A program made the translations under genes and the position numbers. 64,000 nucleotides of DNA, taken from positions 1 to 64,000 of the forward strand of contig JAKSUC010000013.1 in assembly GCA_024413595.1 (NCBI GenBank), written 5' to 3'. Below are positions 1 through 64,000 of the stretch, in pieces (within the stretch, counting starts at the first letter, position 1; every line of letters begins with the position of its first letter). Below the pieces are notes generated by a model. The model was not told the origin of the DNA. It was given only the letters and a program-made list of their open reading frames with translations, and made no database searches. The DNA comes from Bacteroidales bacterium. Its GTDB lineage: Bacteria > Bacteroidota > Bacteroidia > Bacteroidales > UBA3824.

Positions 1-48
1 GCTAATTTTCAGCTCAACTTTTTGCCCGTAAGTAAATAAGTTTATAGT

Positions 49-390
49 TTTGAAGGAACCCACGAATATCTAAAATAGTCTGTAAATAATAAAATTATTT
101 ATATTTTTACCTAAAAAAGCAATAAAACAATGCCATCAGAAGGACTTTTCGAAAGATACATAAACTTTTATACAGATTTTGCATTAAGTTTGAAAGATTA
201 TAGAGATTACTATAACACAATAGTCTCAGCAGAAGAACGAGGAAGAGCGGAAGGATGAGAAGAAGTCGAAAAGATTGGAGAAAATAAAGAAAAAATTTAA
301 AACGTCTTGAAAATGAAATCAAAAGGTATTTCAATTGAAGATATTTCTGAAATAACAGACTTATCCAAAGCCGAAATTGAAAAATTATAA
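49..390 (+). pseudogene. C-terminal relic of an Rpn-family (PD-(D/E)XK, transposase-like) gene
   Basis: Read in one frame, this stretch gives a broken protein similar to the C-terminal third of the intact Rpn-family gene at 52019-52939. It has a charged helical segment rich in Glu, Arg and Gly, then the closing pattern (M)K-x-K-G-I-x-x-x-x-I-x-x-x-(T/S)-x-L-S-x-x-E-I-E-K-L followed by a stop at 388. At least three in-frame stops interrupt it (about 76, 256 and 298), so it cannot be a functional gene. The left part may continue beyond the window. Rpn proteins are putative recombination-promoting nucleases that often decay in Bacteroidota genomes. Two relatives lie in this window (47949-48841 and 52019-52939). 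Confidence 0.75.
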
Positions 391-705
391 AAAAGAAAAA
401 TAATTAATACAAATTATTTAGGTATATATGTTCTGATTTTAGAGAACATGATTTTTGTAAATTAGATTAAATAGAAAGCTATCATAAAAATATACATTGT
501 TAAATTGAAAGTATATATTAAATTCATAAAATATTACTAATTATTTAAATAATATTCAATTATGATAAGAAATAAAGAAAAATATTTCACAATTTTTGAG
601 TATAGATGATATAATTCAAATGGTTTCCAAAGATGATATTTAACTTTATATAAATGAATTTATTATTAAATAAATTTATATGATTATCCGCAAAAAAACA
701 TTTTT
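391..705. other. Intergenic gap, one small hairpin
   Basis: No gene is visible. A 7-bp hairpin (428-434 with 443-449) followed by a short T-run lies just after the Rpn relic and may be its old terminator. The rest is AT-rich sequence leading to the promoter at 706. Confidence 0.5.
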
Positions 706-713
706 TATATTTG
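706..713 (+). promoter_or_regulatory. Bacteroidota promoter -7 box TATATTTG
   Basis: The box matches the Bacteroidota consensus TAnnTTTG exactly and lies 27 nt before the ATG at 740. It rules out the longer reading frame that begins at 680, because transcription would start downstream of that codon. Confidence 0.65.
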
Positions 714-739
714 CAAAAAATTTTAAACACTTTATAATT

Positions 740-1378
740 ATGAAAATAAAATTTGCACTATTATTTATAGCCATAATGCTAACGCAAAATATTAAAGCTC
801 AATTTATTAAAGGTTTTGAGATTGATTTTAAAGCAGGAATTGGCTACACAAACACATTAGAAACCACCGAAGCTAGAGTTACAGGCGACCTTGGAACTGA
901 TATAGGATTAATATTTGATTATGATATTTCTGGAGGTTTGTTTTATAATCATTTTAATACGACATCAAGAGTTGACGATTATTTAGGAGAAAAATTCTTA
1001 TTTAGAAGCAATTATACAGGTATTTATCTCAAAAAAACATTTTTTCCAAGATCATTTGTTCATTTTTCTATTCCAGTAAGAATAGGAATTGGAGGAGCAA
1101 ATTATAGTAATCATGTTGTAACAGATTATGATGGTTATGACGATGATAGTGTTTTTCATCTACACGAAAAAGAAGATAAATGTTTTATTTACGCATTAGA
1201 ACCAGGAATTCAAGTTGAATTTAATTTGGCAGATGAAGCTGTAAGATTAGGAACAGGCGTATCTTACAGAAAATTAGGCAATTTACATCTTAATTATGGT
1301 GATGGTTACAAAATTGCAAGTGGTTGCGATTTAGATGGACCAGTTTTTAATGTTTCATTAATTATTGCAATTGAATAA
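740..1378 (+). CDS. Secreted outer-membrane-barrel-like protein, function unknown
   Basis: A 212-aa protein beginning with a clear signal peptide (about residues 1-21, ending KAQ). The start at 740 is chosen because a perfect -7 promoter box lies at 706-713, downstream of the upstream ATG at 680. The mature part alternates short glycine-rich and hydrophobic strands and ends in a beta-strand, as in small outer-membrane beta-barrel or porin-like proteins. It is a paralogue of the product of 17628-18284: both share a HFSIPxRIG segment, a PG-(I/V)-x-V-(E/D)-F segment, a G-V-S-Y-R segment and a D-L-(D/N)-G-x-(V/I)-(F/Y) segment near the end. No catalytic motif was recognised. A strong terminator follows at 1383. 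Confidence 0.6.
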   Translation: MKIKFALLFIAIMLTQNIKAQFIKGFEIDFKAGIGYTNTLETTEARVTGDLGTDIGLIFDYDISGGLFYNHFNTTSRVDDYLGEKFLFRSNYTGIYLKKTFFPRSFVHFSIPVRIGIGGANYSNHVVTDYDGYDDDSVFHLHEKEDKCFIYALEPGIQVEFNLADEAVRLGTGVSYRKLGNLHLNYGDGYKIASGCDLDGPVFNVSLIIAIE

Positions 1379-1382
1379 TAAT

Positions 1383-1419
1383 AAAAACAGCTGAAATTTA
1401 TTGAATTTCAGCTGTTTTT
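1383..1419. terminator. Bidirectional intrinsic terminator
   Basis: A 16-bp perfect stem (1383-1398 with 1404-1419), 5-nt loop, A-run on one side and T-run on the other. It lies between two convergent genes and can serve both. Confidence 0.85.
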
Positions 1420-1442
1420 ACTATCTAAATTATCATAAAAAA

Positions 1443-2561
1443 TTACAAATTAACTTCGCTAAATTTTTTTAACGGAACTTCAATATCTTTCCAAGTATCA
1501 GGTTTTCCGTCTTGTTTAATTTGAATTTTGTTAGTTGAAAAATTATAACTTTCATGATAACCAGTATGAGACATTCTATCATATTCGTGAACACCTTTAC
1601 CAATCATATAAAAATCACCATTTTGATAACGGAAAAGCATTGAAGTATAACCTAAATCAGTTGCAGGATCGTCGTCTTCGCAACGAACAGTTATAACACC
1701 TTTTGCATTTACCGAAATAGAGCCTCCCCCACCACCTATTCTTTCGTTATATTCATCAACGCTATATGCTGAAACAAGATTTTCATTTTTAGAGAAAAGT
1801 TTATATGTTTTATCTTTTTGTCCAAAATAAATAGCGACAATTGGGTCTTGATTTTTATCAGTTGGAAATGTTAAAAGTGCCAAATCTTGAATAGCATCTT
1901 TATTAAAATCAGCCTCAACAAATTGAGTTTCCCATTTAGAAGGTACAAGAGCAAATTTTTGACCTTGTTGAGCTAAAAAATTACTATTATTATAAGATTG
2001 AGCTGGAAACGATTTCCAACCATCTAAATCATAAAAACTAAAATAATTTCCTTTTGGAAGATTAGCAGAATAATTTTCTTCAGTATCTTCACCGTCAGAA
2101 ACATAATAACTATCAGTTACTTGAATATCCATATCACCATCATCACCTTCTTCAACAACTTCTTCGTCATAACTATAACTAAGTTCTAGAACAACTTTAG
2201 AATTTTTAAGTTTTTTGTACCAATCATAATTATGTCCACCACCTTTTTCAACATTCATATAAAAATAACCATCATCTGTATATCCATATTCTGTATAACA
2301 AGGACTTTCACGTTCAATAATAATATCTAATTTACCATTATTAATCGTTAGGCCCCAATGATTATTATAATCCTTAACTTTTTCTTTTACAAAAAGTTCC
2401 GGATTTTTATCACCATCAATATCTTGAAGAATATAAACATAATTATAAATATCGTCCACTTGTAAAATCTCTTCAAGATTTTTAACAGAAAAAGGTAAAT
2501 TTTGAGCAAAAGAGAAAGATGCACAAAATAATAGTGCAAGAATAAAAATGTATTTTTTCAT
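1443..2561 (-). CDS. Secreted hypothetical protein with FG-GAP/VCBS-like motifs
   Basis: A 372-aa protein with a signal peptide (about 1-19, ending SFA/Q). Two short acidic motifs of the form D-x-D-G-D-x-x-x-E-L (about residues 48-57) and D-F-N-K-D-x-x-x-D-L-A (about 218-228) resemble the calcium-loop motifs of FG-GAP/VCBS-type repeat proteins. The remainder is Tyr/Asp/Glu-rich and unrecognised. It is probably exported to the periplasm or cell surface. It is a single gene, convergent with 740-1378 and separated from the nitroreductase by the terminator at 2587. Function is unknown. Confidence 0.6.
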   Translation of the reverse strand: MKKYIFILALLFCASFSFAQNLPFSVKNLEEILQVDDIYNYVYILQDIDGDKNPELFVKEKVKDYNNHWGLTINNGKLDIIIERESPCYTEYGYTDDGYFYMNVEKGGGHNYDWYKKLKNSKVVLELSYSYDEEVVEEGDDGDMDIQVTDSYYVSDGEDTEENYSANLPKGNYFSFYDLDGWKSFPAQSYNNSNFLAQQGQKFALVPSKWETQFVEADFNKDAIQDLALLTFPTDKNQDPIVAIYFGQKDKTYKLFSKNENLVSAYSVDEYNERIGGGGGSISVNAKGVITVRCEDDDPATDLGYTSMLFRYQNGDFYMIGKGVHEYDRMSHTGYHESYNFSTNKIQIKQDGKPDTWKDIEVPLKKFSEVNL

Positions 2562-2586
2562 AATATTTAAATAATTAATGATTAAT

Positions 2587-2619
2587 AAAAAAATGACTGA
2601 ATTATAAAAACCCAGTCAT
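2587..2619 (-). terminator. Intrinsic terminator after nitroreductase gene
   Basis: On the minus strand a 7-bp stem (ATGACTG with CAGTCAT, 2613-2619 and 2593-2599) is followed by a T-run (2587-2592). It lies downstream of the nitroreductase gene. Confidence 0.7.
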
Positions 2620-2670
2620 CTATGTTTTTCAAAGAGATAAAACGAAAAAGGAATAATAAAGTTTTATCTT

Positions 2671-3411
2671 TTAGATATTAAAACTCTCTTTTACAAAATC
2701 AAGATATTTTTTAGAAAAATTTTCATTATCAGCTTTAGTATAACGACGTTGAGTAAATACTTCAGCTAAATTATTTAAATTATTATCTTTAACAATATCT
2801 TTAATCTTCTGAAGATTTTCGAATTCAGAATAATATAAATTAATATCACTATCGTTGTAATCACGATATTTTTCAAAATGTAAAATGGCTTGATAAGGCA
2901 AACGTTCAGTTAAATCAGGATCTTCAGCAGGATAACCAGCAACCATAGTAGTAACTGGCACAACGCCTTTAGGCAAATTTAAAACATTTGCAATTTCTTT
3001 AGCATTATACATTGTAGTACCTAAAAAACAAGTACCTAACCCGTACGACTCAGCAACTACACAAGCATTTTCAGAAGCAATAATAGTATCAACTAAAGCA
3101 GACGAAAACCATAAAAAATTATCATAACATGGTTCAGTACCTCTAAGTTTACACCAATGAGAAAAACGATTAATATCAGCACAAAATGTAAAAACTAAAG
3201 GAGCATGTTTTACCATTGGTTGATTAAAATGAAATGGCATTAATTGCTCTTTAATTTTTGGTTGAGTTGTTAATATAATACTGTATAACTGCATATTACC
3301 AGTATTACTACCACGAATAGCACCTTTAACAATTTTTAAAATAATATTATCGTCAATAGGTCGTGCTTGAAAATTTCTGATACTTTTGTGATATTTAATT
3401 ACATTTTTCAT
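2671..3411 (-). CDS. Nitroreductase-family oxidoreductase
   Basis: A 246-aa protein of the flavin (FMN) nitroreductase superfamily, which reduces nitro-compounds, quinones or flavins with NAD(P)H in the cytoplasm. Recognisable features are the N-terminal R-(N/S)-(F/Y)-x-x-(R/K)-P-(I/V)-x-x-(D/E) segment (SIRNFQARPIDD), the G-(S/N)-x-x-N-x-Q segment, the central long helix followed by G-L-G-T-C-F-L-G, and the (V/T)-x-G-Y-P-A segment near residue 165. The C-terminal ~55 residues form an extra charged tail. The gene follows yjbQ at a spacing of about 14 nt on the same strand and was probably transcribed with it. Substrate cannot be predicted. Confidence 0.85.
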   Translation of the reverse strand: MKNVIKYHKSIRNFQARPIDDNIILKIVKGAIRGSNTGNMQLYSIILTTQPKIKEQLMPFHFNQPMVKHAPLVFTFCADINRFSHWCKLRGTEPCYDNFLWFSSALVDTIIASENACVVAESYGLGTCFLGTTMYNAKEIANVLNLPKGVVPVTTMVAGYPAEDPDLTERLPYQAILHFEKYRDYNDSDINLYYSEFENLQKIKDIVKDNNLNNLAEVFTQRRYTKADNENFSKKYLDFVKESFNI

Positions 3412-3425
3412 ATTAAAAGTTGTTA

Positions 3426-3833
3426 TTAAAAGTAAATTGTTGCTGTTAAATGTCGATTACCTCCACAATTTCTAAATTCACAAAGATAAATACCTTGCCA
3501 AGTTCCTAAATCAAGTTTACGATTTGCAATTGGAATATTTAGCGAAACGCCCAACATAGAAGATTTAAAATGCGCAGGCATATCGTCAGCACCTTCTAAA
3601 TCATGAGAATAAGAAGCATTTTCAGGAATTAATTTATTGGCAATTCCTTCCATGTCAAAACGTACAGATGGATCTGCATTTTCATTGATACTTAAACTTG
3701 CTGAAGTATGTTTTAAAAATAAATTAAGGATACCATATTCAGGTAAATCACCCAATTGATCTAATATCAATTTTGTAACTAAATGATAACCACGTGTTAC
3801 AGCAGGCAATATGATTTGTTTTTGAATTATCAT
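3426..3833 (-). CDS. yjbQ: YjbQ-family (UPF0047) protein
   Basis: A 135-aa protein of the YjbQ/UPF0047 family, a compact trimer-forming fold found in most bacteria; some members have been reported to have weak thiamine-phosphate synthase activity. Family hallmarks are H-T-S-A-S-L-x-I-(N)-E-N (about residues 38-48), D-L-E-G-x-D-D-M-P-A-H (about 78-88) and the C-terminal W-Q-G-I-Y-L-C-E-F-R block. An in-frame ATG ten codons upstream exists at 3863. The start at 3833 is preferred because family members begin with a short strand right before the x-T-R-G-Y-H segment and are close to 135-140 aa. It probably forms an operon with the nitroreductase. Confidence 0.85.
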   Translation of the reverse strand: MIIQKQIILPAVTRGYHLVTKLILDQLGDLPEYGILNLFLKHTSASLSINENADPSVRFDMEGIANKLIPENASYSHDLEGADDMPAHFKSSMLGVSLNIPIANRKLDLGTWQGIYLCEFRNCGGNRHLTATIYF

Positions 3834-4041
3834 TTTGAAAATTCCTATTTTTTTATTCAACAAAAATAATAAAAAATGCGAAAATTGATGAAAAAAAATA
3901 GAGATTTTAAAAAATTAATATTGAAAAATTTGTTATGTCTAAAAATTTAAAATTCTATTTTTTTGCTTTAAAAAATTTCTTAAATAATAACATTACAAAT
4001 AAATGAGCTATTATTAATTTTTAAATATTAATTGATTTCTT

Positions 4042-4049
4042 TATCTTTG
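4042..4049 (+). promoter_or_regulatory. Promoter -7 box TATCTTTG
   Basis: An exact TAnnTTTG match 22 nt before the ATG of the AAA gene at 4071. No convincing -33 TTTG was seen at the usual distance. Confidence 0.6.
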
Positions 4050-4070
4050 TAGAAACAATTTTTTGAATAT

Positions 4071-5639
4071 ATGTCAAAAGAATTTAATATCACAAGTGCT
4101 TGTAATCCATATAAAAATTATATGGTTGACATTTCAAACAAATTCAATCAAGTAAAAAAAATGATTGACGATGCTAGATATTTTGTTATAAATCGCGCTC
4201 GTCAATTTGGAAAAACTACAATGCTATATACTATAAATCAGCGTTTAGGAGAAGATTATCTTGTTTTAAGAATTAGTTTTGAAAGCATGGACGATAAATC
4301 TTGGCAAGACTCTGAAGCATTTTGTAAATCATTTTGTCAAAAAATTGAAAAAGTTTTATTATCAAAATCTACTTGTGACGAATATATAAATTATTGGCAT
4401 AATGTTAAAGAAAACTTAGCTTCTATAGAAGATTTATCTTTATGTATTAATAGATTTTGTCTAAAATGTCCACAAAAAGTTATTTTAATTATTGATGAAG
4501 TAGATCAAGCCTCAAACAATGACTTATTTATTAAATTTTTAAGAATGTTAAGAGATTTATATAACGAAAGAATAGCAGAAAACAATTATCAATTAACATT
4601 CTATTCTGTAATATTAGCAGGTGTTTATGATATAAAAAATTTAAAACTCAAAATTCGTCCCGAAGATCAACACAAAGTAAATTCACCATGGAACATTGCT
4701 TCTGAATTTAATGTTGACATGTCATTTAATCCAGAAGAAATTTCTACAATGCTTATTGAATACGAAAACGACGTTCATACTAATATGAATATTTCTGAAA
4801 TTTCGAACGAAATTTATAAATATACATCTGGTTATCCTGTTTTGGTTTCAATGATTTGTAAAGAAATTGATGAAAATTTTGGTAAAGTTTGGACTATCGA
4901 GAATATAGTGAATGTTGTTAAATATTTGATTAATAAAGATAGTGATCAATTTATATTGATTGACGATTTATTAAAAAATATTGAAATTTATCCTGATTTA
5001 AAAAAAATAATTCGTGCAATATTATTAGAAAATATTCAATTTGATTATACAGTTAATAATACGACTTTAAAACTTGCTAAAATATTTTCGTTTATCAAAA
5101 AAAGTAAAAGTGGTAAAATTGAAATACATAATTTAATTTTTCAGCAAGTACTTTATAATTATTTTATTACAGAAAATATAATAGCAAATTTAATAAGAGA
5201 ACCAAACAAAAACACATATATTCACAATGGAATTCTAGATATGCCATTGATAATAACAAGATTTAAAGATTTAATGTATCAAGAATATCGACAAAGAGAT
5301 AATCAATTTATCGAAAAACAATGTCGTTTATTGTTTTTGTGTTTTCTAAAACCAATTATCAACGGAACAGGTTTTTATTATGTAGAACCAGAAACTAGAG
5401 ATAATTCAAAAATGGATTTAGTTGTTACATACGGAGGTCAAGAGTTTGTTATTGAACTAAAAGTATGGCATGGTGATAAATACGAAACCGATGGCAAAGA
5501 ACAACTTGCAGAATATCTTAATACTCGCAATCTAAAAGAAGGTTATCTTGTTTCATTTTCGTTTTTAAAAGAAAAAGACGTTAGCAAAGCTGAATGGATT
5601 ACTGAAGGTGATAAAAAAATATTTGAAGCTATAATTTAA
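4071..5639 (+). CDS. AAA-like ATPase with C-terminal PD-(D/E)XK nuclease-like domain
   Basis: A 522-aa protein. The N-terminal half is an AAA-like P-loop ATPase: Walker A R-A-R-Q-F-G-K-T at about 42-49 and Walker B V-I-L-I-I-D-E-V-D at about 139-147. The C-terminal segment (about 447-465) has the pattern D-L-V-V...E-F-V-I-E-L-K-V-W of the restriction-endonuclease-like fold (PDDEXK_9/DUF1703 type) found behind such ATPases. These proteins are abundant and often multi-copy in Bacteroidota; their role is not settled (mobile-element-like or defence-like proposals exist). It is monocistronic with its own promoter box at 4042. All key residues appear intact. Confidence 0.75.
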   Translation: MSKEFNITSACNPYKNYMVDISNKFNQVKKMIDDARYFVINRARQFGKTTMLYTINQRLGEDYLVLRISFESMDDKSWQDSEAFCKSFCQKIEKVLLSKSTCDEYINYWHNVKENLASIEDLSLCINRFCLKCPQKVILIIDEVDQASNNDLFIKFLRMLRDLYNERIAENNYQLTFYSVILAGVYDIKNLKLKIRPEDQHKVNSPWNIASEFNVDMSFNPEEISTMLIEYENDVHTNMNISEISNEIYKYTSGYPVLVSMICKEIDENFGKVWTIENIVNVVKYLINKDSDQFILIDDLLKNIEIYPDLKKIIRAILLENIQFDYTVNNTTLKLAKIFSFIKKSKSGKIEIHNLIFQQVLYNYFITENIIANLIREPNKNTYIHNGILDMPLIITRFKDLMYQEYRQRDNQFIEKQCRLLFLCFLKPIINGTGFYYVEPETRDNSKMDLVVTYGGQEFVIELKVWHGDKYETDGKEQLAEYLNTRNLKEGYLVSFSFLKEKDVSKAEWITEGDKKIFEAII

Positions 5640-5680
5640 AATCAAATTGAAATAAAAATAAAACTTTTTTCAATAAAAAC

Positions 5681-6550
5681 ATGGAATATTCAATAAAAGA
5701 AATAGAAACACAAACAGGTATAAAAGCATTTACAATAAGGATTTGGGAAAAACGATATAATTTAACAACGCCCAAACGTACCGACTCTAATATTCGAATT
5801 TATAGCGAAGATGATTTACATAAAATCTTAGCAGTTTCGGCTCTTGTAAAACGAGGTTTCAAAATTTCAGAAGTTGCACCTTTATCAACATCAGAACTAA
5901 ACGAAAAACTTAAAATGTTAGAGTCGTCACTCGATGATAACGAACCTAAAGTCAACGCATTATTAATGTCAGCAGACAAATTTGACGAACAACTTTTTGA
6001 AAAAGCAATCAATCGTGAAATATTATCATCAGGATTTGAAAACGCTATGATAGAGATTGTTGCGCCATTGGTAAATATTATAGAAGAACGTTGGATTTTA
6101 AGTCCAATTTATAAAAGCGTTAAACAATTTGCTTTTGATCAAATTAGGCGAAAAATAATTTTAGCTTCTGATAATGAACCAATTAGAAATAGCAATGAAA
6201 AATTCTTAGTATTTTCAAACAAAAATGATACTTGTGAAATGACAACTCTTTTTGTTGCTTATCTTATAAAAAAGCATGGTTTTCAATCACTTTATATTGG
6301 AGAAAATATCGAAATTAATGAAGCAGAAAGAGTTGCAGAAGTTTCAAAATGCAATCACATTATTTTAATAGACAAAATATATAATAATCAAGCAGATATT
6401 TCAGAAGAAATCTCTGCTTTCGAAAAATCTTTTTCTAATAAACGAAAATATATTTTAGCAAACAACTTAAATATTAAAAGTGACAAAATAAAAATATTTC
6501 AAACTCTAAAATCAATTGCACAATTTTTGAATACAAATTTAAAAAGTTAA
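5681..6550 (+). CDS. MerR-family regulator with a degenerate B12-binding-like half
   Basis: A 289-aa protein. Residues about 1-70 are a MerR winged helix: Y-S-I-K-E-I-E-x-x-T-G-I...R-x-W-E-K-R-Y...P-x-R-T-x-S-N-I-R-x-Y. The rest follows the CarH/LitR layout, a helical bundle (about 90-160) then a Rossmann-like domain (about 180-280). The cobalamin signature expected as E/D-x-H-x-x-G is replaced by D-T-C-E-M-T-T, so the axial His and the Gly are missing; the bundle also lacks the usual E-H segment. It may sense something other than cobalamin or work by protein contact. It lies 24 nt before recG on the same strand. Targets are unknown. Confidence 0.75.
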   Translation: MEYSIKEIETQTGIKAFTIRIWEKRYNLTTPKRTDSNIRIYSEDDLHKILAVSALVKRGFKISEVAPLSTSELNEKLKMLESSLDDNEPKVNALLMSADKFDEQLFEKAINREILSSGFENAMIEIVAPLVNIIEERWILSPIYKSVKQFAFDQIRRKIILASDNEPIRNSNEKFLVFSNKNDTCEMTTLFVAYLIKKHGFQSLYIGENIEINEAERVAEVSKCNHIILIDKIYNNQADISEEISAFEKSFSNKRKYILANNLNIKSDKIKIFQTLKSIAQFLNTNLKS

Positions 6551-6574
6551 TATTTTTTTATAAAATACAATAAA

Positions 6575-8674
6575 TTGCAACCAGATACAGACATAAAATA
6601 TCTTACAGGAGTTGGTCCAACAAAAGCTGAAAGTTTAGCAAAAGAATTGAATATCAAAACTTTTGAAGATTTAGCATATTATTTTCCATATAAATATATC
6701 GACAGAAGTAAATTTTATTATACAACAGATATTCATAGTGAAGACGTTGCTATACAATTAAAAGGTGTTATAAGTAATTTTAAAAAACAAGGAACTAAAT
6801 TTAAACAACATTTAACTGCCACATTTACAGACAGTAAAGGAAGAATTGAATTAATTTGGTTCAAAAGCATCGATTGGATACAAAAAAGTATCATTCCTGG
6901 AAAGGAATATATAATATTTGGTAAACCAAACTTTTATCAAGGTTGGTCAATGGCTCATCCTGAAATTGAAGATCCGCTAAAAGCAGAAAAATGCGTTACA
7001 TCTCAATTTTATCCACAATATTTAACAAGTGAAGTATTGAAAAACAGCAAATTAAATAGTCGCGCAATTCAAAAACTTCAACAGACATTGTGGACAAATA
7101 TGACAACACCTTTTCCCGAAACTTTACCACAATATTTTATAGAAAAATATCATTTAATGCCTCTAATGGAAGCATTACGAAATGTACATTTCCCTAAAAG
7201 TGAAGAAGATCTTCAAAAAGCAAGAATAAGACTAAAATTTGAGGAATTGTTTTATATTCAACTAAATATTTTGATGATAAAAAACAATAAATTATCTCAA
7301 AGTAAAGGCTTTATTTTTAAAACAGTAGGAAAAAATTTTAATACATTTTATAACAATCATTTACCATTTACATTAACCGATGCACAAAAACGTGTTATTA
7401 AAGAAATTAGAGCAGATTTTTTAACAGGTAGACAATGTAATAGACTATTACAAGGCGACGTAGGAAGCGGGAAAACTCTAGTTGCCTTAATGAGTATGTT
7501 GATTGCAATCGACAATGGATTTCAAGCATGTTTAATGGCTCCAACCGAAATTCTTGCAACTCAACATTACGAAACAATTACTAACTTGTTGGGAGATATG
7601 CCTTTAAAAGTTGCTTTATTAACAGGAAGTACGTCAACAAAAAATAGAAGAATTATTCATCAACAACTTGAAGATAATACATTAAATATTGTTATTGGAA
7701 CGCATGCGTTGATTGAAGACACTGTAAAATTCAACAATTTAGGACTTGCTATCATTGACGAACAACATCGATTTGGAGTTGCACAACGAGGAAAACTTCA
7801 TCAAAAAAATACAGTTTTACCTCCGCATGTAATTGTTATGACAGCAACACCAATACCACGCACATTGTCAATGACACTTTATGGAGATTTAGACGTTTCT
7901 GTTATTGACCAACTACCACCAGGACGTAAACCTATAAAAACTATGCATTCGTTTGACTCTAAACGCCTTATGGTTTTTAAATTTATGCGTGATAGAATTG
8001 CAGAAGGACACCAAATTTATGTTGTTTATCCATTAATTGAAGAGTCAAAAAATTTTGATTACAAAGATCTTACAGATGGTTACGAAGCTATAACAAGAGC
8101 TTTTCCTCCACCACAATATGCTGTTAGTGTGGTTCATGGACGTATGAAACCAGAAGAAAAAGACAAAGCAATGCAACTTTTTGCTAAAGGTATTACTCAA
8201 ATTATGGTTGCAACAACAGTAATAGAAGTTGGAGTAAATGTTCCAAATGCAACAACAATGGTTATTGAAAGTGCAGAAAAATTTGGACTTTCAGCTCTTC
8301 ATCAATTACGAGGAAGAGTTGGACGTGGAGGTGATCAAAGTTATTGTATATTGATGACAGACTATAAGTTGTCTCAGGATGCAAAAAAACGAATTGAAAT
8401 AATGTGCAGAACAACCGATGGTTTTGAAATATCAGAAGAAGATTTAAAAATGCGAGGTCCTGGCGATATGGATGGTACTCAACAAAGTGGAACTCCAATG
8501 CAACTAAAAATTGCAGACTTAGCACGTGACGGTCAATTACTTATGACTGCAAGAAACGTTGCTTCGGACGTTTTACAAGATGATCCATTTTTACAAAATC
8601 CTAAAAATTTTGTTATTAAGACTCGACAAAACAAAATATTTAGTAAAGAATTAAATTGGAATAGAATTTCTTAA
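6575..8674 (+). CDS. recG: ATP-dependent DNA helicase RecG
   Basis: A 699-aa protein matching RecG length and order: N-terminal helix-hairpin-helix segment L-x-G-V-G-P-x-(K/R)-A (about 10-18), wedge/OB domain (about 60-160), then the superfamily-2 helicase core. Visible motifs are Walker A G-D-V-G-S-G-K-T (about 293-300), the Walker B-type D-E-Q-H (about 394-397), T-A-T-P-I-P-R-T, and the Q-L-R-G-R-V-G-R-G motif VI. It remodels stalled forks and branched DNA. The start codon is TTG at 6575; the next in-frame ATG lies far inside the wedge domain, so TTG is almost certainly used. It lies 24 nt after the MerR gene. Confidence 0.95.
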   Translation: MQPDTDIKYLTGVGPTKAESLAKELNIKTFEDLAYYFPYKYIDRSKFYYTTDIHSEDVAIQLKGVISNFKKQGTKFKQHLTATFTDSKGRIELIWFKSIDWIQKSIIPGKEYIIFGKPNFYQGWSMAHPEIEDPLKAEKCVTSQFYPQYLTSEVLKNSKLNSRAIQKLQQTLWTNMTTPFPETLPQYFIEKYHLMPLMEALRNVHFPKSEEDLQKARIRLKFEELFYIQLNILMIKNNKLSQSKGFIFKTVGKNFNTFYNNHLPFTLTDAQKRVIKEIRADFLTGRQCNRLLQGDVGSGKTLVALMSMLIAIDNGFQACLMAPTEILATQHYETITNLLGDMPLKVALLTGSTSTKNRRIIHQQLEDNTLNIVIGTHALIEDTVKFNNLGLAIIDEQHRFGVAQRGKLHQKNTVLPPHVIVMTATPIPRTLSMTLYGDLDVSVIDQLPPGRKPIKTMHSFDSKRLMVFKFMRDRIAEGHQIYVVYPLIEESKNFDYKDLTDGYEAITRAFPPPQYAVSVVHGRMKPEEKDKAMQLFAKGITQIMVATTVIEVGVNVPNATTMVIESAEKFGLSALHQLRGRVGRGGDQSYCILMTDYKLSQDAKKRIEIMCRTTDGFEISEEDLKMRGPGDMDGTQQSGTPMQLKIADLARDGQLLMTARNVASDVLQDDPFLQNPKNFVIKTRQNKIFSKELNWNRIS

Positions 8675-8748
8675 AAAAAAGTTTTTCATATTGTTTTTTG
8701 TCTTACATTTACAATGATAAATAATTCATAATTACTTTACTTAACTAA

Positions 8749-10206
8749 ATGAAAAACACTTACTTCGATTTAATAGAACAAAGTTTCTATTTTCCACAAG
8801 ATGGCTTTGATTTGCAAGACGGCTACTTAACATTTCATGGTGTTTCTATAAAATATTTAATAGAAAAATATGGAACACCATTAAGAATTATGTATTTACC
8901 CCGAATAGGCGAACAAATAAAACGAGCAAAAAATCTGTTTAACAGAGCCATAAAAAACAACAACTACAAAGGAAGTTATGAATATTGTTATTGTACAAAA
9001 TGTTGTCACTTTTATCATGTTGTTAGTGAGGCATTAAAATACGATGTTCAATTAGAAACTTCTTCTTCATTTGATATAGATTTGATACGTTGTTTATACA
9101 ATAACAATCAGATTGACAAAGACATAAAAATAATTCACAACGGATATAAAACTGAAGAATATATTCAAAAAATTATCGAATTACAAAAAGATGGTTTTCA
9201 TAATTCGATAATAGTTCTTGATAGTGGTGAACGAGAATTAAATACGATATTAAAATATAGCAACGAACACAAAATAAAAATAGGTGTCAGAATGGCAATT
9301 GACGAAGAGTCACAATCTGCATATTATACTTCAAGGTTAGGAATGCGACCATCTGAAATATGTAATTTTTACAAAGAATACATAAAACCGAACACAAATT
9401 TACAAATGGAAATGCTACATTTTTTTGTGGACAGCGGTATTAAAGATAGTTTTTATTATTGGGGTGAATTTCAAAAAGCTGTAAAAATTTATACTGATTT
9501 AAAGAAAATTTGTCCAGAATTAAATAGTCTTGATTTGGGTGGAGGATTTCCTATAAGAAATCAACTTGGATTTGAATACGACTATGAATACATGATACGC
9601 GAAATTGTCAAAAATATCAAAGAAACTTGTGAAAACGAAGGAGTTGAAGAACCAAATATTGTTACAGAATTTGGGAAATATACAGTTGGTGAAAGTGGGG
9701 CTATTATTTTAAAAGTTCTTGACCAAAAACAACAAAACGATACAGAACTTTGGTATATTGTTGACAATAGCTTAATGAACACTATTCCTGATGCTTGGAG
9801 TATCAACGAACGTTTTATTTTGCTGCCAATAAATAAATGGAACCATGAATGTACTCGTGCAAATATTGGTGGCATAAGTTGCGATCATAGTGATTATTAC
9901 AATTCTGAAGACATGAACCAACATGTTATTTTACCAAAATTTAATCCTAATGAAAAAGAACCTCTATATTTAGGATTTTTTCATACAGGTGCTTACCAAG
10001 ACTCTATTGCAGGATATGGTGGCATTAAACATTGTTTAATTCCATCGCCAAAACATATTGTTATTTATCGTGATCCTACAGGAAACTTTATTGATTATTG
10101 TTACAGAAATGAACAAACTGTTGATGAAATGTTTCATATTTTGGGATACGACCATCCTGAACAAAATCCAATAATAAAACCTAAGGTAAAAATTGAAGAA
10201 GAATAA
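8749..10206 (+). CDS. PLP-dependent decarboxylase (arginine/ornithine/DAP type)
   Basis: A 485-aa alanine-racemase-fold (group III) decarboxylase. The PLP lysine is in Y-C-Y-C-T-K-C-C (about residue 83). H-F-F-V-D-S-G (about 224), the phosphate-binding L-D-L-G-G-G-F-P (about 261) and a C-terminal Y-x-D...F-x-x-T-G-A-Y-Q segment complete the signature. Bacteroidota proteins of this length with a C-Y-C-T-K-C-C PLP site are usually called arginine decarboxylase, which would supply agmatine for polyamine synthesis, but ornithine or another amino acid cannot be excluded. It is a single gene, closed by a strong terminator at 10211. Confidence 0.65.
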   Translation: MKNTYFDLIEQSFYFPQDGFDLQDGYLTFHGVSIKYLIEKYGTPLRIMYLPRIGEQIKRAKNLFNRAIKNNNYKGSYEYCYCTKCCHFYHVVSEALKYDVQLETSSSFDIDLIRCLYNNNQIDKDIKIIHNGYKTEEYIQKIIELQKDGFHNSIIVLDSGERELNTILKYSNEHKIKIGVRMAIDEESQSAYYTSRLGMRPSEICNFYKEYIKPNTNLQMEMLHFFVDSGIKDSFYYWGEFQKAVKIYTDLKKICPELNSLDLGGGFPIRNQLGFEYDYEYMIREIVKNIKETCENEGVEEPNIVTEFGKYTVGESGAIILKVLDQKQQNDTELWYIVDNSLMNTIPDAWSINERFILLPINKWNHECTRANIGGISCDHSDYYNSEDMNQHVILPKFNPNEKEPLYLGFFHTGAYQDSIAGYGGIKHCLIPSPKHIVIYRDPTGNFIDYCYRNEQTVDEMFHILGYDHPEQNPIIKPKVKIEEE

Positions 10207-10210
10207 AAAA

Positions 10211-10240
10211 ATGCAGATGATTTTTTTCATCTGCATTTTT
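10211..10240. terminator. Bidirectional intrinsic terminator
   Basis: A 10-bp perfect stem (10211-10220 with 10227-10236), extended by A/T pairs and flanked by A- and T-runs, between the convergent decarboxylase and GH3 genes. Confidence 0.85.
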
Positions 10241-10270
10241 ATTTTGATATTAATGACAATTAATATTAAC

Positions 10271-12865
10271 CTAATCTACTGTCACTTTTATTGTTTGTAA
10301 ATCAGTTTTTGCGCTACTATTACCAACCCAAATTGTATAAGTTCCTGGTGTAACATTCATTGCATCAGTATTATAGTCAAAAAATTCAAATGAATTATAA
10401 GGTAATTCAACAACAGCATTTACAGTTTTTCCTGCATCAACATTTTGACGAACAAAACCACGTAATGATTTTATAGGTCCACGTTGATCATTATCTTTTG
10501 TAATATAAACTTGAACCACTTCTGTCATATTTATTTTACTTAGATTTTTAATAGGAATTGTTATTTTAATTGATGAATTTTTAGAAACTTTTTCTGCAGA
10601 TAATGATGGTTTTCCAAATTGAACTTTTGAATAATTTAAACCATATCCAAATGGAAAAAGAACATCTTCTGTAAAACGATAAGTACGATTTTCCATGCTA
10701 TAATCTTCAAAATCACCAAGATTATCAGAATTACGATAGAAAGAAATTGGAAGTTTTCCTGAAGGATTAACATCACCAAAAAGAACATCAGCAATAGCTT
10801 GTCCACCTTCTTGACCGCCATACCAAGCTTGAAGAATTGCATCACAACTTGAAGTTTCTGGAGTAAATGCAATTGCAGAACCAGACATACTTACAAAAAC
10901 AACTTTTTTACCCGCATTTTTCAAAGCTTTTAAACAATTACGTTGAACATCAGGTAGTTCAATATTTGTTCTATCTCCACCTTTAAATCCAGGAAAATCT
11001 ACAGGCATTTCTTCACCTTCAAAATGATTTGAAAGTCCACCTACAAATACCACAATATCAATACCTTTAAGATTTTCAATCAATTTATCATACGATAAAT
11101 CAACTTCGGTTCCGAAATCAAAATCTATATAAGCTTGCCATTCTGCCATGTGAACAAAATCAAGTTGAATTTTATAAGTTTCTCCTTTTTTCACATCGTA
11201 ATATGCTTTTGAAGGCATTAATTGCCAAGAACGTTTTGACGCAATTGAGTCGCCATTAATTGAAAGTTTATAAGTTCCAATTACACCAATGTTAAAAACA
11301 AGTTTTTCATCTTTTTCAGCTTTAAATTCAGTTTGATAACGTCCTGAAAATCCTTCAAGATTAACTCCATTGGCAAATTGAGTATTTCCTGCTGTTGTAA
11401 GTTTAATTGGATCAGTAATATAAACAGTAGCAACAACATCGCCAGAAAATTCACGATTATTTTTATAAGTTGCTTGAATTCCTTTTTTACCTTCAAAAGA
11501 ACATTTATCTATGTAACTACTTGTAACTTTACCATTTACTAAATCACAAGCTAAATCATAATAAATTGCATTTTCAGAAATTTTAGATTTTACACCATCT
11601 AAAACTGTTTTTGAATAAGTTGGAACACCATTATAATTTCCACGTAAAACACTTTCGCTATTTGCGTTAGGACCTATAATAGCAATTTTCTTAACAGATT
11701 TTTTCAAAGGTAAAACATTGTTTTTGTTTTGAAGCAAAACCATTGACTCTTGTGCCATTTTTAAAGCTAATTGTCTATGTTCTTTACTATCAACCTTATC
11801 AAGTCCAATTTTTGAATGTTCAACCACTTCAGGACTATCCATTTCACCAATAGAAAAACGTCCATAAAGCAAACGATAAACACATTTGTCAATATCCGAC
11901 TCACGAAGCAAACCTCTTTTAACAGCTTCTGGAGCATTCATATAAACATATTTATTCCAAAAACATTCAACGTCAGTTCCTGAAAGAATTCCCTTTGCTG
12001 AAGAATGGATTGCATCAGAAGAAGTTTTGTGATTATCATGAAAATCCGAAATTGCACCACAATCAGAAACAACCATATATTTAAATCCCCAATCTTCACG
12101 TAAAATACGTTGCAACAAGCGAGTATTTCCACAACATGGTTCGTCGTCTAAACGTTGATATGCACACATAACTTCACGTACATCAGCTTCTTGAACAAGA
12201 GCTTTAAATGCAGGTAGATATGTTTCGTATAAGTCACGATTTGAAACATTGTTTACATTTAATGTATGACGACTCCATTCTGGACCAGAGTGAACAGCAA
12301 AATGTTTTGCACAAGCTAAAAGTTTTAAATATTTAGAACCATTTGAATTTTGTAAACCTTTTACAACTTGAACACCCATACGAGAAGTTAAATAAGGATC
12401 TTCACCGTATGTTTCCATTCCGCGTCCCCAACGTGGATCGCGGAAAATATTTACATTTGGTGTCCAAACTGATAAACTACGATATTTTATATTTGGAAGA
12501 TTATTATTTACAGCATCATTATATTTTCCTCGAAATTCGTCAGAAGTAGCATCAAAAACTTGATAAAGCAAATCTTCATCAAACGAAGCCGCCATTCCAA
12601 TAGGTTCAGGAAAAACTGTAACATCATTAACACGTCCCATTCCATGAAGAGCTTCACTCCACCAATTAAAGGCTTTTATTCCAAGTCGTGGAATTTCAGG
12701 ACTTTGATCACACATTAATTGTGATTTTTCTTCAATTGTTAATCGTGAAAGTAAATCTTTGGTTCGAGTATCAAAATCTAAATTTGGATTTTGATAAGGA
12801 TATTGTTGAGCACTAACACTCAACGATATAGCCGTAGCTATAAGTAAACTAATTGTCTTTTTCAT
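10271..12865 (-). CDS. GH3 glycoside hydrolase with PA14 insert (xylosidase/glucosidase-like)
   Basis: An 864-aa secreted protein with a signal peptide (about 1-19, ending VSA/Q). The glycoside hydrolase family 3 (beta/alpha)8 domain carries N-W-W-S-E-A-L-H-G (about 67-75), D-P-R-W-G-R-G-x-E-T-Y-G-E-D-P and the nucleophile Asp in V-V-S-D-C-G-A (about residue 265). A second alpha/beta domain is split by a PA14-like carbohydrate-binding insert at about 455-600. The tail has a fibronectin-III-like fold with F-x-G-x-G-L-(N/S)-Y. N-W-W-S-E-A-L-H-G is typical of the beta-xylosidase/beta-glucosidase branch. It is a periplasmic or surface exo-enzyme, and no SusC/D partner is adjacent. Confidence 0.9.
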   Translation of the reverse strand: MKKTISLLIATAISLSVSAQQYPYQNPNLDFDTRTKDLLSRLTIEEKSQLMCDQSPEIPRLGIKAFNWWSEALHGMGRVNDVTVFPEPIGMAASFDEDLLYQVFDATSDEFRGKYNDAVNNNLPNIKYRSLSVWTPNVNIFRDPRWGRGMETYGEDPYLTSRMGVQVVKGLQNSNGSKYLKLLACAKHFAVHSGPEWSRHTLNVNNVSNRDLYETYLPAFKALVQEADVREVMCAYQRLDDEPCCGNTRLLQRILREDWGFKYMVVSDCGAISDFHDNHKTSSDAIHSSAKGILSGTDVECFWNKYVYMNAPEAVKRGLLRESDIDKCVYRLLYGRFSIGEMDSPEVVEHSKIGLDKVDSKEHRQLALKMAQESMVLLQNKNNVLPLKKSVKKIAIIGPNANSESVLRGNYNGVPTYSKTVLDGVKSKISENAIYYDLACDLVNGKVTSSYIDKCSFEGKKGIQATYKNNREFSGDVVATVYITDPIKLTTAGNTQFANGVNLEGFSGRYQTEFKAEKDEKLVFNIGVIGTYKLSINGDSIASKRSWQLMPSKAYYDVKKGETYKIQLDFVHMAEWQAYIDFDFGTEVDLSYDKLIENLKGIDIVVFVGGLSNHFEGEEMPVDFPGFKGGDRTNIELPDVQRNCLKALKNAGKKVVFVSMSGSAIAFTPETSSCDAILQAWYGGQEGGQAIADVLFGDVNPSGKLPISFYRNSDNLGDFEDYSMENRTYRFTEDVLFPFGYGLNYSKVQFGKPSLSAEKVSKNSSIKITIPIKNLSKINMTEVVQVYITKDNDQRGPIKSLRGFVRQNVDAGKTVNAVVELPYNSFEFFDYNTDAMNVTPGTYTIWVGNSSAKTDLQTIKVTVD

Positions 12866-13200
12866 TATTATTAATTATTTTTTGGGATAAATAATACATT
12901 TAGTAATTGTACAAAACTAAATAAAATTAAGAAAAAAATTCAATAATTTATTTAATAAAAACGGATTAGATTTGATTTCAGATTAAAGTAAATGAAATGT
13001 TAGTTTGAAATAGTAAAAAAAGATATAAAAAAAATAAATATAACTGCTTAAAACGCAATATTATAAAAAAATATTTTATTGGGTAAGTGAAATTAATTTT
13101 TTAATGGTAAATGAAAGCACCGTTTAACTACGTCCTGAAATTTACCTTTTTTGAGATTTTATAACCAATGAAAAAATGTGTATTTTTATGTACTAAAAAA
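12866..13200. other. Intergenic gap with one plus-strand hairpin
   Basis: No open gene. A 7-bp stem (13106-13112 with 13140-13146) encloses 27 nt and is followed by a T6 run on the plus strand, resembling a small terminator or the end of a short RNA. No matching promoter was found. The rest is low-complexity AT sequence. Confidence 0.4.
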
Positions 13201-14571
13201 TCATAAAAACAAAGTCATAAAAATAGGTAATAAAATAATGTCTTTATCTTTCTTTAAATCTTTTGTATATAGTAAGTATCGTTGAGCAATCCATTTAGAA
13301 TATTTATCTTGAAAAGCATCTAAAGATGCATGTGTTTTATAACCAGAAGATTTTACTTCTATTGGACATATTTTAGAATTTTGTGTAATAATAAAATCTA
13401 TTTCATAATTATGTTTTTTACTTTCAGTAGGCCAAGTATAATAATAAAGTTCATAACCTTTGGCTTTAAACATTTGAGCTACCATATTTTCGTAAACATA
13501 ACCAAGATCAGAACTTAATTTATCAGAAAGTAATTTTTGATATATAATATTATCAGTGAAATCTTTATCATCAAATGCAAGTGTAATAAATAAACCCGTA
13601 TCAGCTAAATACATTTTATAACAATTATTATCACGATGAAGAGAAAGCCCTACTTGAGGATTGTTTGCATGATAAGCGAAATTAACTGTTAAACTATCTT
13701 CCATATCTGAAAGTAATTCAGATAGGGAATCTCTATTTTGACTGCGTCCAAGAACGCTTGTGGTTTGATAACGCATAGAGTTTTTAGTCAATTCAGAAGG
13801 AATTGATTTAAAAAGTCTTGATATTTTACCCGTTGAATCAATTTTTCTAAAATCATCAGCATATAATTCAATAATTTCTCTTTTAGTTTGGTCAACTTCA
13901 GAAAGATTATTTGTGTCAAGATATGTATTAATTGCTTGAGGCATACCTCCAACAATCATATAAAGTCTAAAATCTCTTAATAAACCTCTAATTGTAGCAT
14001 CACCAAGAGACATTTTACAATCAAAAGCTTTTTTTAGTAAAGGAATTGTTGTTGTGTCATCAAGAGCCCACCTAAATTCTTCATAATCCATAGGAAACAT
14101 TGTAATTCTTGTTTCTTCACTTGGTATTACAATATCTTTTATGTTTTTTTTAATTGATAATAACGAGCCTGTTTCAATATAATCGTAACGTTTGTCTTTA
14201 ACTAAATACTTTATTGCTTGACGTACTGTTGGTGCTTTTTGTATTTCATCAAAAATGATTACAGATTGTCTTTCGAATAATGTTTTTCTGTAAATAAATT
14301 GAAGTTGCAATAAAAAATAATCTAAGTCTGAAATATGAGTAATTGCTTCTAATAATTGTTCTGGAGGATTGGCAAAATCAACAATAATATATGATACATA
14401 TTCTTTTTTTGCAAATTCTTCGGCAATTGTGGATTTTCCAACTCTACGAGCTCCTTTTATAAGTAATGCAGTAGTACCGTTTTTGGAATTTTTCCATTGC
14501 AACATTTTATCATATATCTTTCTTTTGAATACTTTTGTTTTTTTCTCCATTTTCCTCAAAATGTTTAGCAT
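13201..14571 (-). CDS. AAA_14 / DUF4143 family ATPase
   Basis: A protein of up to 456 aa. The N-terminal AAA_14 P-loop domain has Walker A G-A-R-R-V-G-K-S-T (about 40-48) and Walker B S-V-I-I-F-D-E-I-Q-K-A-P (about 102-113), then T-G-S-L-L (sensor-like). The C-terminal DUF4143 domain ends in a PD-(D/E)XK-like segment, E-I-D-F-I-I...I-C-P-I-E-V-K-S-S-G. Such proteins are multi-copy in Bacteroidota and of uncertain function. Relatives start near K-R-K-I-Y-D-K-M-L, so the ATG at 14550 (residue 8) is an equally likely start. The first ATG lies in sequence that echoes the 33-bp tandem repeats just upstream. Confidence 0.8.
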   Translation of the reverse strand: MLNILRKMEKKTKVFKRKIYDKMLQWKNSKNGTTALLIKGARRVGKSTIAEEFAKKEYVSYIIVDFANPPEQLLEAITHISDLDYFLLQLQFIYRKTLFERQSVIIFDEIQKAPTVRQAIKYLVKDKRYDYIETGSLLSIKKNIKDIVIPSEETRITMFPMDYEEFRWALDDTTTIPLLKKAFDCKMSLGDATIRGLLRDFRLYMIVGGMPQAINTYLDTNNLSEVDQTKREIIELYADDFRKIDSTGKISRLFKSIPSELTKNSMRYQTTSVLGRSQNRDSLSELLSDMEDSLTVNFAYHANNPQVGLSLHRDNNCYKMYLADTGLFITLAFDDKDFTDNIIYQKLLSDKLSSDLGYVYENMVAQMFKAKGYELYYYTWPTESKKHNYEIDFIITQNSKICPIEVKSSGYKTHASLDAFQDKYSKWIAQRYLLYTKDLKKDKDIILLPIFMTLFL

Positions 14572-14594
14572 TTAATATAGCAAAAATATAGAAA

Positions 14595-14683
14595 ATGTAT
14601 GGAATCTCAAAATGTTTTTGACTGATAATGTATGGAATCTCAAAATGTTTTTAACTAAATATGTATGGAATCTCAAAATGTTT
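14595..14683. repeat. Three tandem 33-bp direct repeats
   Basis: A ~23-25 bp core beginning ATGTATGGAATCTC starts at 14595, 14628 and 14661, an exact 33-bp period. The repeats lie immediately upstream of the AAA_14/DUF4143 gene. A shorter echo of the CTCAAAATGTTT part occurs at 14555-14566 across the first start codon. The period is a multiple of three, but the frame reading toward the gene is broken by a stop. Confidence 0.85.
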
Positions 14684-14740
14684 GATTTCAAAATTTGGTA
14701 TTTAGTTGATATTTGGTTTTTTATTAAATAGTAAAATGCC

Positions 14741-14769
14741 CGTCATCTCTCATTGCGTTCGAGATGACG
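14741..14769. repeat. Palindromic element, 9-bp stem
   Basis: CGTCATCTC at 14741-14749 pairs perfectly with GAGATGACG at 14761-14769 around an 11-nt loop. It is more GC-rich than its surroundings and looks like a dispersed palindromic repeat unit. It sits downstream of the minus-strand transporter gene; no T-run follows, so it is a weak terminator at best. Confidence 0.6.
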
Positions 14770-14801
14770 CATTGGAGGTTTGGGCTTATAAATATTTGAT
14801 T

Positions 14802-15710
14802 TTAATCATTACTTTTCTTCTCTTCATGTTTACGTTTTTTTTGTAATTGCCAACTATTAAATAAATTTTGCCAAACAATATAAAACGATGAACCTAAAGC
14901 ACTTAAAGGATTTAAATAAGTTTGAGCAACCCAAATTGCAAAAATTGTATTTTTTTGACCTACATTTTGACCACAACTAACACGATCGTCAAATTTTGTC
15001 CCTATTTTTTTACCAATTATATAAAGTAAAATACATACTATTAAACTAGAAATTGCCATAAGAATATCTATATAAACATTTTCAGGTTTATCTAAAATAT
15101 CTTTAGTTGTACGTCCCATAAGAACAATAATTGAAAATGCCCACAAATAAAAAGATAAACTTGATATTTTTTGAATATTACTATGAAATTTTGGTGTTAT
15201 TTTTCTTAATAATTCTGACAAAACCATAGGACAAACTAGCATAGGAAATACCTTTTGAAGAATTGCTAAAAATCCATCAATAAATGATTTATCATTATTT
15301 TCTATCAAAGGGAAAACAGTTGGAATTAACAATGCCATTACTAAATTTACTAACAAAGTGAAACTTACAACATTAGGAGCACTTCCGCCTAATTTTGTTG
15401 TAACAACTACGGCAGCGGTTGCTGTTGGACACATTACTACAACCATTACACTTTCTGCTAATATTTTATTAAATGGTGATATTATTAAATAAGATCCTAA
15501 TCCTCCAATAATTAATACCAATAACAATAATAAATGAACTTTTTTAAATTTTAATTCACTAACCGAAACACGTGAAAAAGATAAAAATAACATTATAAAC
15601 AAATTATATGGCAAAATCCAAGACAATAAATGTGTCCATTGCCAAAATACACATCCTAATAATATTGCTAATGGAAGTGCATTGTTTTTTAAAAATTGTA
15701 AAAATTGCAT
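14802..15710 (-). CDS. Bile acid:sodium symporter-like (BASS) transporter
   Basis: A 302-aa inner-membrane protein with about nine or ten hydrophobic segments. V-V-M-C-P-T-A-T-A-A-V-V-V near residue 100 and the C-G-Q-N-V-G-Q-K-N-T segment near 255 match the crossover motifs of the BASS/SBF family, which imports organic anions with sodium. The C-terminal tail is Lys/Glu-rich and cytoplasmic. The substrate cannot be named; in Bacteroidota these proteins are rarely bile acid carriers. It lies 32 nt after the EamA transporter on the same strand and may share its transcript. Confidence 0.75.
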   Translation of the reverse strand: MQFLQFLKNNALPLAILLGCVFWQWTHLLSWILPYNLFIMLFLSFSRVSVSELKFKKVHLLLLLVLIIGGLGSYLIISPFNKILAESVMVVVMCPTATAAVVVTTKLGGSAPNVVSFTLLVNLVMALLIPTVFPLIENNDKSFIDGFLAILQKVFPMLVCPMVLSELLRKITPKFHSNIQKISSLSFYLWAFSIIVLMGRTTKDILDKPENVYIDILMAISSLIVCILLYIIGKKIGTKFDDRVSCGQNVGQKNTIFAIWVAQTYLNPLSALGSSFYIVWQNLFNSWQLQKKRKHEEKKSND

Positions 15711-15742
15711 GATATATAATTTTAATAGTTGGTTATAATTAA

Positions 15743-16654
15743 TTATTTGATTAAATCTGCTTTTGCTCTACTCTGAGTAACTGCAAAAACTCCTACAAAT
15801 ATTAATATTCCAGCTAATATTTTTATTGTTGAAAAAGTATCCATTCCTAAACTTAATGCTATAATAGTTGCTACAATTGGTTGAACATAATTATACATAA
15901 CAACAACAGTAGGACGTAATCTATGTTGTCCAATTGGTATCATAAAATAACAAATAAAAGTTCCGCCAAAAACTATATGAATTAATGCTAAATAAGCATC
16001 AAATGGTAATTCTCTGTAATTAATTGCTACCATGTCTTTTACAAAAAATGGAACAAATAAAATTGTAGCAAACAAAAACATCCATTTCATTATTGTTACG
16101 GGAGAATATTTACCTACCAAATCTTTAAACAAAACTACATAAAAAGCGAAACTAAATTGAGCTGTTAAACATAAAAGATTACCCCAAATATTAGAAACTC
16201 CTCCCCCATTTGCCGAACTGCAAACCAATATTAAAGCTCCAGATATTCCGCAAACAATTCCTCCTACTTTTAAAACTGAAATTGGTTCTTTTAAAATCAA
16301 AGCTGACAAAATCATTGTAATTACAGGCAAAAAAGTAACAATTACTGTTGCATCAACGGGCGATGTTAACGAAACACCTGTAATAAACGAACCTTGATTA
16401 AACATTACTGCTAACATAGATGCAAAAAGAAGACGAATTTTATCTTTTCTACAAACATCTTCCTTTTTTAAAAACAAAGAAGCAATCCAAAAAAGTAAAC
16501 AAGCACCTGCAACTCTAAAACCTGTAACAGCAAATGATGAAACACTATCAAAACTCATCAAAAATTTACTTGCAGGAGCCATTATTCCCCAAATAATGTT
16601 GGCAACAAACATTGCAACATGACCACCAAAGGCATGTTTATCAAATGATTTCAT
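15743..16654 (-). CDS. EamA/DMT-superfamily transporter
   Basis: A 303-aa protein with ten hydrophobic segments arranged as two EamA repeats (about 10-145 and 155-295). Characteristic patterns are N-I-I-W-G-x-x-x-P near residue 20 and P-V-D-A-T-V-I-V-T-F-L-P-V near 98, with the second repeat starting G-N-L-L-C-L-T-A-Q. DMT proteins export metabolites or amino acids. Its ATG overlaps the Nudix stop codon by one base (TAATG), which suggests translational coupling and regulation by the upstream Nudix protein. The substrate is unknown. Confidence 0.85.
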   Translation of the reverse strand: MKSFDKHAFGGHVAMFVANIIWGIMAPASKFLMSFDSVSSFAVTGFRVAGACLLFWIASLFLKKEDVCRKDKIRLLFASMLAVMFNQGSFITGVSLTSPVDATVIVTFLPVITMILSALILKEPISVLKVGGIVCGISGALILVCSSANGGGVSNIWGNLLCLTAQFSFAFYVVLFKDLVGKYSPVTIMKWMFLFATILFVPFFVKDMVAINYRELPFDAYLALIHIVFGGTFICYFMIPIGQHRLRPTVVVMYNYVQPIVATIIALSLGMDTFSTIKILAGILIFVGVFAVTQSRAKADLIK

Positions 16655-17346
16655 TAAATTTCAAAATTAAATCCATGTTCTGACAACTCTTGATAACGTT
16701 CACGATTAAAACTCATTAAACGTGGCGCTCGGTGAGCTACATTTAACACTTTTTCATCAAGTAAATTTAAAAGACCTGTTTTAAGAATTTTTCCTGAAAA
16801 ATTTCTACGGTCAAATTTACATTCAAGAACAGCTTCATAAAGAGTTTGAAGTTGTGTCATAGTAAATTTTCGATCAAGTAGTTCAAAGCCAATAGGTTTA
16901 TAACGAATTTGTCCTTGAATACGTTTTTTTGCAATATTAAGAATTTCAGCATGATCAAACGCAAGAGATGGTAAATCATTGATTTTAAACCAATCAGCTT
17001 GAGACGCATCACTTCCGCCTTTGGGTTTAAAATCTTCGCTACGAACCAAAGCATAATAAGCCACAGAAACAACACGGTCGCGCGGATCTCGATTTAATGC
17101 TCCAAAAGTAAACAATTGTTCCATAAAAACATTTGTTACTCCAGTTTCTTCATACAATTCGCGACGTGCACAATCATCAATAGTTTCGTCAATATGAACA
17201 AAACCTCCAGGAAGTGCGTAACAATCTTTATAAGGTTCAATACCACGTTTTATTAATAAGACGTTAAGTTGCTTTCCATCAAAGCCAAACACTACACAAT
17301 CTACTGCCAACGCAGGACGAGGAAATTCATATTCAAACTTGGTCAT
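16654..17346 (-). CDS. Nudix-domain protein with winged-helix tail (NrtR-like regulator)
   Basis: A 230-aa protein. Residues about 45-68 carry a complete Nudix box (G-x5-E-x7-R-E-L-x-E-E-T-G-V). The C-terminal part (about 155-225) has the winged-helix layout of the NrtR/AraR-like Nudix regulators (F-T-M-T-Q-L-Q-x-L-Y-E, then R-R-N-F-S-G-K-I and a basic wing). In Bacteroidota such proteins usually regulate NAD or sugar metabolism genes and keep or lose hydrolase activity; here the Nudix residues look intact. The gene heads an operon with the EamA transporter and perhaps the BASS transporter, so these are its likeliest targets. Confidence 0.8.
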   Translation of the reverse strand: MTKFEYEFPRPALAVDCVVFGFDGKQLNVLLIKRGIEPYKDCYALPGGFVHIDETIDDCARRELYEETGVTNVFMEQLFTFGALNRDPRDRVVSVAYYALVRSEDFKPKGGSDASQADWFKINDLPSLAFDHAEILNIAKKRIQGQIRYKPIGFELLDRKFTMTQLQTLYEAVLECKFDRRNFSGKILKTGLLNLLDEKVLNVAHRAPRLMSFNRERYQELSEHGFNFEI

Positions 17347-17558
17347 ATTTCTTTGCGTTTATTTTACGCAAAATAATAAAATGATTGTTAATTTAAGAAT
17401 TATGAATTAAGAAATAAGGGTTAATTATTTATTTGAAATTCTAAAGAAATTTTTAGGTATAATATTTGAAAATATTAAAACATTACAAAATAAACTATTG
17501 TTAGTCGAAAAATTATTCGATTTTGTCGAAAAAATAACAAATAAAAATATATTAAAAA

Positions 17559-17566
17559 TAGTTTTG
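17559..17566 (+). promoter_or_regulatory. Promoter -7 box TAGTTTTG
   Basis: A TAnnTTTG match 61 nt upstream of the ATG at 17628. The gap implies a roughly 50-nt 5' untranslated region. Confidence 0.5.
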
Positions 17567-17627
17567 CATTGTGATTTAAAGGAAATGATAGAAAACTGAT
17601 ATAAATTAACCTTAAAAAATACGTAAA

Positions 17628-18284
17628 ATGAAATTGAAATTAATTATCGTATCAGCATTAATGGCTGTTTGTTCATCAGTGATGGCACAAGAAGATAACG
17701 AAATGCGCACTTTATTTAATAAAGGTGAAGCAAAATGGGGTGGAGAAATCACATTTTTAGGTGGTTATTCAAATTTTGATGAACGTGGTTATGGTGAATT
17801 TGGATGTGAAATTGGCGCAATCAGAAACCATACTTTAGAATTAGGACTTTGGGGACAAGGCACTATATCAGAAGCATTTACTGATAAAAATTTTGACGAA
17901 AAATGCTTATTTGGTGGTGGTTTTGGTGGTGTTTTTATAAAACCGATAATTATGCCTGAGTCACCTATTCATTTTTCAATTCCAATTAGAATAGGTGGTG
18001 GTTGTATTGGATATTACAATTCTGATTATTTTTGGGATGATGATTGGGATCGTTATCATCACTATCGCTACGATGAAGATATTGATGAATGTGCTATATT
18101 TGTATTTCAACCAGGAGTAAACGTTGATTTTAAACTACTTAAACATTTTCAAATGTCATTAGGAGTTTCATATAGAATGTATGGTTCTCTTGATTTATAC
18201 TATCCAAACGGCGATGTTATTGCTAAAAAACAAGACTTAAACGGACTGATTTATAGCGTAAACTTTAGTTTCGGAATGTTCTAA
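17628..18284 (+). CDS. Secreted outer-membrane-barrel-like protein, paralogue of 740-1378
   Basis: A 218-aa protein with a signal peptide (about 1-20, ending VMA/Q). Glycine-rich alternating strands, an Asp/His/Tyr-rich loop near residue 135-150 (D-D-D-W-D-R-Y-H-H-Y-R-Y-D-E-D) and a terminal strand ending in Phe suggest a small outer-membrane barrel. It shares the HFSIPxRIG, PG-V-N-V-D-F, G-V-S-Y-R and D-L-N-G segments with the product of 740-1378. The acidic/His loop could bind metal, but that is speculation. It is a single gene between its own promoter and a 13-bp-stem terminator. Confidence 0.6.
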   Translation: MKLKLIIVSALMAVCSSVMAQEDNEMRTLFNKGEAKWGGEITFLGGYSNFDERGYGEFGCEIGAIRNHTLELGLWGQGTISEAFTDKNFDEKCLFGGGFGGVFIKPIIMPESPIHFSIPIRIGGGCIGYYNSDYFWDDDWDRYHHYRYDEDIDECAIFVFQPGVNVDFKLLKHFQMSLGVSYRMYGSLDLYYPNGDVIAKKQDLNGLIYSVNFSFGMF

Positions 18285-18302
18285 ACTATAAAATAATATG
18301 TT

Positions 18303-18340
18303 AAGAGTTAAGAAGTTATATCTTCTTAACTCTTTTTTTA
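18303..18340. terminator. Bidirectional intrinsic terminator
   Basis: A 13-bp perfect stem (18303-18315 with 18322-18334), 6-nt loop, T-run after it on the plus strand, between convergent genes. Confidence 0.85.
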
Positions 18341-18351
18341 TGTAGTAATAA

Positions 18352-19827
18352 TTAAGCAATCAAACCTCCTTTAAATGGAGCATTTTTAATAACTTCGTAA
18401 AGAAGTTTCATGATTTTTTGAACGGATTTTATTTCAACCTTTTCAGTTGGAGTATGAACATTAAACAAGTTAGGTCCAAATGAAATTACATCTAATTTTG
18501 GATATTTTCCAAGAATTAAACCACATTCAAGACCTGCGTGAATGGCTGTTATAATTGGCTCTTCTCCAAAATTTTCTTTATAAATTGATTTCATAATTTC
18601 CATAATTTCGCTTTGTGTGTTTGGTTTCCAACCTGGATATTCACCAGAAAACGAAATTTTTGCTCCACAATATTCAACTTGACACTTTATTATATTACAT
18701 AAATATTTTGATTGACTATCAACAGAACTACGCAAAAGTGTTGTTATCAATGCTTTAGAATTTTCTATTTTAACAATTGCTAAATTATTAGAAGTTTCAA
18801 CTAATCCTGGAATATCAGCACTCATAGTAAAAACTCCTGAAACAATGCTATTTACAAGAAAAATAATACGTTTAGAAGAATCATCTGACAAACATTTTGA
18901 AGGTAAAGAATCTTGTTTTATAAACGAAATTTTACCATTAGGATCAAAATTAGAATATTCTCTGTAAATGGTTTTATTAAAATTAGTTACAAAACTTTCA
19001 AATTCTGATATTTTAGAAGAATCAACCAAAATTTGAGCCTTACAACTTCTTGGAATTGCATTACTTAGCGATCCACCTTCAAAATTACAAATCTTAATAT
19101 CAAAATTTTCTGCTTCCATAAAAAGGCGGAACAAAATTTTGATAGCATTAGGACGATTTTTATGAATATCACTACCAGAATGTCCACCTAAAAATCCATC
19201 AACATTAATAATATAAGGTGTAAAACCATCGTAAACATCTTCAAAAGTTAAATTAGCTTCAATATTAGCAGTAATACCACCAGCACAACCGATATAAAAT
19301 ATATTATCTTCCTCAGAATCAAGATTTAACAAAACATCGCTTTTTAGTAAATTTGGTTCTAAACCAAAAGCACCAGTCAAACCAGTTTCTTCGTCAATAG
19401 TAATAAGAGCTTCTAACGGACCATGTTGAAGATTTTCATCTTGCATAATAGTCATAATTGCAGCCACCCCCATTCCATCATCAGCTCCTAATGTAGTTTT
19501 ATTTGCCATCACAAAGCCGTCAGTTACAATGGTTTCGATAGGATCTGTTTCAAAATTATGAACCTTATTATCATCTTTTTGAGGAACCATATCGCAATGC
19601 GCTTGCAACAAAATTCCCTTTCTATTAGCCATAGAAATTGTAGATTTTTTTCTAAAAACAACATTTCCAACATTATCAATAAAAGCTTCGTCGCAATGTT
19701 TTTTACCAAAATCTAATAAAAAATCAGTAACCTTCTTTTCATGTTTAGAAGGTCGAGGAATTAGAGTAAGATCTCTAAAATTTTTCCAAAGAGCTTTAGG
19801 CTCTAAACTTAGGATATTTTCGTTCAT
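18352..19827 (-). CDS. pepD: Aminoacyl-histidine dipeptidase (M20 family)
   Basis: A 491-aa zinc peptidase of the PepD (Xaa-His dipeptidase) branch. Metal and catalytic residues are visible in Q-A-H-C-D-M-V-P (about residue 77), G-A-D-D-G-M-G-V-A (about 114), and D-E-E-T-G-L-T-G (about 144), with a late H-x-G-L-E-C-G-L and H-T-P-T-E metal segment. It cleaves dipeptides in the cytoplasm. An upstream ATG at 19845 adds six residues; the ATG at 19827 is preferred because relatives begin shortly before the L-x-P-K-A-L-W-K segment. It is a single gene. Confidence 0.9.
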   Translation of the reverse strand: MNENILSLEPKALWKNFRDLTLIPRPSKHEKKVTDFLLDFGKKHCDEAFIDNVGNVVFRKKSTISMANRKGILLQAHCDMVPQKDDNKVHNFETDPIETIVTDGFVMANKTTLGADDGMGVAAIMTIMQDENLQHGPLEALITIDEETGLTGAFGLEPNLLKSDVLLNLDSEEDNIFYIGCAGGITANIEANLTFEDVYDGFTPYIINVDGFLGGHSGSDIHKNRPNAIKILFRLFMEAENFDIKICNFEGGSLSNAIPRSCKAQILVDSSKISEFESFVTNFNKTIYREYSNFDPNGKISFIKQDSLPSKCLSDDSSKRIIFLVNSIVSGVFTMSADIPGLVETSNNLAIVKIENSKALITTLLRSSVDSQSKYLCNIIKCQVEYCGAKISFSGEYPGWKPNTQSEIMEIMKSIYKENFGEEPIITAIHAGLECGLILGKYPKLDVISFGPNLFNVHTPTEKVEIKSVQKIMKLLYEVIKNAPFKGGLIA

Positions 19828-19980
19828 GATATTAAATTTATTCACAAAGCAAATTTATAAATATATTCACTTTAATTAAATATTTTTTTATTTATTAAAG
19901 ATAAAAATTATGTAATTTGCAACGCAAATAAAAAAAGAAGAATCGAAATACAATTAACGTCTAAACAGCTACATATAAAT

Positions 19981-20541
19981 ATGATAGACGCGGAAAAATA
20001 TTCCGATATAGAATTAGTAGAAGCGTTTTTGAACAATCAAAATCGTGAAAAAATATTTCGTATCATAATGAAACGATACGGAACTCGCATCTATACACAT
20101 ATACGAACATTTTTGGTAACACACGAAGAAGCTGACGACATAGTTCAAAACACATTTGTTAAAGCATGGCGTGCATTACCTAAATTTAGATTAGAATCAT
20201 CACTATTTACTTGGCTATACAAAATTTCAACCAACGAAACTTTATCGTTTCTAAAATCAAAGCAAAACAAAAAAACAATTTCGATTGACGATGACGAAAA
20301 TTTCGTACAAATTCCATCTATCGAAAATGATGATCATCATACAAGCGATGAAATTACACAAAAATTAACAAAAGCAATAGAACAATTGCCTGAAAAACAA
20401 AGATTAGTATTTCAAATGAAATATTTTGAAGAAATGAAATATGAAGATATGTCAGAAATACTCAACACATCTGTGGGTGCATTAAAAGCATCATACCATT
20501 TTGCTGTAAAAAAAATTGAAAACTATTTAGAATTAGATTAA
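19981..20541 (+). CDS. ECF-type RNA polymerase sigma factor
   Basis: A 186-aa sigma-70 family factor of the extracytoplasmic function group. Region 2 (about 25-95) contains E-E-A-D-D-I-V-Q-N-T-F-V-K-A-W and F-T-W-L-Y-K-I-S-T-N. Region 4 (about 125-180) contains L-P-E-K-Q-R-L-V-F-Q-M-K-Y-F-E-E-M-K-Y-E-D-M-S-E-I-L and the helix-turn-helix G-A-L-K-A-S-Y-H-F-A. The linker is acidic. It is the first gene of a three-gene operon; the following two look like its membrane partner and a Spy-like envelope protein, so envelope stress is a plausible signal. Confidence 0.9.
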   Translation: MIDAEKYSDIELVEAFLNNQNREKIFRIIMKRYGTRIYTHIRTFLVTHEEADDIVQNTFVKAWRALPKFRLESSLFTWLYKISTNETLSFLKSKQNKKTISIDDDENFVQIPSIENDDHHTSDEITQKLTKAIEQLPEKQRLVFQMKYFEEMKYEDMSEILNTSVGALKASYHFAVKKIENYLELD

Positions 20542-20582
20542 ACCAAAAATAAAAATAAACGTCTATACAAAAAAATTATACT

Positions 20583-20975
20583 ATGAAACTTAGTGACTTA
20601 AAACAAAACTTTGATTTCAATCCACCTGAAGGATATTTTGATAATTTTGAAGATAGAATTTTCGAAAAAATTGAAAAAGAAAACAAATCTCAAAAAAACA
20701 AAATATCTAAAGTGATAAAAATGCTTAGCACTGCTGTTGCTGCTTCTTTTATCGCATTAGGTTTGTATGTATACTCTTCTGATTTTAAAAAAACAGAAAC
20801 AAAAGAAAACGAAAATCAATACGATTATACACAATATTTAGTAGACAATTGTGATGACTATACATTTTATGAATTTACATTAGGAAATAAAGAACCTCTA
20901 ATTACATATACTGCTACCGATTTTATAGACTACGGAACTTATTTTGATTACGATTTAATAATTGAAGAATATTAG
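20583..20975 (+). CDS. Small single-pass membrane protein, probable anti-sigma-like partner
   Basis: A 130-aa protein: N-terminal soluble region of about 45 residues with a F-x-x-P-x-x-Y-F-x-x-(L/F) pattern often seen at the start of Bacteroidota anti-sigma-like proteins, one transmembrane helix (about 47-65), and an acidic, Tyr-rich periplasmic tail. It follows the ECF sigma gene by 41 nt and precedes a Spy-like gene by 15 nt. Topology and position support a role in holding the sigma factor at the membrane; there is no ZAS-type Cys/His motif, so the call is by context. Confidence 0.55.
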   Translation: MKLSDLKQNFDFNPPEGYFDNFEDRIFEKIEKENKSQKNKISKVIKMLSTAVAASFIALGLYVYSSDFKKTETKENENQYDYTQYLVDNCDDYTFYEFTLGNKEPLITYTATDFIDYGTYFDYDLIIEEY

Positions 20976-20990
20976 CTTAATAATACAACT

Positions 20991-21431
20991 ATGAAAAAAA
21001 TAATACTTTTTATAATTTTTGCTTTGTCAACAATAACGACATTTGCACAAAATCAAGACAACAATGGAAATAACAGTTGGGAACAAAAAAAGAAACAATT
21101 TAAAGCAGATAAAATAGCCTATCTTTCATCTGCAATGAATTTTACAGTGGAAGAAGCTCAAAAATTTTGGCCTATTTATAATAAATATGATGCTTTATTT
21201 GATAAACTTTACATGACACGTAGATGTAGATATAACCCATGCAAAGTTAATGAAATTCCTGACAATGAATGTATTGCTATTCTAAACGATTTACGCAAAT
21301 ATAATAGCGAAGAATTAGAAATACAACAAAAATACGAAGATGAATTAAGAAAATCTTTTTCTGCTAAATTTATTTTAAGATATTATAATGCAGAAAACGA
21401 TTTTAAAAAGAATGTGCTTAATAAGCATTGA
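20991..21431 (+). CDS. Spy/CpxP-like periplasmic protein (sensor of ECF sigma type)
   Basis: A 146-aa secreted protein with a signal peptide (about 1-19, ending TFA/Q). The mature part is helical and charged, with the pattern F-x-x-x-K-I-A-Y-L-x-x-x-M-x-L/F-T-x-E-E-A-x-x-F-W-P-(I/V)-Y-N-x-Y typical of the Bacteroidota family of Spy-like proteins placed next to ECF sigma genes. Members are thought to act as periplasmic chaperones or stress sensors. Last gene of the operon. Confidence 0.7.
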   Translation: MKKIILFIIFALSTITTFAQNQDNNGNNSWEQKKKQFKADKIAYLSSAMNFTVEEAQKFWPIYNKYDALFDKLYMTRRCRYNPCKVNEIPDNECIAILNDLRKYNSEELEIQQKYEDELRKSFSAKFILRYYNAENDFKKNVLNKH

Positions 21432-21500
21432 AAATAAATTAAAACCTTTAAATTTTTTGTTAACTTTTAAAAATATATAATAGTATTAAAAAAAATTATA

Positions 21501-21508
21501 TAAATTTG
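21501..21508 (+). promoter_or_regulatory. Promoter -7 box TAAATTTG
   Basis: An exact TAnnTTTG match 19 nt before the ATG at 21528. Confidence 0.6.
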
Positions 21509-21527
21509 CATAAGAAATAAAATAAAA

Positions 21528-22016
21528 ATGTTTTCACTATTAAAATATAGATCAGATTTTGAAATATATTCAAAATTAAGTGCAGATGAATTTGCGGACT
21601 CGCTATTTAAACGCGTAAAGCCCGAACTAGAAGTCGCATATATGAATGATAGATGGAGACATAACAATGAATATCGTTTTAAAGGTACATTTTTTAGATT
21701 TGTTTGGAACGGTTTTAATAGATTTAATGGTATTTTAGGTGGAAATTTAAAAGTTGAAAAAAATCAAGGGCTTATAACCGTTCATAGTGAAATTAATTTC
21801 AAAGAAATATTTTTATTTTGTTTAATTTTTTCAATCATTCCAATTTTTGATTTTTGGGGACTTTTATCCCATAGAATTTTATTAATGATTTTAATTTGGA
21901 TGGTGTATATCCTAAATTTTGTTATTTCATTCATAAGAATCAATCGTTTTTATAAACAAAAAGTTCAAGAAACTTTTATGAATAAAGATAATTCTGAACA
22001 AAAAAAATTATTATAA
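21528..22016 (+). CDS. Hypothetical two-helix membrane protein
   Basis: A 162-aa protein with no family recognised. The first ~85 residues are soluble and contain a W-R-H-N-N-E-Y-R-F-K-G segment. Two hydrophobic helices follow (about 97-115 and 120-140) and a basic cytoplasmic tail. It is a separate unit with its own promoter box. Nothing in the sequence indicates a function. Confidence 0.6.
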   Translation: MFSLLKYRSDFEIYSKLSADEFADSLFKRVKPELEVAYMNDRWRHNNEYRFKGTFFRFVWNGFNRFNGILGGNLKVEKNQGLITVHSEINFKEIFLFCLIFSIIPIFDFWGLLSHRILLMILIWMVYILNFVISFIRINRFYKQKVQETFMNKDNSEQKKLL

Positions 22017-22096
22017 CGCAAAACAAGAAACAACTAAATCAAATAATTAATTTAATTATCAACAACATTGATTATTAATTAAATTATTTTAAAAAT

Positions 22097-22738
22097 ATGC
22101 GTATAATAAAAACTTTAGTAATTGCATTAGCTTTAGGAAGTATAATGTCAAATTCACAAGCTCAAATTAAGAGAGATATTCGTTGGAACGAAAACGAATT
22201 TAACAAAGCCAACACTGCAAAAGATGTTGCTTACTTATCAGAAAATGAAAAATCAGTTATATGTTTATGCAATTTAGCTCGTAGCAACGGAAAATTATTT
22301 GCATCTACTTATTTAAAAGATTATGCAGAAAAAAATTCTCTAAATTCAGAATATGTTCAATCTCTTTATAATGATCTTGAAAATGTAAATAATTTACCTA
22401 TGCTAATACCAAACGAAGAATTAAGCGAAGCTGCTGCTAATCATGCGTCTGATATTGGGAAAAATGGCAAAATTGGACATAATTCTTCTGATGGTAAAGA
22501 TTTATCTTCTCGTTTTGAAAAATATTTTGAAAAAGGTAACATTTTTGAAAATTGTTCTTATGGTAAATCTGAACCTATTGAAATTGTTATGCAACTGCTT
22601 ATTGACGAAAATGTTACTAATTTAGGACACAGAAAATCTATTCTTTCTAGTCAATATAGTTCTGTTGGCGTTTCTATAGCAGAACACATTTTATTTGATT
22701 TTAATTGTGTTCTTGATTTTTACGACTCTGTTTTATAA
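22097..22738 (+). CDS. Secreted CAP/SCP-domain protein
   Basis: A 213-aa protein with a signal peptide (about 1-22, ending SQAQ). The domain has the CAP layout: L-C-N-L-A-R near residue 55, L-(S)-E-A-A-A-N-H-A-S-D near 110, I-G-H-N-S-S-D-G near 125 and L-G-H-R-K-S-I-L near 178. H115, H128 and H180 approximate the CAP cavity histidines. Bacterial CAP proteins are extracellular with poorly known roles. It is a single gene and defines the left border of the peptide island; a strong bidirectional terminator separates it from tolC. Confidence 0.8.
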   Translation: MRIIKTLVIALALGSIMSNSQAQIKRDIRWNENEFNKANTAKDVAYLSENEKSVICLCNLARSNGKLFASTYLKDYAEKNSLNSEYVQSLYNDLENVNNLPMLIPNEELSEAAANHASDIGKNGKIGHNSSDGKDLSSRFEKYFEKGNIFENCSYGKSEPIEIVMQLLIDENVTNLGHRKSILSSQYSSVGVSIAEHILFDFNCVLDFYDSVL

Positions 22739-22762
22739 TAAACAAATAATTAAAATATTATT

Positions 22763-22801
22763 GCACATATTTTATTTTTTCAATAAAATATGTGCTTTTT
22801 T
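22763..22801. terminator. Bidirectional terminator at left edge of peptide island
   Basis: A 14-bp perfect stem (22763-22776 with 22782-22795), 5-nt loop, T-run on the plus side. It closes both the CAP gene and the long minus-strand island. Confidence 0.85.
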
Positions 22802-22806
22802 ATTTA

Positions 22807-24123
22807 TTACCAAGCCATCTCTTCTCCGCTATACCATTTTACTAACATTTTGCAATACATAAACTCATATATAGTTTGTGCATAATCTGATTGTGATTTC
22901 AAATAATTATTTTTGGCTTCATTAAATTCTGTAATTGTTGATTTTCCGTTTTCGTAACGTGCTTTTGCTAAACGGAATGCTATTTCTGAATTAGAGACGG
23001 CTTCACGAGATGAAATAACTTTGGCTAAAGCATTTTCTGCATTAAGGTTTACTTGTTGAATTTCTTTATAAAGATTTTTACGTGCCAAATCTAAACTTAA
23101 TTGCTGATTTTCACGCTGTATTTTAACATCGCGAACATCATTGCGAACGTTAAAACGACTAAATATTGGAATATTTAAATTTATACCAATATATTGACTA
23201 AAATTATTATCTATCTGTTTACTAAACGACTCAGATGGCATATTAGAAACTGTGTAATAATTTGTACTTAAACCTCCACTTATGCTCAATGTTGGCAAAT
23301 AACCACTACGCGCAACTTTATAACTATATTCTGTTGCATTTAGTCTTATTTGTTCTGCTTTAATTTCTGGTCGTTCTTCATAATTGATATTTGATGATTG
23401 AAAATTTGAAAAAACCAATTGTGAAGTGTCTGGTCGTACAATTGCAAAACTATCAGGAGATGGCAATTCTAATAACTGAGATAATGTTAATATTGATAAT
23501 TTTCGATTATTTACAGCTTGAGTGTAAGTTAATTTACTATTTGCTAAAGAAGCCTTTTGTTGTGAAAGTTCTGCTTCTGAAGATTTTCCATTAATCACAA
23601 AACTAACTAAACGAGCCACTTGTTCTGAATCTATTTCTATTTGACGACGAGTAACATCTTCAATCTCCATATCATAAAGAATCTGAACGTAGGCTTGTGC
23701 CACTTGTAAACGAACATCATTTTTAACCTTTTCAAGATCGACATTCATTGCATTTAAATTTAATTTGTTTAATTCAATATTGTTTTTACGCTGAAAACCA
23801 TTAAACAAATTCATATTTGCTCCAACACTAAACGATGTTGTTCGTGTATTTGTATTAGAATAAGTATTATTTGCGGTTAATCCACGTCCAAATGAAAAAT
23901 TTTGACTTGCACTTGCACTTACATCTGGTAAATAAGTATTTTGTGCTGAATTAAGCCTAATTTCTTGACTTTGAATACTTTGTTCTGTTTGTTTTATTGA
24001 AATATTATTTTCTACAGCATAATTTGTACATTCTTGTAATGTCCATTCATGAGTCTGAGCAGTTACTCTTATTGTTGTAAAAAATATTAAACTCGTTAAT
24101 ATAAAATTTGCAAATTGTTTCAT
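22807..24123 (-). CDS. TolC-family outer-membrane channel
   Basis: A 438-aa protein with a signal peptide (about 1-22, ending VTA/Q). Two long coiled-coil helical repeats, the N-terminal W-T-L-Q-E-C-x-x-x-A-V-E-N-N motif (about residue 26) and V-A-(R)-S-G-Y-L-P-T-L-S-I-S-G in the second half identify the outer-membrane efflux protein family. It would form the outer-membrane duct for the MacB-like ATPase encoded just upstream (4-nt overlap) and the permease and adaptor encoded 20 kb away in the same island. Last gene of the island. Confidence 0.9.
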   Translation of the reverse strand: MKQFANFILTSLIFFTTIRVTAQTHEWTLQECTNYAVENNISIKQTEQSIQSQEIRLNSAQNTYLPDVSASASQNFSFGRGLTANNTYSNTNTRTTSFSVGANMNLFNGFQRKNNIELNKLNLNAMNVDLEKVKNDVRLQVAQAYVQILYDMEIEDVTRRQIEIDSEQVARLVSFVINGKSSEAELSQQKASLANSKLTYTQAVNNRKLSILTLSQLLELPSPDSFAIVRPDTSQLVFSNFQSSNINYEERPEIKAEQIRLNATEYSYKVARSGYLPTLSISGGLSTNYYTVSNMPSESFSKQIDNNFSQYIGINLNIPIFSRFNVRNDVRDVKIQRENQQLSLDLARKNLYKEIQQVNLNAENALAKVISSREAVSNSEIAFRLAKARYENGKSTITEFNEAKNNYLKSQSDYAQTIYEFMYCKMLVKWYSGEEMAW

Positions 24124-24836
24124 TTTATAAGACCATTTTCATTGAAAAGATTGTTATGATTAGTATTTTCTTGAATAGACTCAATAATTCCGTCTTTAAT
24201 TCTAATAATTTTATCAGTTTTGTTAGCCACACCACTTTCGTGTGTAACCACCACAATAGTTAAACCTTCTTGTTTATGAAGATTTCCAAGAATCTCCATC
24301 ACCTCAATAGAAGTTTTACTATCAAGTGCTCCTGTTGGTTCATCGGCTAAAATAATTTTAGGTTTAGAAACCAAAGCCCTTGCAATAGCTACACGTTGTT
24401 TTTGTCCTCCAGATAGTTGATTTGGAAGATGATGAGCCCAATCTTTTAACCCAAATTTATCTAAATATTCAAGTGCTATTTCTTTTCTTTGTTTACGATT
24501 TATTCCTTGATAATAAAGTGGTAACGCAACATTTTCTAACGCATCTTTAAATGGAATAAGATTAAATTGTTGAAATATAAAACCTATAAAATCGTTACGT
24601 GTTTGAGCAGCCTCTTCTTTTGATAAATTTTTGATTAACTTTCCATTTAGATAGTATTCTCCAGTATCGTAATTATCTAAAATTCCAAGAATATTTAATA
24701 AAGTACTTTTACCAGAACCAGAAGCTCCCATTATTGATACATATTCTCCTTTTTGTATATGAAGATCAATGCCTTTTAATACATGAAGTGGTGAACCTGA
24801 ATTATAGGTTTTATTAATATTAGTCAGTTTAATCAT
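24120..24836 (-). CDS. MacB/LolD-type ABC transporter ATPase
   Basis: A 238-aa cytoplasmic ATPase with Walker A G-A-S-G-S-G-K-S-T (about 37-45), Q-loop F-Q-Q-F-N-L-I, signature L-S-G-G-Q-K-Q-R (about 139-146), Walker B I-I-L-A-D-E-P-T-G-A-L-D and the H-loop. The closest type is the FtsX-permease partner (LolD/MacB ATPase). No permease is adjacent; the only FtsX/MacB-like permease in the window is at 44690-45886, the other end of the island, so the two presumably work together. Its stop overlaps the tolC start. Confidence 0.9.
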   Translation of the reverse strand: MIKLTNINKTYNSGSPLHVLKGIDLHIQKGEYVSIMGASGSGKSTLLNILGILDNYDTGEYYLNGKLIKNLSKEEAAQTRNDFIGFIFQQFNLIPFKDALENVALPLYYQGINRKQRKEIALEYLDKFGLKDWAHHLPNQLSGGQKQRVAIARALVSKPKIILADEPTGALDSKTSIEVMEILGNLHKQEGLTIVVVTHESGVANKTDKIIRIKDGIIESIQENTNHNNLFNENGLIK

Positions 24837-24873
24837 TATTCTATTTTTAATACTAAATCTTAATGCTGTATTA

Positions 24874-26964
24874 TTATAATTTTACAACATTCAAATTCTC
24901 AGAATATTTTTCTAGCATATTTAATTGATGTGTTACCAAAATTACGATATTTTCTTGAGACAATGAAAATATTATTTGCCAAATTTTATCACTCATTTGA
25001 GTATCCATAGCAGAAGTTGGTTCGTCAAAAATCATAATTTGTGGATTTTGAACCAAAATTTTTATGAAATTAACAAATTGTTTTTCGCCTCCAGAAAGTT
25101 CAATACCTGCTTCGCCAACTATTGTCATCAAAGAATTTGGCAATTCTTGAAGATAATTCAACAAATCATATTTTGTACATACTTCTATTACTTTTTGATA
25201 AATTTCTTGTGGATTGCCATTAATACCTATACAAATATTCTCTAAAATTGAACCTTCAAACATTTGAATATTTTGTGGTATTATTCCTATTTTACTTCTA
25301 TATTGAATTGTGTTAATGCTATTTAAATCTTTTCCATTAACCAATATTGAATTATTAGAAGCTAAATATGATTTTTCTAAAAGTTTACAAAGTGTTGATT
25401 TTCCACATCCACTTTTGCCAACCAAACAATTTACCTTTCCTTTGGTGAAAACTGCATCAAGATTATTGATTATTTGTTTTCGTCCAATAAAACCAAAATT
25501 TAATTTATTAAGTGATATTTCATTAATTTCTTTTAAATCATCACCTTCAAGATTTTCACTTTTTAAATCTATGGTAGAAAAAAATCTGTCAAAAGCTGTT
25601 TTAGCTTCATTAAATGAAACTGGTAATAATGATAAATTTATTATACTTGGAGATATTAATGATACTATACTTACAATAGCTATAAATTCTCCAATTGAAA
25701 CAATCTCGTTTTGATAACTTATTGCACAAAAAATCAATGATCCTAATGTAAGTACAACGTTTATAATTCCATAAAAGCAAGATAATTTTATTTGTAATTT
25801 GTCAACAACATAACTTGAACCTGTAAATTTTTGAAATAATATATTATTAACTTTTACAAAATTATCTGACATATTTCCAACTTTGATAAATCTTATATTT
25901 TTAACAGAATTTATAAATTTTGACTCTAAATTTGAATAATCAACCATCATATTTCTTTGTTTTGAAATAATTTCGCCATTTGTTTTAAGAATATAAAAAA
26001 ACGAAATTGCAAGAATCAAAATTATAATTATTGGCATTTGCCAAGCATAATAACCTGTTATACAACAACCTACCACCACTAAGAAAATATCAATTACAGT
26101 GTTACCTCCAATTATGTAGGTTACAATTGATTGAATTCTACGAATATCATTTAATCGAGCTGCCAAATCGCCTATTTTTCTTGACTCAAAAAAGCCTAGT
26201 TTCAAACTAAATAGTTTATTAAAAAATTTATCTACCAAATTTTCTTGAATCTCTTTATAGTTTTTGACAATTAATAATTGTTTTAACGCATTTAAAAGAA
26301 CCTTAACTATCAATAGCAAACATACAAATACTATTCCTGCATAAATTTTATTATAAAGATTATCAGGCAAATAACTATCTATCAATTTTTGAAAAAGTAC
26401 AGAAGTACTCATTCCTGAAACTGCAACAAGAATACTTATTAATATTAAACTAGCAAATGTTGCTTTATTGGTTTTGATATAATCTTTTAAAAATTCAACT
26501 ATCTTATTAACAGGTTTTTCTCTTTTAAAATTATTATCTAAAGGTTTTACTAATAAACATTTTTTAGTATAAATCTTTAAAAATTCATTTTCAGGAATAT
26601 TTGTAATACCTTTAAAAGGATCAAAAACTATAAACTCATTTTTTTCAAAACCACAATACACCATAAAATGTTGCAACCCATTGGGCAACAATGTATGAAC
26701 AATAATTGGGTCGTTTTGAGATTTTAAAACATCAGGTTCAATTTCATAACCTTGAGGTTCAAAACCTTGTTGTTGTGCAGTAATATAAAGACCAAGCATT
26801 GTTGTGCCTTGAGCATTTGTTCCGCTAAGTTCGCGAGCTTGTTCTAGTGAAATATTTTTGCCATAATAGCGCATAACTGTTGATAAACAAGCTACTCCAC
26901 AATCAGCAACATCTTGTTGAAAACAACCTGTTGACGCTAATTTTTTAATTTCCTTCTTTTTCAT
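24874..26964 (-). CDS. Peptidase-containing ABC transporter (PCAT), C39 peptidase fused to ABC exporter
   Basis: A 696-aa protein. Residues about 12-140 are a C39 peptidase with Cys22 in D-V-A-D-C-G-V-A-C, the upstream Gln17, His99 in L-Q-H-F-M-V-Y and Asp115 in F-D-P-F-K-G. This is the complete triad that cleaves leaders after a double glycine. A six-helix ABC membrane domain (about 165-445) and an ATPase domain follow, with Walker A G-K-S-G-C-G-K-S-T (about 515-525), signature L-S-G-G-E-K-Q (about 625) and Walker B I-M-I-F-D-E-P-T-S-A. It is the obvious processing and export enzyme for the six GG-leader peptides of the island. The start overlaps the redoxin gene by 20 nt. Confidence 0.92.
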   Translation of the reverse strand: MKKKEIKKLASTGCFQQDVADCGVACLSTVMRYYGKNISLEQARELSGTNAQGTTMLGLYITAQQQGFEPQGYEIEPDVLKSQNDPIIVHTLLPNGLQHFMVYCGFEKNEFIVFDPFKGITNIPENEFLKIYTKKCLLVKPLDNNFKREKPVNKIVEFLKDYIKTNKATFASLILISILVAVSGMSTSVLFQKLIDSYLPDNLYNKIYAGIVFVCLLLIVKVLLNALKQLLIVKNYKEIQENLVDKFFNKLFSLKLGFFESRKIGDLAARLNDIRRIQSIVTYIIGGNTVIDIFLVVVGCCITGYYAWQMPIIIILILAISFFYILKTNGEIISKQRNMMVDYSNLESKFINSVKNIRFIKVGNMSDNFVKVNNILFQKFTGSSYVVDKLQIKLSCFYGIINVVLTLGSLIFCAISYQNEIVSIGEFIAIVSIVSLISPSIINLSLLPVSFNEAKTAFDRFFSTIDLKSENLEGDDLKEINEISLNKLNFGFIGRKQIINNLDAVFTKGKVNCLVGKSGCGKSTLCKLLEKSYLASNNSILVNGKDLNSINTIQYRSKIGIIPQNIQMFEGSILENICIGINGNPQEIYQKVIEVCTKYDLLNYLQELPNSLMTIVGEAGIELSGGEKQFVNFIKILVQNPQIMIFDEPTSAMDTQMSDKIWQIIFSLSQENIVILVTHQLNMLEKYSENLNVVKL

Positions 26965-27436
26965 TGATTATAGTTTCTAATTTTACTACTCCAGTTCTAC
27001 GTTTTTGTATTTCTCTGTTTTTAACATAAATTAAAGTTGGAATATAATTTATATCAAGTGCAATGCTCCATTTCGACAAACTATCAACTGTTACACTATA
27101 ACTTTTAAAATTTTTAAAATGATAGTCCTTAACAAATTTTGCCACAGAATCACTATGTGCTGACGAAATCAAATCTAGAACAACATCTTTTGCCTCAAAA
27201 TTATCGAGTGATTTTATTTCAGATTGACACATTTCGCATTCTGGATTAAAAAACACCATTAATATTTTGTTTTCATTATTTATCTGACTAAAAACTTCAA
27301 TTGAATCATGTAAATATAATCCCTGAAATTGTGAAATATCTTTTGATTTTTGCTTATGCAAAAATGCTAACAAAATAAGTGCAACTATCAATAAAACTAC
27401 ACTTAATATTATTATTTTAGTTAACTTTTTTTTCAT
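26945..27436 (-). CDS. Membrane-anchored thioredoxin-like protein (CEMC), copy 1
   Basis: A 163-aa protein with one N-terminal membrane anchor (about 8-26) and a thioredoxin-like domain facing the periplasm. F-F-N-P-E-C-E-M-C places the redox pair at Cys67 and Cys70, and N-Y-I-P-T-L supplies the cis-proline loop. It resembles TlpA/ResA-type redoxins. A paralogue (35608-36105) sits in the same relative place next to a Yip1-like protein. Because the precursor peptides carry two to four cysteines, it probably forms, breaks or proofreads their disulfides; this is inference from context. Confidence 0.75.
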   Translation of the reverse strand: MKKKLTKIIILSVVLLIVALILLAFLHKQKSKDISQFQGLYLHDSIEVFSQINNENKILMVFFNPECEMCQSEIKSLDNFEAKDVVLDLISSAHSDSVAKFVKDYHFKNFKSYSVTVDSLSKWSIALDINYIPTLIYVKNREIQKRRTGVVKLETIINEKEGN

Positions 27437-27442
27437 TTTTAA

Positions 27443-28102
27443 TTATTCTGTCATAAAAATATAACTTGAGCACAAACATATAATAATCAATACCAAAGTC
27501 AATCCATAGGTATACAAAACCATTTTTAGTGATTTTGAAAAACTATTATTAAAATTTTTGCTTAACAAATACGATAGCAAAAGTACAAAAAATATTTCAA
27601 AAATATTAAAATAAGACAAAGGAATTACCATCCACATATCTAATCGGCAAACATCAAAAAATGACGCTAAAGAAAAAGAATAAACGGATAAACCAATAGT
27701 GCATTCTGGTAAACCATAAATAATTATTTTTAAAACATTTACTATTGACATCACGCCAAATACTATTTGTGATAACGCAACACATTTTAATATTGTACCA
27801 AACTTCTGTTTTATTGTAAGATAATATCCTATATAAACAACAAAAGATAATAAAAATAAATAAAACAATTGAGTAAATATAGGAGCAATACAACATAACC
27901 ATAGCGGTTGTTGTATTTGAGCTATCTGTTCTTCTGTAAGTTGAGGAAGAAGCAATAGAAAATAATCACTATTGCTCATAACATACTTACCATTCAAATA
28001 ACCAGATATTGCACTTAATAATCCTGTTATCAAAAAAAACAATAGCCCTTTACGAAAATCTATATTTTTTTCTTCGGGTTCTAGTTCTATATTATTATCC
28101 AT
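27443..28102 (-). CDS. Yip1-like multi-pass membrane protein, copy 1
   Basis: A 219-aa inner-membrane protein with about five hydrophobic segments. The pattern S-L-A-S-F-F-D-V-x-x-L-D-x-W-M-V-I-P-L-S-x-x-N-I-F-E-(x)n-L-L-S-Y-L-L-S-K-N (about 145-190) is shared with two paralogues in the island (36092-36724 and 42202-42891). The layout resembles Yip1-domain proteins; the assignment is by general look, not a diagnostic site. In two of its three occurrences it sits between a permease-like gene and a redoxin gene, suggesting a membrane partner of one of these. Confidence 0.55.
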   Translation of the reverse strand: MDNNIELEPEEKNIDFRKGLLFFLITGLLSAISGYLNGKYVMSNSDYFLLLLPQLTEEQIAQIQQPLWLCCIAPIFTQLFYLFLLSFVVYIGYYLTIKQKFGTILKCVALSQIVFGVMSIVNVLKIIIYGLPECTIGLSVYSFSLASFFDVCRLDMWMVIPLSYFNIFEIFFVLLLSYLLSKNFNNSFSKSLKMVLYTYGLTLVLIIICLCSSYIFMTE

Positions 28103-28142
28103 TTTATTAGTCTTTAAATTTTATATAAAATTGGGGATTATA

Positions 28143-29573
28143 TTAAAATCCTCTCATTATGCTTTGATATAGATATCTTTTTTTGTTGAATTTATCACAA
28201 ATTAGGTTAATAAATTTTTCTTGATAAATTAAACTAATAATAAAAATCAACATATTCATTATTGTTATAATATATTTATAATCAACAAAATGCCAAATAA
28301 TAGAAAATACTATCACTTCCGCAAAAAAACAAAATACTTTCTTTAAATTTGCATTGCTTATATGTCCTGCAAAAAGAGAATTCTTCAATATATCAAATCT
28401 ATAAATATCATTATTATTACAATATAAACAGATATAAGCATTCAATCCTGCGCCTAAAAATAATTGATTTAATGCTAAATTTATATCTTTAGATGCTAAA
28501 AAAAAGCATAGAGAAGCTATAATTACAAACACATAATTAATTTTTATATCAATTTTATTTATATTATATATCAATTTTTTATTCAATACAAATAATCCAT
28601 CATAACATATAGAAAAATTAACAATAGTTTGGTTCATTAATAAATAAAGAAATGAAGAAAATAACATAAAAAAAACTGTAAACATCTCTAATCCAGGCTT
28701 TTCTTCAATACCATTAAAAAATACAAACGAAAAAATAATAAATGCTAAATAACTAACAATAAAATTTAAATTTTTGAATATTATTTTAATAATCAATTTT
28801 GTAATAGGAGAAAAGCTAAATTGCGTTACTATTCCATAAATAAAAGAATCAGTATTTGAATTAAATTGGCTTTCCAAAAATTTAGTAAACTCATTTTTAT
28901 ACTGATAGATTGCCAATATTGTAATAAACAAAACAAGAACAATTGAAATTGATAACAACAAAATTTTGTTTTGAATTAAATTATCTGATAAAAATGGAAT
29001 CAAATTACTATTGCTTGTAACAATCATAGGTATTGATGACACTAATATATACGCAAATATCAATAGTAAATTTCTTTTCAATCCATTTAAACTTTTTATC
29101 CAAATAATTACAAATGTATTTGATAATGTAAATATTATATAAAAAGCAATCAATATAATTGAATGAGACAATTCTAATTTTGAGTAAAAATATAATGAAA
29201 CAACCACTATTATACAAAATGGGAATGTTATAAAGTTTAAAAAAGAAAATAACTTGTCCTTAATATTTTGAAGATATAATTCATACTTAGGTATTGGCAA
29301 TAACTTTAAAGAACATAATTCAGCAATTGATGATTTGCTAAAAATACATTTAATACTAAAATCTACCACCAACAATGAAACAAATACCTTTGTTAAATCA
29401 TAAAAGATATTGTTTGATTGCAAAATTATTAACGCTAATCCAATTGCGACAAGTGTCATAAAAAACATTAACGCCAAAGCAAACATCCAAGGAATTAATG
29501 TTGTTGAATAACTATTTATTCCCAGTTTTCTGCTTCGTTTTAATTTTAATAAGTATGATAAGTGATTGTTCAT
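28143..29573 (-). CDS. DUF5687-like polytopic permease, copy 1
   Basis: A 476-aa protein with about twelve hydrophobic segments. It shares with four other island proteins an early L-x-L-L-P-I-(P/K) motif (about residue 86) and a C-terminal basic R-Y-x(4-5)-(M/F)-R motif, which I associate with the Bacteroidota DUF5687 family of ABC-2-permease-like proteins. These normally pair with a CcmA-type ATPase such as the one at 42901. It lies 23 nt after copy 2 and 40 nt before the Yip1-like gene. Immunity or export of a cognate peptide is plausible but unproven. Confidence 0.6.
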   Translation of the reverse strand: MNNHLSYLLKLKRSRKLGINSYSTTLIPWMFALALMFFMTLVAIGLALIILQSNNIFYDLTKVFVSLLVVDFSIKCIFSKSSIAELCSLKLLPIPKYELYLQNIKDKLFSFLNFITFPFCIIVVVSLYFYSKLELSHSIILIAFYIIFTLSNTFVIIWIKSLNGLKRNLLLIFAYILVSSIPMIVTSNSNLIPFLSDNLIQNKILLLSISIVLVLFITILAIYQYKNEFTKFLESQFNSNTDSFIYGIVTQFSFSPITKLIIKIIFKNLNFIVSYLAFIIFSFVFFNGIEEKPGLEMFTVFFMLFSSFLYLLMNQTIVNFSICYDGLFVLNKKLIYNINKIDIKINYVFVIIASLCFFLASKDINLALNQLFLGAGLNAYICLYCNNNDIYRFDILKNSLFAGHISNANLKKVFCFFAEVIVFSIIWHFVDYKYIITIMNMLIFIISLIYQEKFINLICDKFNKKRYLYQSIMRGF

Positions 29574-29596
29574 ATTTTTGAGATTTATACCATTAT

Positions 29597-31018
29597 TTAG
29601 TTGACTTCACCTCTGTATATAGCAAGATTTTTATAACGATTTTGCTTTAATTTATTACACAAAAAATTGAAAAATTTATCTCGTTTTATAAAGCAAACAA
29701 AACAGATAACTATAATTGATATATTAAAATATATGTTTTTTTCAAAAATTACGCATAATAAAGTAAGTAACATAGCAAAAACAAAATATAACACTACTAT
29801 TGTATTAAAGGTTTTGTTTGTAGATGGATTGAAAATATCTACTCTAGATACACCTCCATAAAAATTTTGAATGACAATTAAAAAGTATGATATACTAATA
29901 TTCAGCATAAACATTGTTGCAGATAAGAAAAATCGTTGTGTTATAGCAGCAAATATTATTGCAACTATTGATGAGTATATCAAATTTATTTTATAATGAT
30001 TACGCAAAATTTTGTTATAATAATTATGATTCACACATGTTAAACCATCTGCGTAACAACTTAAATAGGAAAATATTGGTTGACTTGCAAGTAAAAACAT
30101 TTGAAATAGAGAAAACAAACCATACGAAAGTATTGCCATCTTAACAAAAACATGACTATGAAAAGCATCATAGTTTTGTATAATAAAAAATATACCTAAA
30201 AAGAAAGGGATAATAAAAGATTTTATTATTTTTCCTCTAAAAATATTTTTTAATATCAATTGTGAATAAATTGACAAGTTATACAACTTTAAAACACGAA
30301 CTTTTTGTGATGTTGAGTTTTCAAAAGTATTTCTACATTCATTTTTAAATTGCAAAGAATGAAAAATCCATGTTAATGCCCATAATAAAACTATTAACAA
30401 ACCTAATATGAGTGGATTTTTATATTGAAAAAATAAACTTTCAACTTCAGAAAAATAATTTAAAATAAATACTGCGCATCCTAGATAAAATGCTATATAA
30501 ATAATACTACAAAGAATTGATTTAAAACTACTTAAACTTTTAAACCAATTAAATAACGATTCTGTAAAAAGTTCAAATCCAAATATTATAATAATATATA
30601 AAAACGCATCTAAAATTGGAAAATCAGCAATAAAAATTTGCTTTACAAAATAAACAGCAAAAACTGAGAATGTTACAAAATTGCCAATTTTAAATAAGTT
30701 ACATATAAAATCGTGAATTTTTAGTCTCCACAATTTTATTGGTAAGGTAATATATGGTGTCAAGTTTGAAATATACTTTTTTTCTATGGTTATTTTTATA
30801 ATAATCTCAGCTAGCCCTGTTCCCAATAATATTGAAGTTAATGTAAAATTTATATCTTGTTTTATTATTATGTCAAGCAAAAAACCAGTAGCAAGAAAAT
30901 TTAAAATTATAAATAAATTAAAAAACAATTTAGTAATAGCAGAGACTATTTCACTTTCAAAAGACCACGTTCTACGAATATTTATAAACTTATGAAAAAA
31001 AATATTGTTTACATTCAT
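29597..31018 (-). CDS. DUF5687-like polytopic permease, copy 2
   Basis: A 473-aa, very hydrophobic protein (about twelve membrane segments). The L-T-P-Y-I-T-L-P-I-K motif lies near residue 90 and N-R-Y-K-N-L-A-I-Y-R-G-E closes the protein. It is the closest relative of the frameshifted copy at 32511-33912; both begin M-N-(V/I)-N-N-I-F and share long stretches. It is the first gene after the two peptides 31418 and 31171, separated from them by a hairpin at 31082-31127. The role is probably that of an ABC-2-type membrane subunit. Confidence 0.65.
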   Translation of the reverse strand: MNVNNIFFHKFINIRRTWSFESEIVSAITKLFFNLFIILNFLATGFLLDIIIKQDINFTLTSILLGTGLAEIIIKITIEKKYISNLTPYITLPIKLWRLKIHDFICNLFKIGNFVTFSVFAVYFVKQIFIADFPILDAFLYIIIIFGFELFTESLFNWFKSLSSFKSILCSIIYIAFYLGCAVFILNYFSEVESLFFQYKNPLILGLLIVLLWALTWIFHSLQFKNECRNTFENSTSQKVRVLKLYNLSIYSQLILKNIFRGKIIKSFIIPFFLGIFFIIQNYDAFHSHVFVKMAILSYGLFSLFQMFLLASQPIFSYLSCYADGLTCVNHNYYNKILRNHYKINLIYSSIVAIIFAAITQRFFLSATMFMLNISISYFLIVIQNFYGGVSRVDIFNPSTNKTFNTIVVLYFVFAMLLTLLCVIFEKNIYFNISIIVICFVCFIKRDKFFNFLCNKLKQNRYKNLAIYRGEVN

Positions 31019-31081
31019 TATTATAATTTTTTGAGATTTTTTATAACCTTAATCTTTAACACAATAGGATTTGTTATTAAT

Positions 31082-31127
31082 AGAGTGAGAAAAATTATTC
31101 AGTATTCGATTATTTTAAACTCACCCT
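31082..31127 (-). promoter_or_regulatory. Hairpin between peptide genes and permease gene
   Basis: On the minus strand AGGGTGAG (31127-31120) can pair with CTCACTCT (31089-31082), eight pairs with one G-U, around a 30-nt loop. It lacks a T-run, so it more likely stabilises the peptide mRNA end or attenuates read-through than fully terminates. A comparable hairpin sits after the three-peptide cluster at 38201-38233. Confidence 0.4.
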
Positions 31128-31170
31128 AAATAATTATAAGCTACTTAAATTAAAGTAATACTATTTTGAC

Positions 31171-31353
31171 TTATGCACAATAATAAGCAATAGATGCAGA
31201 TGCTGCACCATATCCTCCAATAGCACATACAGCACCGATACCTCCAGATGCGATACACAAACCAACTATGGTAAATCCCCATAAAATGTAAGCAGTTGTA
31301 CAACTATCGCCTGCTTCTATATTTTGCATTTCAATTATATTTAATTCTTTCAT
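31171..31353 (-). CDS. Double-glycine-leader precursor peptide 1 (EAG variant)
   Basis: A 60-aa precursor. The 15-residue leader MKELNIIEMQNIEAG fits the island consensus M-K-x-(L/I)-x-(L/I/V)-x-x-M-x-x-(V/I)-x-(G/A)-G, with Ala in place of the first Gly. The 45-residue core is hydrophobic and Gly/Ala-rich (S-G-G-I-G-A in the middle) with four cysteines, one near the start (D-S-C) and one next to last (Y-Y-C-A). This matches bacteriocin-like peptides processed by C39 exporters. It is cotranscribed with precursor 2, 64 nt upstream. A disulfide between the ends is possible. No modification enzyme of the radical-SAM or lanthipeptide type is nearby. Confidence 0.85.
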   Translation of the reverse strand: MKELNIIEMQNIEAGDSCTTAYILWGFTIVGLCIASGGIGAVCAIGGYGAASASIAYYCA

Positions 31354-31417
31354 AATTTTTTGTTTTTGTTATAATAATAAAATTCTAATATATTACTAGT
31401 GTTCTTTAATTACTTCA

Positions 31418-31606
31418 TTAAGCACAGCTATCAAAAACCCCATAAGCACTTGCCCAAAAGCATGCTGCTGTTCCTATCGCAGCCCCTATTCCTCCTGAAA
31501 AAGCTATTAGACCAACTTCGCTACAAGCAAAACCAGCAATTGCGAAAGCACAACCCCAATCGCCTCCTTCAACGGTTACCATTTCTTTTAATTCTAATGT
31601 TTTCAT
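31418..31606 (-). CDS. Double-glycine-leader precursor peptide 2
   Basis: A 62-aa precursor with the 15-residue leader MKTLELKEMVTVEGG. The 47-residue core starts D-W-G-C, contains F-S-G-G-I-G-A-A-I-G (glycine-zipper spacing) and ends D-S-C-A, with four cysteines. It shares S-G-G-I-G-A and the near-terminal Cys-Ala with precursor 1. It is the first gene of a unit starting at the promoter at 31753, behind the conserved leader RNA. Two-peptide bacteriocin pairing with precursor 1 is a reasonable hypothesis because they are adjacent and similar in size. Confidence 0.88.
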   Translation of the reverse strand: MKTLELKEMVTVEGGDWGCAFAIAGFACSEVGLIAFSGGIGAAIGTAACFWASAYGVFDSCA

Positions 31607-31628
31607 TTTATAATTTTAAAAAAATTAT

Positions 31629-31718
31629 CTCCTACTCTATTTACGCCTTTTTGGAATACTGCGTTCAAATGTTAGCTTTATATTCTATAAACCAAAGCTA
31701 ATAATATTTACAGAATAT
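31629..31718 (-). promoter_or_regulatory. Conserved peptide-operon leader RNA, copy A
   Basis: This 5' leader precedes precursor 2. The 3' block (31629-31665; minus strand GCAGTATTCC, then AAAAAGGC, then TAGAGTAGGA) recurs before the other two peptide units. Upstream of it two helices are possible: helix 1 pairs 31718-31707 with 31691-31680 (12 bp, one G-U), and helix 2 pairs 31701-31694 with 31679-31672 (8 bp perfect), using the helix 1 loop. With no spacer between helix 1 and helix 2 strands they are mutually exclusive or form a tight pseudoknot. Copy B keeps helix 2 with a compensatory A-U to U-A change. A cis-regulatory switch is inferred. Confidence 0.7.
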
Positions 31719-31752
31719 CATTTGAAAAATTGTTCTCTTTAATTGAACATTG

Positions 31753-31760
31753 CAAATGTA
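31753..31760 (-). promoter_or_regulatory. Promoter -7 box TACATTTG for peptides 1 and 2
   Basis: An exact TAnnTTTG match on the minus strand. It predicts a transcript starting near 31746, so the whole leader A is transcribed before the peptide start at 31606. Confidence 0.6.
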
Positions 31761-31816
31761 AAACAGATAAGTAAAAATAATGACAATTTTTGACGAAAAA
31801 ACCGAACAAAAATGTA

Positions 31817-32035
31817 TTATTTTTCAAACATTTGTGTTTCAATTTCAGCAGATAGGTCTTTAAAGAAATTATAATTCAAAACCTCACAAATTTCTTTTAA
31901 TAATATTGTATCAATACTATTACTTTTAAATAAATCGTAACATTTTGAACGAGAACAATTAATCTTTTTACAAAACCAAGTTACACTTTGACCTTGATTT
32001 TCTAGACGAGTTTTAATAATTTGACCCATTTCCAT
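31817..32035 (-). CDS. Small helix-turn-helix DNA-binding protein
   Basis: A 72-aa protein made almost entirely of a Cro/C1-type (XRE) helix-turn-helix: I-K-T-R-L-E-N-Q-G-Q-S-V-T-W-F-C-K-K-I-N-C-S-R-S-K-C-Y-D-L-F, then a third helix and L-N-Y-N-F-F at the end, the pattern of short Bacteroidota regulators. It is the only regulator inside the island, between the 270-nt RNA and the promoter of peptides 1 and 2. It could regulate the peptide promoters; that is inference from position. Confidence 0.75.
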   Translation of the reverse strand: MEMGQIIKTRLENQGQSVTWFCKKINCSRSKCYDLFKSNSIDTILLKEICEVLNYNFFKDLSAEIETQMFEK

Positions 32036-32087
32036 AATTTAGCGGTATATATTAGTAAACATCTGACGAATTCCAAATCAGATAGTT

Positions 32088-32358
32088 AAAAAAAAAGCGT
32101 GGAATTCTTATTTTGCCCGTTCCACGCATTGAGGTCTTCGCACTACCCGAAACAGTAGAAACGAGCAACGAATAACCACGCTGTATGTATGGCAGACATA
32201 CAATTAGCTGTATGTCTGAAAAATACACACTTGCGGGCATTAAACATTGCTTTGTTTCTGACTGTTTCTTGAAAGTTGCGAAGTTTCAATGCGTCAAAAA
32301 CATAGCGTAAATAAACGCCTAAAAATATATTATTCCATAGCGATAAATTCGCTCGGAA
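32088..32358 (-). ncRNA. Independent structured ~270-nt RNA, class unproven (6S-like possible)
   Basis: A minus-strand transcription unit with a consensus promoter (32365-32372) and a strong terminator (stem 32120-32127 with 32097-32104, T-run 32096-32088). It is more GC-rich than its surroundings. Helices visible: a 10-bp perfect hairpin (32193-32202 with 32209-32218), extended by GUGUGUAU with AUACAUAC; a CUAC/GUAG hairpin near 32150; and a GCCCG/CGGGC pairing (32234-32238 with 32115-32119) that would close the whole 3' half. Open frames through it run in conflicting phases and show no protein family. A Bacteroidota 6S-type RNA is one candidate; I cannot confirm it. Confidence 0.65.
32097..32127 (-). 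terminator. Terminator of the intergenic RNA
   Basis: GCGTGGAA (32127-32120) pairs with TTCCACGC (32104-32097) around a 15-nt loop, followed by nine T on the minus strand. Confidence 0.85.
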
Positions 32359-32364
32359 CTTGCG

Positions 32365-32372
32365 CAAATATA
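32365..32372 (-). promoter_or_regulatory. Promoter -7 box TATATTTG for the intergenic RNA
   Basis: A perfect TAnnTTTG match with a TTTG behind a T-run 17 nt further upstream, slightly short of the usual spacing. Confidence 0.65.
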
Positions 32373-32426
32373 AATAAATTAATTTAACACAAAAAAAAAT
32401 TATTAATAATTTAACATTGTTTATTA

Positions 32427-32457
32427 ATAAAAAAACCGATACAAAAAATTGCATCGG
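32427..32457 (-). terminator. Terminator after frameshifted permease gene
   Basis: CCGATGC (32457-32451) pairs with GTATCGG (32442-32436), seven pairs with one G-U, then a T-run on the minus strand. It ends the transcript of 32511-35354. Confidence 0.75.
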
Positions 32458-32510
32458 CTTTAATTTATATATTTATTAACAATTATATAGATAAATTATA
32501 TTTACAACCA

Positions 32511-33912
32511 TTATTTATTTACTTCACCACGATATTTTGAAAGATTTTTGTAGCGATCTTTATTTAATTTGTTACATATTTTTTGTATAAAATAATCTTT
32601 ATTAAATAAAATCATTATACTAAAAATATTGATTATTATATTAAAATATATATTATGTTCAAATAATACACAAAAATATGTTAAATTTATTGCTACAATT
32701 ACGAATATAAAATGAAATATATTCAAACCTGATTTATTTGTTAACAATTTGTTTATTTCGTATCGATATACATTAGTTATATTTTGAATTGCATACAACA
32801 AATAAAATAAACTAATGTTCAACATAAATATTGATATTACAATTATAAATCTTTGAATTAGAGCACAAAGTATTATTGTAACAATTGATGAGTAAACAAA
32901 ATTAATTTTATAATGATTTTGAAAAATTTGGTAATAAAAATTTTTATTTAAACATACTAAACCATCTATATAACAAGATAAATATGAAAAAATTGGCTGA
33001 CTAACAAACAAATACATTTGAAAAAGAATAAATAAACCTATAGAAAACATACTAAATTTTAAAAAATCAGACGGCAGATTATTAAAATAATAATTTAGAA
33101 TAAAAACTATTCCAAGTAATAAATGAAGAAATATTGTTCTAGTAGTTTTTCCTCTTAAATTATTTTTTAAAATTAATTGTTTATAACACGACAATTTTGA
33201 TAATTTAAAGCTATGATTTTTTACAAACGATTTGTTTTCAAGTTGATTTCTTAATTCATTATTAAATTGCAAACTATGAAAAATCCACATAAAACCATAA
33301 ACTAAAACAATTAATAAACTTATTGTTAAAGGATTTATATATTGATAAAAACAGTTTTCTATTTCAGTAAAATCTCTTAACACAAATCCAAAAACTGATA
33401 TATAAAATGTAATATATAAAACAACACAAATATTTGATTTTAAAGCATTAAAACTTTTAAACCAATTGAACAAAGCCTCATTAAGCAATTCAAATCCAAA
33501 TATTAACAATATAAATAAAGAAGTATCTAAAACAGAATAATTATTTATTACAATTTGTTTAATAAAATATGTACTAAAAAATGTAAAAACAATAAAATTA
33601 CTTATTTTAAATAAATTACGAATAAAATTATGAATTTTAAGTTTATATTTTTTTATAGGTAAAGTGATATATGGAGCAATATCACAAAATTTATTATTTT
33701 CAAAAGTAATTTTTAAAATTATTTCAGTAACTCCCAACGTGAAAAAGAAAATTACCAAAAAAAAATTTGATTGCTGACTATCTTTAAAAATAATATCAAA
33801 TACTCACCCCAAAATTAAATAACTTAATAAAATTATTATTAATAATATTATCAAACGACCATATTCTGCGAATTTTTATAAATGTATGTAAAAATATATT
33901 ATTTATATTCAT
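32511..33912 (-). pseudogene. DUF5687-like permease, copy 3, frameshifted near its start
   Basis: The long frame begins only at 33758, but the first 20 residues of a relative of copy 2 (M-N-I-N-N-I-F-L-H-T-F-I-K-I-R-R-I-W-S-F) are encoded from the ATG at 33912 in another frame, which hits a stop at 33796. The 33912-32511 span is one base more than a multiple of three and would give about 467 aa, close to the 473 aa of copy 2. One extra base near 33800 therefore explains the break. The rest is intact, including the I-A-P-Y-I-T-L-P-I-K motif and the closing R-Y-K-N-L-S-K-Y-R-G-E. It may be a recent pseudogene, a phase-variable gene or a sequencing error. Confidence 0.75.
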
Positions 33913-33929
33913 ATATTATAAAAATATAT

Positions 33930-35354
33930 CTATTTTCTTAAATCTTTTAAAATTTCGTAACGGTTTTTATAAAAACTTTCCGACAATTTGTTTATCCATA
34001 ATTTTTGTATTATTAAAAAAACTATAGATATAAATGATATTGAAATAATTATAAATAATCCAAATTGATAAATACCATGTGCATTTAAAATTCCAGTAAT
34101 TACCGACATCATTGAAAATAATATAGAATAAATAAACATAATAGTCATCGTATAAGAGTCGACACTAGAATTTGAAGATAAAATATCAAATCTAGCACAT
34201 TGTTTAAATTTTATAGCCAAATTGCTTATAAAAGGAATAAATGATAAATTTATCAAAAACGGAGCTAACATCTTATAATCTTTAAATATTAGCAACAATA
34301 TTAATAAAAGTATAAATTCATAAACAAAATTTATTTTTAAAAAGCTATTCATCATTGATTTAAAAAACATTTTATCTCTTAAAAAAATGCCGTCCATAAA
34401 TAATGAAAGTTTTGTTATCAAAGGATTTAGTATATAATTTAACCCAAAAAATATAAAAGCATAACCAAACAAAGTTAAATCAAAATCTTTTGGTAATAAA
34501 TCTGATTTAGATACAATAACAAAACATATTCCCATAATTGGTAAAACAATTAATGTAGATATTATATTTTTACTTCTTAAACAAAGTGTAATTAATAGTT
34601 TTGTATATTTATTTGAATTAAATAAGTTGAAACTATTTATAGTTTGATTTTCTGTTGATATTTGATTTAATTGTCTTGATAATTGAATATAATTAATTTT
34701 ATAAATCAAAAATATTTCAATTACTATTATAAATAAACATACATAAATGTTAGAAAAATAATATTTACAACTATTTACAAATAATTCGTTAGTGTTTAAT
34801 AAATAAACAATTGCAACAATAACACAACACAAAGCAGTTAAAGAAATTAATTCAAACGATTTTTTTAATGTTTTAAAATATTTAATAATAATAGTCAACA
34901 AAAAAGAAGTGAATAAAATAGTTAGAGAATAAATTAAAATTTGCGCAACATTTAATATTCCTAAAAATCCCAATTTAATAAAAAGTGCAGTAAAAAAGCT
35001 AAAACACCAAAAATTATATAATTCAACACAATCAAGCAAAGTTCTTGAATTAAAAATCAACCTTTTTTTAATTGGTAAAAGAAGATAACTAACCAAATTT
35101 TTAGAATTTGATTGAGCCATTCCAATTTTAAAAATAATTTCACTAATAGCATTTATATAAAAAGTTAATGTGGACAACTGTTTTATTTCGGTCCAAAATG
35201 AATTTGTTGAATTAGTATAAAAAGTAAACCCAGAAATAACTGACGATATTAGCAAAAAAATATAAAATATATTAAGATTTTTTTGCACAACATCGCTCTT
35301 GTCCAATCTTTTCTTTTCTAATTTTTGATGTTCAAAAAACTTCTTGAAAAACAT
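33930..35354 (-). CDS. DUF5687-like polytopic permease, copy 4
   Basis: A 474-aa protein with about twelve membrane segments, preceded by a basic cytoplasmic N-terminus (K-K-F-F-E-H-Q-K-L-E-K-K-R). It keeps the family markers L-V-S-Y-L-L-L-P-I-K (about residue 90) and K-N-R-Y-E-I-L-K-D-L-R-K at the end, but is the most divergent of the five. It lies 17 nt before copy 3, and a 253-nt gap without visible gene separates it from the redoxin gene upstream. Confidence 0.6.
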   Translation of the reverse strand: MFFKKFFEHQKLEKKRLDKSDVVQKNLNIFYIFLLISSVISGFTFYTNSTNSFWTEIKQLSTLTFYINAISEIIFKIGMAQSNSKNLVSYLLLPIKKRLIFNSRTLLDCVELYNFWCFSFFTALFIKLGFLGILNVAQILIYSLTILFTSFLLTIIIKYFKTLKKSFELISLTALCCVIVAIVYLLNTNELFVNSCKYYFSNIYVCLFIIVIEIFLIYKINYIQLSRQLNQISTENQTINSFNLFNSNKYTKLLITLCLRSKNIISTLIVLPIMGICFVIVSKSDLLPKDFDLTLFGYAFIFFGLNYILNPLITKLSLFMDGIFLRDKMFFKSMMNSFLKINFVYEFILLLILLLIFKDYKMLAPFLINLSFIPFISNLAIKFKQCARFDILSSNSSVDSYTMTIMFIYSILFSMMSVITGILNAHGIYQFGLFIIISISFISIVFLIIQKLWINKLSESFYKNRYEILKDLRK

Positions 35355-35607
35355 ATTTATAAATTATTAATATTATTTAAATTACTAATATTTTCAAATA
35401 AATTTTTTTAGTAATTTAAACAAAACAAATATATAATATTTTAGCAAAAAGTTTCTAAAATTTATCAAAAAAAATAGCACAAAAATGTATTAATTTTAGT
35501 ACAAAATAATTTGCAAAAAAATCTAAAACAACTTTTGAAACTTTAAATTATACACAACAAACAATTACCATGGCATTCATTTTATTTATTTACAAAAAAT
35601 AAAAACT

Positions 35608-36105
35608 TTATTCCTCATTCAATAAAACTTTTAAATCAAAATATCCTATACGTTTTTGTTTCAGATGTCCTTTGTTAAAATAAAAAGTTGTTGGTATCGT
35701 AACAATATTTAAAACTTCATTCCAAACATACGAAGAATCATAAATTATATTTACTTCTTTTAATGATTGAAAATTAACAGTTTGCAACATTGAATCAATA
35801 TCATTTTTATGGGCATACGACACCAAATCAACTACTAAATTATCAGTTTTTAACTTTGACAATAAATTTAGTTCACCATGACAAAAATCACATTCAGGGT
35901 GAAAATATAATATCAACAAATGTTCATTATCAACAATTTGTGATGCCAAAGATATTGAATCTCTATTATTATAAATATAAAGGTTTGCATATTTATCATT
36001 GTTTTTACCATTAATCAATTTAATAGAAATAAAAACAATGCCTACGGCTATAAAAATAACCATAATCAATGCAAACACTTTAATTTTTAATTTACTCGGT
36101 TGCAT
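35608..36105 (-). CDS. Membrane-anchored thioredoxin-like protein (CDFC), copy 2
   Basis: A 165-aa protein with an N-terminal anchor and a periplasmic thioredoxin-like domain. Y-F-H-P-E-C-D-F-C carries the CxxC pair, and V-T-I-P-T-T gives the cis-proline loop. It is a paralogue of 26945-27436 (both have S-(S/Y)-A-H-(S/K) after the second strand and a closing Q-K-R-(R/I)-(T/G)-G/Y segment). The ATG at 36105 is preferred over one three codons upstream; either overlaps the end of the Yip1-like gene. Probable disulfide or thiol handling of the Cys-containing peptides, by context. Confidence 0.7.
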   Translation of the reverse strand: MQPSKLKIKVFALIMVIFIAVGIVFISIKLINGKNNDKYANLYIYNNRDSISLASQIVDNEHLLILYFHPECDFCHGELNLLSKLKTDNLVVDLVSYAHKNDIDSMLQTVNFQSLKEVNIIYDSSYVWNEVLNIVTIPTTFYFNKGHLKQKRIGYFDLKVLLNEE

Positions 36106-36724
36106 ATAAAGCATAAAAAGAAGTACATACTATAAACAATACCAACACTAAACCATAGCTAAGAAGAACCATTTGACAAGAATTTCCAAACGAACGTTTG
36201 AGATTTTTACTTAGCATATACGAAAGTAATAATATATATATCACTTCAAAAATATTAACAGCACTTAAAGGTATCAACAACCATTGATCAAGTTTTTGAG
36301 GATCAAAAAACGAAACTAACGAAAATGGTGTCAACGTTGTATCAATATATGTTGATGGAGGATTTATAAATGCTAAATTAATATTTTTAACTAATGCTGT
36401 TATTAAATTTACAACTTCGGCAACTATAACTGATGATAAAATATCTTTATAATTTTGCTTTTCAACTAAATAATAACCAATATATATTATTAAAGCAATT
36501 AAAAAAACTTTACCAAGAACCGTTAATGAAGTTATAATAATTCCTAAAAGCATAGAACTATTCAAAGAATCATACAGCTTTTTAGCAATTTCCTCATCTC
36601 CGTTTATTACACCTTCGTATATAACATTAATATTGTCTAATGTTAATACATATTTTAAATTTAACAAATAAATGACGATATAAGCGATTGTTATACCAAT
36701 TAATGCAAAGATATTTTTTTTCAT
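36092..36724 (-). CDS. Yip1-like multi-pass membrane protein, copy 2
   Basis: A 210-aa protein with about five membrane segments and the shared block L-V-S-F-F-D-P-Q-K-L-D-Q-W-L-L-I-P-L-S-A-V-N-I-F-E-V-I-Y-I-L-L-L-S-Y (given by pattern; about 140-175). Same relative position as copy 1: behind a permease gene (22 nt) and overlapping the redoxin gene, showing that the three-gene block was duplicated as a unit. Confidence 0.55.
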   Translation of the reverse strand: MKKNIFALIGITIAYIVIYLLNLKYVLTLDNINVIYEGVINGDEEIAKKLYDSLNSSMLLGIIITSLTVLGKVFLIALIIYIGYYLVEKQNYKDILSSVIVAEVVNLITALVKNINLAFINPPSTYIDTTLTPFSLVSFFDPQKLDQWLLIPLSAVNIFEVIYILLLSYMLSKNLKRSFGNSCQMVLLSYGLVLVLFIVCTSFYALYATE

Positions 36725-36746
36725 ATTAAATTACATATATTAAACA

Positions 36747-38186
36747 TTAATATTCATTTCGGAACCCAGACATATTTTCGTAACGATGTTGCATAAACTT
36801 GCGAAAAATGTTTCGAATCCAATGTTTTGATGTCAACAAAAATATAATTGAAATAAGAGAAAATACAATACAAGTAATTTCCTTATTAAAAAAACTATAC
36901 AAAACAATAAATGATGCTACAATTAAAATTGCTTCAAAACCACATAAAACAACTCTGAAATCAACAGAATTTGTTTGAGAAAATGATCTTAACAAATCTA
37001 CTCGTTTTTTGGCATAAATAATTCCATTTAAATAAACATATTCAAATAACGAAACAGACAATCCACAAGTTATAAACAATAGATAGTCTTGATAAATTAA
37101 TATGTATATCAATGTAATTATAGCAGAACATATAATCCATATTTTATGATAAGCAATAGCCATTTTATAAGTAAATTCATTAACATTAGTCTGCAATCCA
37201 TCAAATGCGTAAGAGGCATAATAGGTAAACGGACTAAATCCTGAAATAAAAATAATTATAGAACCAAAAACAAACATAGGAGCAAACCATGTTGGCCAAT
37301 AGCCTTGTGATGCCACCCAAAATCCTAATATAAATGTCAATTGAAACAATATAAGAGGAATCAAACCTGTTTTATTTCGAAAAAACATTTGTAGCGATAG
37401 TTTAACTATGGGATTTAATCCATTTAAAGCATAATTTGAGGCATTTAAAACAGAGAAATGATTTTGTGTTTTCATTTCTGATATTTTATAAAACTCACGT
37501 CTACATTGCGAAAGTGCCAAAATATATGCAATAAACATTGTTAAAATAGCTAACATATACACAAAAAATGTATTTCTCATAAACATTAATAAACTTTGAG
37601 GTACAATGTCGAAATTAAAAGCAAGATATACAAATAATATGAATATCAAACTTAAACAAATAACAAAAACTGTCACTTGAAATTTTACAAAAGATTTTAC
37701 AAAACGAACCAAAGCACTATTAATAAGTGAAAATGAAAACGTTAACAATGTAAAACCTGATGCTGCAAACACAGAAATACGTCCACAAATTACCATTTTA
37801 ATAAAAAAAGGCAATAAGGCAACTAATCCTATAAAATTTAAAACAGAAAATACACTATTTTTCAATTCTACATTAAAAACTTGCCTTAGAGGAATTGGTA
37901 AAGTGATGTAAGGTATAACATTATAAATTTTAGATGATTTTAAAATCAATTTTAAAAAAAAATCAATCAACCATCCTAATAAAGCCAAATAAAAGAAATT
38001 TAGAGATAAAGGCATCTCTGGTGCAATTGAAATCAAGATTTGGTCTAAAAACAAACCAAAAACAATAGCATAAACAAACATTGCCACATATCCAATAGAT
38101 TTTAATATGCGAGCTATGATTGTATCATCGTAGAATTTACTACGTTGAAGAGATAACCGAAAATGATTAATAATATTATTTGTCAT
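36747..38186 (-). CDS. DUF5687-like polytopic permease, copy 5
   Basis: A 479-aa protein with about twelve membrane segments, V-I-P-Y-I-T-L-P-I-P near residue 90 and Q-H-R-Y-E-N-M-S-G-F-R-N at the end. An upstream ATG at 38213 would put the start inside a hairpin (38201-38233); the ATG at 38186 gives M-T-N-N-I-I-N-H-F, matching the N-termini of copies 1 and 2. It is the first gene after the three-peptide cluster and heads the second permease/Yip1/redoxin block. Confidence 0.65.
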   Translation of the reverse strand: MTNNIINHFRLSLQRSKFYDDTIIARILKSIGYVAMFVYAIVFGLFLDQILISIAPEMPLSLNFFYLALLGWLIDFFLKLILKSSKIYNVIPYITLPIPLRQVFNVELKNSVFSVLNFIGLVALLPFFIKMVICGRISVFAASGFTLLTFSFSLINSALVRFVKSFVKFQVTVFVICLSLIFILFVYLAFNFDIVPQSLLMFMRNTFFVYMLAILTMFIAYILALSQCRREFYKISEMKTQNHFSVLNASNYALNGLNPIVKLSLQMFFRNKTGLIPLILFQLTFILGFWVASQGYWPTWFAPMFVFGSIIIFISGFSPFTYYASYAFDGLQTNVNEFTYKMAIAYHKIWIICSAIITLIYILIYQDYLLFITCGLSVSLFEYVYLNGIIYAKKRVDLLRSFSQTNSVDFRVVLCGFEAILIVASFIVLYSFFNKEITCIVFSLISIIFLLTSKHWIRNIFRKFMQHRYENMSGFRNEY

Positions 38187-38200
38187 TATTTTGAGATAAT

Positions 38201-38233
38201 ACTGAGTCGCCATAACAAATATAACGACTCAGT
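38201..38233 (-). promoter_or_regulatory. Hairpin between three-peptide cluster and permease gene
   Basis: ACTGAGTCG (38233-38225) pairs perfectly with CGACTCAGT (38209-38201), 9 bp, with a 15-nt loop and no T-run. It probably attenuates or protects the abundant peptide mRNA, so that the permease block is expressed less. Confidence 0.5.
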
Positions 38234-38285
38234 AATAAAACTTTGTTTATGGAGAAAAATGACCAAAAACAATTTATGAATTAGG

Positions 38286-38477
38286 CTAGTAGAGTTGATA
38301 AGCTGCATAACCAGCACAAGCAACGCCACAAATTCCTGCTACAACAGCAGCACTACCACCAGTAGGGATAGAAAATGCAGCAATAATACCTGTTGATGCA
38401 CCTAAACCAATACAAAAACCGTCAAACCAATTGCCTCCACAAACATTTGACATTTCAGAAACATTTAAACTTTTCAT
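38286..38477 (-). CDS. Double-glycine-leader precursor peptide 3
   Basis: A 63-aa precursor with leader MKSLNVSEMSNVCGG (15 residues). The 48-residue core starts N-W-F-D-G-F-C, is rich in Gly, Ala and Ile, has three cysteines and ends Y-Q-L-Y rather than Cys-Ala. It is the last of three tandem peptide genes (33 nt after precursor 4). No similarity to named bacteriocins could be read by eye. Confidence 0.85.
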   Translation of the reverse strand: MKSLNVSEMSNVCGGNWFDGFCIGLGASTGIIAAFSIPTGGSAAVVAGICGVACAGYAAYQLY

Positions 38478-38510
38478 AATTAAATAAATTAAAAATTAAT
38501 AGATTATTTA

Positions 38511-38705
38511 TTAACTAACTAAACCTCCAATTGCAACTCCTACACATGTAGGACCAAAAATGGCTGCAGAAACACCCCAACCTATAACTGGAACAGCTGC
38601 ACATGCAAGCATAGCTGCACATGCAATTCCTGAAGTTGTCCAAATAGCATCGCTACTAACTCCGCCATCTACAAATTGCATTTGTTCAATAGTGATTTTT
38701 TTCAT
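38511..38705 (-). CDS. Double-glycine-leader precursor peptide 4
   Basis: A 64-aa precursor with leader MKKITIEQMQFVDGG. The 49-residue core contains S-G-I-A-C, then A-M-L-A-C-A, then G-W-(G/A)-V-S-A-A-(I/V)-F-G-P-T-C and ends A-I-G-G-L-V-S. It is a near duplicate of precursor 5 next door: same leader pattern, same three cysteine positions, same F-G-P-T-C motif, with a few core residues added after GG. A recent tandem duplication that is diverging. Confidence 0.88.
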   Translation of the reverse strand: MKKITIEQMQFVDGGVSSDAIWTTSGIACAAMLACAAVPVIGWGVSAAIFGPTCVGVAIGGLVS

Positions 38706-38736
38706 GTTTTAAATCTTTAATTATACAAAATTTATA

Positions 38737-38916
38737 TTATGCTAAACCACCAATTGCTGTTCCTATGCATGTTGGACCAAAAACAGCAGCTGATACTGCC
38801 CATCCAACACCAGGAATAATAGCACAACCTAACATTGCACCACAAGCAATTCCTGATATAGTCCAAATGTCTCCACCTTCTACTGATTGCATTTGTTCAA
38901 TACTAATTTTTTTCAT
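38737..38916 (-). CDS. Double-glycine-leader precursor peptide 5 (59 aa)
   Basis: Read directly from the minus strand from ATG at 38916 to TAA at 38737, 59 aa. The leader is MKKISIEQMQSVEGG. The 44-residue core has D-I-W-T-I-S-G-I-A-C, then A-M-L-G-C-A, then W-A-V-S-A-A-V-F-G-P-T-C and ends G-G-L-A. It is the partner of precursor 4 (32 nt apart) and the first gene of the three-peptide unit behind leader copy B. A complementary frame on the plus strand here is a shadow. Confidence 0.9.
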   Translation of the reverse strand: MKKISIEQMQSVEGGDIWTISGIACGAMLGCAIIPGVGWAVSAAVFGPTCIGTAIGGLA

Positions 38917-38937
38917 ATCTTTTATTTATTTTAATAT

Positions 38938-39030
38938 TTTCCTACTCTAGTTATGCCTTTTCGGATTACTGCACAACAGAAAGTTTGCCTTATATTCTGA
39001 AAACTAAAAGCAAATAAGATTTACAGAATA
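38938..39030 (-). promoter_or_regulatory. Conserved peptide-operon leader RNA, copy B
   Basis: Same layout as copy A. The 3' block (38938-38975; GCAGTAATCC, GAAAAGGC, TAGAGTAGGA) lies about 25 nt before the start of precursor 5. Helix 1 pairs 39030-39023 with 38999-38992 (8 bp perfect, plus three more pairs after a mismatch). Helix 2 pairs 39013-39006 with 38991-38984 (8 pairs, one G-U). Relative to copy A, helix 2 has a compensatory change at its third pair, which supports selection for pairing. Confidence 0.7.
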
Positions 39031-39048
39031 TCTTTCTATTTTTATATA

Positions 39049-39175
39049 ATCAATTGATAATAAATACAAACAAAAAACAAGTAATAATATAATATTTGAG
39101 CAAGTTTTATTTAGAGTTGCAAGAGTAACAGGTATTAATACGTTAATAAAAAAATAAGGTTCTATTTATTTAATA
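39049..39175 (-). repeat. Duplicated upstream element, copy 1
   Basis: About 127 bp, strongly similar to 39735-39861; both lie just upstream of a leader RNA. Shared landmarks on the minus strand are ACTTGCTCAAAT, TATTATTACTTGT, TTTGTTTGT and the near palindrome ATCAATTGAT. It probably contains the promoter or operator of the peptide units, although no perfect TAnnTTTG box is present. Confidence 0.75.
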
Positions 39176-39370
39176 TTATTTTAATATTTGATATTTATTT
39201 TTTAGATGTATAAAATTAATTAATTTACAGATAATTAATAACTAAAAAAAGAACATATAATAAAAAAAATCGTTATTATTTTAATTTTAATATTATGAAT
39301 GGTTAATTTTTATCTATATTTTATGAAAAACATCATCAATATAAATATTTATGAATTTTATTATTGATAA
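39176..39370. other. Intergenic AT-rich spacer
   Basis: Between the duplicated element and the terminator of the precursor 6 unit. No frame, hairpin or promoter that I can support. Confidence 0.5.
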
Positions 39371-39412
39371 ATAAAAAGTGTTTGTCAAATTAAGTATAAA
39401 TTTGACAAACAC
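39371..39412 (-). terminator. Strong terminator after precursor 6
   Basis: A 14-bp perfect stem (39399-39412 with 39378-39391), 7-nt loop, then TTTTTAT on the minus strand. It makes precursor 6 a self-contained single-peptide unit. Confidence 0.85.
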
Positions 39413-39425
39413 ATATTTTTTTAAA

Positions 39426-39608
39426 CTAAGCACAAACAATACCAGCAATACCCATACCTATTGCAGTAGGAGCAACAATTATGGCAGCAGGACCGCCAAA
39501 AAGTCCAACTACTGTACAAGCAAGTCCTATATAAGCAATTGCTTTGTTTTGTGCTTCGGTGCAACCACCTTCAATGTTTTGCATTACGTTTAAATCAAGT
39601 TTTTTCAT
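39426..39608 (-). CDS. Double-glycine-leader precursor peptide 6
   Basis: A 60-aa precursor with leader MKKLDLNVMQNIEGG. The 45-residue core begins with Cys directly after GG (C-T-E-A-Q-N-K) and ends I-V-C-A. A third cysteine lies at core position 16, and a Gly/Ala/Ile-rich stretch with G-M-G-I-A-G forms the middle. Cysteines at both ends suggest a disulfide-closed ring, as with precursors 1 and 2. It is transcribed alone: leader copy C upstream, strong terminator downstream. Confidence 0.88.
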   Translation of the reverse strand: MKKLDLNVMQNIEGGCTEAQNKAIAYIGLACTVVGLFGGPAAIIVAPTAIGMGIAGIVCA

Positions 39609-39631
39609 TTTTTTATAAATTAAATTATTCT

Positions 39632-39720
39632 TTTCCTACTCTATTAATGCCTTTTCGGAATCCTGCACAATTAAAATTAATTTATACTATAATTATTAAT
39701 TAAAAATATCTACTAATTAT
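39632..39720 (-). promoter_or_regulatory. Conserved peptide-operon leader RNA, copy C
   Basis: The 3' block (39632-39668; GCAGGATTCC, GAAAAGGC, TAGAGTAGGA) is nearly identical to copies A and B and lies about 24 nt before precursor 6. The 5' half is diverged and A/T-only but can still form similar nested and competing pairings (AATTAAT with ATTAATT; ATA-ATT with AAT-TAT). The conserved block is certain; the helices here are tentative. Confidence 0.6.
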
Positions 39721-39734
39721 AATTTTTATTATAA

Positions 39735-39861
39735 ATCAAATTGATAACAAACAAAAGAAATTACAAGTAATAATATTAAATTTGAGCAAGTTTTATTTTA
39801 GAATTGCAAGTAAAGCATCTATTTATACGTTAAATAAAAAAGAAGGTTCTGTTTATTTAAT
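39735..39861 (-). repeat. Duplicated upstream element, copy 2
   Basis: Partner of 39049-39175. Here the palindrome reads ATCAA-ATTGAT on the plus strand. A short frame in copy 1 is not kept in copy 2, which argues for a regulatory rather than coding role. Confidence 0.75.
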
Positions 39862-40063
39862 GTATTTTTATTTTTTTTATGTTAATTTTAAAGGAGCATA
39901 TTTTGTTCTTTGTTAAACAAAACAATCTTTAATTATACTAATTTTATTACAAATAAAATATTTGTTGAATAATTTTATTCAACCGTAAAAACTAATTTAT
40001 TAAAAAAAATCTATATTTATTTTATAATAAACACAACCATGCGACTCAACTATTAATTATTAA
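39862..40063. other. Intergenic AT-rich spacer
   Basis: Between the duplicated element and the TPR gene end. No gene or site I can support; it presumably holds the 3' end of the upstream seven-gene transcript. Confidence 0.5.
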
Positions 40064-41011
40064 TTAATTGAAATATTTGATAAAGTATTCAAATTTAGGT
40101 TTTACAATATAATTAATTTCTTTAATAATTATTGCATTTTTTCTGAATTTTATACCGTAAGTAAATTCAAATCTAAAAGGTAGTTTAAATATTATACTAG
40201 AATTATTTAATTGTTGTTTACCTTGTTTATAACGTTTAATAGCAGGAATCAAAGGATCTGAAGAATCTAAATATTCAGCAATATTGATATTACGTTCAAA
40301 ATTGATAGTGTCGCCATTTGCTAAATTAATAAAAGCTAAATAAAAATAAGGTCTATTCAAATTAGGTAAAAGTTCAATAGTTTTATTAAAATATAATTGA
40401 GCTTCATCAAAATTGCATTCACTAAGATAAATTTTTCCTAATTTTGCCATTGTTTGAGCTTCATTGTTATTCGACAATTTATTTAACAGATTATTTTTTG
40501 CCATTGAAACAGCATTTTTACAAATAATTGAATCGTTTTTGATTAAATTTTGAAAATATTCACTTTCTATAAAATCTGGTTTATTCTCTATTGTAGTTGA
40601 TAATATTTTAGTTAAAGTCAATGTATCATTTTTTTTGAGACAAATTTCACTCTGTATAAAACTACATTCAGGCGAAATATAATTATCACCTAAAATTTCT
40701 TTGGCTTTGTCGTTGTTACCAGTGCAAAAATTTAATAATCCTGCACAATATTTCATATAAGGTTCGTTTGGATAAAGATTATAGGCTTTTTCGAATTGTT
40801 CTTTAGCCAATAAAACATTTTCTTTATTGTTTTCTTCTGCATTAAAACTCAAAGAATCATTTTCTAAAAGTTTTAGTCCAGAATTTATAATATAAGCCAC
40901 ATCTTTATCTTTAGAAATTGGCTTTGCTAAATTTAATACAAATAAAATAAGAATATAAGCCAAAGTTGTCGACAATAATAATACGTAAACTTTATTATTT
41001 TTCATTTTCAT
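40064..41011 (-). CDS. Membrane-anchored TPR-like protein
   Basis: A 315-aa protein with one N-terminal membrane helix (about 8-28) followed by helical repeats. Two segments fit tetratricopeptide patterns: A-K-E-Q-F-E-K-A-Y-N-L-Y-P-N-E-P (about 67-82) and L-G-K-I-Y-L-S-E-C-N-F-D-E-A-Q-L-Y-F-N-K (about 195-214). Its start overlaps the end of the O-antigen-ligase-like gene by 17 nt, so they are translationally coupled and probably form one complex. Function in a peptide locus is unknown. Confidence 0.65.
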   Translation of the reverse strand: MKMKNNKVYVLLLSTTLAYILILFVLNLAKPISKDKDVAYIINSGLKLLENDSLSFNAEENNKENVLLAKEQFEKAYNLYPNEPYMKYCAGLLNFCTGNNDKAKEILGDNYISPECSFIQSEICLKKNDTLTLTKILSTTIENKPDFIESEYFQNLIKNDSIICKNAVSMAKNNLLNKLSNNNEAQTMAKLGKIYLSECNFDEAQLYFNKTIELLPNLNRPYFYLAFINLANGDTINFERNINIAEYLDSSDPLIPAIKRYKQGKQQLNNSSIIFKLPFRFEFTYGIKFRKNAIIIKEINYIVKPKFEYFIKYFN

Positions 41012-42191
41012 CGTTGTTTAAAGTAAAACAAATCATAATAAAAGATAGCAAAACGATTGCACTAATAATAGTAAAAGTACCAAAAGTAAATTCTCTTATA
41101 GCAAGAGCCACTAAACCTGAAGAAGAGACTATTGTAATAATATTGCCTTTAAAAATTTTTTTTCTGATATTAATAAAATAAAAACAAGCCATAGCAACAA
41201 AAAATATTAAACCAAACAATCCTCTTTCAACATAAAGTTGCAGAAACGAATTTGTACTCGAAACAGAAACCATGGTGTCGTAGTTGGTTAAATTGTTAAG
41301 GTTTTTGATAGCGAAATTTCCACTTCCGCAACCAAACCAAGAAAAGTCTTCGGAATAAAGATTTAGTTTATTTAATCTAGAATCGAAACTGCGTTTTTGA
41401 CTTTCTGTTTTGTTAAATGCAAATGTAGTGGCAACAGAATTTCTCATAGTAGAATTAGTAATAACAATTGCAAAAGAGAATCCTAAAGCTAAGATTATAT
41501 ATATTAAAATATTTTTTGCTTGTGATTTATTAAAAATTGCAGTTGTTAATATTATCAACATTAAAAATACAACTAATGCTAGATATACACCTCTAGAATA
41601 GGTTGTAATGATGCAAAATATGCTTAAAACGAAATTTGTGATATACCAAATTTTAATTTTTTTGTGATTTTCGAATATAATAGAAATTAAAATTAAAGGT
41701 AAAAAACACAGCATAAGAGTTGCAAAATTGTTGCAGTGCATAAACAAAGGAGAATAAATTAATTTAAAGTTAGTTAATTCATTGTATCCAAATTCAGTAA
41801 AAGTAGTTTGGTGACTGATGTAAATAAAACATGTAATAATACATATTATTGAAATAAAACCATTAAATATGTATTTTACAATATTTTTTTGATATTGAGA
41901 AATAAAAAATTTTCCATCTGTAATTAAGTAAAAAGCTAATAAAACAGCTAAATCGATATTAAAACTTAAAGAATTAGGTATATAATCGCTAAATATAATT
42001 CCAAATAAAGAATATATTAAAAACGATATAATAACTATAATTTTAGATTTAGATAGAATAATTTTTTTTTCAGTTTTTTTGTTGTAAAAAATAAAAAATG
42101 GAATTAAAATTATAAGTAATTTTATAGAAAATATTCCTAACAATAATGAAGCGCAAATTAACACACAATATGCAAATTCTTGTTTACTCAT
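40995..42191 (-). CDS. O-antigen ligase/polymerase-like membrane protein
   Basis: A 398-aa protein with about eleven hydrophobic segments. The region T-Y-S-R-G-V-Y-L-A (about 197-205), a long periplasmic loop with R-x-N-K-L...F-G-C-G-S-G-N-F, and T-N-S-F-L-Q-L-Y-V-E-R-G-L-F-G-L (about 308-323) match the Wzy_C/O-antigen ligase family, whose members join sugar chains to lipid A or proteins. No glycosyltransferase or polysaccharide genes surround it. It lies between a Yip1-like gene (10 nt) and its coupled TPR partner, so it may instead modify or tether the exported peptides; that is speculation. Confidence 0.7.
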   Translation of the reverse strand: MSKQEFAYCVLICASLLLGIFSIKLLIILIPFFIFYNKKTEKKIILSKSKIIVIISFLIYSLFGIIFSDYIPNSLSFNIDLAVLLAFYLITDGKFFISQYQKNIVKYIFNGFISIICIITCFIYISHQTTFTEFGYNELTNFKLIYSPLFMHCNNFATLMLCFLPLILISIIFENHKKIKIWYITNFVLSIFCIITTYSRGVYLALVVFLMLIILTTAIFNKSQAKNILIYIILALGFSFAIVITNSTMRNSVATTFAFNKTESQKRSFDSRLNKLNLYSEDFSWFGCGSGNFAIKNLNNLTNYDTMVSVSSTNSFLQLYVERGLFGLIFFVAMACFYFINIRKKIFKGNIITIVSSSGLVALAIREFTFGTFTIISAIVLLSFIMICFTLNNDENEK

Positions 42192-42201
42192 ATTATTATA
42201 A

Positions 42202-42891
42202 TTATAAATTAGCCAATTTTTCTATTGCCATAGCAGAAATAGTGCTACTAGTCATACTAATCAACAAAATTATGCCATAGCTATAAACAGAAACTTTAAT
42301 AATTTTACTTTTAGGAAGATCTATATTTTTTACAAGCAAAAATGCAAGCAAACAGAAATATGTCAATTCAAAAATATTGATATATCGCAAAATACCAACC
42401 ATATACGCATCAAGTTTACATACATCTAACAAAGACAAAATCGAAAAAGGAAACGACAAAGTTTGATTAAAACATTCAAAATTGCCATTAAATGTAATTG
42501 GTATTACCAATGCAGTTTGAATCACAAATACAAATTCTGAAAAAATTACGCATTTCATAATGGTTTTAAAATTTTGTCTAGTTTCAAAAATATTAAAACC
42601 AATATATAAAGCTAAACCAATAACAATCATTATGGAAATTTTGCTAAAACCACCCAAAAATATAGATATCCACGATAATGATTGAGTTAATTCATATTGT
42701 TTTTGTATTTGCTCTACAGGAATCAAATCTCCTTTAGGACCAAGTGTAATTATTTGTTGAAAAACTTCAAAAGGAGTATATTTTGCCGATATAAAACCTA
42801 ACACTCCATAAATAATATAAATAATTATTAAAACAATAAGTGGCTTTTTAAAACTATCTTTTGTTTTTGTTTGAGTTGAAAGATCTTCCAT
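42202..42891 (-). CDS. Yip1-like multi-pass membrane protein, copy 3
   Basis: A 229-aa protein with about five membrane segments. It carries the family block S-I-L-S-L-L-D-V-x-K-L-D-A-Y-M-V-G-I-L-R-Y-I-N-I-F-E-x-x-Y (by pattern, about 160-190), though the W-x-x-I-P-L-S part has drifted. Unlike copies 1 and 2 it has no redoxin neighbour; it sits between the stand-alone ABC ATPase (9 nt) and the O-antigen-ligase-like gene. Confidence 0.55.
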   Translation of the reverse strand: MEDLSTQTKTKDSFKKPLIVLIIIYIIYGVLGFISAKYTPFEVFQQIITLGPKGDLIPVEQIQKQYELTQSLSWISIFLGGFSKISIMIVIGLALYIGFNIFETRQNFKTIMKCVIFSEFVFVIQTALVIPITFNGNFECFNQTLSFPFSILSLLDVCKLDAYMVGILRYINIFELTYFCLLAFLLVKNIDLPKSKIIKVSVYSYGIILLISMTSSTISAMAIEKLANL

Positions 42892-42900
42892 TCTAGAAAA

Positions 42901-43608
42901 TTAGTTAGTTTTGAAATAGTCATTAAGAATCTGAGATGCTTCGTTGTTATTATTATTAATATCTTGAATTATTTTACCATTTTCCATTAAAATAATTCTA
43001 GAACTTACATCAACAATATGGTCTAGATTGTGACTTGAAATAATGATAGTAGTATTAAAATTCTCATTAAAATGTTGAATTAAATTCTTGATTTCAATTT
43101 GAGAACTTGGATCCAAAAAGTTGAAAGGTTCGTCAAGAATCACAATCTCAGGTTGACAAAACATAGCACCAGTAATACCAACCTTTTGTTTATTTCCCGA
43201 GGAAAAATTACGAATATATTTTTTTTGATTTAGAATTTCGTTGCTAAAAAACTTATGAAACATTTCAATTTTTTCAAAAGTTTCCTCCTTAGAAAGCCCT
43301 CTCACATTACCAACAAATTCAAAATATTCTTCAGGAGTAAGAAAATCTATCAAAAAACCATTATCAACAAAAGCCCCAGTATAATTTTTCCAATCTTCTG
43401 AATTAGCCACATTAGCACCTTTAGAAAGTACTTCACCTTCTGTAGCTTGATAAAGGTCGAGCATAAGGCGAAACAATGTAGTTTTTCCTGCGCCATTATT
43501 TCCTACAAGTCCAATAGTTTCTCCTTTTTCTATTTTTAATTCAGAAATATCAACAGCCGTTTTAGTTCCAAATATTTTTTTTAAATTTTTAATTTCTAAC
43601 ATGTTCAT
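42901..43608 (-). CDS. ABC transporter ATPase (CcmA/ABC-2 type)
   Basis: A 235-aa ATPase: Walker A G-N-N-G-A-G-K-T-T (about 38-46), signature region F-S-S-G-N-K-Q-K (about 137-144), Walker B I-V-I-L-D-E-P-F-N-F-L-D, H-loop S-S-H-N-L-D. This type drives ABC-2 permeases such as DUF5687 proteins. The island has five such permeases and only this one suitable ATPase, so it may be shared, as in multi-subunit bacteriocin immunity transporters. It sits 12 nt after the MacA-like adaptor gene. Confidence 0.9.
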   Translation of the reverse strand: MNMLEIKNLKKIFGTKTAVDISELKIEKGETIGLVGNNGAGKTTLFRLMLDLYQATEGEVLSKGANVANSEDWKNYTGAFVDNGFLIDFLTPEEYFEFVGNVRGLSKEETFEKIEMFHKFFSNEILNQKKYIRNFSSGNKQKVGITGAMFCQPEIVILDEPFNFLDPSSQIEIKNLIQHFNENFNTTIIISSHNLDHIVDVSSRIILMENGKIIQDINNNNNEASQILNDYFKTN

Positions 43609-43620
43609 ATATATTTATAG

Positions 43621-44688
43621 TTATTTTTCTTCAGATTTAATCAAAGTTGTAGAATCTACACCAGAAATAATTTCAACATTAATACCATCACTGATACCAA
43701 GTTTCACAAAAGTTTTTTCAATATGTCCTTTTTTATTAACAATGTTGAAATATGTAGAATCGCCACGATAATTAACATATTTTTCGTTTATGCCCCATAC
43801 GCTATCTCTTTTAGCAATAGTAATTTTACCCATAGCTGAACTTCCAGAATAAATTTTATGAGAATTAAGATCGTCTTTATTTATTGCGGCTTTAATTTCA
43901 AAAGTAACCACGCCACTACTTCTAGAACTTACAGGAGCAATTTCTGTTACAATACCACTAATTGTAATATCACGATTTGTTGCTGTTGTAATTTCTATAT
44001 TTGTTCCGATTTTAACCTTATCAATATCATTTTCAGCCACAGTACCAACAAAGTTCATAGAAGAAAAGTCAGCTATTCTTGCAATAATACTACCTTCGCT
44101 ATAAGTACCACGCGCCATCACAGAACCACCTTCTTTAACAGGCAATTCTATAATTGTACCGCTATTAGTGGCACTAATTATATTAGAAACTTTATTTTTT
44201 GACTGTTGATCTTCAACCATATCAAGTTCGGCAACTAAAGTTTCATGATTTTTTTTCATCACTTCAAAATCAGTTTGTTCTTGTTCAAACTCTTCCTTGC
44301 TAACAAACCCATCATTAAACAATTTTTGCATACGTTCATATTGAATAGTCATAGCATCTAAACGACGTTTACTAACTTCAATATTATCTTTCAATTGACG
44401 CAGTTCAATAGGATCTTTCACAAATTTAACACTAGCAAGAGATTTTCCTAAATCTACTTTATCTCCAAGATTAACCATCAGCTTTTGTAATGTTCCTGAA
44501 ATATTACTTCTAACATCAATTACTCTATCAGGTTCTATATATCCTGAAATAGTAAGAGTTTTGTCAATGTTAACCCTTTTGATAGAAATAGTATCAATTT
44601 TTTCGTTAGATTTTTTTATTGCCTTAACAATAACAAATCCTAGTAAAAAAACTATTACACTTATAATAATTGTTCTAATTGTTTTCAT
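43621..44688 (-). CDS. MacA-like periplasmic adaptor (HlyD/RND MFP family)
   Basis: A 355-aa membrane-fusion protein with an N-terminal anchor (about 4-20). The lipoyl halves G-Y-I-E-P-D-R-V-I-D-V-R-S-N-I-S-G (about 45-61) and A-T-N-S-G-T-I-I-E-L-P-V-K-E-G-G flank a coiled-coil hairpin (about 95-160); a beta-barrel domain follows. The start at 44688 lies one base after the permease stop; the ATG at 44712 would overlap that gene. It links the inner-membrane permease to the TolC-like channel. The charged coiled coil and MacB neighbour favour MacA type over the CvaA type usual for PCATs. Confidence 0.88.
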   Translation of the reverse strand: MKTIRTIIISVIVFLLGFVIVKAIKKSNEKIDTISIKRVNIDKTLTISGYIEPDRVIDVRSNISGTLQKLMVNLGDKVDLGKSLASVKFVKDPIELRQLKDNIEVSKRRLDAMTIQYERMQKLFNDGFVSKEEFEQEQTDFEVMKKNHETLVAELDMVEDQQSKNKVSNIISATNSGTIIELPVKEGGSVMARGTYSEGSIIARIADFSSMNFVGTVAENDIDKVKIGTNIEITTATNRDITISGIVTEIAPVSSRSSGVVTFEIKAAINKDDLNSHKIYSGSSAMGKITIAKRDSVWGINEKYVNYRGDSTYFNIVNKKGHIEKTFVKLGISDGINVEIISGVDSTTLIKSEEK

Positions 44689-44689
44689 A

Positions 44690-45886
44690 TTATTCAGATT
44701 GAAGGGCTTCAATCGGTTTCATTTCCGAAGCTATAGTAGCTGGACGCAATCCCGAAATCAAGCCTGCGATTAATAAAACTATCATACTAAAAATTGTGGT
44801 TTTTATATCAAGCGAAGGACTTACAATATCATTATTGTCCATAGCTTCAATAATAAAACCTATAAATTCTAACAACATCCACCCTACTGAAATGCCTATT
44901 GCACCAGCTAAAAATGTTATAACAGAAGTTTCTCCAAGAATTAAATATTTTATACTTTGAGGAGTTGCTCCTATTGCCATTCTTACTCCTATTTCTTTGG
45001 TACGCTCCCTTACGTTTGCAACCATAATATTTCCAATACCAATAATTCCACCTACCAAAGTGCTAATACCTATAAACCATAAAAAATATCTTACCACATC
45101 AAAAGCTTGATTAACACTGTCTATTGCTTCTTCGTAGGTTTGAATATATAAAGCATTATTGTCACTTGGTTCAAATCCAAATCTTTGTCCTAAAAAGTTT
45201 TTAATTCTTTGTTTAACATTTTTGTTTCCACTTGTATAAACAAAAGTTCCAAATTTAGGCATATTATTGATGGCGGATACATAACTATCAAATGGAGTAA
45301 ACAACATTCTATCATATTGAACGTATGTAAAAATGCCAACCACTTTAAAAGGTATATCATTAATAACCACATATTTACCTATGGCATCTTTTTTATCAAA
45401 TAATACATCACGAATATAAGTTGAAATAATCACATTTTTTTCACTTTCTACAAAATCTCTGTGATTTAACAATCTACCTTCTTGAAGTACTATTTTTTCT
45501 ACACTAAAAAAAGGTTGATCAACTCCAGCAATTTCAAAATTTCCATAATTTTCACCTTTAATATTCACAAATGTTGAAATAAATGGTGATATTCCGTCAA
45601 TTTCAGGAATTGCATTACAAAGATCATTAATATCTTGAATTTCAAATTGTACTGCTGAACCTTCAACACCACCTTTCATTGGTTTAGAAATTGTTCTGCC
45701 ATATACTATAACTGAATTATTTTTTTCGTTGGCTAGTAATTTTAACAAAGAATCTTCTACACAATTTCCGGCACCAACTAAAACTACCATAATAAAAATA
45801 CCCCACGCAACGCCAATGCAAGAAGCTAGCGTTTGGTTGGCTCTATTACGAATATGCTCAAATACTTCTGACCAAAAATCTATCAT
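44690..45886 (-). CDS. MacB-like FtsX-family permease
   Basis: A 398-aa membrane protein with the MacB permease layout: one N-terminal helix (about 25-45), a large periplasmic domain (MacB_PCD, about 50-260), then three C-terminal helices with the FtsX block V-x-E-R-T-K-E-I-G-V-R-M-A-I-G-A (about 300-315). The start at 45886 leaves 7 nt to the upstream gene; the ATG at 45928 would overlap it. The ATPase normally fused or adjacent is missing here and is probably the one at 24120-24836. Confidence 0.88.
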   Translation of the reverse strand: MIDFWSEVFEHIRNRANQTLASCIGVAWGIFIMVVLVGAGNCVEDSLLKLLANEKNNSVIVYGRTISKPMKGGVEGSAVQFEIQDINDLCNAIPEIDGISPFISTFVNIKGENYGNFEIAGVDQPFFSVEKIVLQEGRLLNHRDFVESEKNVIISTYIRDVLFDKKDAIGKYVVINDIPFKVVGIFTYVQYDRMLFTPFDSYVSAINNMPKFGTFVYTSGNKNVKQRIKNFLGQRFGFEPSDNNALYIQTYEEAIDSVNQAFDVVRYFLWFIGISTLVGGIIGIGNIMVANVRERTKEIGVRMAIGATPQSIKYLILGETSVITFLAGAIGISVGWMLLEFIGFIIEAMDNNDIVSPSLDIKTTIFSMIVLLIAGLISGLRPATIASEMKPIEALQSE

Positions 45887-45893
45887 AATTATT

Positions 45894-47771
45894 TTACCAA
45901 AAAATTTGTTTTGATTTTTTGTATTCAAAAATTCTTTCTTCGTGACCTTTGGTTAAATTTTTCAACAAATAAATTGCATTTGAAGGCACATTATCATAAA
46001 TTAAAGAATCTGCCTGTGCAATTTGTTTTCCCATTGATTTCCAACCATCTACATCTGCATAAACCAATTCATATTCTTGTCCTTCTTGAACAAAATTATC
46101 ATCATTGCGCGGTATAAATCTAATTTTAGATATTTCGGTTGGTTCAGTAAATTCAACTCCCAACCATTGATAATGTGGGTTAATTGCATCAACGTATGTT
46201 AAAACATCTCCATCAAAAGCATTTTCCTTTTTTAAATCATCTGCCGAAAAATCTTCGCAACCTATTATTTTTCCTGTAACTTTTTCATTATTTGAATTAT
46301 AAAATTCTATTTCTCCAACATTTAACCACGACCAAATTGGTGAAACATATTTTATGTATTTAAATTTCTTTGGTTCTTTTAATTCAACTTCGTTCCATTT
46401 CATATTTGGTAAATCTTTTATTTCATATATCATAGTTGAATCACTAAAATCTTCATTATTTGCACCTAAGAAATATCCATTTTGCATTCTTATTAAGAAT
46501 ACATTATGTGCTCTTTTTATAAAGTATTTTCGATACAAAACCAATTGTTGTGTGCTATCTTTTCTTGGAACAAAATCTTTTCGTCCTTCTGATGTTATAA
46601 CAAAAGGATAAGCAAATGGAACATTTGATGAAGAATTTACATAATAACTTGGAAAATATACAACAGAATCACTTATATTATAAAATTTACATTTATTATT
46701 TTCTATTTTTGCCCAATCAACAAATTGAAATTTATTATTCCATACCTTTAAATATCCAAAATTTTTGTTCGGAACAGAATTTTTAGACTCTATTTCAATA
46801 TCAAAACCATTGTAATATTCTTTAGAAACATCAACCAAATTAGCATTTTTAAAGTAAGAAGGAATATTTTCACTACCACAATTTTCTGCCAAAGAATTAG
46901 GATTTTTACTAAATGTTTCTCTATATATTTTGGGAAGATTTTTCCAACCAACATAATAAAGCCAGTTTTTAAGATGTTCGTCTTCGAATGTAGTTTCTAT
47001 ATAGCAATCTCTGATTGTATCTTTTAATAGGATAGAATTCCAACAATGCCATTCAGTAATACCATCTTTGGCACATGGAATGCCAAAAGATCTCATTACA
47101 TATATAACATAGTTTGTAAAATCGGTACATTGTCCAACTTTAATTTTATCGAGAGTAGAAGGACGTAGAGATTTTGTATAAATGTTAGTGTTTAAAGTAT
47201 GTATTTCTCTTTGTTTTAAAACTTTTAAAATTTCGTTGGCAAAAAGTTCAACTGTAATGGTTTGTCCTGTTTTTTCTAAACTATCTAAGATATAACCGTA
47301 TTTTTTTTGAAAAAAAGGTCTCCAATCTTCAATATATTCATCACCAATTCTATAAGGCAACACATATTCGAAAAATAGCGAATCTGACAAATAACTATTC
47401 CAAGGTTTTGAATAATATTTATATGCTTGTTTTATATTATTAATAAAATATTCATTATCTATTTGATTAATATCATATATTTTCTTGGTATATGTTGAAC
47501 TGTTTTCATCGAAAAATTTACGAATCAAATTTTTTTCATCATAATAAGAAATATCAGTTAACGAAACAGAATCTATGATTTCATAAAAATTTCTTAGATT
47601 TTTACAATCACTAGTATATTTATCTTCCATTTCGCGAAACAAAAATTCTGCTCCTATTCTTTCGTTTGAATCTAAATTTTTTAATATTTCTTCTTTTTGA
47701 ATTTTACTTTTATTACAAGAAATAAAAACTAGTAAAAGTATTAGCCAAAATTGATTTTTAATTATTTTCAT
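45894..47771 (-). CDS. Lipoprotein with transglutaminase-like and discoidin-like domains
   Basis: A 625-aa protein with a lipoprotein signal (L-V-F-I-S-C, Cys about residue 19). A transglutaminase-like core is visible around residues 205-265: Cys in V-G-Q-C-T-D-F-T-N-Y, then E-W-H-C-W-N with the His, then a later acidic residue in C-Y-I-E-T. The C-terminal ~140 residues look like an F5/8 type C (discoidin) carbohydrate-binding domain: N-V-G-E-I-E-F-Y, A-F-D-G-D-x-x-T-Y, Q-W-L-G-V-E-F. It is the first gene of the island transcript, 7 nt before the permease. It could be a periplasmic peptidase or cross-linker; a role in the peptide pathway is only suggested by linkage. Confidence 0.7.
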   Translation of the reverse strand: MKIIKNQFWLILLLVFISCNKSKIQKEEILKNLDSNERIGAEFLFREMEDKYTSDCKNLRNFYEIIDSVSLTDISYYDEKNLIRKFFDENSSTYTKKIYDINQIDNEYFINNIKQAYKYYSKPWNSYLSDSLFFEYVLPYRIGDEYIEDWRPFFQKKYGYILDSLEKTGQTITVELFANEILKVLKQREIHTLNTNIYTKSLRPSTLDKIKVGQCTDFTNYVIYVMRSFGIPCAKDGITEWHCWNSILLKDTIRDCYIETTFEDEHLKNWLYYVGWKNLPKIYRETFSKNPNSLAENCGSENIPSYFKNANLVDVSKEYYNGFDIEIESKNSVPNKNFGYLKVWNNKFQFVDWAKIENNKCKFYNISDSVVYFPSYYVNSSSNVPFAYPFVITSEGRKDFVPRKDSTQQLVLYRKYFIKRAHNVFLIRMQNGYFLGANNEDFSDSTMIYEIKDLPNMKWNEVELKEPKKFKYIKYVSPIWSWLNVGEIEFYNSNNEKVTGKIIGCEDFSADDLKKENAFDGDVLTYVDAINPHYQWLGVEFTEPTEISKIRFIPRNDDNFVQEGQEYELVYADVDGWKSMGKQIAQADSLIYDNVPSNAIYLLKNLTKGHEERIFEYKKSKQIFW

Positions 47772-47811
47772 GGAAATTAGTCTTATTATATAGTAGTAAT
47801 TTATTTTAATG

Positions 47812-47819
47812 CAAATATA
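47812..47819 (-). promoter_or_regulatory. Promoter -7 box TATATTTG at right edge of island
   Basis: A perfect TAnnTTTG match on the minus strand, 40 nt before the lipoprotein ATG at 47771, with a TTTG about 22 nt further upstream. Likely main promoter for 47771-40064. Confidence 0.65.
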
Positions 47820-47948
47820 AAATATTTTATTAATATATATTCAAAAATAATGTCAGAAAAATCGCACATAAATGTTTTTTTTTGAGAAACAAATATTATT
47901 GTAATTTATTATAAAAAAAGTTGGATATTTTTTGTCAACCTCTTAAAT

Positions 47949-48841
47949 TTATATTTTTTCTATTTATTCTTTTGATAAACCTGTATATTTTATAATTAGA
48001 TTACAAACCATTCTATTTTTTCATTTTTTGCAATTTTCAAATTTTTCTTGATAGTTTTAGCTCGTTCTTCAATACGACCTTTTCATGACCTTCTGCACAT
48101 GCGTAAGTTGTGGCGTCTTATTATCCAAAAACTGACTCTATGTGATTTAAATAACTTCGTTTTTCTGCTTCTGACTTTTGGTCGTAGAGTAATTTTTTTA
48201 GCTTCAACTAGTTCTGGAACTGTTGTATTATCTTTTAAAAAACTCATATATTAGTCAAGTGCTGTTTTTTACTACATTTTTAAAGGCTTTTACTCTTATT
48301 ATTTAATATTTTGGAAACAATTCTCCTATGTCTAATGTTTTATATTTGAATTTTCGTTGTTCTCCTTTTGTTATTTCGGCAAAAGTTAATTCTTCTTTTC
48401 TTGTAATTTTTAGTTTATCATGTTTGTTTACTCCTATAAAATCATTGTTTATTTCTTAAAGATAATCTTCGCCTTCGCCAAAATCATAATAAACTATTGA
48501 TATTGAATATACTTTTCGAATTTTGCCATAAATATCGCCTGCATCTAATTGTTCTACAATAGCTTTTGATACTCCATAAAGTAATCTTTCTAAAAAATAT
48601 GTATAGCGTGTTGTTTGAACTTCTACAATAAAAATTTCGCCATCTTCGTCTTGGACTTTTATGTCAACACGGTTAAATTTGTCTTCTATATCGTTTTGAT
48701 TGTCTTCACTTTATTAACCAAATTTTACACTTTTTTTTCCAAAAACACTTCTATAAAACCTTCAAGAATATCAAAATTGACGTTGTTTCTTAAAAGTTTT
48801 TTCATTGAATAATCAAATCGTATTAATTGCTTTGATGTCAT
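47949..48841 (-). pseudogene. Full-length but decayed Rpn-family nuclease/transposase-like gene
   Basis: From ATG at 48841 the minus strand reads M-T-S-K-Q-L-I-R-F-D-Y-S-M-K-K-L-L-R-N-N, matching the Rpn start, and the end (about 47995-47949) reads I-I-K-Y-T-G-L-S-K-E then a stop, then I-E-K-I, matching the Rpn tail. In between, the D-K-x-N-R-V-D-(I) and V-Q-(T) nuclease region and the Y-G-V-S-(K/R) segment are recognisable, but several stops and frameshifts break the frame. At 893 bp it is almost the length of the intact relative at 52019-52939. It borders the peptide island. Confidence 0.85.
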
Positions 48842-49042
48842 GGCTTAATTATTTAAAAATTAAGTGTATAAAGTTTTGTTTCAAAAAATTAGTGATAATT
48901 TTAGATATATAAAAATTGAAATAATAAAGATTAAAGACTCAAAAAAAATTCATAAAACAGTAATTATTAAAAACATAAAAAAATAAAAAGAATTTTTTTA
49001 TAAAAAAACAACTAAAAATTATAAACATTAAATAGTAATTAA

Positions 49043-49050
49043 TACCTTTG
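49043..49050 (+). promoter_or_regulatory. Promoter -7 box TACCTTTG
   Basis: An exact TAnnTTTG match whose last bases form the TTG that a longer frame would use as start. It fixes the real start downstream at 49078. Confidence 0.65.
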
Positions 49051-49077
49051 AAAACTGTTTTAAAAATAGTCAACAAA

Positions 49078-50850
49078 ATGAATCAGAAATTACAAAAAAT
49101 AAGAGAATCAATACAAAAATCAGGAGTAGAAGCATATATAATATTTAACACCGATCCTCATGGAAGTGAATATGTACCAGAAGATTATTTAGTTATAAAA
49201 GAATTATGTGGATTTACAGGCGACAATGCAATAGTAATAATAACACAAAATTTTGCAGGACTTTGGACAGACTCTCGTTATTTTATTTCAGGAGAAATTG
49301 AACTAAAAAATTCTGAATTTGAATTAATGAAAAAAACTTCAGAATCAGAATCATCATTTGTTAGTTGGCTAAAAAACAATATCAAAAAGGGAAGTGTTAT
49401 TGCTTTTGATGGAAAATGTACAATGTCGTCAATATTTTTAGATTTAAAACGAAAACTTTCACAAGCCGAAATTATTGTTAACGACAAATTAGATTTAACC
49501 TACACATTTTGGACTAATCGCCCACAGCCTAAAATTACTCCTATGTTTATTTTAGACAAAAAATTTGTAGGTGAAGAATCTAAAGAAAAAATTGAAAAAA
49601 TCTCAACAAAAATTATTGAAGAAAATTCTGACGCACTATTAATTGGAGATTTATTTGAAATAGCTTGGCTATTAAATTTAAGAGCATCTGATATTGATTA
49701 TTGTCCTGTTTTTAGGGCTTTTATGATTGTATTTAAAGACAAAAAATCAATGTTGTTTATTTCAAAACAACGAATTAATACAAAAATATCAGACTACTTA
49801 TCTAAATTAAATGTAACTATTTGTGAATATACTCAAATAACATCAACATTAGAACATTTACCAGCAAAACTATCAATATTAGTTGACACAGCTTCGATAA
49901 ATGCGCATTTATACTCATCAATAAATCGACATTGCAAAATTATAGAACGAAAATCGCCAATTCAAATATTAAAAGCACAAAAAAATAATACAGAATTACT
50001 TAACATTCGCAAAACAATGATAGAAGATGGAATTGCAATGGAAAAATTCTTTTATTGGTTTGAAAACCAAATAGAAAACAACAAAAAAATAACAGAATTA
50101 GACACATGTCAAAAATTATTGGAATACAGAAAAAAATCTCCAAATTTTATATCAGAAAGTTTTCAATGTATATCAGCATTTAATCAACATGCTGCAATGC
50201 CACATTATGCACCAACAGAAAAAGATAATATCACAATCGAAAAAGATGGCGTATTTTTGATAGACTCAGGAGGTCAATATTATACAGGCACAACAGATTT
50301 AACAAGAGTAATTCCTACAGGAAAAATAGATGAAGAATTTGCAATTGATTATACATTAGTATTAAAAGCAAATATAAATATTGCCTTAGCAAAATTTCCA
50401 CAAGGAACAATTGGCACCAAAATAGACGCAATAGGAAGAATACATTTATGGAAATATGGAAAAGATTTTGGACATGGAACAGGACATGGAATTGGTTTTT
50501 GTTTAAACGTCCACGAAGGACCAATGGCTATAACTCCATCAATCAACAAAGTTGCATTTGTTCCAGGAATGGTAATGTCAAATGAACCTGGTATTTATAT
50601 TGAAAACAAATATGGAATAAGAATTGAAAATTTAATAACTGTAATCAATTCAAAATATCCAGAATTTTACGAATTTGAAACATTAACATTATGTCATATC
50701 GACACACGACCTATAAAAACAGAATTATTAAATCAAGAAGAAAAAGATTATATTAATAATTACAACGAAAAAGTATATAAAATTCTATCAGAATATCTAA
50801 CAGACAACGAAAAACAATATCTTAAAAAACAAACACAAAAAATTAACTAA
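49078..50850 (+). CDS. pepP: Xaa-Pro aminopeptidase (M24B, aminopeptidase P)
   Basis: A 590-aa metallopeptidase with the three-domain layout of eukaryote-like aminopeptidase P: two creatinase-like N-terminal domains (about 1-300) and a C-terminal pita-bread domain. Metal ligands are visible in D-S-G-G-Q-Y-Y-T-G-T-T-D-L-T-R, H-G-T-G-H-G-I-G, N-E-P-G-I-Y and G-I-R-I-E-N. It removes an N-terminal residue preceding proline in the cytoplasm. The frame is open to a TTG at 49048, but that overlaps the -7 promoter box, so ATG 49078 is chosen. It is a single gene. Confidence 0.92.
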   Translation: MNQKLQKIRESIQKSGVEAYIIFNTDPHGSEYVPEDYLVIKELCGFTGDNAIVIITQNFAGLWTDSRYFISGEIELKNSEFELMKKTSESESSFVSWLKNNIKKGSVIAFDGKCTMSSIFLDLKRKLSQAEIIVNDKLDLTYTFWTNRPQPKITPMFILDKKFVGEESKEKIEKISTKIIEENSDALLIGDLFEIAWLLNLRASDIDYCPVFRAFMIVFKDKKSMLFISKQRINTKISDYLSKLNVTICEYTQITSTLEHLPAKLSILVDTASINAHLYSSINRHCKIIERKSPIQILKAQKNNTELLNIRKTMIEDGIAMEKFFYWFENQIENNKKITELDTCQKLLEYRKKSPNFISESFQCISAFNQHAAMPHYAPTEKDNITIEKDGVFLIDSGGQYYTGTTDLTRVIPTGKIDEEFAIDYTLVLKANINIALAKFPQGTIGTKIDAIGRIHLWKYGKDFGHGTGHGIGFCLNVHEGPMAITPSINKVAFVPGMVMSNEPGIYIENKYGIRIENLITVINSKYPEFYEFETLTLCHIDTRPIKTELLNQEEKDYINNYNEKVYKILSEYLTDNEKQYLKKQTQKIN

Positions 50851-50931
50851 CAAACTATTGACAAAAAAATAAAAAAGACGTAAATTGCATAATAAATAAA
50901 AAAAAAATTTTAGACCTAAAAAAAAAGTATA

Positions 50932-51300
50932 ATGGACTCATACGATAAAGTATTACTAGTAGAAGACAAAGAATACAATATGCTTTTTCTACAAGAAGCG
51001 TTGGCAAACTATCCATTACAATTAATAAGTGCTTACGATGGATTAGAAGCTATAGAAAAAGTAAAAGAGAATCCAGACATAAAATTAGTATTAATGGACG
51101 TAAAAATGCCTAAATTAGATGGTTATCAATCTGCAAAAATAATAAGAGAATACAATTCTGAAATAAAAATAATAGCACAAACTGCATACGCATTAGAACA
51201 AGAAATTGAACATTTTAGTGACTCATTTGATGAATATTTAATAAAACCAATTAGCAAAGATAAATTAGCTCGTGTAATTTCTAAATATGTAAATATTTAA
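50932..51300 (+). CDS. Receiver-only (CheY-like) response regulator
   Basis: A 122-aa single receiver domain: acidic pair E-D near residue 11, phospho-acceptor Asp56 in L-V-L-M-D-V-K-M-P-K-L-D-G, Thr in A-Q-T-A-Y-A (about 84), and the Lys in L-I-K-P-I-S. No output domain. Such proteins act as phospho-relay intermediates or bind partner proteins, and in Bacteroidota often work with hybrid histidine kinases. No kinase is adjacent. Confidence 0.88.
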   Translation: MDSYDKVLLVEDKEYNMLFLQEALANYPLQLISAYDGLEAIEKVKENPDIKLVLMDVKMPKLDGYQSAKIIREYNSEIKIIAQTAYALEQEIEHFSDSFDEYLIKPISKDKLARVISKYVNI

Positions 51301-51534
51301 CAAATAATCCCAAAAATTTTCAAACATTTAAAAATAAATATCGTATAAATAATATGTAAGTTTAGCAATAAACAACCCAAACGAAGATATTTGAAATAAA
51401 AACAATGCAAAATTTGGTATTTTTAAATATTTATTAATCAAAAGATTAGAAATAAAAGAAATATCAAACAAAAAAAAAGTAATTTTTTTTCAAAAAAAAA
51501 GTTAAAATTTTTGGAAAATAAAAAAAAATGCTTT
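51301..51534. other. Intergenic spacer with A/T homopolymers
   Basis: Between the response regulator and the small-RNA promoter; no gene. Contains T-runs and A-runs near 51470-51500. Confidence 0.5.
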
Positions 51535-51541
51535 TACTTTG
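51510..51541 (+). promoter_or_regulatory. Strong-looking promoter TTTG-N21-TACTTTG
   Basis: TTTG at 51510-51513 and TACTTTG at 51535-51541 (one base shorter than TAnnTTTG, a variant common at strong Bacteroidota promoters) with near-ideal spacing. No gene of usual size follows before a terminator at 51638. Confidence 0.6.
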
Positions 51542-51547
51542 CATCGT

Positions 51548-51668
51548 AATTGAAACCCAAACAAGATGGGTATATATAAAGTGAGTGTTATAATTTTTTT
51601 GAGTTAATAGTTTGATTTTAGGTTGTTATTTGTATCTGGAGTGTTGCAGTGATGCAACACTCCTTTTT
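51548..51668 (+). ncRNA. Candidate ~120-nt small RNA
   Basis: Bounded by the promoter at 51510-51541 and a very strong terminator: 11-bp perfect stem (51638-51648 with 51653-51663), GUGA tetraloop, T5. A 5' hairpin ACCCA/TGGGT lies near 51555-51572. A 13-codon frame (M-G-I-Y-K-V-S-V-I-I-F-L-S) starts inside, so a leader peptide or tiny protein cannot be excluded. A looser copy of the middle part (GTTAAT, AGTTTG, TTTTAGGTT) recurs at about 51730-51765. Confidence 0.5.
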
Positions 51669-51770
51669 AAAAACTAAGAAATCTATTAACTTATATCATT
51701 TGGAAATAAATTTATTTTTCATAGTTTTGTTAGGTTAATTAGTTTGTTTTAGGTTAATTTTTGGTTTTAA

Positions 51771-51801
51771 AGAGAGTTCGTTCGGAGCTCTCTTTTTTTT
51801 T
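51771..51801 (+). terminator. Intrinsic terminator of second RNA-like unit
   Basis: AGAGAG (51771-51776) pairs with CTCTCT (51788-51793), followed by a T-run. It ends a segment (about 51690-51770) that partly repeats the first small RNA. Confidence 0.65.
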
Positions 51802-51877
51802 ATTTATAATTTATGTTTTGAAATATTATATAGAAAGACTTGAAAATCATTAATGTAATTCAATTTAAATTATGTAT

Positions 51878-51965
51878 AAAACGAGAAGTAAAATTGAAGT
51901 AGCCCCGCCGAAAGTTTTTTTGTACAACTTTTGAGGTTCACATCAAAATGCCTCTCGTTTTTTTA
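51878..51965 (+). ncRNA. Structured segment with long closing stem
   Basis: A 9-bp stem (51878-51886 with 51953-51961) ending in a T-run encloses an inner AAAGTT/AACTTT hairpin and an unusually GC-rich AGCCCCGCCG. It may be a small RNA or complex terminator. No promoter recognised. Confidence 0.35.
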
Positions 51966-51988
51966 TTGTCAAACTAGAAAAAAATACT

Positions 51989-51996
51989 TATCTTTG
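51989..51996 (+). promoter_or_regulatory. Promoter -7 box TATCTTTG
   Basis: An exact TAnnTTTG match with TTG 20 nt upstream, 23 nt before the Rpn ATG at 52019. Confidence 0.7.
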
Positions 51997-52018
51997 TAAA
52001 AACAAATAGATAAACGCC

Positions 52019-52939
52019 ATGACATACGATAGACCATTAGTAAGTTTTGATTGGGCAATAAAAAAATTGCTACGCAACAAGGCAGACCATGTTATTGTAG
52101 AAGGTTTTCTTACTTCGCTATTAGGAAATAAAATAAAAATTTCAGCACTAAACGAAAGTGAAGCCAACAAAGAAACCTTTGACGATAAATATAATCGTGT
52201 GGATATATTTTGCGAAAGTGAAGCTGGTGAACTAATGATACTCGAAATACAATACGACGATCAAAGCGATTATTTTCATAGAATGACATTTGGTGTATCT
52301 CGTTCATTATCTGAATATCTCAGAGAAGGTGACCCGTATTCAAAACTACGAAAAATCTATTCAATCAACATAGTTTATTTTGACCTAGGACAAGGAGATG
52401 ATTACGCATATCATGGCAAAACAGAATTTGTAAGTCTTCACGATAGCACCAAAGTTTTATCTTTATCAGAAGAACAAAAAGAATTATATGATTGTAAAAC
52501 TCCGGGTGACATAATGCCTGAATATTACATACTAAAAGTTAACAATTTTAACGACGTAGCCACAACACCATTAGAAGAATGGATAAGTTATCTAAAAACT
52601 GACGCCATACCTAAGACTGCCAAAGCACCTGGACTAGCCGAAGCTCGCGAAAGATTGCTAATTGACCAAATGTCTCCATCAGAACGCAAAAAATATTATT
52701 TAGATCGTGAACTTAAACGTCATCGTCTCAGCGAAATAGAAACAAGTCTTTATAAAGGGTTACGACAAGGTAGAGCTGAAGGACGAAAAGAAGGCGAAAA
52801 AATTGGAATCGAGAAAGAACGTCAAAAAGCCTATCAAGAAAAACTTGATATGGCACATAAGATGAAAGCTGATGGCATGCCTTATGATATAATTATTAAA
52901 TATTCAGGTTTATCAATTGACGAAATTGAGAAATTATAA
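52019..52939 (+). CDS. Rpn-family recombination-promoting nuclease / transposase-like protein
   Basis: A 306-aa intact member of the family. It starts with F-D-W-A-I-K-K-L-L-R-N-K-A-D, the usual opening. The PD-(D/E)XK-like core is visible as D-K-Y-N-R-V-D-I-F (about 56-64) and M-I-L-E-I-Q-Y (about 73-79). The C-terminal region is a charged coiled coil (G-R-A-E-G-R-K-E-G-E-K-I-G) ending in the small helical tail that also marks the relics at 49-390 and 47949-48841. These proteins are thought to be nucleases that promote RecA-independent recombination. Own promoter at 51989. Confidence 0.85.
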   Translation: MTYDRPLVSFDWAIKKLLRNKADHVIVEGFLTSLLGNKIKISALNESEANKETFDDKYNRVDIFCESEAGELMILEIQYDDQSDYFHRMTFGVSRSLSEYLREGDPYSKLRKIYSINIVYFDLGQGDDYAYHGKTEFVSLHDSTKVLSLSEEQKELYDCKTPGDIMPEYYILKVNNFNDVATTPLEEWISYLKTDAIPKTAKAPGLAEARERLLIDQMSPSERKKYYLDRELKRHRLSEIETSLYKGLRQGRAEGRKEGEKIGIEKERQKAYQEKLDMAHKMKADGMPYDIIIKYSGLSIDEIEKL

Positions 52940-52993
52940 ATACAAAAATAATTTAAATCAATATTAGAAATAATAGTATAACAAATATTATTA

Positions 52994-53707
52994 CTACTTA
53001 ACACTTAATTGATTAAAGAAATTTTCGTTATTTTCTATTGCGGTGCCAATTACAACAATATCAGCACCTGAATTAAAGGCATTTTCTATTGAATTTTTTG
53101 TTCTTAAACCTCCACCTACAATTAAAGGAAGATTTGCATGTTGTTTTACAATAGAAATAATTTGTGATGAAACAGGATTTAATGCACCACTACCCGCTTC
53201 TAGATAAATGGCTTTCATTCCAATAAATTTTGAAGCAAGAGCTGTTGCTAATACTAAATCTGGTTTATCAGAAGGAATTGGTTGTGTATTACTTATGTAT
53301 TGAACAGCAGTACATTTACCGCCGTCAATTAAAATATATGCGGTTGAAATTGTTTCTATTCCTAATTTATAAATTTGCATCGACGCTTCAACCGCAGAGC
53401 CAATTAAATATTGAGGATTTCTACCCGAAACAAGACTTAATAAAAGCATTGCATCAACGTTTGATGAAATTTGTGATGGCGAACCAGGAAAAAGTATTAC
53501 GGGTTTTGAAGTTTCTGATTTTAAGGCAGAAACAATATCTGTTACAGAATTTGAAACTAAACTTCCTCCTACAAAAATAATATCAGCAACAGATTTTTCT
53601 ATTTTTTGGGCAATTTTTGTTGCAGAATTGATTGAATGTTTATCAGGATCAATCAAAATTGCGATATGTTTTTTATTATCAGAAAAATATGTTTCAAAAA
53701 TAGACAT
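52994..53707 (-). CDS. pcrB: Geranylgeranylglyceryl phosphate synthase-like (PcrB/GGGPS family)
   Basis: A 237-aa (beta/alpha)8 prenyltransferase that joins a polyprenyl diphosphate to glycerol-1-phosphate. Motifs: I-L-I-D-P-D-K-H near residue 18, Y-L-E-A-G-S-G-A near 168, G-G-G-L-R-T near 197 and a final A-D-I-V-V-I-G-T-A. Bacteroidota carry such enzymes widely, and the ether-lipid product is not fully explained. Last gene of the cluster; 11 nt behind the phosphopantetheinyl transferase gene. Confidence 0.88.
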   Translation of the reverse strand: MSIFETYFSDNKKHIAILIDPDKHSINSATKIAQKIEKSVADIIFVGGSLVSNSVTDIVSALKSETSKPVILFPGSPSQISSNVDAMLLLSLVSGRNPQYLIGSAVEASMQIYKLGIETISTAYILIDGGKCTAVQYISNTQPIPSDKPDLVLATALASKFIGMKAIYLEAGSGALNPVSSQIISIVKQHANLPLIVGGGLRTKNSIENAFNSGADIVVIGTAIENNENFFNQLSVK

Positions 53708-53718
53708 TTTATAAATAT

Positions 53719-54354
53719 TTATTCAGCACACCAAGCAATCATATATTCTTCAAAAGTTGAATAATGTATTAAAATTTTTCTACGATAATCACCTTTTGTA
53801 ATAAAACCATACACTTCGCCTTGATCTTTATAATCAAAATATTCAAGTCTAAAATTGCTTTTAATATCAATTTCACGAATACCACAAGCTTTATACATAG
53901 CTTCTTTTGCACACCAATTTACATAAAGAGATTGAATTTTATTATCGTCTTTTAGTTCATTAAGTTCAGTTTGTTCCAATAATTTGTTTTCAACCTTAAG
54001 AATACGTAAGTTCATTTTTTCTACATCAAGTCCAACAGTTTTTCGTCTACTAAGTAAAACACCTGCCATGTCGTAACTATGAGTTATGCTAATATTATAA
54101 TCTTCTTCAATAAAAGGTTTTCCATATTGATTATAATATACACGTTGATATTTTCCAAGAAGATTAAAAATCAAAATTCTACTTGCCAACCATTCACATT
54201 TTCTACGTTCATGAGTTAAACATTGAAATTGTTCAACTTCAGTCTCATCTAGATATGGGAAAAGCATATCAAATAGAACGGAACTATCTTCAGTAATTTT
54301 CCAAAAACCGATATACAAATCGTTATTAACTATTTTTGTATTAATTAGTGGCAT
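53719..54354 (-). CDS. 4'-phosphopantetheinyl transferase (Sfp superfamily)
   Basis: A 211-aa enzyme that moves phosphopantetheine from CoA to carrier proteins. V-G-L-D-V-E-K-M (about 103-110) and W-C-A-K-E-A-M-Y-K-A-C-G (about 147-158) hold the magnesium and CoA-binding residues. It follows gldD by about 19 nt, the usual position in this Bacteroidota cluster. The carrier-protein target is not visible here. Confidence 0.88.
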   Translation of the reverse strand: MPLINTKIVNNDLYIGFWKITEDSSVLFDMLFPYLDETEVEQFQCLTHERRKCEWLASRILIFNLLGKYQRVYYNQYGKPFIEEDYNISITHSYDMAGVLLSRRKTVGLDVEKMNLRILKVENKLLEQTELNELKDDNKIQSLYVNWCAKEAMYKACGIREIDIKSNFRLEYFDYKDQGEVYGFITKGDYRRKILIHYSTFEEYMIAWCAE

Positions 54355-54373
54355 AATTTAGATATTTAAATTC

Positions 54374-54949
54374 TTAATTATTCCATTGAATAGTTTCAAT
54401 TAAGTGAGTTATATCTTCAGCAACAAAATCAATAGCTGGAGCTAAAGAGTCAATATTTGGAGCGTAATTAAAATAAAGCGAACCTCTTAAAAAGTTTTTT
54501 GTGCTGTCTGTAACAAAAAATTGAATAGGACTTGCAACATTACCTTTGATATTATATAAAAGTCCATAAACCTTTAAAGAGTCGTTTTCATACGCAACTT
54601 TTTCAATAGCATCGGCTTTAATTGTATGTTTATAAGCTAAAGTATGAGCATCTTCGATTAAAGTGTCGATATTATGATCAACCTTTTTGTAACTCAAATG
54701 AATTTTTGCATTCATATCGTCAAAAACAATATTATTCCAATATAATTCATTTTCGTGATTTTGTTCTTTTTCAATATGACAATATTGAGGAATTTCAAAT
54801 GAATAAGGCATATTATCGTTATAAATTGAATACTTTTTTTCAGGAAAAGTAATTCTAAAATATTCACGTGGTTTAGGAGTTGATTGTGGTGTACAACAAA
54901 TAAAACAAGCAACAAATAAAACCCAAAGTATATTATATAAATTTTTCAT
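54374..54949 (-). CDS. gldD: Gliding motility lipoprotein GldD-like
   Basis: A 191-aa lipoprotein (signal with a lipobox ending I-C-C, about residues 17-20) and the GldD layout: P-K-P-R-(E/G)-Y-F-R-I-x-F-P-E-K-x-Y at the start of the mature part, an L-Y-W-N-N segment and C-terminal I-x-F-(V)-x-(E/D)-D-I-x-x-L-I-E-T-I. GldD is needed for gliding in flavobacteria but is conserved in non-gliding Bacteroidales, where it probably serves lipid or envelope functions with GldE. It lies 12 nt after gldE. Confidence 0.9.
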   Translation of the reverse strand: MKNLYNILWVLFVACFICCTPQSTPKPREYFRITFPEKKYSIYNDNMPYSFEIPQYCHIEKEQNHENELYWNNIVFDDMNAKIHLSYKKVDHNIDTLIEDAHTLAYKHTIKADAIEKVAYENDSLKVYGLLYNIKGNVASPIQFFVTDSTKNFLRGSLYFNYAPNIDSLAPAIDFVAEDITHLIETIQWNN

Positions 54950-54961
54950 AATCGCAATAAT

Positions 54962-56257
54962 TTAACAAATTTCAACTTTAATTTTTTCTATTCTTCTAAG
55001 CGAAACAGCCATTGTAGTTAATTTTAAATTTTTAAATTTAATAATTTCCCCAACGGCTGGAAATTCTTTTCTAATTTCTAATAAAACGCCAGCCAACGAC
55101 TCTGCATCGCCTTTGATTTCGTCAAAAAATGTATTGTCAATATTTAAAGTTTTACAAACGTCGTCAATAAAAGTTTTACCATCAAAAATAACAATATTTT
55201 TGCTAATAATTTTACACGAATTATTTTCGACATCTTCGTCAAATTCATCATTTATTTCACCAACGATTTCTTCTAAAATATCTTGCATTGTAACCAAACC
55301 GCTAATTCCTCCAAATTCGTCACTAACAGCGGCAATATGTTTTTTATTTTGTTGAAAATATTTGAGGAGTTCACTAATTTTTTTATTTTCAGGAACAAAT
55401 GTAATTCTTTTAATTAAATTGTTCCAATTAAAATCATCGTTTTGAGATACAAATTTTATAAGATCTTTTACATAAACAACGCCAAATATATTATCAGGAG
55501 TTTCTTCATAAACAGGAATTCTTGAAAAATTAGATTGTTTGATAATAATTTTAAGATGAGAAAACGAAGCATTTTTTTCAACACCAACAATGTCGTGACG
55601 CGGAGTCATAATTTCGTTAACTTCAATATCTCCAAACGATAAAATATTTTTAAGCATTTTGTTTTCGTCGGCATTTTTATTAGCTGCTCCAATTGCATTA
55701 TAAATTTCTTCACTATTATTTTGTTTACGATTAGAACCTAAACTTGCTATTAAAGAAAATGGCTTCATAAAAAAACAAATAATAGGAATAATAAAACAAG
55801 AACGTAAAGCAAATTTTTCTTTTCGATTGTCCGACATAATTCTGAAAGGTAATTCACTAACCATAACAATCAAAAAAACTACAACTAAAATAAAACAAGC
55901 TGTAGGGAAAAATGGTGCTGGCGAAAGGTCTATAAATGCAGTATATTCTAAAAATGGATTGCATGAACATTTTATTAATGCAATTACTGACATAGAAAAT
56001 ATTAAAGTAGAAATAGTTTCTGCTATTGCCAAAGAGTTTAGAATATATTTCTTTTTATCAAGTAGTTTAAAAGTTTGCTTAGCAGAACGAGTTTGTGTTT
56101 TTTTTAAGTTTTCAATAATATTATTATTTAAACCCGAAAAAGCACACCTACAAGTAGCTAACCAACCAATAATTAATAAAATAAAAAACATAAACACAAG
56201 AAGCCAAATAGCACCTTGTGGCAATGGGGTATGAATTATATTTAGAAAAAATTCCAA
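54962..56257 (-). CDS. gldE: GldE-like membrane protein (CNNM/CBS/CorC family)
   Basis: A 431-aa protein. Residues about 15-185 contain the membrane helices of a DUF21/CNNM domain; about 200-330 two CBS domains (I-M-T-P-R-H-D-I-V-G, then F-S-R-I-P-V-Y-E-E-T-P-D-N-I-F-G-V-V-Y-V-K-D-L); about 345-425 a CorC/HlyC domain. It is the gliding-associated GldE paralogue of magnesium/cobalt efflux proteins. Between ssb (12 nt) and gldD (12 nt), the typical order. Confidence 0.9.
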   Translation of the reverse strand: MEFFLNIIHTPLPQGAIWLLVFMFFILLIIGWLATCRCAFSGLNNNIIENLKKTQTRSAKQTFKLLDKKKYILNSLAIAETISTLIFSMSVIALIKCSCNPFLEYTAFIDLSPAPFFPTACFILVVVFLIVMVSELPFRIMSDNRKEKFALRSCFIIPIICFFMKPFSLIASLGSNRKQNNSEEIYNAIGAANKNADENKMLKNILSFGDIEVNEIMTPRHDIVGVEKNASFSHLKIIIKQSNFSRIPVYEETPDNIFGVVYVKDLIKFVSQNDDFNWNNLIKRITFVPENKKISELLKYFQQNKKHIAAVSDEFGGISGLVTMQDILEEIVGEINDEFDEDVENNSCKIISKNIVIFDGKTFIDDVCKTLNIDNTFFDEIKGDAESLAGVLLEIRKEFPAVGEIIKFKNLKLTTMAVSLRRIEKIKVEIC

Positions 56258-56269
56258 TTTAATAATATT

Positions 56270-56740
56270 TTAAAAAGGTAATTCATTGTCGCCTTTAATA
56301 TCATTTGGCAAATTGTCTATGTCAAAATCAGGCAACCCTGAACCTATTAACTCTTCAACATTATTTTCTTGTTCTTTTACTTCTATTTTAGTTGTTTGAG
56401 AATTGTTATCGTGATGAGCAACAAGTTGAATTTTTTCGGCAATTATTTCAAACACTTTTCGTTTAAAGCCATCTTTATCAACAATTTCTCTAGATTTGAT
56501 TTTGCCTTCAACAAAAACAGTGTCACCTTTTCGTAAATTTCGGTCAACATAATTGCTAAGTTCTCGCCAAGCAACAATTGTATGCCATTGTGTTTCTTCT
56601 TTTTGTTCTCCTTTTAAATTGGTATACAAATCTGTTGTTGCCAACGACAATCGAGAAAAAGAAAGAGCCGAATTTACGTATCTGGTATCGGGATTTTGTC
56701 CCAAATTTCCTAACAATGTTACTCTATTTATACCTATCAC
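56270..56740 (-). CDS. ssb: Single-stranded DNA-binding protein
   Basis: A 156-aa protein: N-terminal OB-fold starting I-N-R-V-T-L-L-G-N-L-G-Q-N-P-D-T-R, with W-H-T-I-V-A-W and G-D-T-V-F-V-E-G-K-I-K-S-R-E, followed by a flexible acidic linker and the C-terminal tip D-N-E-L-P-F that docks partner proteins. It coats single-stranded DNA in replication and repair. First of the ssb-gldE-gldD run. Confidence 0.95.
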   Translation of the reverse strand: MIGINRVTLLGNLGQNPDTRYVNSALSFSRLSLATTDLYTNLKGEQKEETQWHTIVAWRELSNYVDRNLRKGDTVFVEGKIKSREIVDKDGFKRKVFEIIAEKIQLVAHHDNNSQTTKIEVKEQENNVEELIGSGLPDFDIDNLPNDIKGDNELPF

Positions 56741-56789
56741 TTTTTTTATTAAGATTTAGAGTTTTTCTATTCAAAATTCATAAACAAGT

Positions 56790-56812
56790 GCAAGTGACAA
56801 ATAGCCACTTGC
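56790..56812. repeat. Small inverted repeat GCAAGTG/CACTTGC
   Basis: A 7-bp stem (56790-56796 with 56806-56812) between two minus-strand genes. The GTAGCAAGT-type core resembles the hairpin at 61995-62018, suggesting a dispersed palindromic unit that may act as a weak terminator. Confidence 0.4.
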
Positions 56813-56815
56813 TAC

Positions 56816-57079
56816 TTATTCATTACTTTCTTCTGAATTATGTTCTTTGCTTAAATTACAACCATCGCAACCACCTTCAAGACGTTTTTTTATTAACTCT
56901 TTGTCGATAATTACTTGTTGCATACGCATACAATAAATACCACGTTTACGCATTTCTTTATTGTGACCAACTTCGTATTCAGGAAACTTTTTCTTTTTAG
57001 AAAAAAAAGTTTGAACACCTAATCCCAAAAAGCATAACGCAATTATAACTAAAACTACTAAAAATACTTTCCAAAACAT
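56816..57079 (-). CDS. Small membrane protein with Cys-rich tail
   Basis: An 87-aa protein: one N-terminal membrane helix (about 5-22), a basic K-K-K-K-F-P-E-Y-E-V-G segment, and a short region with four cysteines, including G-G-C-D-G-C near residue 71-76 and C-M-R-M. This pattern is conserved in Bacteroidales proteins of unknown function. It begins 3 nt after the DUF3352-like gene and is probably coupled to it. The Cys pair could bind metal; that is a guess. Confidence 0.65.
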   Translation of the reverse strand: MFWKVFLVVLVIIALCFLGLGVQTFFSKKKKFPEYEVGHNKEMRKRGIYCMRMQQVIIDKELIKKRLEGGCDGCNLSKEHNSEESNE

Positions 57080-57082
57080 ATT

Positions 57083-59314
57083 TTAATCTATAGTTAATTG
57101 AGCATCCATATTTAACTTACCGATTTTTTTCCCATTTTCGTCATAAACAACTGATTTTCCAGAACGTTCACCTTTTTTGAATTTACATTGCATTTTTGGA
57201 TTACCGTTTTCATAAAAATAAATAGCTTCACCATGTTTACGACCATCTTCATACATAATTTTAGCTTTTACAACTCCTGTATTATAAAATTCTGTATAAG
57301 TTCCATTTAATTCATCGTTATCATATTCTGCCTCAGCCATTTTAATTTGTTGAGGTTTATCAAGATAAAAATATGCAATTCCATTAAGTTTTCCATTTTT
57401 ATAATTTGCTGTTGCATATAAATTACCTGAAGGATAATAAGTTCTCCAAATATCAGAAACTTCACCATTTGAAATATTTCCTTCAAAATGAATAACTTCA
57501 GAACTATCATATAAAATTGTTTTTTGACCATCACTTAAATCAAAATCTTCAGGTACAACAACTTTAAAATCAAGAGAATCCATATCTTTCATTACCAAAC
57601 CATTTTCGGCAACTGCTTCAAAAATTTGTAAAGAATCTTGGGCTAATGCTGTTGAATCGTATTGAATAGCAAATGAAGTTTTAAACAATCCTGCATCGTT
57701 AACAAGTTGAAAACCGATACGTGCAAAACTACAAATTAAATTTTTGTTTTCTTCTAAACTTTGTTGATCTTCTTTAGGTGAATATTTATAAAGGGTTTCA
57801 TACATTTTTGGTGTCTGAACAAAAACCGAAATATTTGTACGATTTTCAAATTGATCTTTAAACTCTGCAAATTTTGCATTTTTTATCAAAGTGCGTCCTT
57901 GAAGATAATCATCAATAATTTGGTGAAGTACTTCTTGTGAATTTGCAAAAACTACATAATCTTCAATATATGTAAAATAAGGTTTTTCGATATTTTCAAA
58001 CAATTTTCCTAAAAACATTTTGAAAAATCCTTTGATACCAAGATATTGAATATCAAAATTTCTATATGGTTCAACTTTTATTTTAACAGGAGTACGACGA
58101 TTTAAATGAGTAATAATTTTACCAAGACTTTCTTTTGCCACGTCGATATCCGAAGCATGAATAAAAGCTGCACCATCTATATCTCTTGAAATTTCGCTCA
58201 AAGGACGAAGTTTACAAATTGTGATTTCATTTCCAATCCAACCAAGAAAATCATCTTTAACACTAAAACCAAGTAAAGTTTCAACAACTTTGATTGCACT
58301 ATTCATACTTTCCATTTCTTCAGGATTTCCTTTTTCGTATTCGGCTATCAATGAAGAATAAAAACGATCAAAATTACTGAAATTCATTGATAAATAAGCT
58401 GCTGTTTGTTCGCTCATAATTTCGGCACATCTTGATTTTCCAGGAGTTACAGATGAAAATGCTCTGATATAAGAATAAATACTATCCAAACTAGTAAAAC
58501 CATCAAAATGAATTTGATCGTTATCAAGGTTCATTTCTGCTGCTGTATATTGTAGCGAAGAACCAAACATGTCCATTATATCACTTGGCTCTGTACTATA
58601 AATTGAATATAAACCAGGAATTTGTTTATAATTAACATATGTTTTAAACATCTTTCGATTTGAAAGACCTGCAGAAACCACTTTAAAGTTTAAATTATTG
58701 TCCCAAAAATTTGTATTATGATGATGTATAACACGTTCTACAAGTGATTTATCAAGACTTACTGCTAAAACATTGTTTATTAAACATAAATGAATATTTA
58801 AAGTAGGATCTGTAGTAGAAACTAAAGTTATAATTTCGAATTTAGCTTCTTCGGTTTCAACTGTAGAAGTAGACATTTTGAAACCGTTATACATTTTTAA
58901 AGCTGATTTAACTTCTGAAAAATAAGATGCAAATTCTTGCAAATCAACCAAATATACCAAATCCCAATTTTTTGGATTAGGTAAACATCCAACAACTAAT
59001 AATTTTCGGTCAGACAATACTCTATCAACAGCACTATTATTATTAAGGAAATAATCAACTGTTTCAATATCAGAATTTAAATCTGCAAAATATTCAGTAG
59101 ATTTAAGATATTGCCACAAAGCACTACCACTGATATTCGACCATGCTTTAGAAAGATTTTCTGTTTCAACCACAAAAACTGCATCACTTGGAACTGCATT
59201 GAAAGCGTTCATTTCAACAGTTTTCATAAAAAATTTGTGATAACATAAATAACCTGTTATCAAAACTGCTAATGATAATAATATGATTAGCAAAACTTTA
59301 AAGAATTTTTTCAT
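57083..59314 (-). CDS. DUF3352-like periplasmic protein with C-terminal MORN-type repeats
   Basis: A 743-aa protein anchored by one N-terminal helix (about 5-25). The body (about 35-580) resembles DUF3352-type proteins, with A-V-P-S-D-A-V-F-V-V-E near the start. The C-terminal ~110 residues are four or five MORN_2-like repeats (Y-Y-x-S-G-x-L-x-x-x-x-x-Y-K-N-G-K-L-x-G), the type found in YwqK-like antitoxin and cell-envelope proteins. It is probably a periplasmic protein in contact with lipid or wall. Operon with the 87-aa protein. Function unknown. Confidence 0.65.
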   Translation of the reverse strand: MKKFFKVLLIILLSLAVLITGYLCYHKFFMKTVEMNAFNAVPSDAVFVVETENLSKAWSNISGSALWQYLKSTEYFADLNSDIETVDYFLNNNSAVDRVLSDRKLLVVGCLPNPKNWDLVYLVDLQEFASYFSEVKSALKMYNGFKMSTSTVETEEAKFEIITLVSTTDPTLNIHLCLINNVLAVSLDKSLVERVIHHHNTNFWDNNLNFKVVSAGLSNRKMFKTYVNYKQIPGLYSIYSTEPSDIMDMFGSSLQYTAAEMNLDNDQIHFDGFTSLDSIYSYIRAFSSVTPGKSRCAEIMSEQTAAYLSMNFSNFDRFYSSLIAEYEKGNPEEMESMNSAIKVVETLLGFSVKDDFLGWIGNEITICKLRPLSEISRDIDGAAFIHASDIDVAKESLGKIITHLNRRTPVKIKVEPYRNFDIQYLGIKGFFKMFLGKLFENIEKPYFTYIEDYVVFANSQEVLHQIIDDYLQGRTLIKNAKFAEFKDQFENRTNISVFVQTPKMYETLYKYSPKEDQQSLEENKNLICSFARIGFQLVNDAGLFKTSFAIQYDSTALAQDSLQIFEAVAENGLVMKDMDSLDFKVVVPEDFDLSDGQKTILYDSSEVIHFEGNISNGEVSDIWRTYYPSGNLYATANYKNGKLNGIAYFYLDKPQQIKMAEAEYDNDELNGTYTEFYNTGVVKAKIMYEDGRKHGEAIYFYENGNPKMQCKFKKGERSGKSVVYDENGKKIGKLNMDAQLTID

Positions 59315-59460
59315 ACCTAAATAAGTTTATGGAAGCATAAATTTGCTGTTTGCAAAGATATTAAAAGAGAAATAAATAAAAACAATTATATAGAAACATT
59401 TTTAATGTTCAATACAATTTTAATTTTAATATCATTTTTATTATTATTCAAGATTTTAGA

Positions 59461-60315
59461 TTATAGAATTAACTTTGATAAATTTATATCAGAAATAATT
59501 TTTTTTACAGCTTCAGAAAAACCATTTTCGTTGTTAGATTTAGTAACAAAATATTTTTTATGAAGTTCGATATTAGCATTTTGAGTTACAAACGGATAAG
59601 CCATTTTATCAAGAAAATCAATATCATTAAAATCATTTCCAACACCTAAAGTTTCTGACAGATTAATATTGTGAAGTTTTGAAATAAAAGAAACGCCTGT
59701 AAATTTTGAAGTATTTTTAGGATAAATTTCTAACCAAATATTTTCACCACTAATTGGAGATGTAGCTTTTATAATGTTAATATCATTAAAATTAGCAAAT
59801 AATTTTTTACTAATTTCATCAAAACGGTCTTCATTCTTATTAAAAATCACAATAATTTGAGGCGAGTCAGAAATATTTGAAAAGTCAATTTCTTTAATAA
59901 AAGGACGATATTTATTATTTCGGGTATCAAAATCTGGTTCATCGCAATATTTATAATAACAATATTTATGATTATCAGGAATTTTATTAGCTACACTAAA
60001 ATTCAAACCAAAATTTTTGAGCATTAAAACAATTTTTTTTGTTGTACAAGCTTGAATGTTACGACTATAAAGAATTTTTTGTTGATTTCTACAATAAACA
60101 CCTGTACCTGAAGAAAAAACTAAATAATCAAAAGGTGAATTATTATCAATGGCATGAAAAGCACTAAAAATAGAACGTCCAGTGGCAAAAACTCTTAAAA
60201 TATTTTTTTCGCCCAATGTTTTAAGAGTCAAATAATTTTCTTCGCTAATTTTACCATTACTATTTAATAAAGTACCGTCCATGTCGGTAACAACCATTCT
60301 AACATTATTATTCAT
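59461..60315 (-). CDS. HAD-superfamily phosphatase, Cof type
   Basis: A 284-aa hydrolase with motif I V-V-T-D-M-D-G-T-L-L-N (nucleophile Asp), motif II in F-A-T-G-R-S, a type IIB cap domain, motif III Lys and motif IV G-V-G-N-D-F-N-D-I-D-F-L. Cof-type enzymes remove phosphate from sugar phosphates, pyridoxal phosphate or flavin nucleotides. The frame is open to a TTG at 60336, but ATG 60315 is a better start; the TTG lies in a near-consensus -7 box. Confidence 0.88.
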   Translation of the reverse strand: MNNNVRMVVTDMDGTLLNSNGKISEENYLTLKTLGEKNILRVFATGRSIFSAFHAIDNNSPFDYLVFSSGTGVYCRNQQKILYSRNIQACTTKKIVLMLKNFGLNFSVANKIPDNHKYCYYKYCDEPDFDTRNNKYRPFIKEIDFSNISDSPQIIVIFNKNEDRFDEISKKLFANFNDINIIKATSPISGENIWLEIYPKNTSKFTGVSFISKLHNINLSETLGVGNDFNDIDFLDKMAYPFVTQNANIELHKKYFVTKSNNENGFSEAVKKIISDINLSKLIL

Positions 60316-60390
60316 AAACAATTTATTTTTCAACAAAGGTGTAATAAATTTTGAATAAATAATTAATGAAACAAATAAAATATTTTTATT

Positions 60391-60398
60391 TAATTTTG
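60391..60398 (+). promoter_or_regulatory. Promoter -7 box TAATTTTG
   Basis: An exact TAnnTTTG match. The predicted transcript start near 60405 excludes the upstream ATG at 60366 and supports 60420. Confidence 0.65.
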
Positions 60399-60419
60399 CG
60401 GATGCAATTTAGTAAAAAA

Positions 60420-60902
60420 ATGAAGAATTTATATTTAATGCGTCACGCAAAATCAGATTGGACAAACGATATAGTTGACGACTCAGACAGAGTTTTAAAT
60501 TACATAGGACATAAGCAAGCAAGAATTGTTGCAGAAGAAATAAACAAAAAAAACATAAAATTCGACACTATAATTTGTTCTCCTGTAAAACGTGCACAAC
60601 AAACTGCTGAGATAATTAAAAACAATACTAATTTTGAAAAAGAAATAATAGAAAAACAATGCTTTTATTTTTCTAATATAAAAGAAGTAATACAAGTTAT
60701 AAAAAATCTTGACGATAATATTAGCACACCTTTATTAATAGGACACAATCCTATTTGGAGTAAATTGGTAAATTTATTATCAAAATCAAACATATATCTT
60801 GATACAGCTAATTTAGTGGCTTTAACAACAAATGCAAATTCATGGAAAGATGCTGATACATTTCAACTCGACTTTATTATAAAACCTCAAAATTTAATGT
60901 AA
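60420..60902 (+). CDS. SixA-like phosphohistidine phosphatase
   Basis: A 160-aa histidine phosphatase. L-Y-L-M-R-H-A-K-S-D-W at the N-terminus holds the catalytic His, S-P-V-K-R-A-Q-Q-T-A the second Arg, and L-I-G-H-N-P the second His. SixA removes phosphate from His of phospho-relay proteins; small relatives may act on other phosphoesters. The start at 60420 is set by the promoter at 60391. Its stop overlaps the next ATG by one base. Confidence 0.85.
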   Translation: MKNLYLMRHAKSDWTNDIVDDSDRVLNYIGHKQARIVAEEINKKNIKFDTIICSPVKRAQQTAEIIKNNTNFEKEIIEKQCFYFSNIKEVIQVIKNLDDNISTPLLIGHNPIWSKLVNLLSKSNIYLDTANLVALTTNANSWKDADTFQLDFIIKPQNLM

Positions 60903-61990
60903 TGAAAACAAAATATTATATATATTGCTTATTATTAACAATATTAATTGCATGTGGAGAACAATCTAATAATAATTCTCAAAACCAAAATACACAAAAA
61001 AACAATGTTGAAACTCCTAAATCATATTTTACATTAGAAGTTAACAACCAAAACTCAAATAATAAAGATGTATGTGGTTCTGAATATTTATTAAAAATAA
61101 AATCTGACACAACTATAAATATTGACTCAATAAAAATTTTGATTGATGGTAAAAAACACAATATATTAATAGGTGAAACAGAATATTTACTTAAAACAGA
61201 AAATCTGCATGTAGGAAATGTAAGAATATCAGCCGAAGTAAATTATAATAACAAAACAGAATATTTATCATCAACCCTAAAACTAAAATCAAACATTGTT
61301 CCATCAAGAGTAAAATATAAAGTTGTAAAAACATATCCGCATGATAAAGAAGCATATACACAAGGATTAGTTTTTGACAATGGCGTAATGTACGAGTCAA
61401 CAGGTTTAAAAGGTAAATCATCATTGCGAAAAGTACAATTTGAAAAAGGAGAAATAATTCAAAGTATAACACTAAAAGATGAATATTTTGGAGAAGGACT
61501 TGCCATGGACAACAACAGATTAATTCAATTAACATGGCAAAATCATAAAGGATTTGTTTACAACAAAACCGATTTTTCAAAAATACAAGAATTTGATATA
61601 GCAACAGAAGGTTGGGGATTGGTAATGTATAACGACACATTAATATTAAGTGATGGCTCAGAAAATCTTTATTTTCTAGACAAAAATACATTTTCAAACA
61701 ACAAAATTATCCAAGTATATGATGATAATGGACCTGTAAAAATGTTAAATGAATTAGAAATAATTGAAAATCAATTATTTGCAAATATTTATCAAACAGA
61801 TTTAATAGCAGTAATTGACATTCAAAGTGGTAAAGTATTAAAATACATCGACTTTACAGGCTTATTATCCCCACAATATCAAGAAGAATACACCGACGTA
61901 TTAAATGGAATAGCTTATGATCCAAAAAACAAAAAAATATACGTAACAGGAAAAAATTGGCCATTATTATTTGAAATAAAAATTGAATAA
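60902..61990 (+). CDS. Glutaminyl-peptide cyclotransferase-like lipoprotein
   Basis: A 362-aa lipoprotein (lipobox L-I-A-C, Cys about residue 18). The mature protein has an extended N-terminal region and a five-bladed propeller typical of bacterial/plant glutamine cyclotransferase: Y-P-H-D-x-x-A-Y-T-Q-G-L-V-F near 148-161, Y-E-S-T-G-L-K-G-x-S-S-L-R near 170, F-G-E-G-L-A and E-G-W-G-L segments, and L-N-E-L-E-I near the end. It converts N-terminal Gln to pyroglutamate in the periplasm. Coupled to sixA by a TAATG overlap. Confidence 0.88.
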   Translation: MKTKYYIYCLLLTILIACGEQSNNNSQNQNTQKNNVETPKSYFTLEVNNQNSNNKDVCGSEYLLKIKSDTTINIDSIKILIDGKKHNILIGETEYLLKTENLHVGNVRISAEVNYNNKTEYLSSTLKLKSNIVPSRVKYKVVKTYPHDKEAYTQGLVFDNGVMYESTGLKGKSSLRKVQFEKGEIIQSITLKDEYFGEGLAMDNNRLIQLTWQNHKGFVYNKTDFSKIQEFDIATEGWGLVMYNDTLILSDGSENLYFLDKNTFSNNKIIQVYDDNGPVKMLNELEIIENQLFANIYQTDLIAVIDIQSGKVLKYIDFTGLLSPQYQEEYTDVLNGIAYDPKNKKIYVTGKNWPLLFEIKIE

Positions 61991-61994
61991 AATA

Positions 61995-62018
61995 GTAGCA
62001 AGTAAAAAAACTTGCTAC
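61995..62018. terminator. Hairpin between convergent genes
   Basis: GTAGCAAGT (61995-62003) pairs perfectly with ACTTGCTAC (62010-62018), A6 loop. T-run poor on both sides, so moderate terminator; the core matches the element near 56790. Confidence 0.5.
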
Positions 62019-62024
62019 ACTTTA

Positions 62025-62420
62025 TTAATTTTTAATATACGCTGTAGAATTAAACACAGCAATTAAATTATCATCTTGATCAAAAATTTTAGTAGAATAG
62101 CCAGCCACCGTTCTACGACGATAAAGTTCAGAAGTTTTAGCAGTTAACACACCTTTAGAAACAGCCTTAACAAAACTAATTTCAGCAACAAGCGCCACCG
62201 TAGGAACTCCATAAGCATTAGAAGCAGCAGCGGCAGCCAAATCAGCCAAAGTAAACAAAGCGCCACCTTGAACAGTTCCAAGCCCATTTAAATGACGCTC
62301 AGAAATAATCATTTTAGCACAAGCCTCACCTTTAGAAACCGACTCTAAAAAAATACCATTTTCAGAAGCGAATTTATCACTTTTGATTAAATCAATTGTA
62401 TTTTCGATAATATTTTCCAT
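62025..62420 (-). CDS. PaaI-type hotdog thioesterase
   Basis: A 131-aa hotdog-fold protein. H-L-N-G-L-G-T-V-Q-G-G-A-L-F-T-L-A-D-L-A (about 43-62) contains the catalytic region: the family H-G-G-x-x-x-x-L-x-D is present as V-Q-G-G-A-L-F-T-L-A-D with Gln instead of His, as in several PaaI relatives. It hydrolyses acyl-CoA or related thioesters. It is a single gene, divergent from secD. Confidence 0.85.
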   Translation of the reverse strand: MENIIENTIDLIKSDKFASENGIFLESVSKGEACAKMIISERHLNGLGTVQGGALFTLADLAAAAASNAYGVPTVALVAEISFVKAVSKGVLTAKTSELYRRRTVAGYSTKIFDQDDNLIAVFNSTAYIKN

Positions 62421-62548
62421 ATAAATTAAAGTTTAAATTACGCACAAAAATAAAAAAAAGACACAAAAAAAATTAATTCATTTATAATAAGCTGAAAAAC
62501 AAATAAGTAAAAAATAAAAAAAAACATTGATATAAAACAAATCAAATC

Positions 62549-62579
62549 TTTGTGTTAATAAAAAAAAAACATATATTTG
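62549..62579 (+). promoter_or_regulatory. Consensus promoter TTTG-N19-TATATTTG
   Basis: TTTG at 62549-62552 and TATATTTG at 62572-62579, 19 nt apart, both perfect. Drives secD/secDF; the transcript has a roughly 60-nt leader. Confidence 0.8.
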
Positions 62580-62647
62580 CGACCGCAAAAATATTATAGA
62601 AAAGTAAAGTAGTAAATAAATAAAATTTCAAAATAAACGAAGAACAA

Positions 62648-64000
62648 ATGCAAAATAAAGGAGCAATAAGGCTATTAGCAATTCTCTTAGTCTTAGCGAG
62701 TTTGTATCAGCTTTCATTTAGTTTTGTAACCTCACGCGTAAAAAGCAAAGCAGCAGCATACGCACAAGGCGACGAAGCCAAAGAAGCTCAATACCTAGAC
62801 TCTATTGGAAGTAAAGAAGTGTATAATTTCGTATGGATTAGAAAATACACTTATAAAGAATGTCTTGAACGCGAATTAAATTTCGGTCTAGACCTCAAAG
62901 GCGGTATGAACGTTATTCTTGAAATTTCTGTTCCAGACGTTGTTGTAGCATTGTCTGACAACAGCCAAGATCCTGCCTTCTTAAATGCTTTAAAAGCAGC
63001 CAAAGAAGCACAGAAAAATAGTCAAGAAGACTTCATCGATTTATTTGGTAAAGCTTTTGAACAACAAAATCCTAATGGTAAACTTTCATCAATTTTCACA
63101 ACACTATCATTAAAAGATCGTGTTAATTTTAATTCAACAAACGATAAAGTTCTAGATGTTTTAAAAGATGAAAGTGAAGCTGCAATAGCAAACTCATTCT
63201 TAGTATTACGTACACGTATTGACCGTTTTGGTGTTACACAACCAAATATTCAACAATTGAGTGGTCAAACAGGACGTATTCTAGTTGAATTACCAGGTGT
63301 TAAAGATCCAGAACGTGTTAAAAAACTTTTAAAAGGAACCGCAAATCTAGAATTTTGGGAAACATACGACGTTAAAGATCTTTGGAACAATTTTGAAACA
63401 GCCAACGCAAAACTAAAATCAATGGTTGATGCAGGTTGGACTTTAGAAAATGCCGAAGGTGAAGCTGTAGCAAATGCAACACCAACAAATGATGTTATAG
63501 CAGATGCTGAACAAACAGTAATTGATACAACAAAATCAATTCTTGATTTATCAGATACAACAAGTATTATAGCAGCAAACGATACAGCAAAAATTGACCA
63601 ATCAAAAATGACAATGGAAGAATTTGCAAAACGTAATCCTTTGTTTGCAGTACTTAACCCAATGGTTGATAGAAATGGTCAATTATATTCAGGTGCAGCA
63701 GTAGGTTATTCACATTATGCAGACACCGGAAAAGTAAATAAATATTTAGAACTAAATCAAATAAAAGAAATTTTCCCACGTGACGTTAAATTCTTATGGT
63801 GTGTAAAATCACCAGAATGGGACAAAGAAGGAAAATACTTTGAATTAGTAGCAATTCACGTAACCAACCGTGATCAAACAGCACCTTTAACAGGTGACGC
63901 TGTAACAAATGCACGTGAAGAATTTAATGAACGTAATGCATACGCTCAAGTATCAATGACAATGAACGGCGAAGGTGCAAAAACTTGGGCTCGTATCACA
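62648..64000 (+). CDS. secD: Protein translocase subunit SecD (probably SecDF fusion), 5' part
   Basis: An open frame of 451 codons from ATG 62648 to the right edge with no stop. One N-terminal helix (about 6-24) is followed by the SecD signature L-N-F-G-L-D-L-K-G-G-M-N-V-I-L-E-I (about 77-93), L-R-T-R-I-D-R-F-G-V (about 187-196), the G-(R)-I-L-V-E-L-P-G-V segment and the start of P1/P2 head sequence with an insert rich in Thr, Asp and Ala near 280-315. SecD helps the Sec channel release exported proteins using the proton gradient. Bacteroidota usually have a fused SecDF; the SecF half would lie outside. Confidence 0.92.
   Translation, partial: MQNKGAIRLLAILLVLASLYQLSFSFVTSRVKSKAAAYAQGDEAKEAQYLDSIGSKEVYNFVWIRKYTYKECLERELNFGLDLKGGMNVILEISVPDVVVALSDNSQDPAFLNALKAAKEAQKNSQEDFIDLFGKAFEQQNPNGKLSSIFTTLSLKDRVNFNSTNDKVLDVLKDESEAAIANSFLVLRTRIDRFGVTQPNIQQLSGQTGRILVELPGVKDPERVKKLLKGTANLEFWETYDVKDLWNNFETANAKLKSMVDAGWTLENAEGEAVANATPTNDVIADAEQTVIDTTKSILDLSDTTSIIAANDTAKIDQSKMTMEEFAKRNPLFAVLNPMVDRNGQLYSGAAVGYSHYADTGKVNKYLELNQIKEIFPRDVKFLWCVKSPEWDKEGKYFELVAIHVTNRDQTAPLTGDAVTNAREEFNERNAYAQVSMTMNGEGAKTWARIT

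Follow-up and report, generated by a model that had tools for sequence, protein, structure and literature searches.

DUF805b RNAs precede three double-glycine peptide operons

Three leaders on the minus strand of a Bacteroidales contig, each standing before an operon of double-glycine-leader peptides, carry the DUF805b RNA of Rfam (RF02914). On balance we favor the reading that they are copies in 5' untranslated regions (UTRs) acting when translation of exported products is initiated, with an additional fold in two of them, formed by helices P0 to P2, probably tuning the output. Positions refer to the window, the whole 64,000-nucleotide stretch of DNA that was analyzed, and the leaders are called A, B, and C in order of position.

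The block GCAG..CC.AAAAGGC....TAGAGTAGGA is common to all three leaders and ends 24 (A), 24 (B), and 26 (C) nt before the ATG of a double-glycine peptide open reading frame (ORF), and the pattern AAAAGGC-N-TAGAGTAGGA occurs at these three places only in the 3.94-Mb genome. The original prediction had placed the block correctly before the precursor starts, in both position and distance, and had held that it matched no class that could be named. On this last point it erred: an Rfam scan identified the block as DUF805b, ruling out an unknown RNA class. Judged against the Rfam gathering cutoff for RF02914 of 35.6 bits, copy C (39633 to 39668) was the sole copy in the window to reach it, at 35.9 bits by cmscan, and copies A (31629 to 31664; 28.4 bits; E value of 1.2e-4, with a genome-wide E value of 9.5e-6) and B (38939 to 38974; 28.1 bits; E value of 1.5e-4) fell below it. 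A and B align with C and match the full RF02914 model end to end, at E values of ~1e-4 in 12 kb. Three other Rfam matches (Corona_pk3, CRISPR-DR61, and mir-2253) were below their own cutoffs and were taken as chance, and the scan of the leaders returned no riboswitch match.

In layout each leader resembles DUF805b: as a putative 5'-UTR copy, it would present, ~22 nt ahead of the start codon, a short hairpin that covaries and has CCGAAAA at the end of its 12-nt loop, followed by AGAGTAGG. The hairpin stem is CGC/GCG in A and TGC/GCA in B and C, its first pair being C-G in A and U-A in the other two, and AGAGTAGG follows at 31638 to 31631 (A), 38948 to 38941 (B), and 39642 to 39635 (C), with the ATG at 31606, 38916, and 39608, respectively. 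AGAGUAGG, expected of DUF805b 3' of the hairpin and ~20 to 25 nt before the start codon, is found there at the three distances given above. In contrast to the family, A and B score below the cutoff and have the added upstream helices P0, P1, and P2; the fourth, closing hairpin pair is an A.G mismatch, marked by cmscan in all three copies; and the loop of copy A reads CCAAAAA.

The genes that follow the leaders are all on the minus strand, and the first product of each operon aligned with the other peptides. Operon A begins with a 62-amino-acid (aa) double-glycine-leader peptide (31418 to 31606), followed by a second peptide (31171 to 31353). Operon B begins with a 59-aa double-glycine-leader peptide (38737 to 38916) that resembles the bacteriocin_sig family TIGR01847 at a score below cutoff, with more peptides at 38511 to 38705 and 38286 to 38477, and leader C precedes a single gene for a 60-aa double-glycine-leader peptide (39426 to 39608). 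A peptidase C39 ABC transporter encoded in the same cluster (24874 to 26964, minus strand; Pfam PF03412 at 1.7e-30, PF00664, and PF00005) would cleave and export double-glycine peptides. Similar peptides were found in 7 other genomes, with DUF805b at L110 only among the loci read.

Several other genes share this neighborhood. DUF5687 membrane proteins adjoin the peptide genes on the minus strand, at 29597 to 31018 (below the Pfam cutoff) and 36747 to 38213 (above it), and further ORFs resembling these lie at 32511 to 33758 and 33930 to 35354. Directly upstream of leader A is a small 72-aa minus-strand ORF with helix-turn-helix (HTH)-like sequence (31817 to 32035), for which no Pfam match was found at an E value of 0.01.

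Spacing and downstream genes of DUF805b across genomes

The wider distribution of DUF805b rules out a leader dedicated to peptides. Of two further strong copies in the same genome (L004 and L006), one stands before the gene for a 102-aa protein and the other before a lipoprotein-like gene, and at a strict threshold the phylum-wide set to which the window copies belong extended to 40 of the 59 relatives and, across the class, to 196 of 395 genomes, with none in 14 control genomes. About half of the class genomes thus carry DUF805b, with varied genes downstream. Four genomes (G501, G594, G603, and G614) have 13 to 16 copies each at an E value of 1e-6, a possible exported-protein regulon.

Ninety elements, including the three window copies, were read together with their downstream genes. 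Hairpin positions 2 and 3 had standard pairs in 96% and 90% of these elements, with GC, CG, AT, and TA exchanging, and pairing dropped to 28 to 76% when one strand was slid by 1 or 2 bases. In the relatives, the distance from the end of GAGTAGG to the ATG had a median of 22.5 nt, with 84% of elements within 18 to 28 nt, and a replicate on 26 further separate loci again gave a median of 22.5 nt.

Genes downstream of DUF805b appear to encode exported products at about three times the rate of neighboring ORFs. A home-made signal-peptide and lipobox heuristic called 51 of 87 downstream products exported, and among the remaining ORFs of these stretches it called 24 of 123 (Fisher P = 7e-9); the replicate gave 12 of 26 downstream and 5 of 40 neighboring ORFs (P = 0.004). 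The fixed spacing points to action at translation initiation, and the spacing and the exported excess together suggest an element at the initiation of exported products, double-glycine peptides included.

The expectation that DUF805b matches would sit before double-glycine leader genes held at individual loci, six of them in other genomes (L021, L041, L110, L135, L150, and L160), and did not extend to a significant excess, with 8 of 106 downstream ORFs compared to 10 of 312 controls under a loose pattern (P = 0.09). At L135, a second double-glycine ORF lies near the one preceded by DUF805b, likely a peptide cluster of an unrelated family.

DUF805 and DUF805b were reportedly described in a 2017 survey by Weinberg and colleagues. 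Our literature search returned no paper describing DUF805b, and Rfam types it merely as cis-regulatory.

An upstream domain with covarying, crossing helices in copies A and B

Directly upstream of the block, both A and B have a genuine conserved fold; their alignment revealed exactly three conserved helices of at least 6 bp, each 8 bp long. In copy A the domain occupies 31664 to 31726 (minus strand), with P0 at 31726 to 31719/31671 to 31664, P1 at 31718 to 31711/31687 to 31680, and P2 at 31701 to 31694/31679 to 31672. In copy B it occupies 38975 to 39040 (minus strand), with P0 at 39040 to 39032/38983 to 38975, P1 at 39031 to 39024/38999 to 38992, and P2 at 39014 to 39007/38991 to 38984. P0 is the outer stem (TTCAAATG/CATTTGAA in A and AATAGAAAG/CTTTCTGTT in B), and its inclusion lengthens the element, which then reaches 31726 in A and 39040 in B; P1 is ATATTCTG/YAGAATAT; and P2, which crosses P1 in both copies, is TTAGCTTT/AAAGCTAA in A and TTTGCTTT/AAGGCAAA in B. 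The helix order P0a-P1a-P2a-P1b-P2b-P0b is that of a pseudoknot, in which bases of the P1 loop form P2 with the stretch joining P1 to P0. No bases separate P0a from P1a, or P1b, P2b, and P0b from one another, and the 3' end of the domain is flush with the DUF805b hairpin in both copies.

The strongest covariation in the domain is that of P0, which differs between A and B by four double changes and keeps its pairing over a 48-nt gap. P2 differs by one double change, an A-U to U-A swap, and one single change, U-A to U-G. In 20,000 shuffles of the A/B alignment columns, a helix with four double changes never arose, and two crossing helices totaling 16 bp arose in 5e-5 of trials. Fold z scores were −3.8 for A, −2.2 for B, and −0.4 for C. 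These results support the original prediction of a structured cis-RNA leader common to the three peptide units with a compensatory change; its two helices in A and B, now P1 and P2, are both present and do cross, and the second keeps its pairing through the changes it described, but it had overlooked the outer stem P0 and the hairpin of the block.

The upstream segment of copy C (39669 to 39730, minus strand) is a weaker case. It has a possible P0 at 39730 to 39721/39678 to 39669, with 9 of 10 pairs formed, and a possible P1 at 39720 to 39714/39695 to 39689. Both consist of AT pairs only and are of weak significance, since 4% of dinucleotide shuffles do as well; P2 was looked for in this copy and is absent. 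B (38975 to 39190) and C (39669 to 39880) have in common ~180 nt of upstream DNA on the minus strand, AACGTAT..ACTTGCTCAAAT..TTATCAATT, and therefore arose by duplication. Copy A lacks this flank yet keeps the domain, so the likeness of the A and B domains exceeds what a shared flank would give.

Evidence for the upstream domain comes from two good copies, A and B. A covariance model of the pair (R1; two training sequences, strict filters) was run on 147 relatives and on 395 genomes of the class and matched the window's own genome only. A P1-based pattern scan gave 11 matches in genome contigs and 1 in viral contigs, none of them followed by the DUF805b block, and a structure descriptor run over the collected DUF805b loci matched A and B alone. 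Cross-species conservation of an aptamer-like upstream domain was thus not seen in these genomes.

The closest known arrangement is that of DUF805 (RF03081), in the same clan (CL00115), which shares the two-part layout of a 5' hairpin followed by a DUF805b hairpin and GAGUAGG. Its 5' hairpin, GUGG-10 nt-CCAC, is joined to the second by an 11-nt linker, whereas the upstream domain described here has a longer P0/P1 stem that P2 crosses and hardly any linker; RF03081 gave no match in 30000 to 42000 at E values up to 5, and the GUGG/CCAC hairpin was not found there. By sequence, the two-hairpin layout is already known from DUF805, and the present upstream stem differs from it. In one relative's stretch (L099), two DUF805 RNAs lie 300 nt apart, at 98 to 167 and 469 to 536.

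Alternative explanations for the upstream domain

The domain may instead be static, a pseudoknot or stem-loop that binds a protein or shields the 5' end from nucleases without switching, although we consider this somewhat unlikely. The helix order is that of a loop-bulge pseudoknot enclosed by P0, whose four covarying pairs and whose position flush with the DUF805b hairpin fit such a structure. However, P1b directly abuts P2b, so that full P1 and P2 would be strained if formed together, and copy C has no P2. Leaders with H-type or loop-bulge pseudoknots include, for example, the preQ1 and SAM-II riboswitches. The domain resembles these in having crossing helices within a 5' leader, but it shares no consensus with them, has no P1b-P2b linker, is closed by an outer stem, and has no known ligand.

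The crossing of P1 and P2 and the contiguity of P1b, P2b, and P0b also suit a bistable switch or riboswitch, in which a ligand, a protein, or an exported peptide would choose between P0+P1 and P0+P2 and so expose or hide the DUF805b hairpin and AGAGTAGG; we regard this as unlikely. P1a and its loop are nearly invariant between A and B, whereas P0 differs, a pattern that a recognition site would show, and the TATTCTG segment of P1a can form 7 to 8 bp with TAGAGTA of the block in both copies. That competing pairing is missing from C, however, as is P2, which is seen in two copies only. A nearest-neighbor model predicts energies for P0+P1 of −12.3 (A) and −11.2 (B) kcal/mol and for P0+P2 of −8.9 (A) and −10.1 (B) kcal/mol, favoring P0+P1 by about 1 to 3.5 kcal/mol, and from the helix order P1 would form first during transcription. 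The failure to find a homolog of the domain in the relatives and class genomes also counts against a switch.

Even less likely are DNA-level operator or promoter dyads or duplication leftovers in place of RNA structure: the duplication of B and C, the HTH-like ORF upstream of leader A, and, inside domain A, a TAGCTTTG box that looks like the −7 element of Bacteroidota would be consistent with them, but the P0 pairing survives its four double changes, which no shuffle reproduced, B has not retained the box, and A has the domain despite lacking the B flank. Promoter scans stayed near shuffled background and placed no clear start site.

Proposed role of the leaders

In the reading that we favor, the whole element would be transcribed, and DUF805b would act at translation initiation of exported proteins, probably by presenting its hairpin and AGAGTAGG, immediately upstream of the ribosome footprint, to the ribosome or a trans-acting factor. 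In the window, the operons that it would drive are the three encoding double-glycine, bacteriocin-like peptides. Within leaders A and B, the P0/P1 stem-loop with its crossing P2 would replace the 5' GUGG/CCAC hairpin of DUF805, and P0 to P2 would probably tune the same output.

A bolder proposal, which we consider improbable and hold more tentatively than any of the alternatives above, is that DUF805b is a shared output module for exported products and that A and B carry a clip-on crossing-helix switch, enclosed by P0, that gates the hairpin and AGAGTAGG. This switch may respond, for example, to the exported peptide, to the transporter of that peptide, or to some regulator. If this were true, different sensory domains would be joined to DUF805b as a common output module; if the upstream part is just a stem-loop, it would be an ordinary finding. 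The peptide-export context is new here, as is the clip-on folded domain, which turned up in none of the relatives searched, and the cluster is a convenient test case. For the family as a whole, the spacing and the excess of exported products suggest a concrete function for DUF805b, that of an element acting at the initiation step for proteins and peptides that Bacteroidota export.
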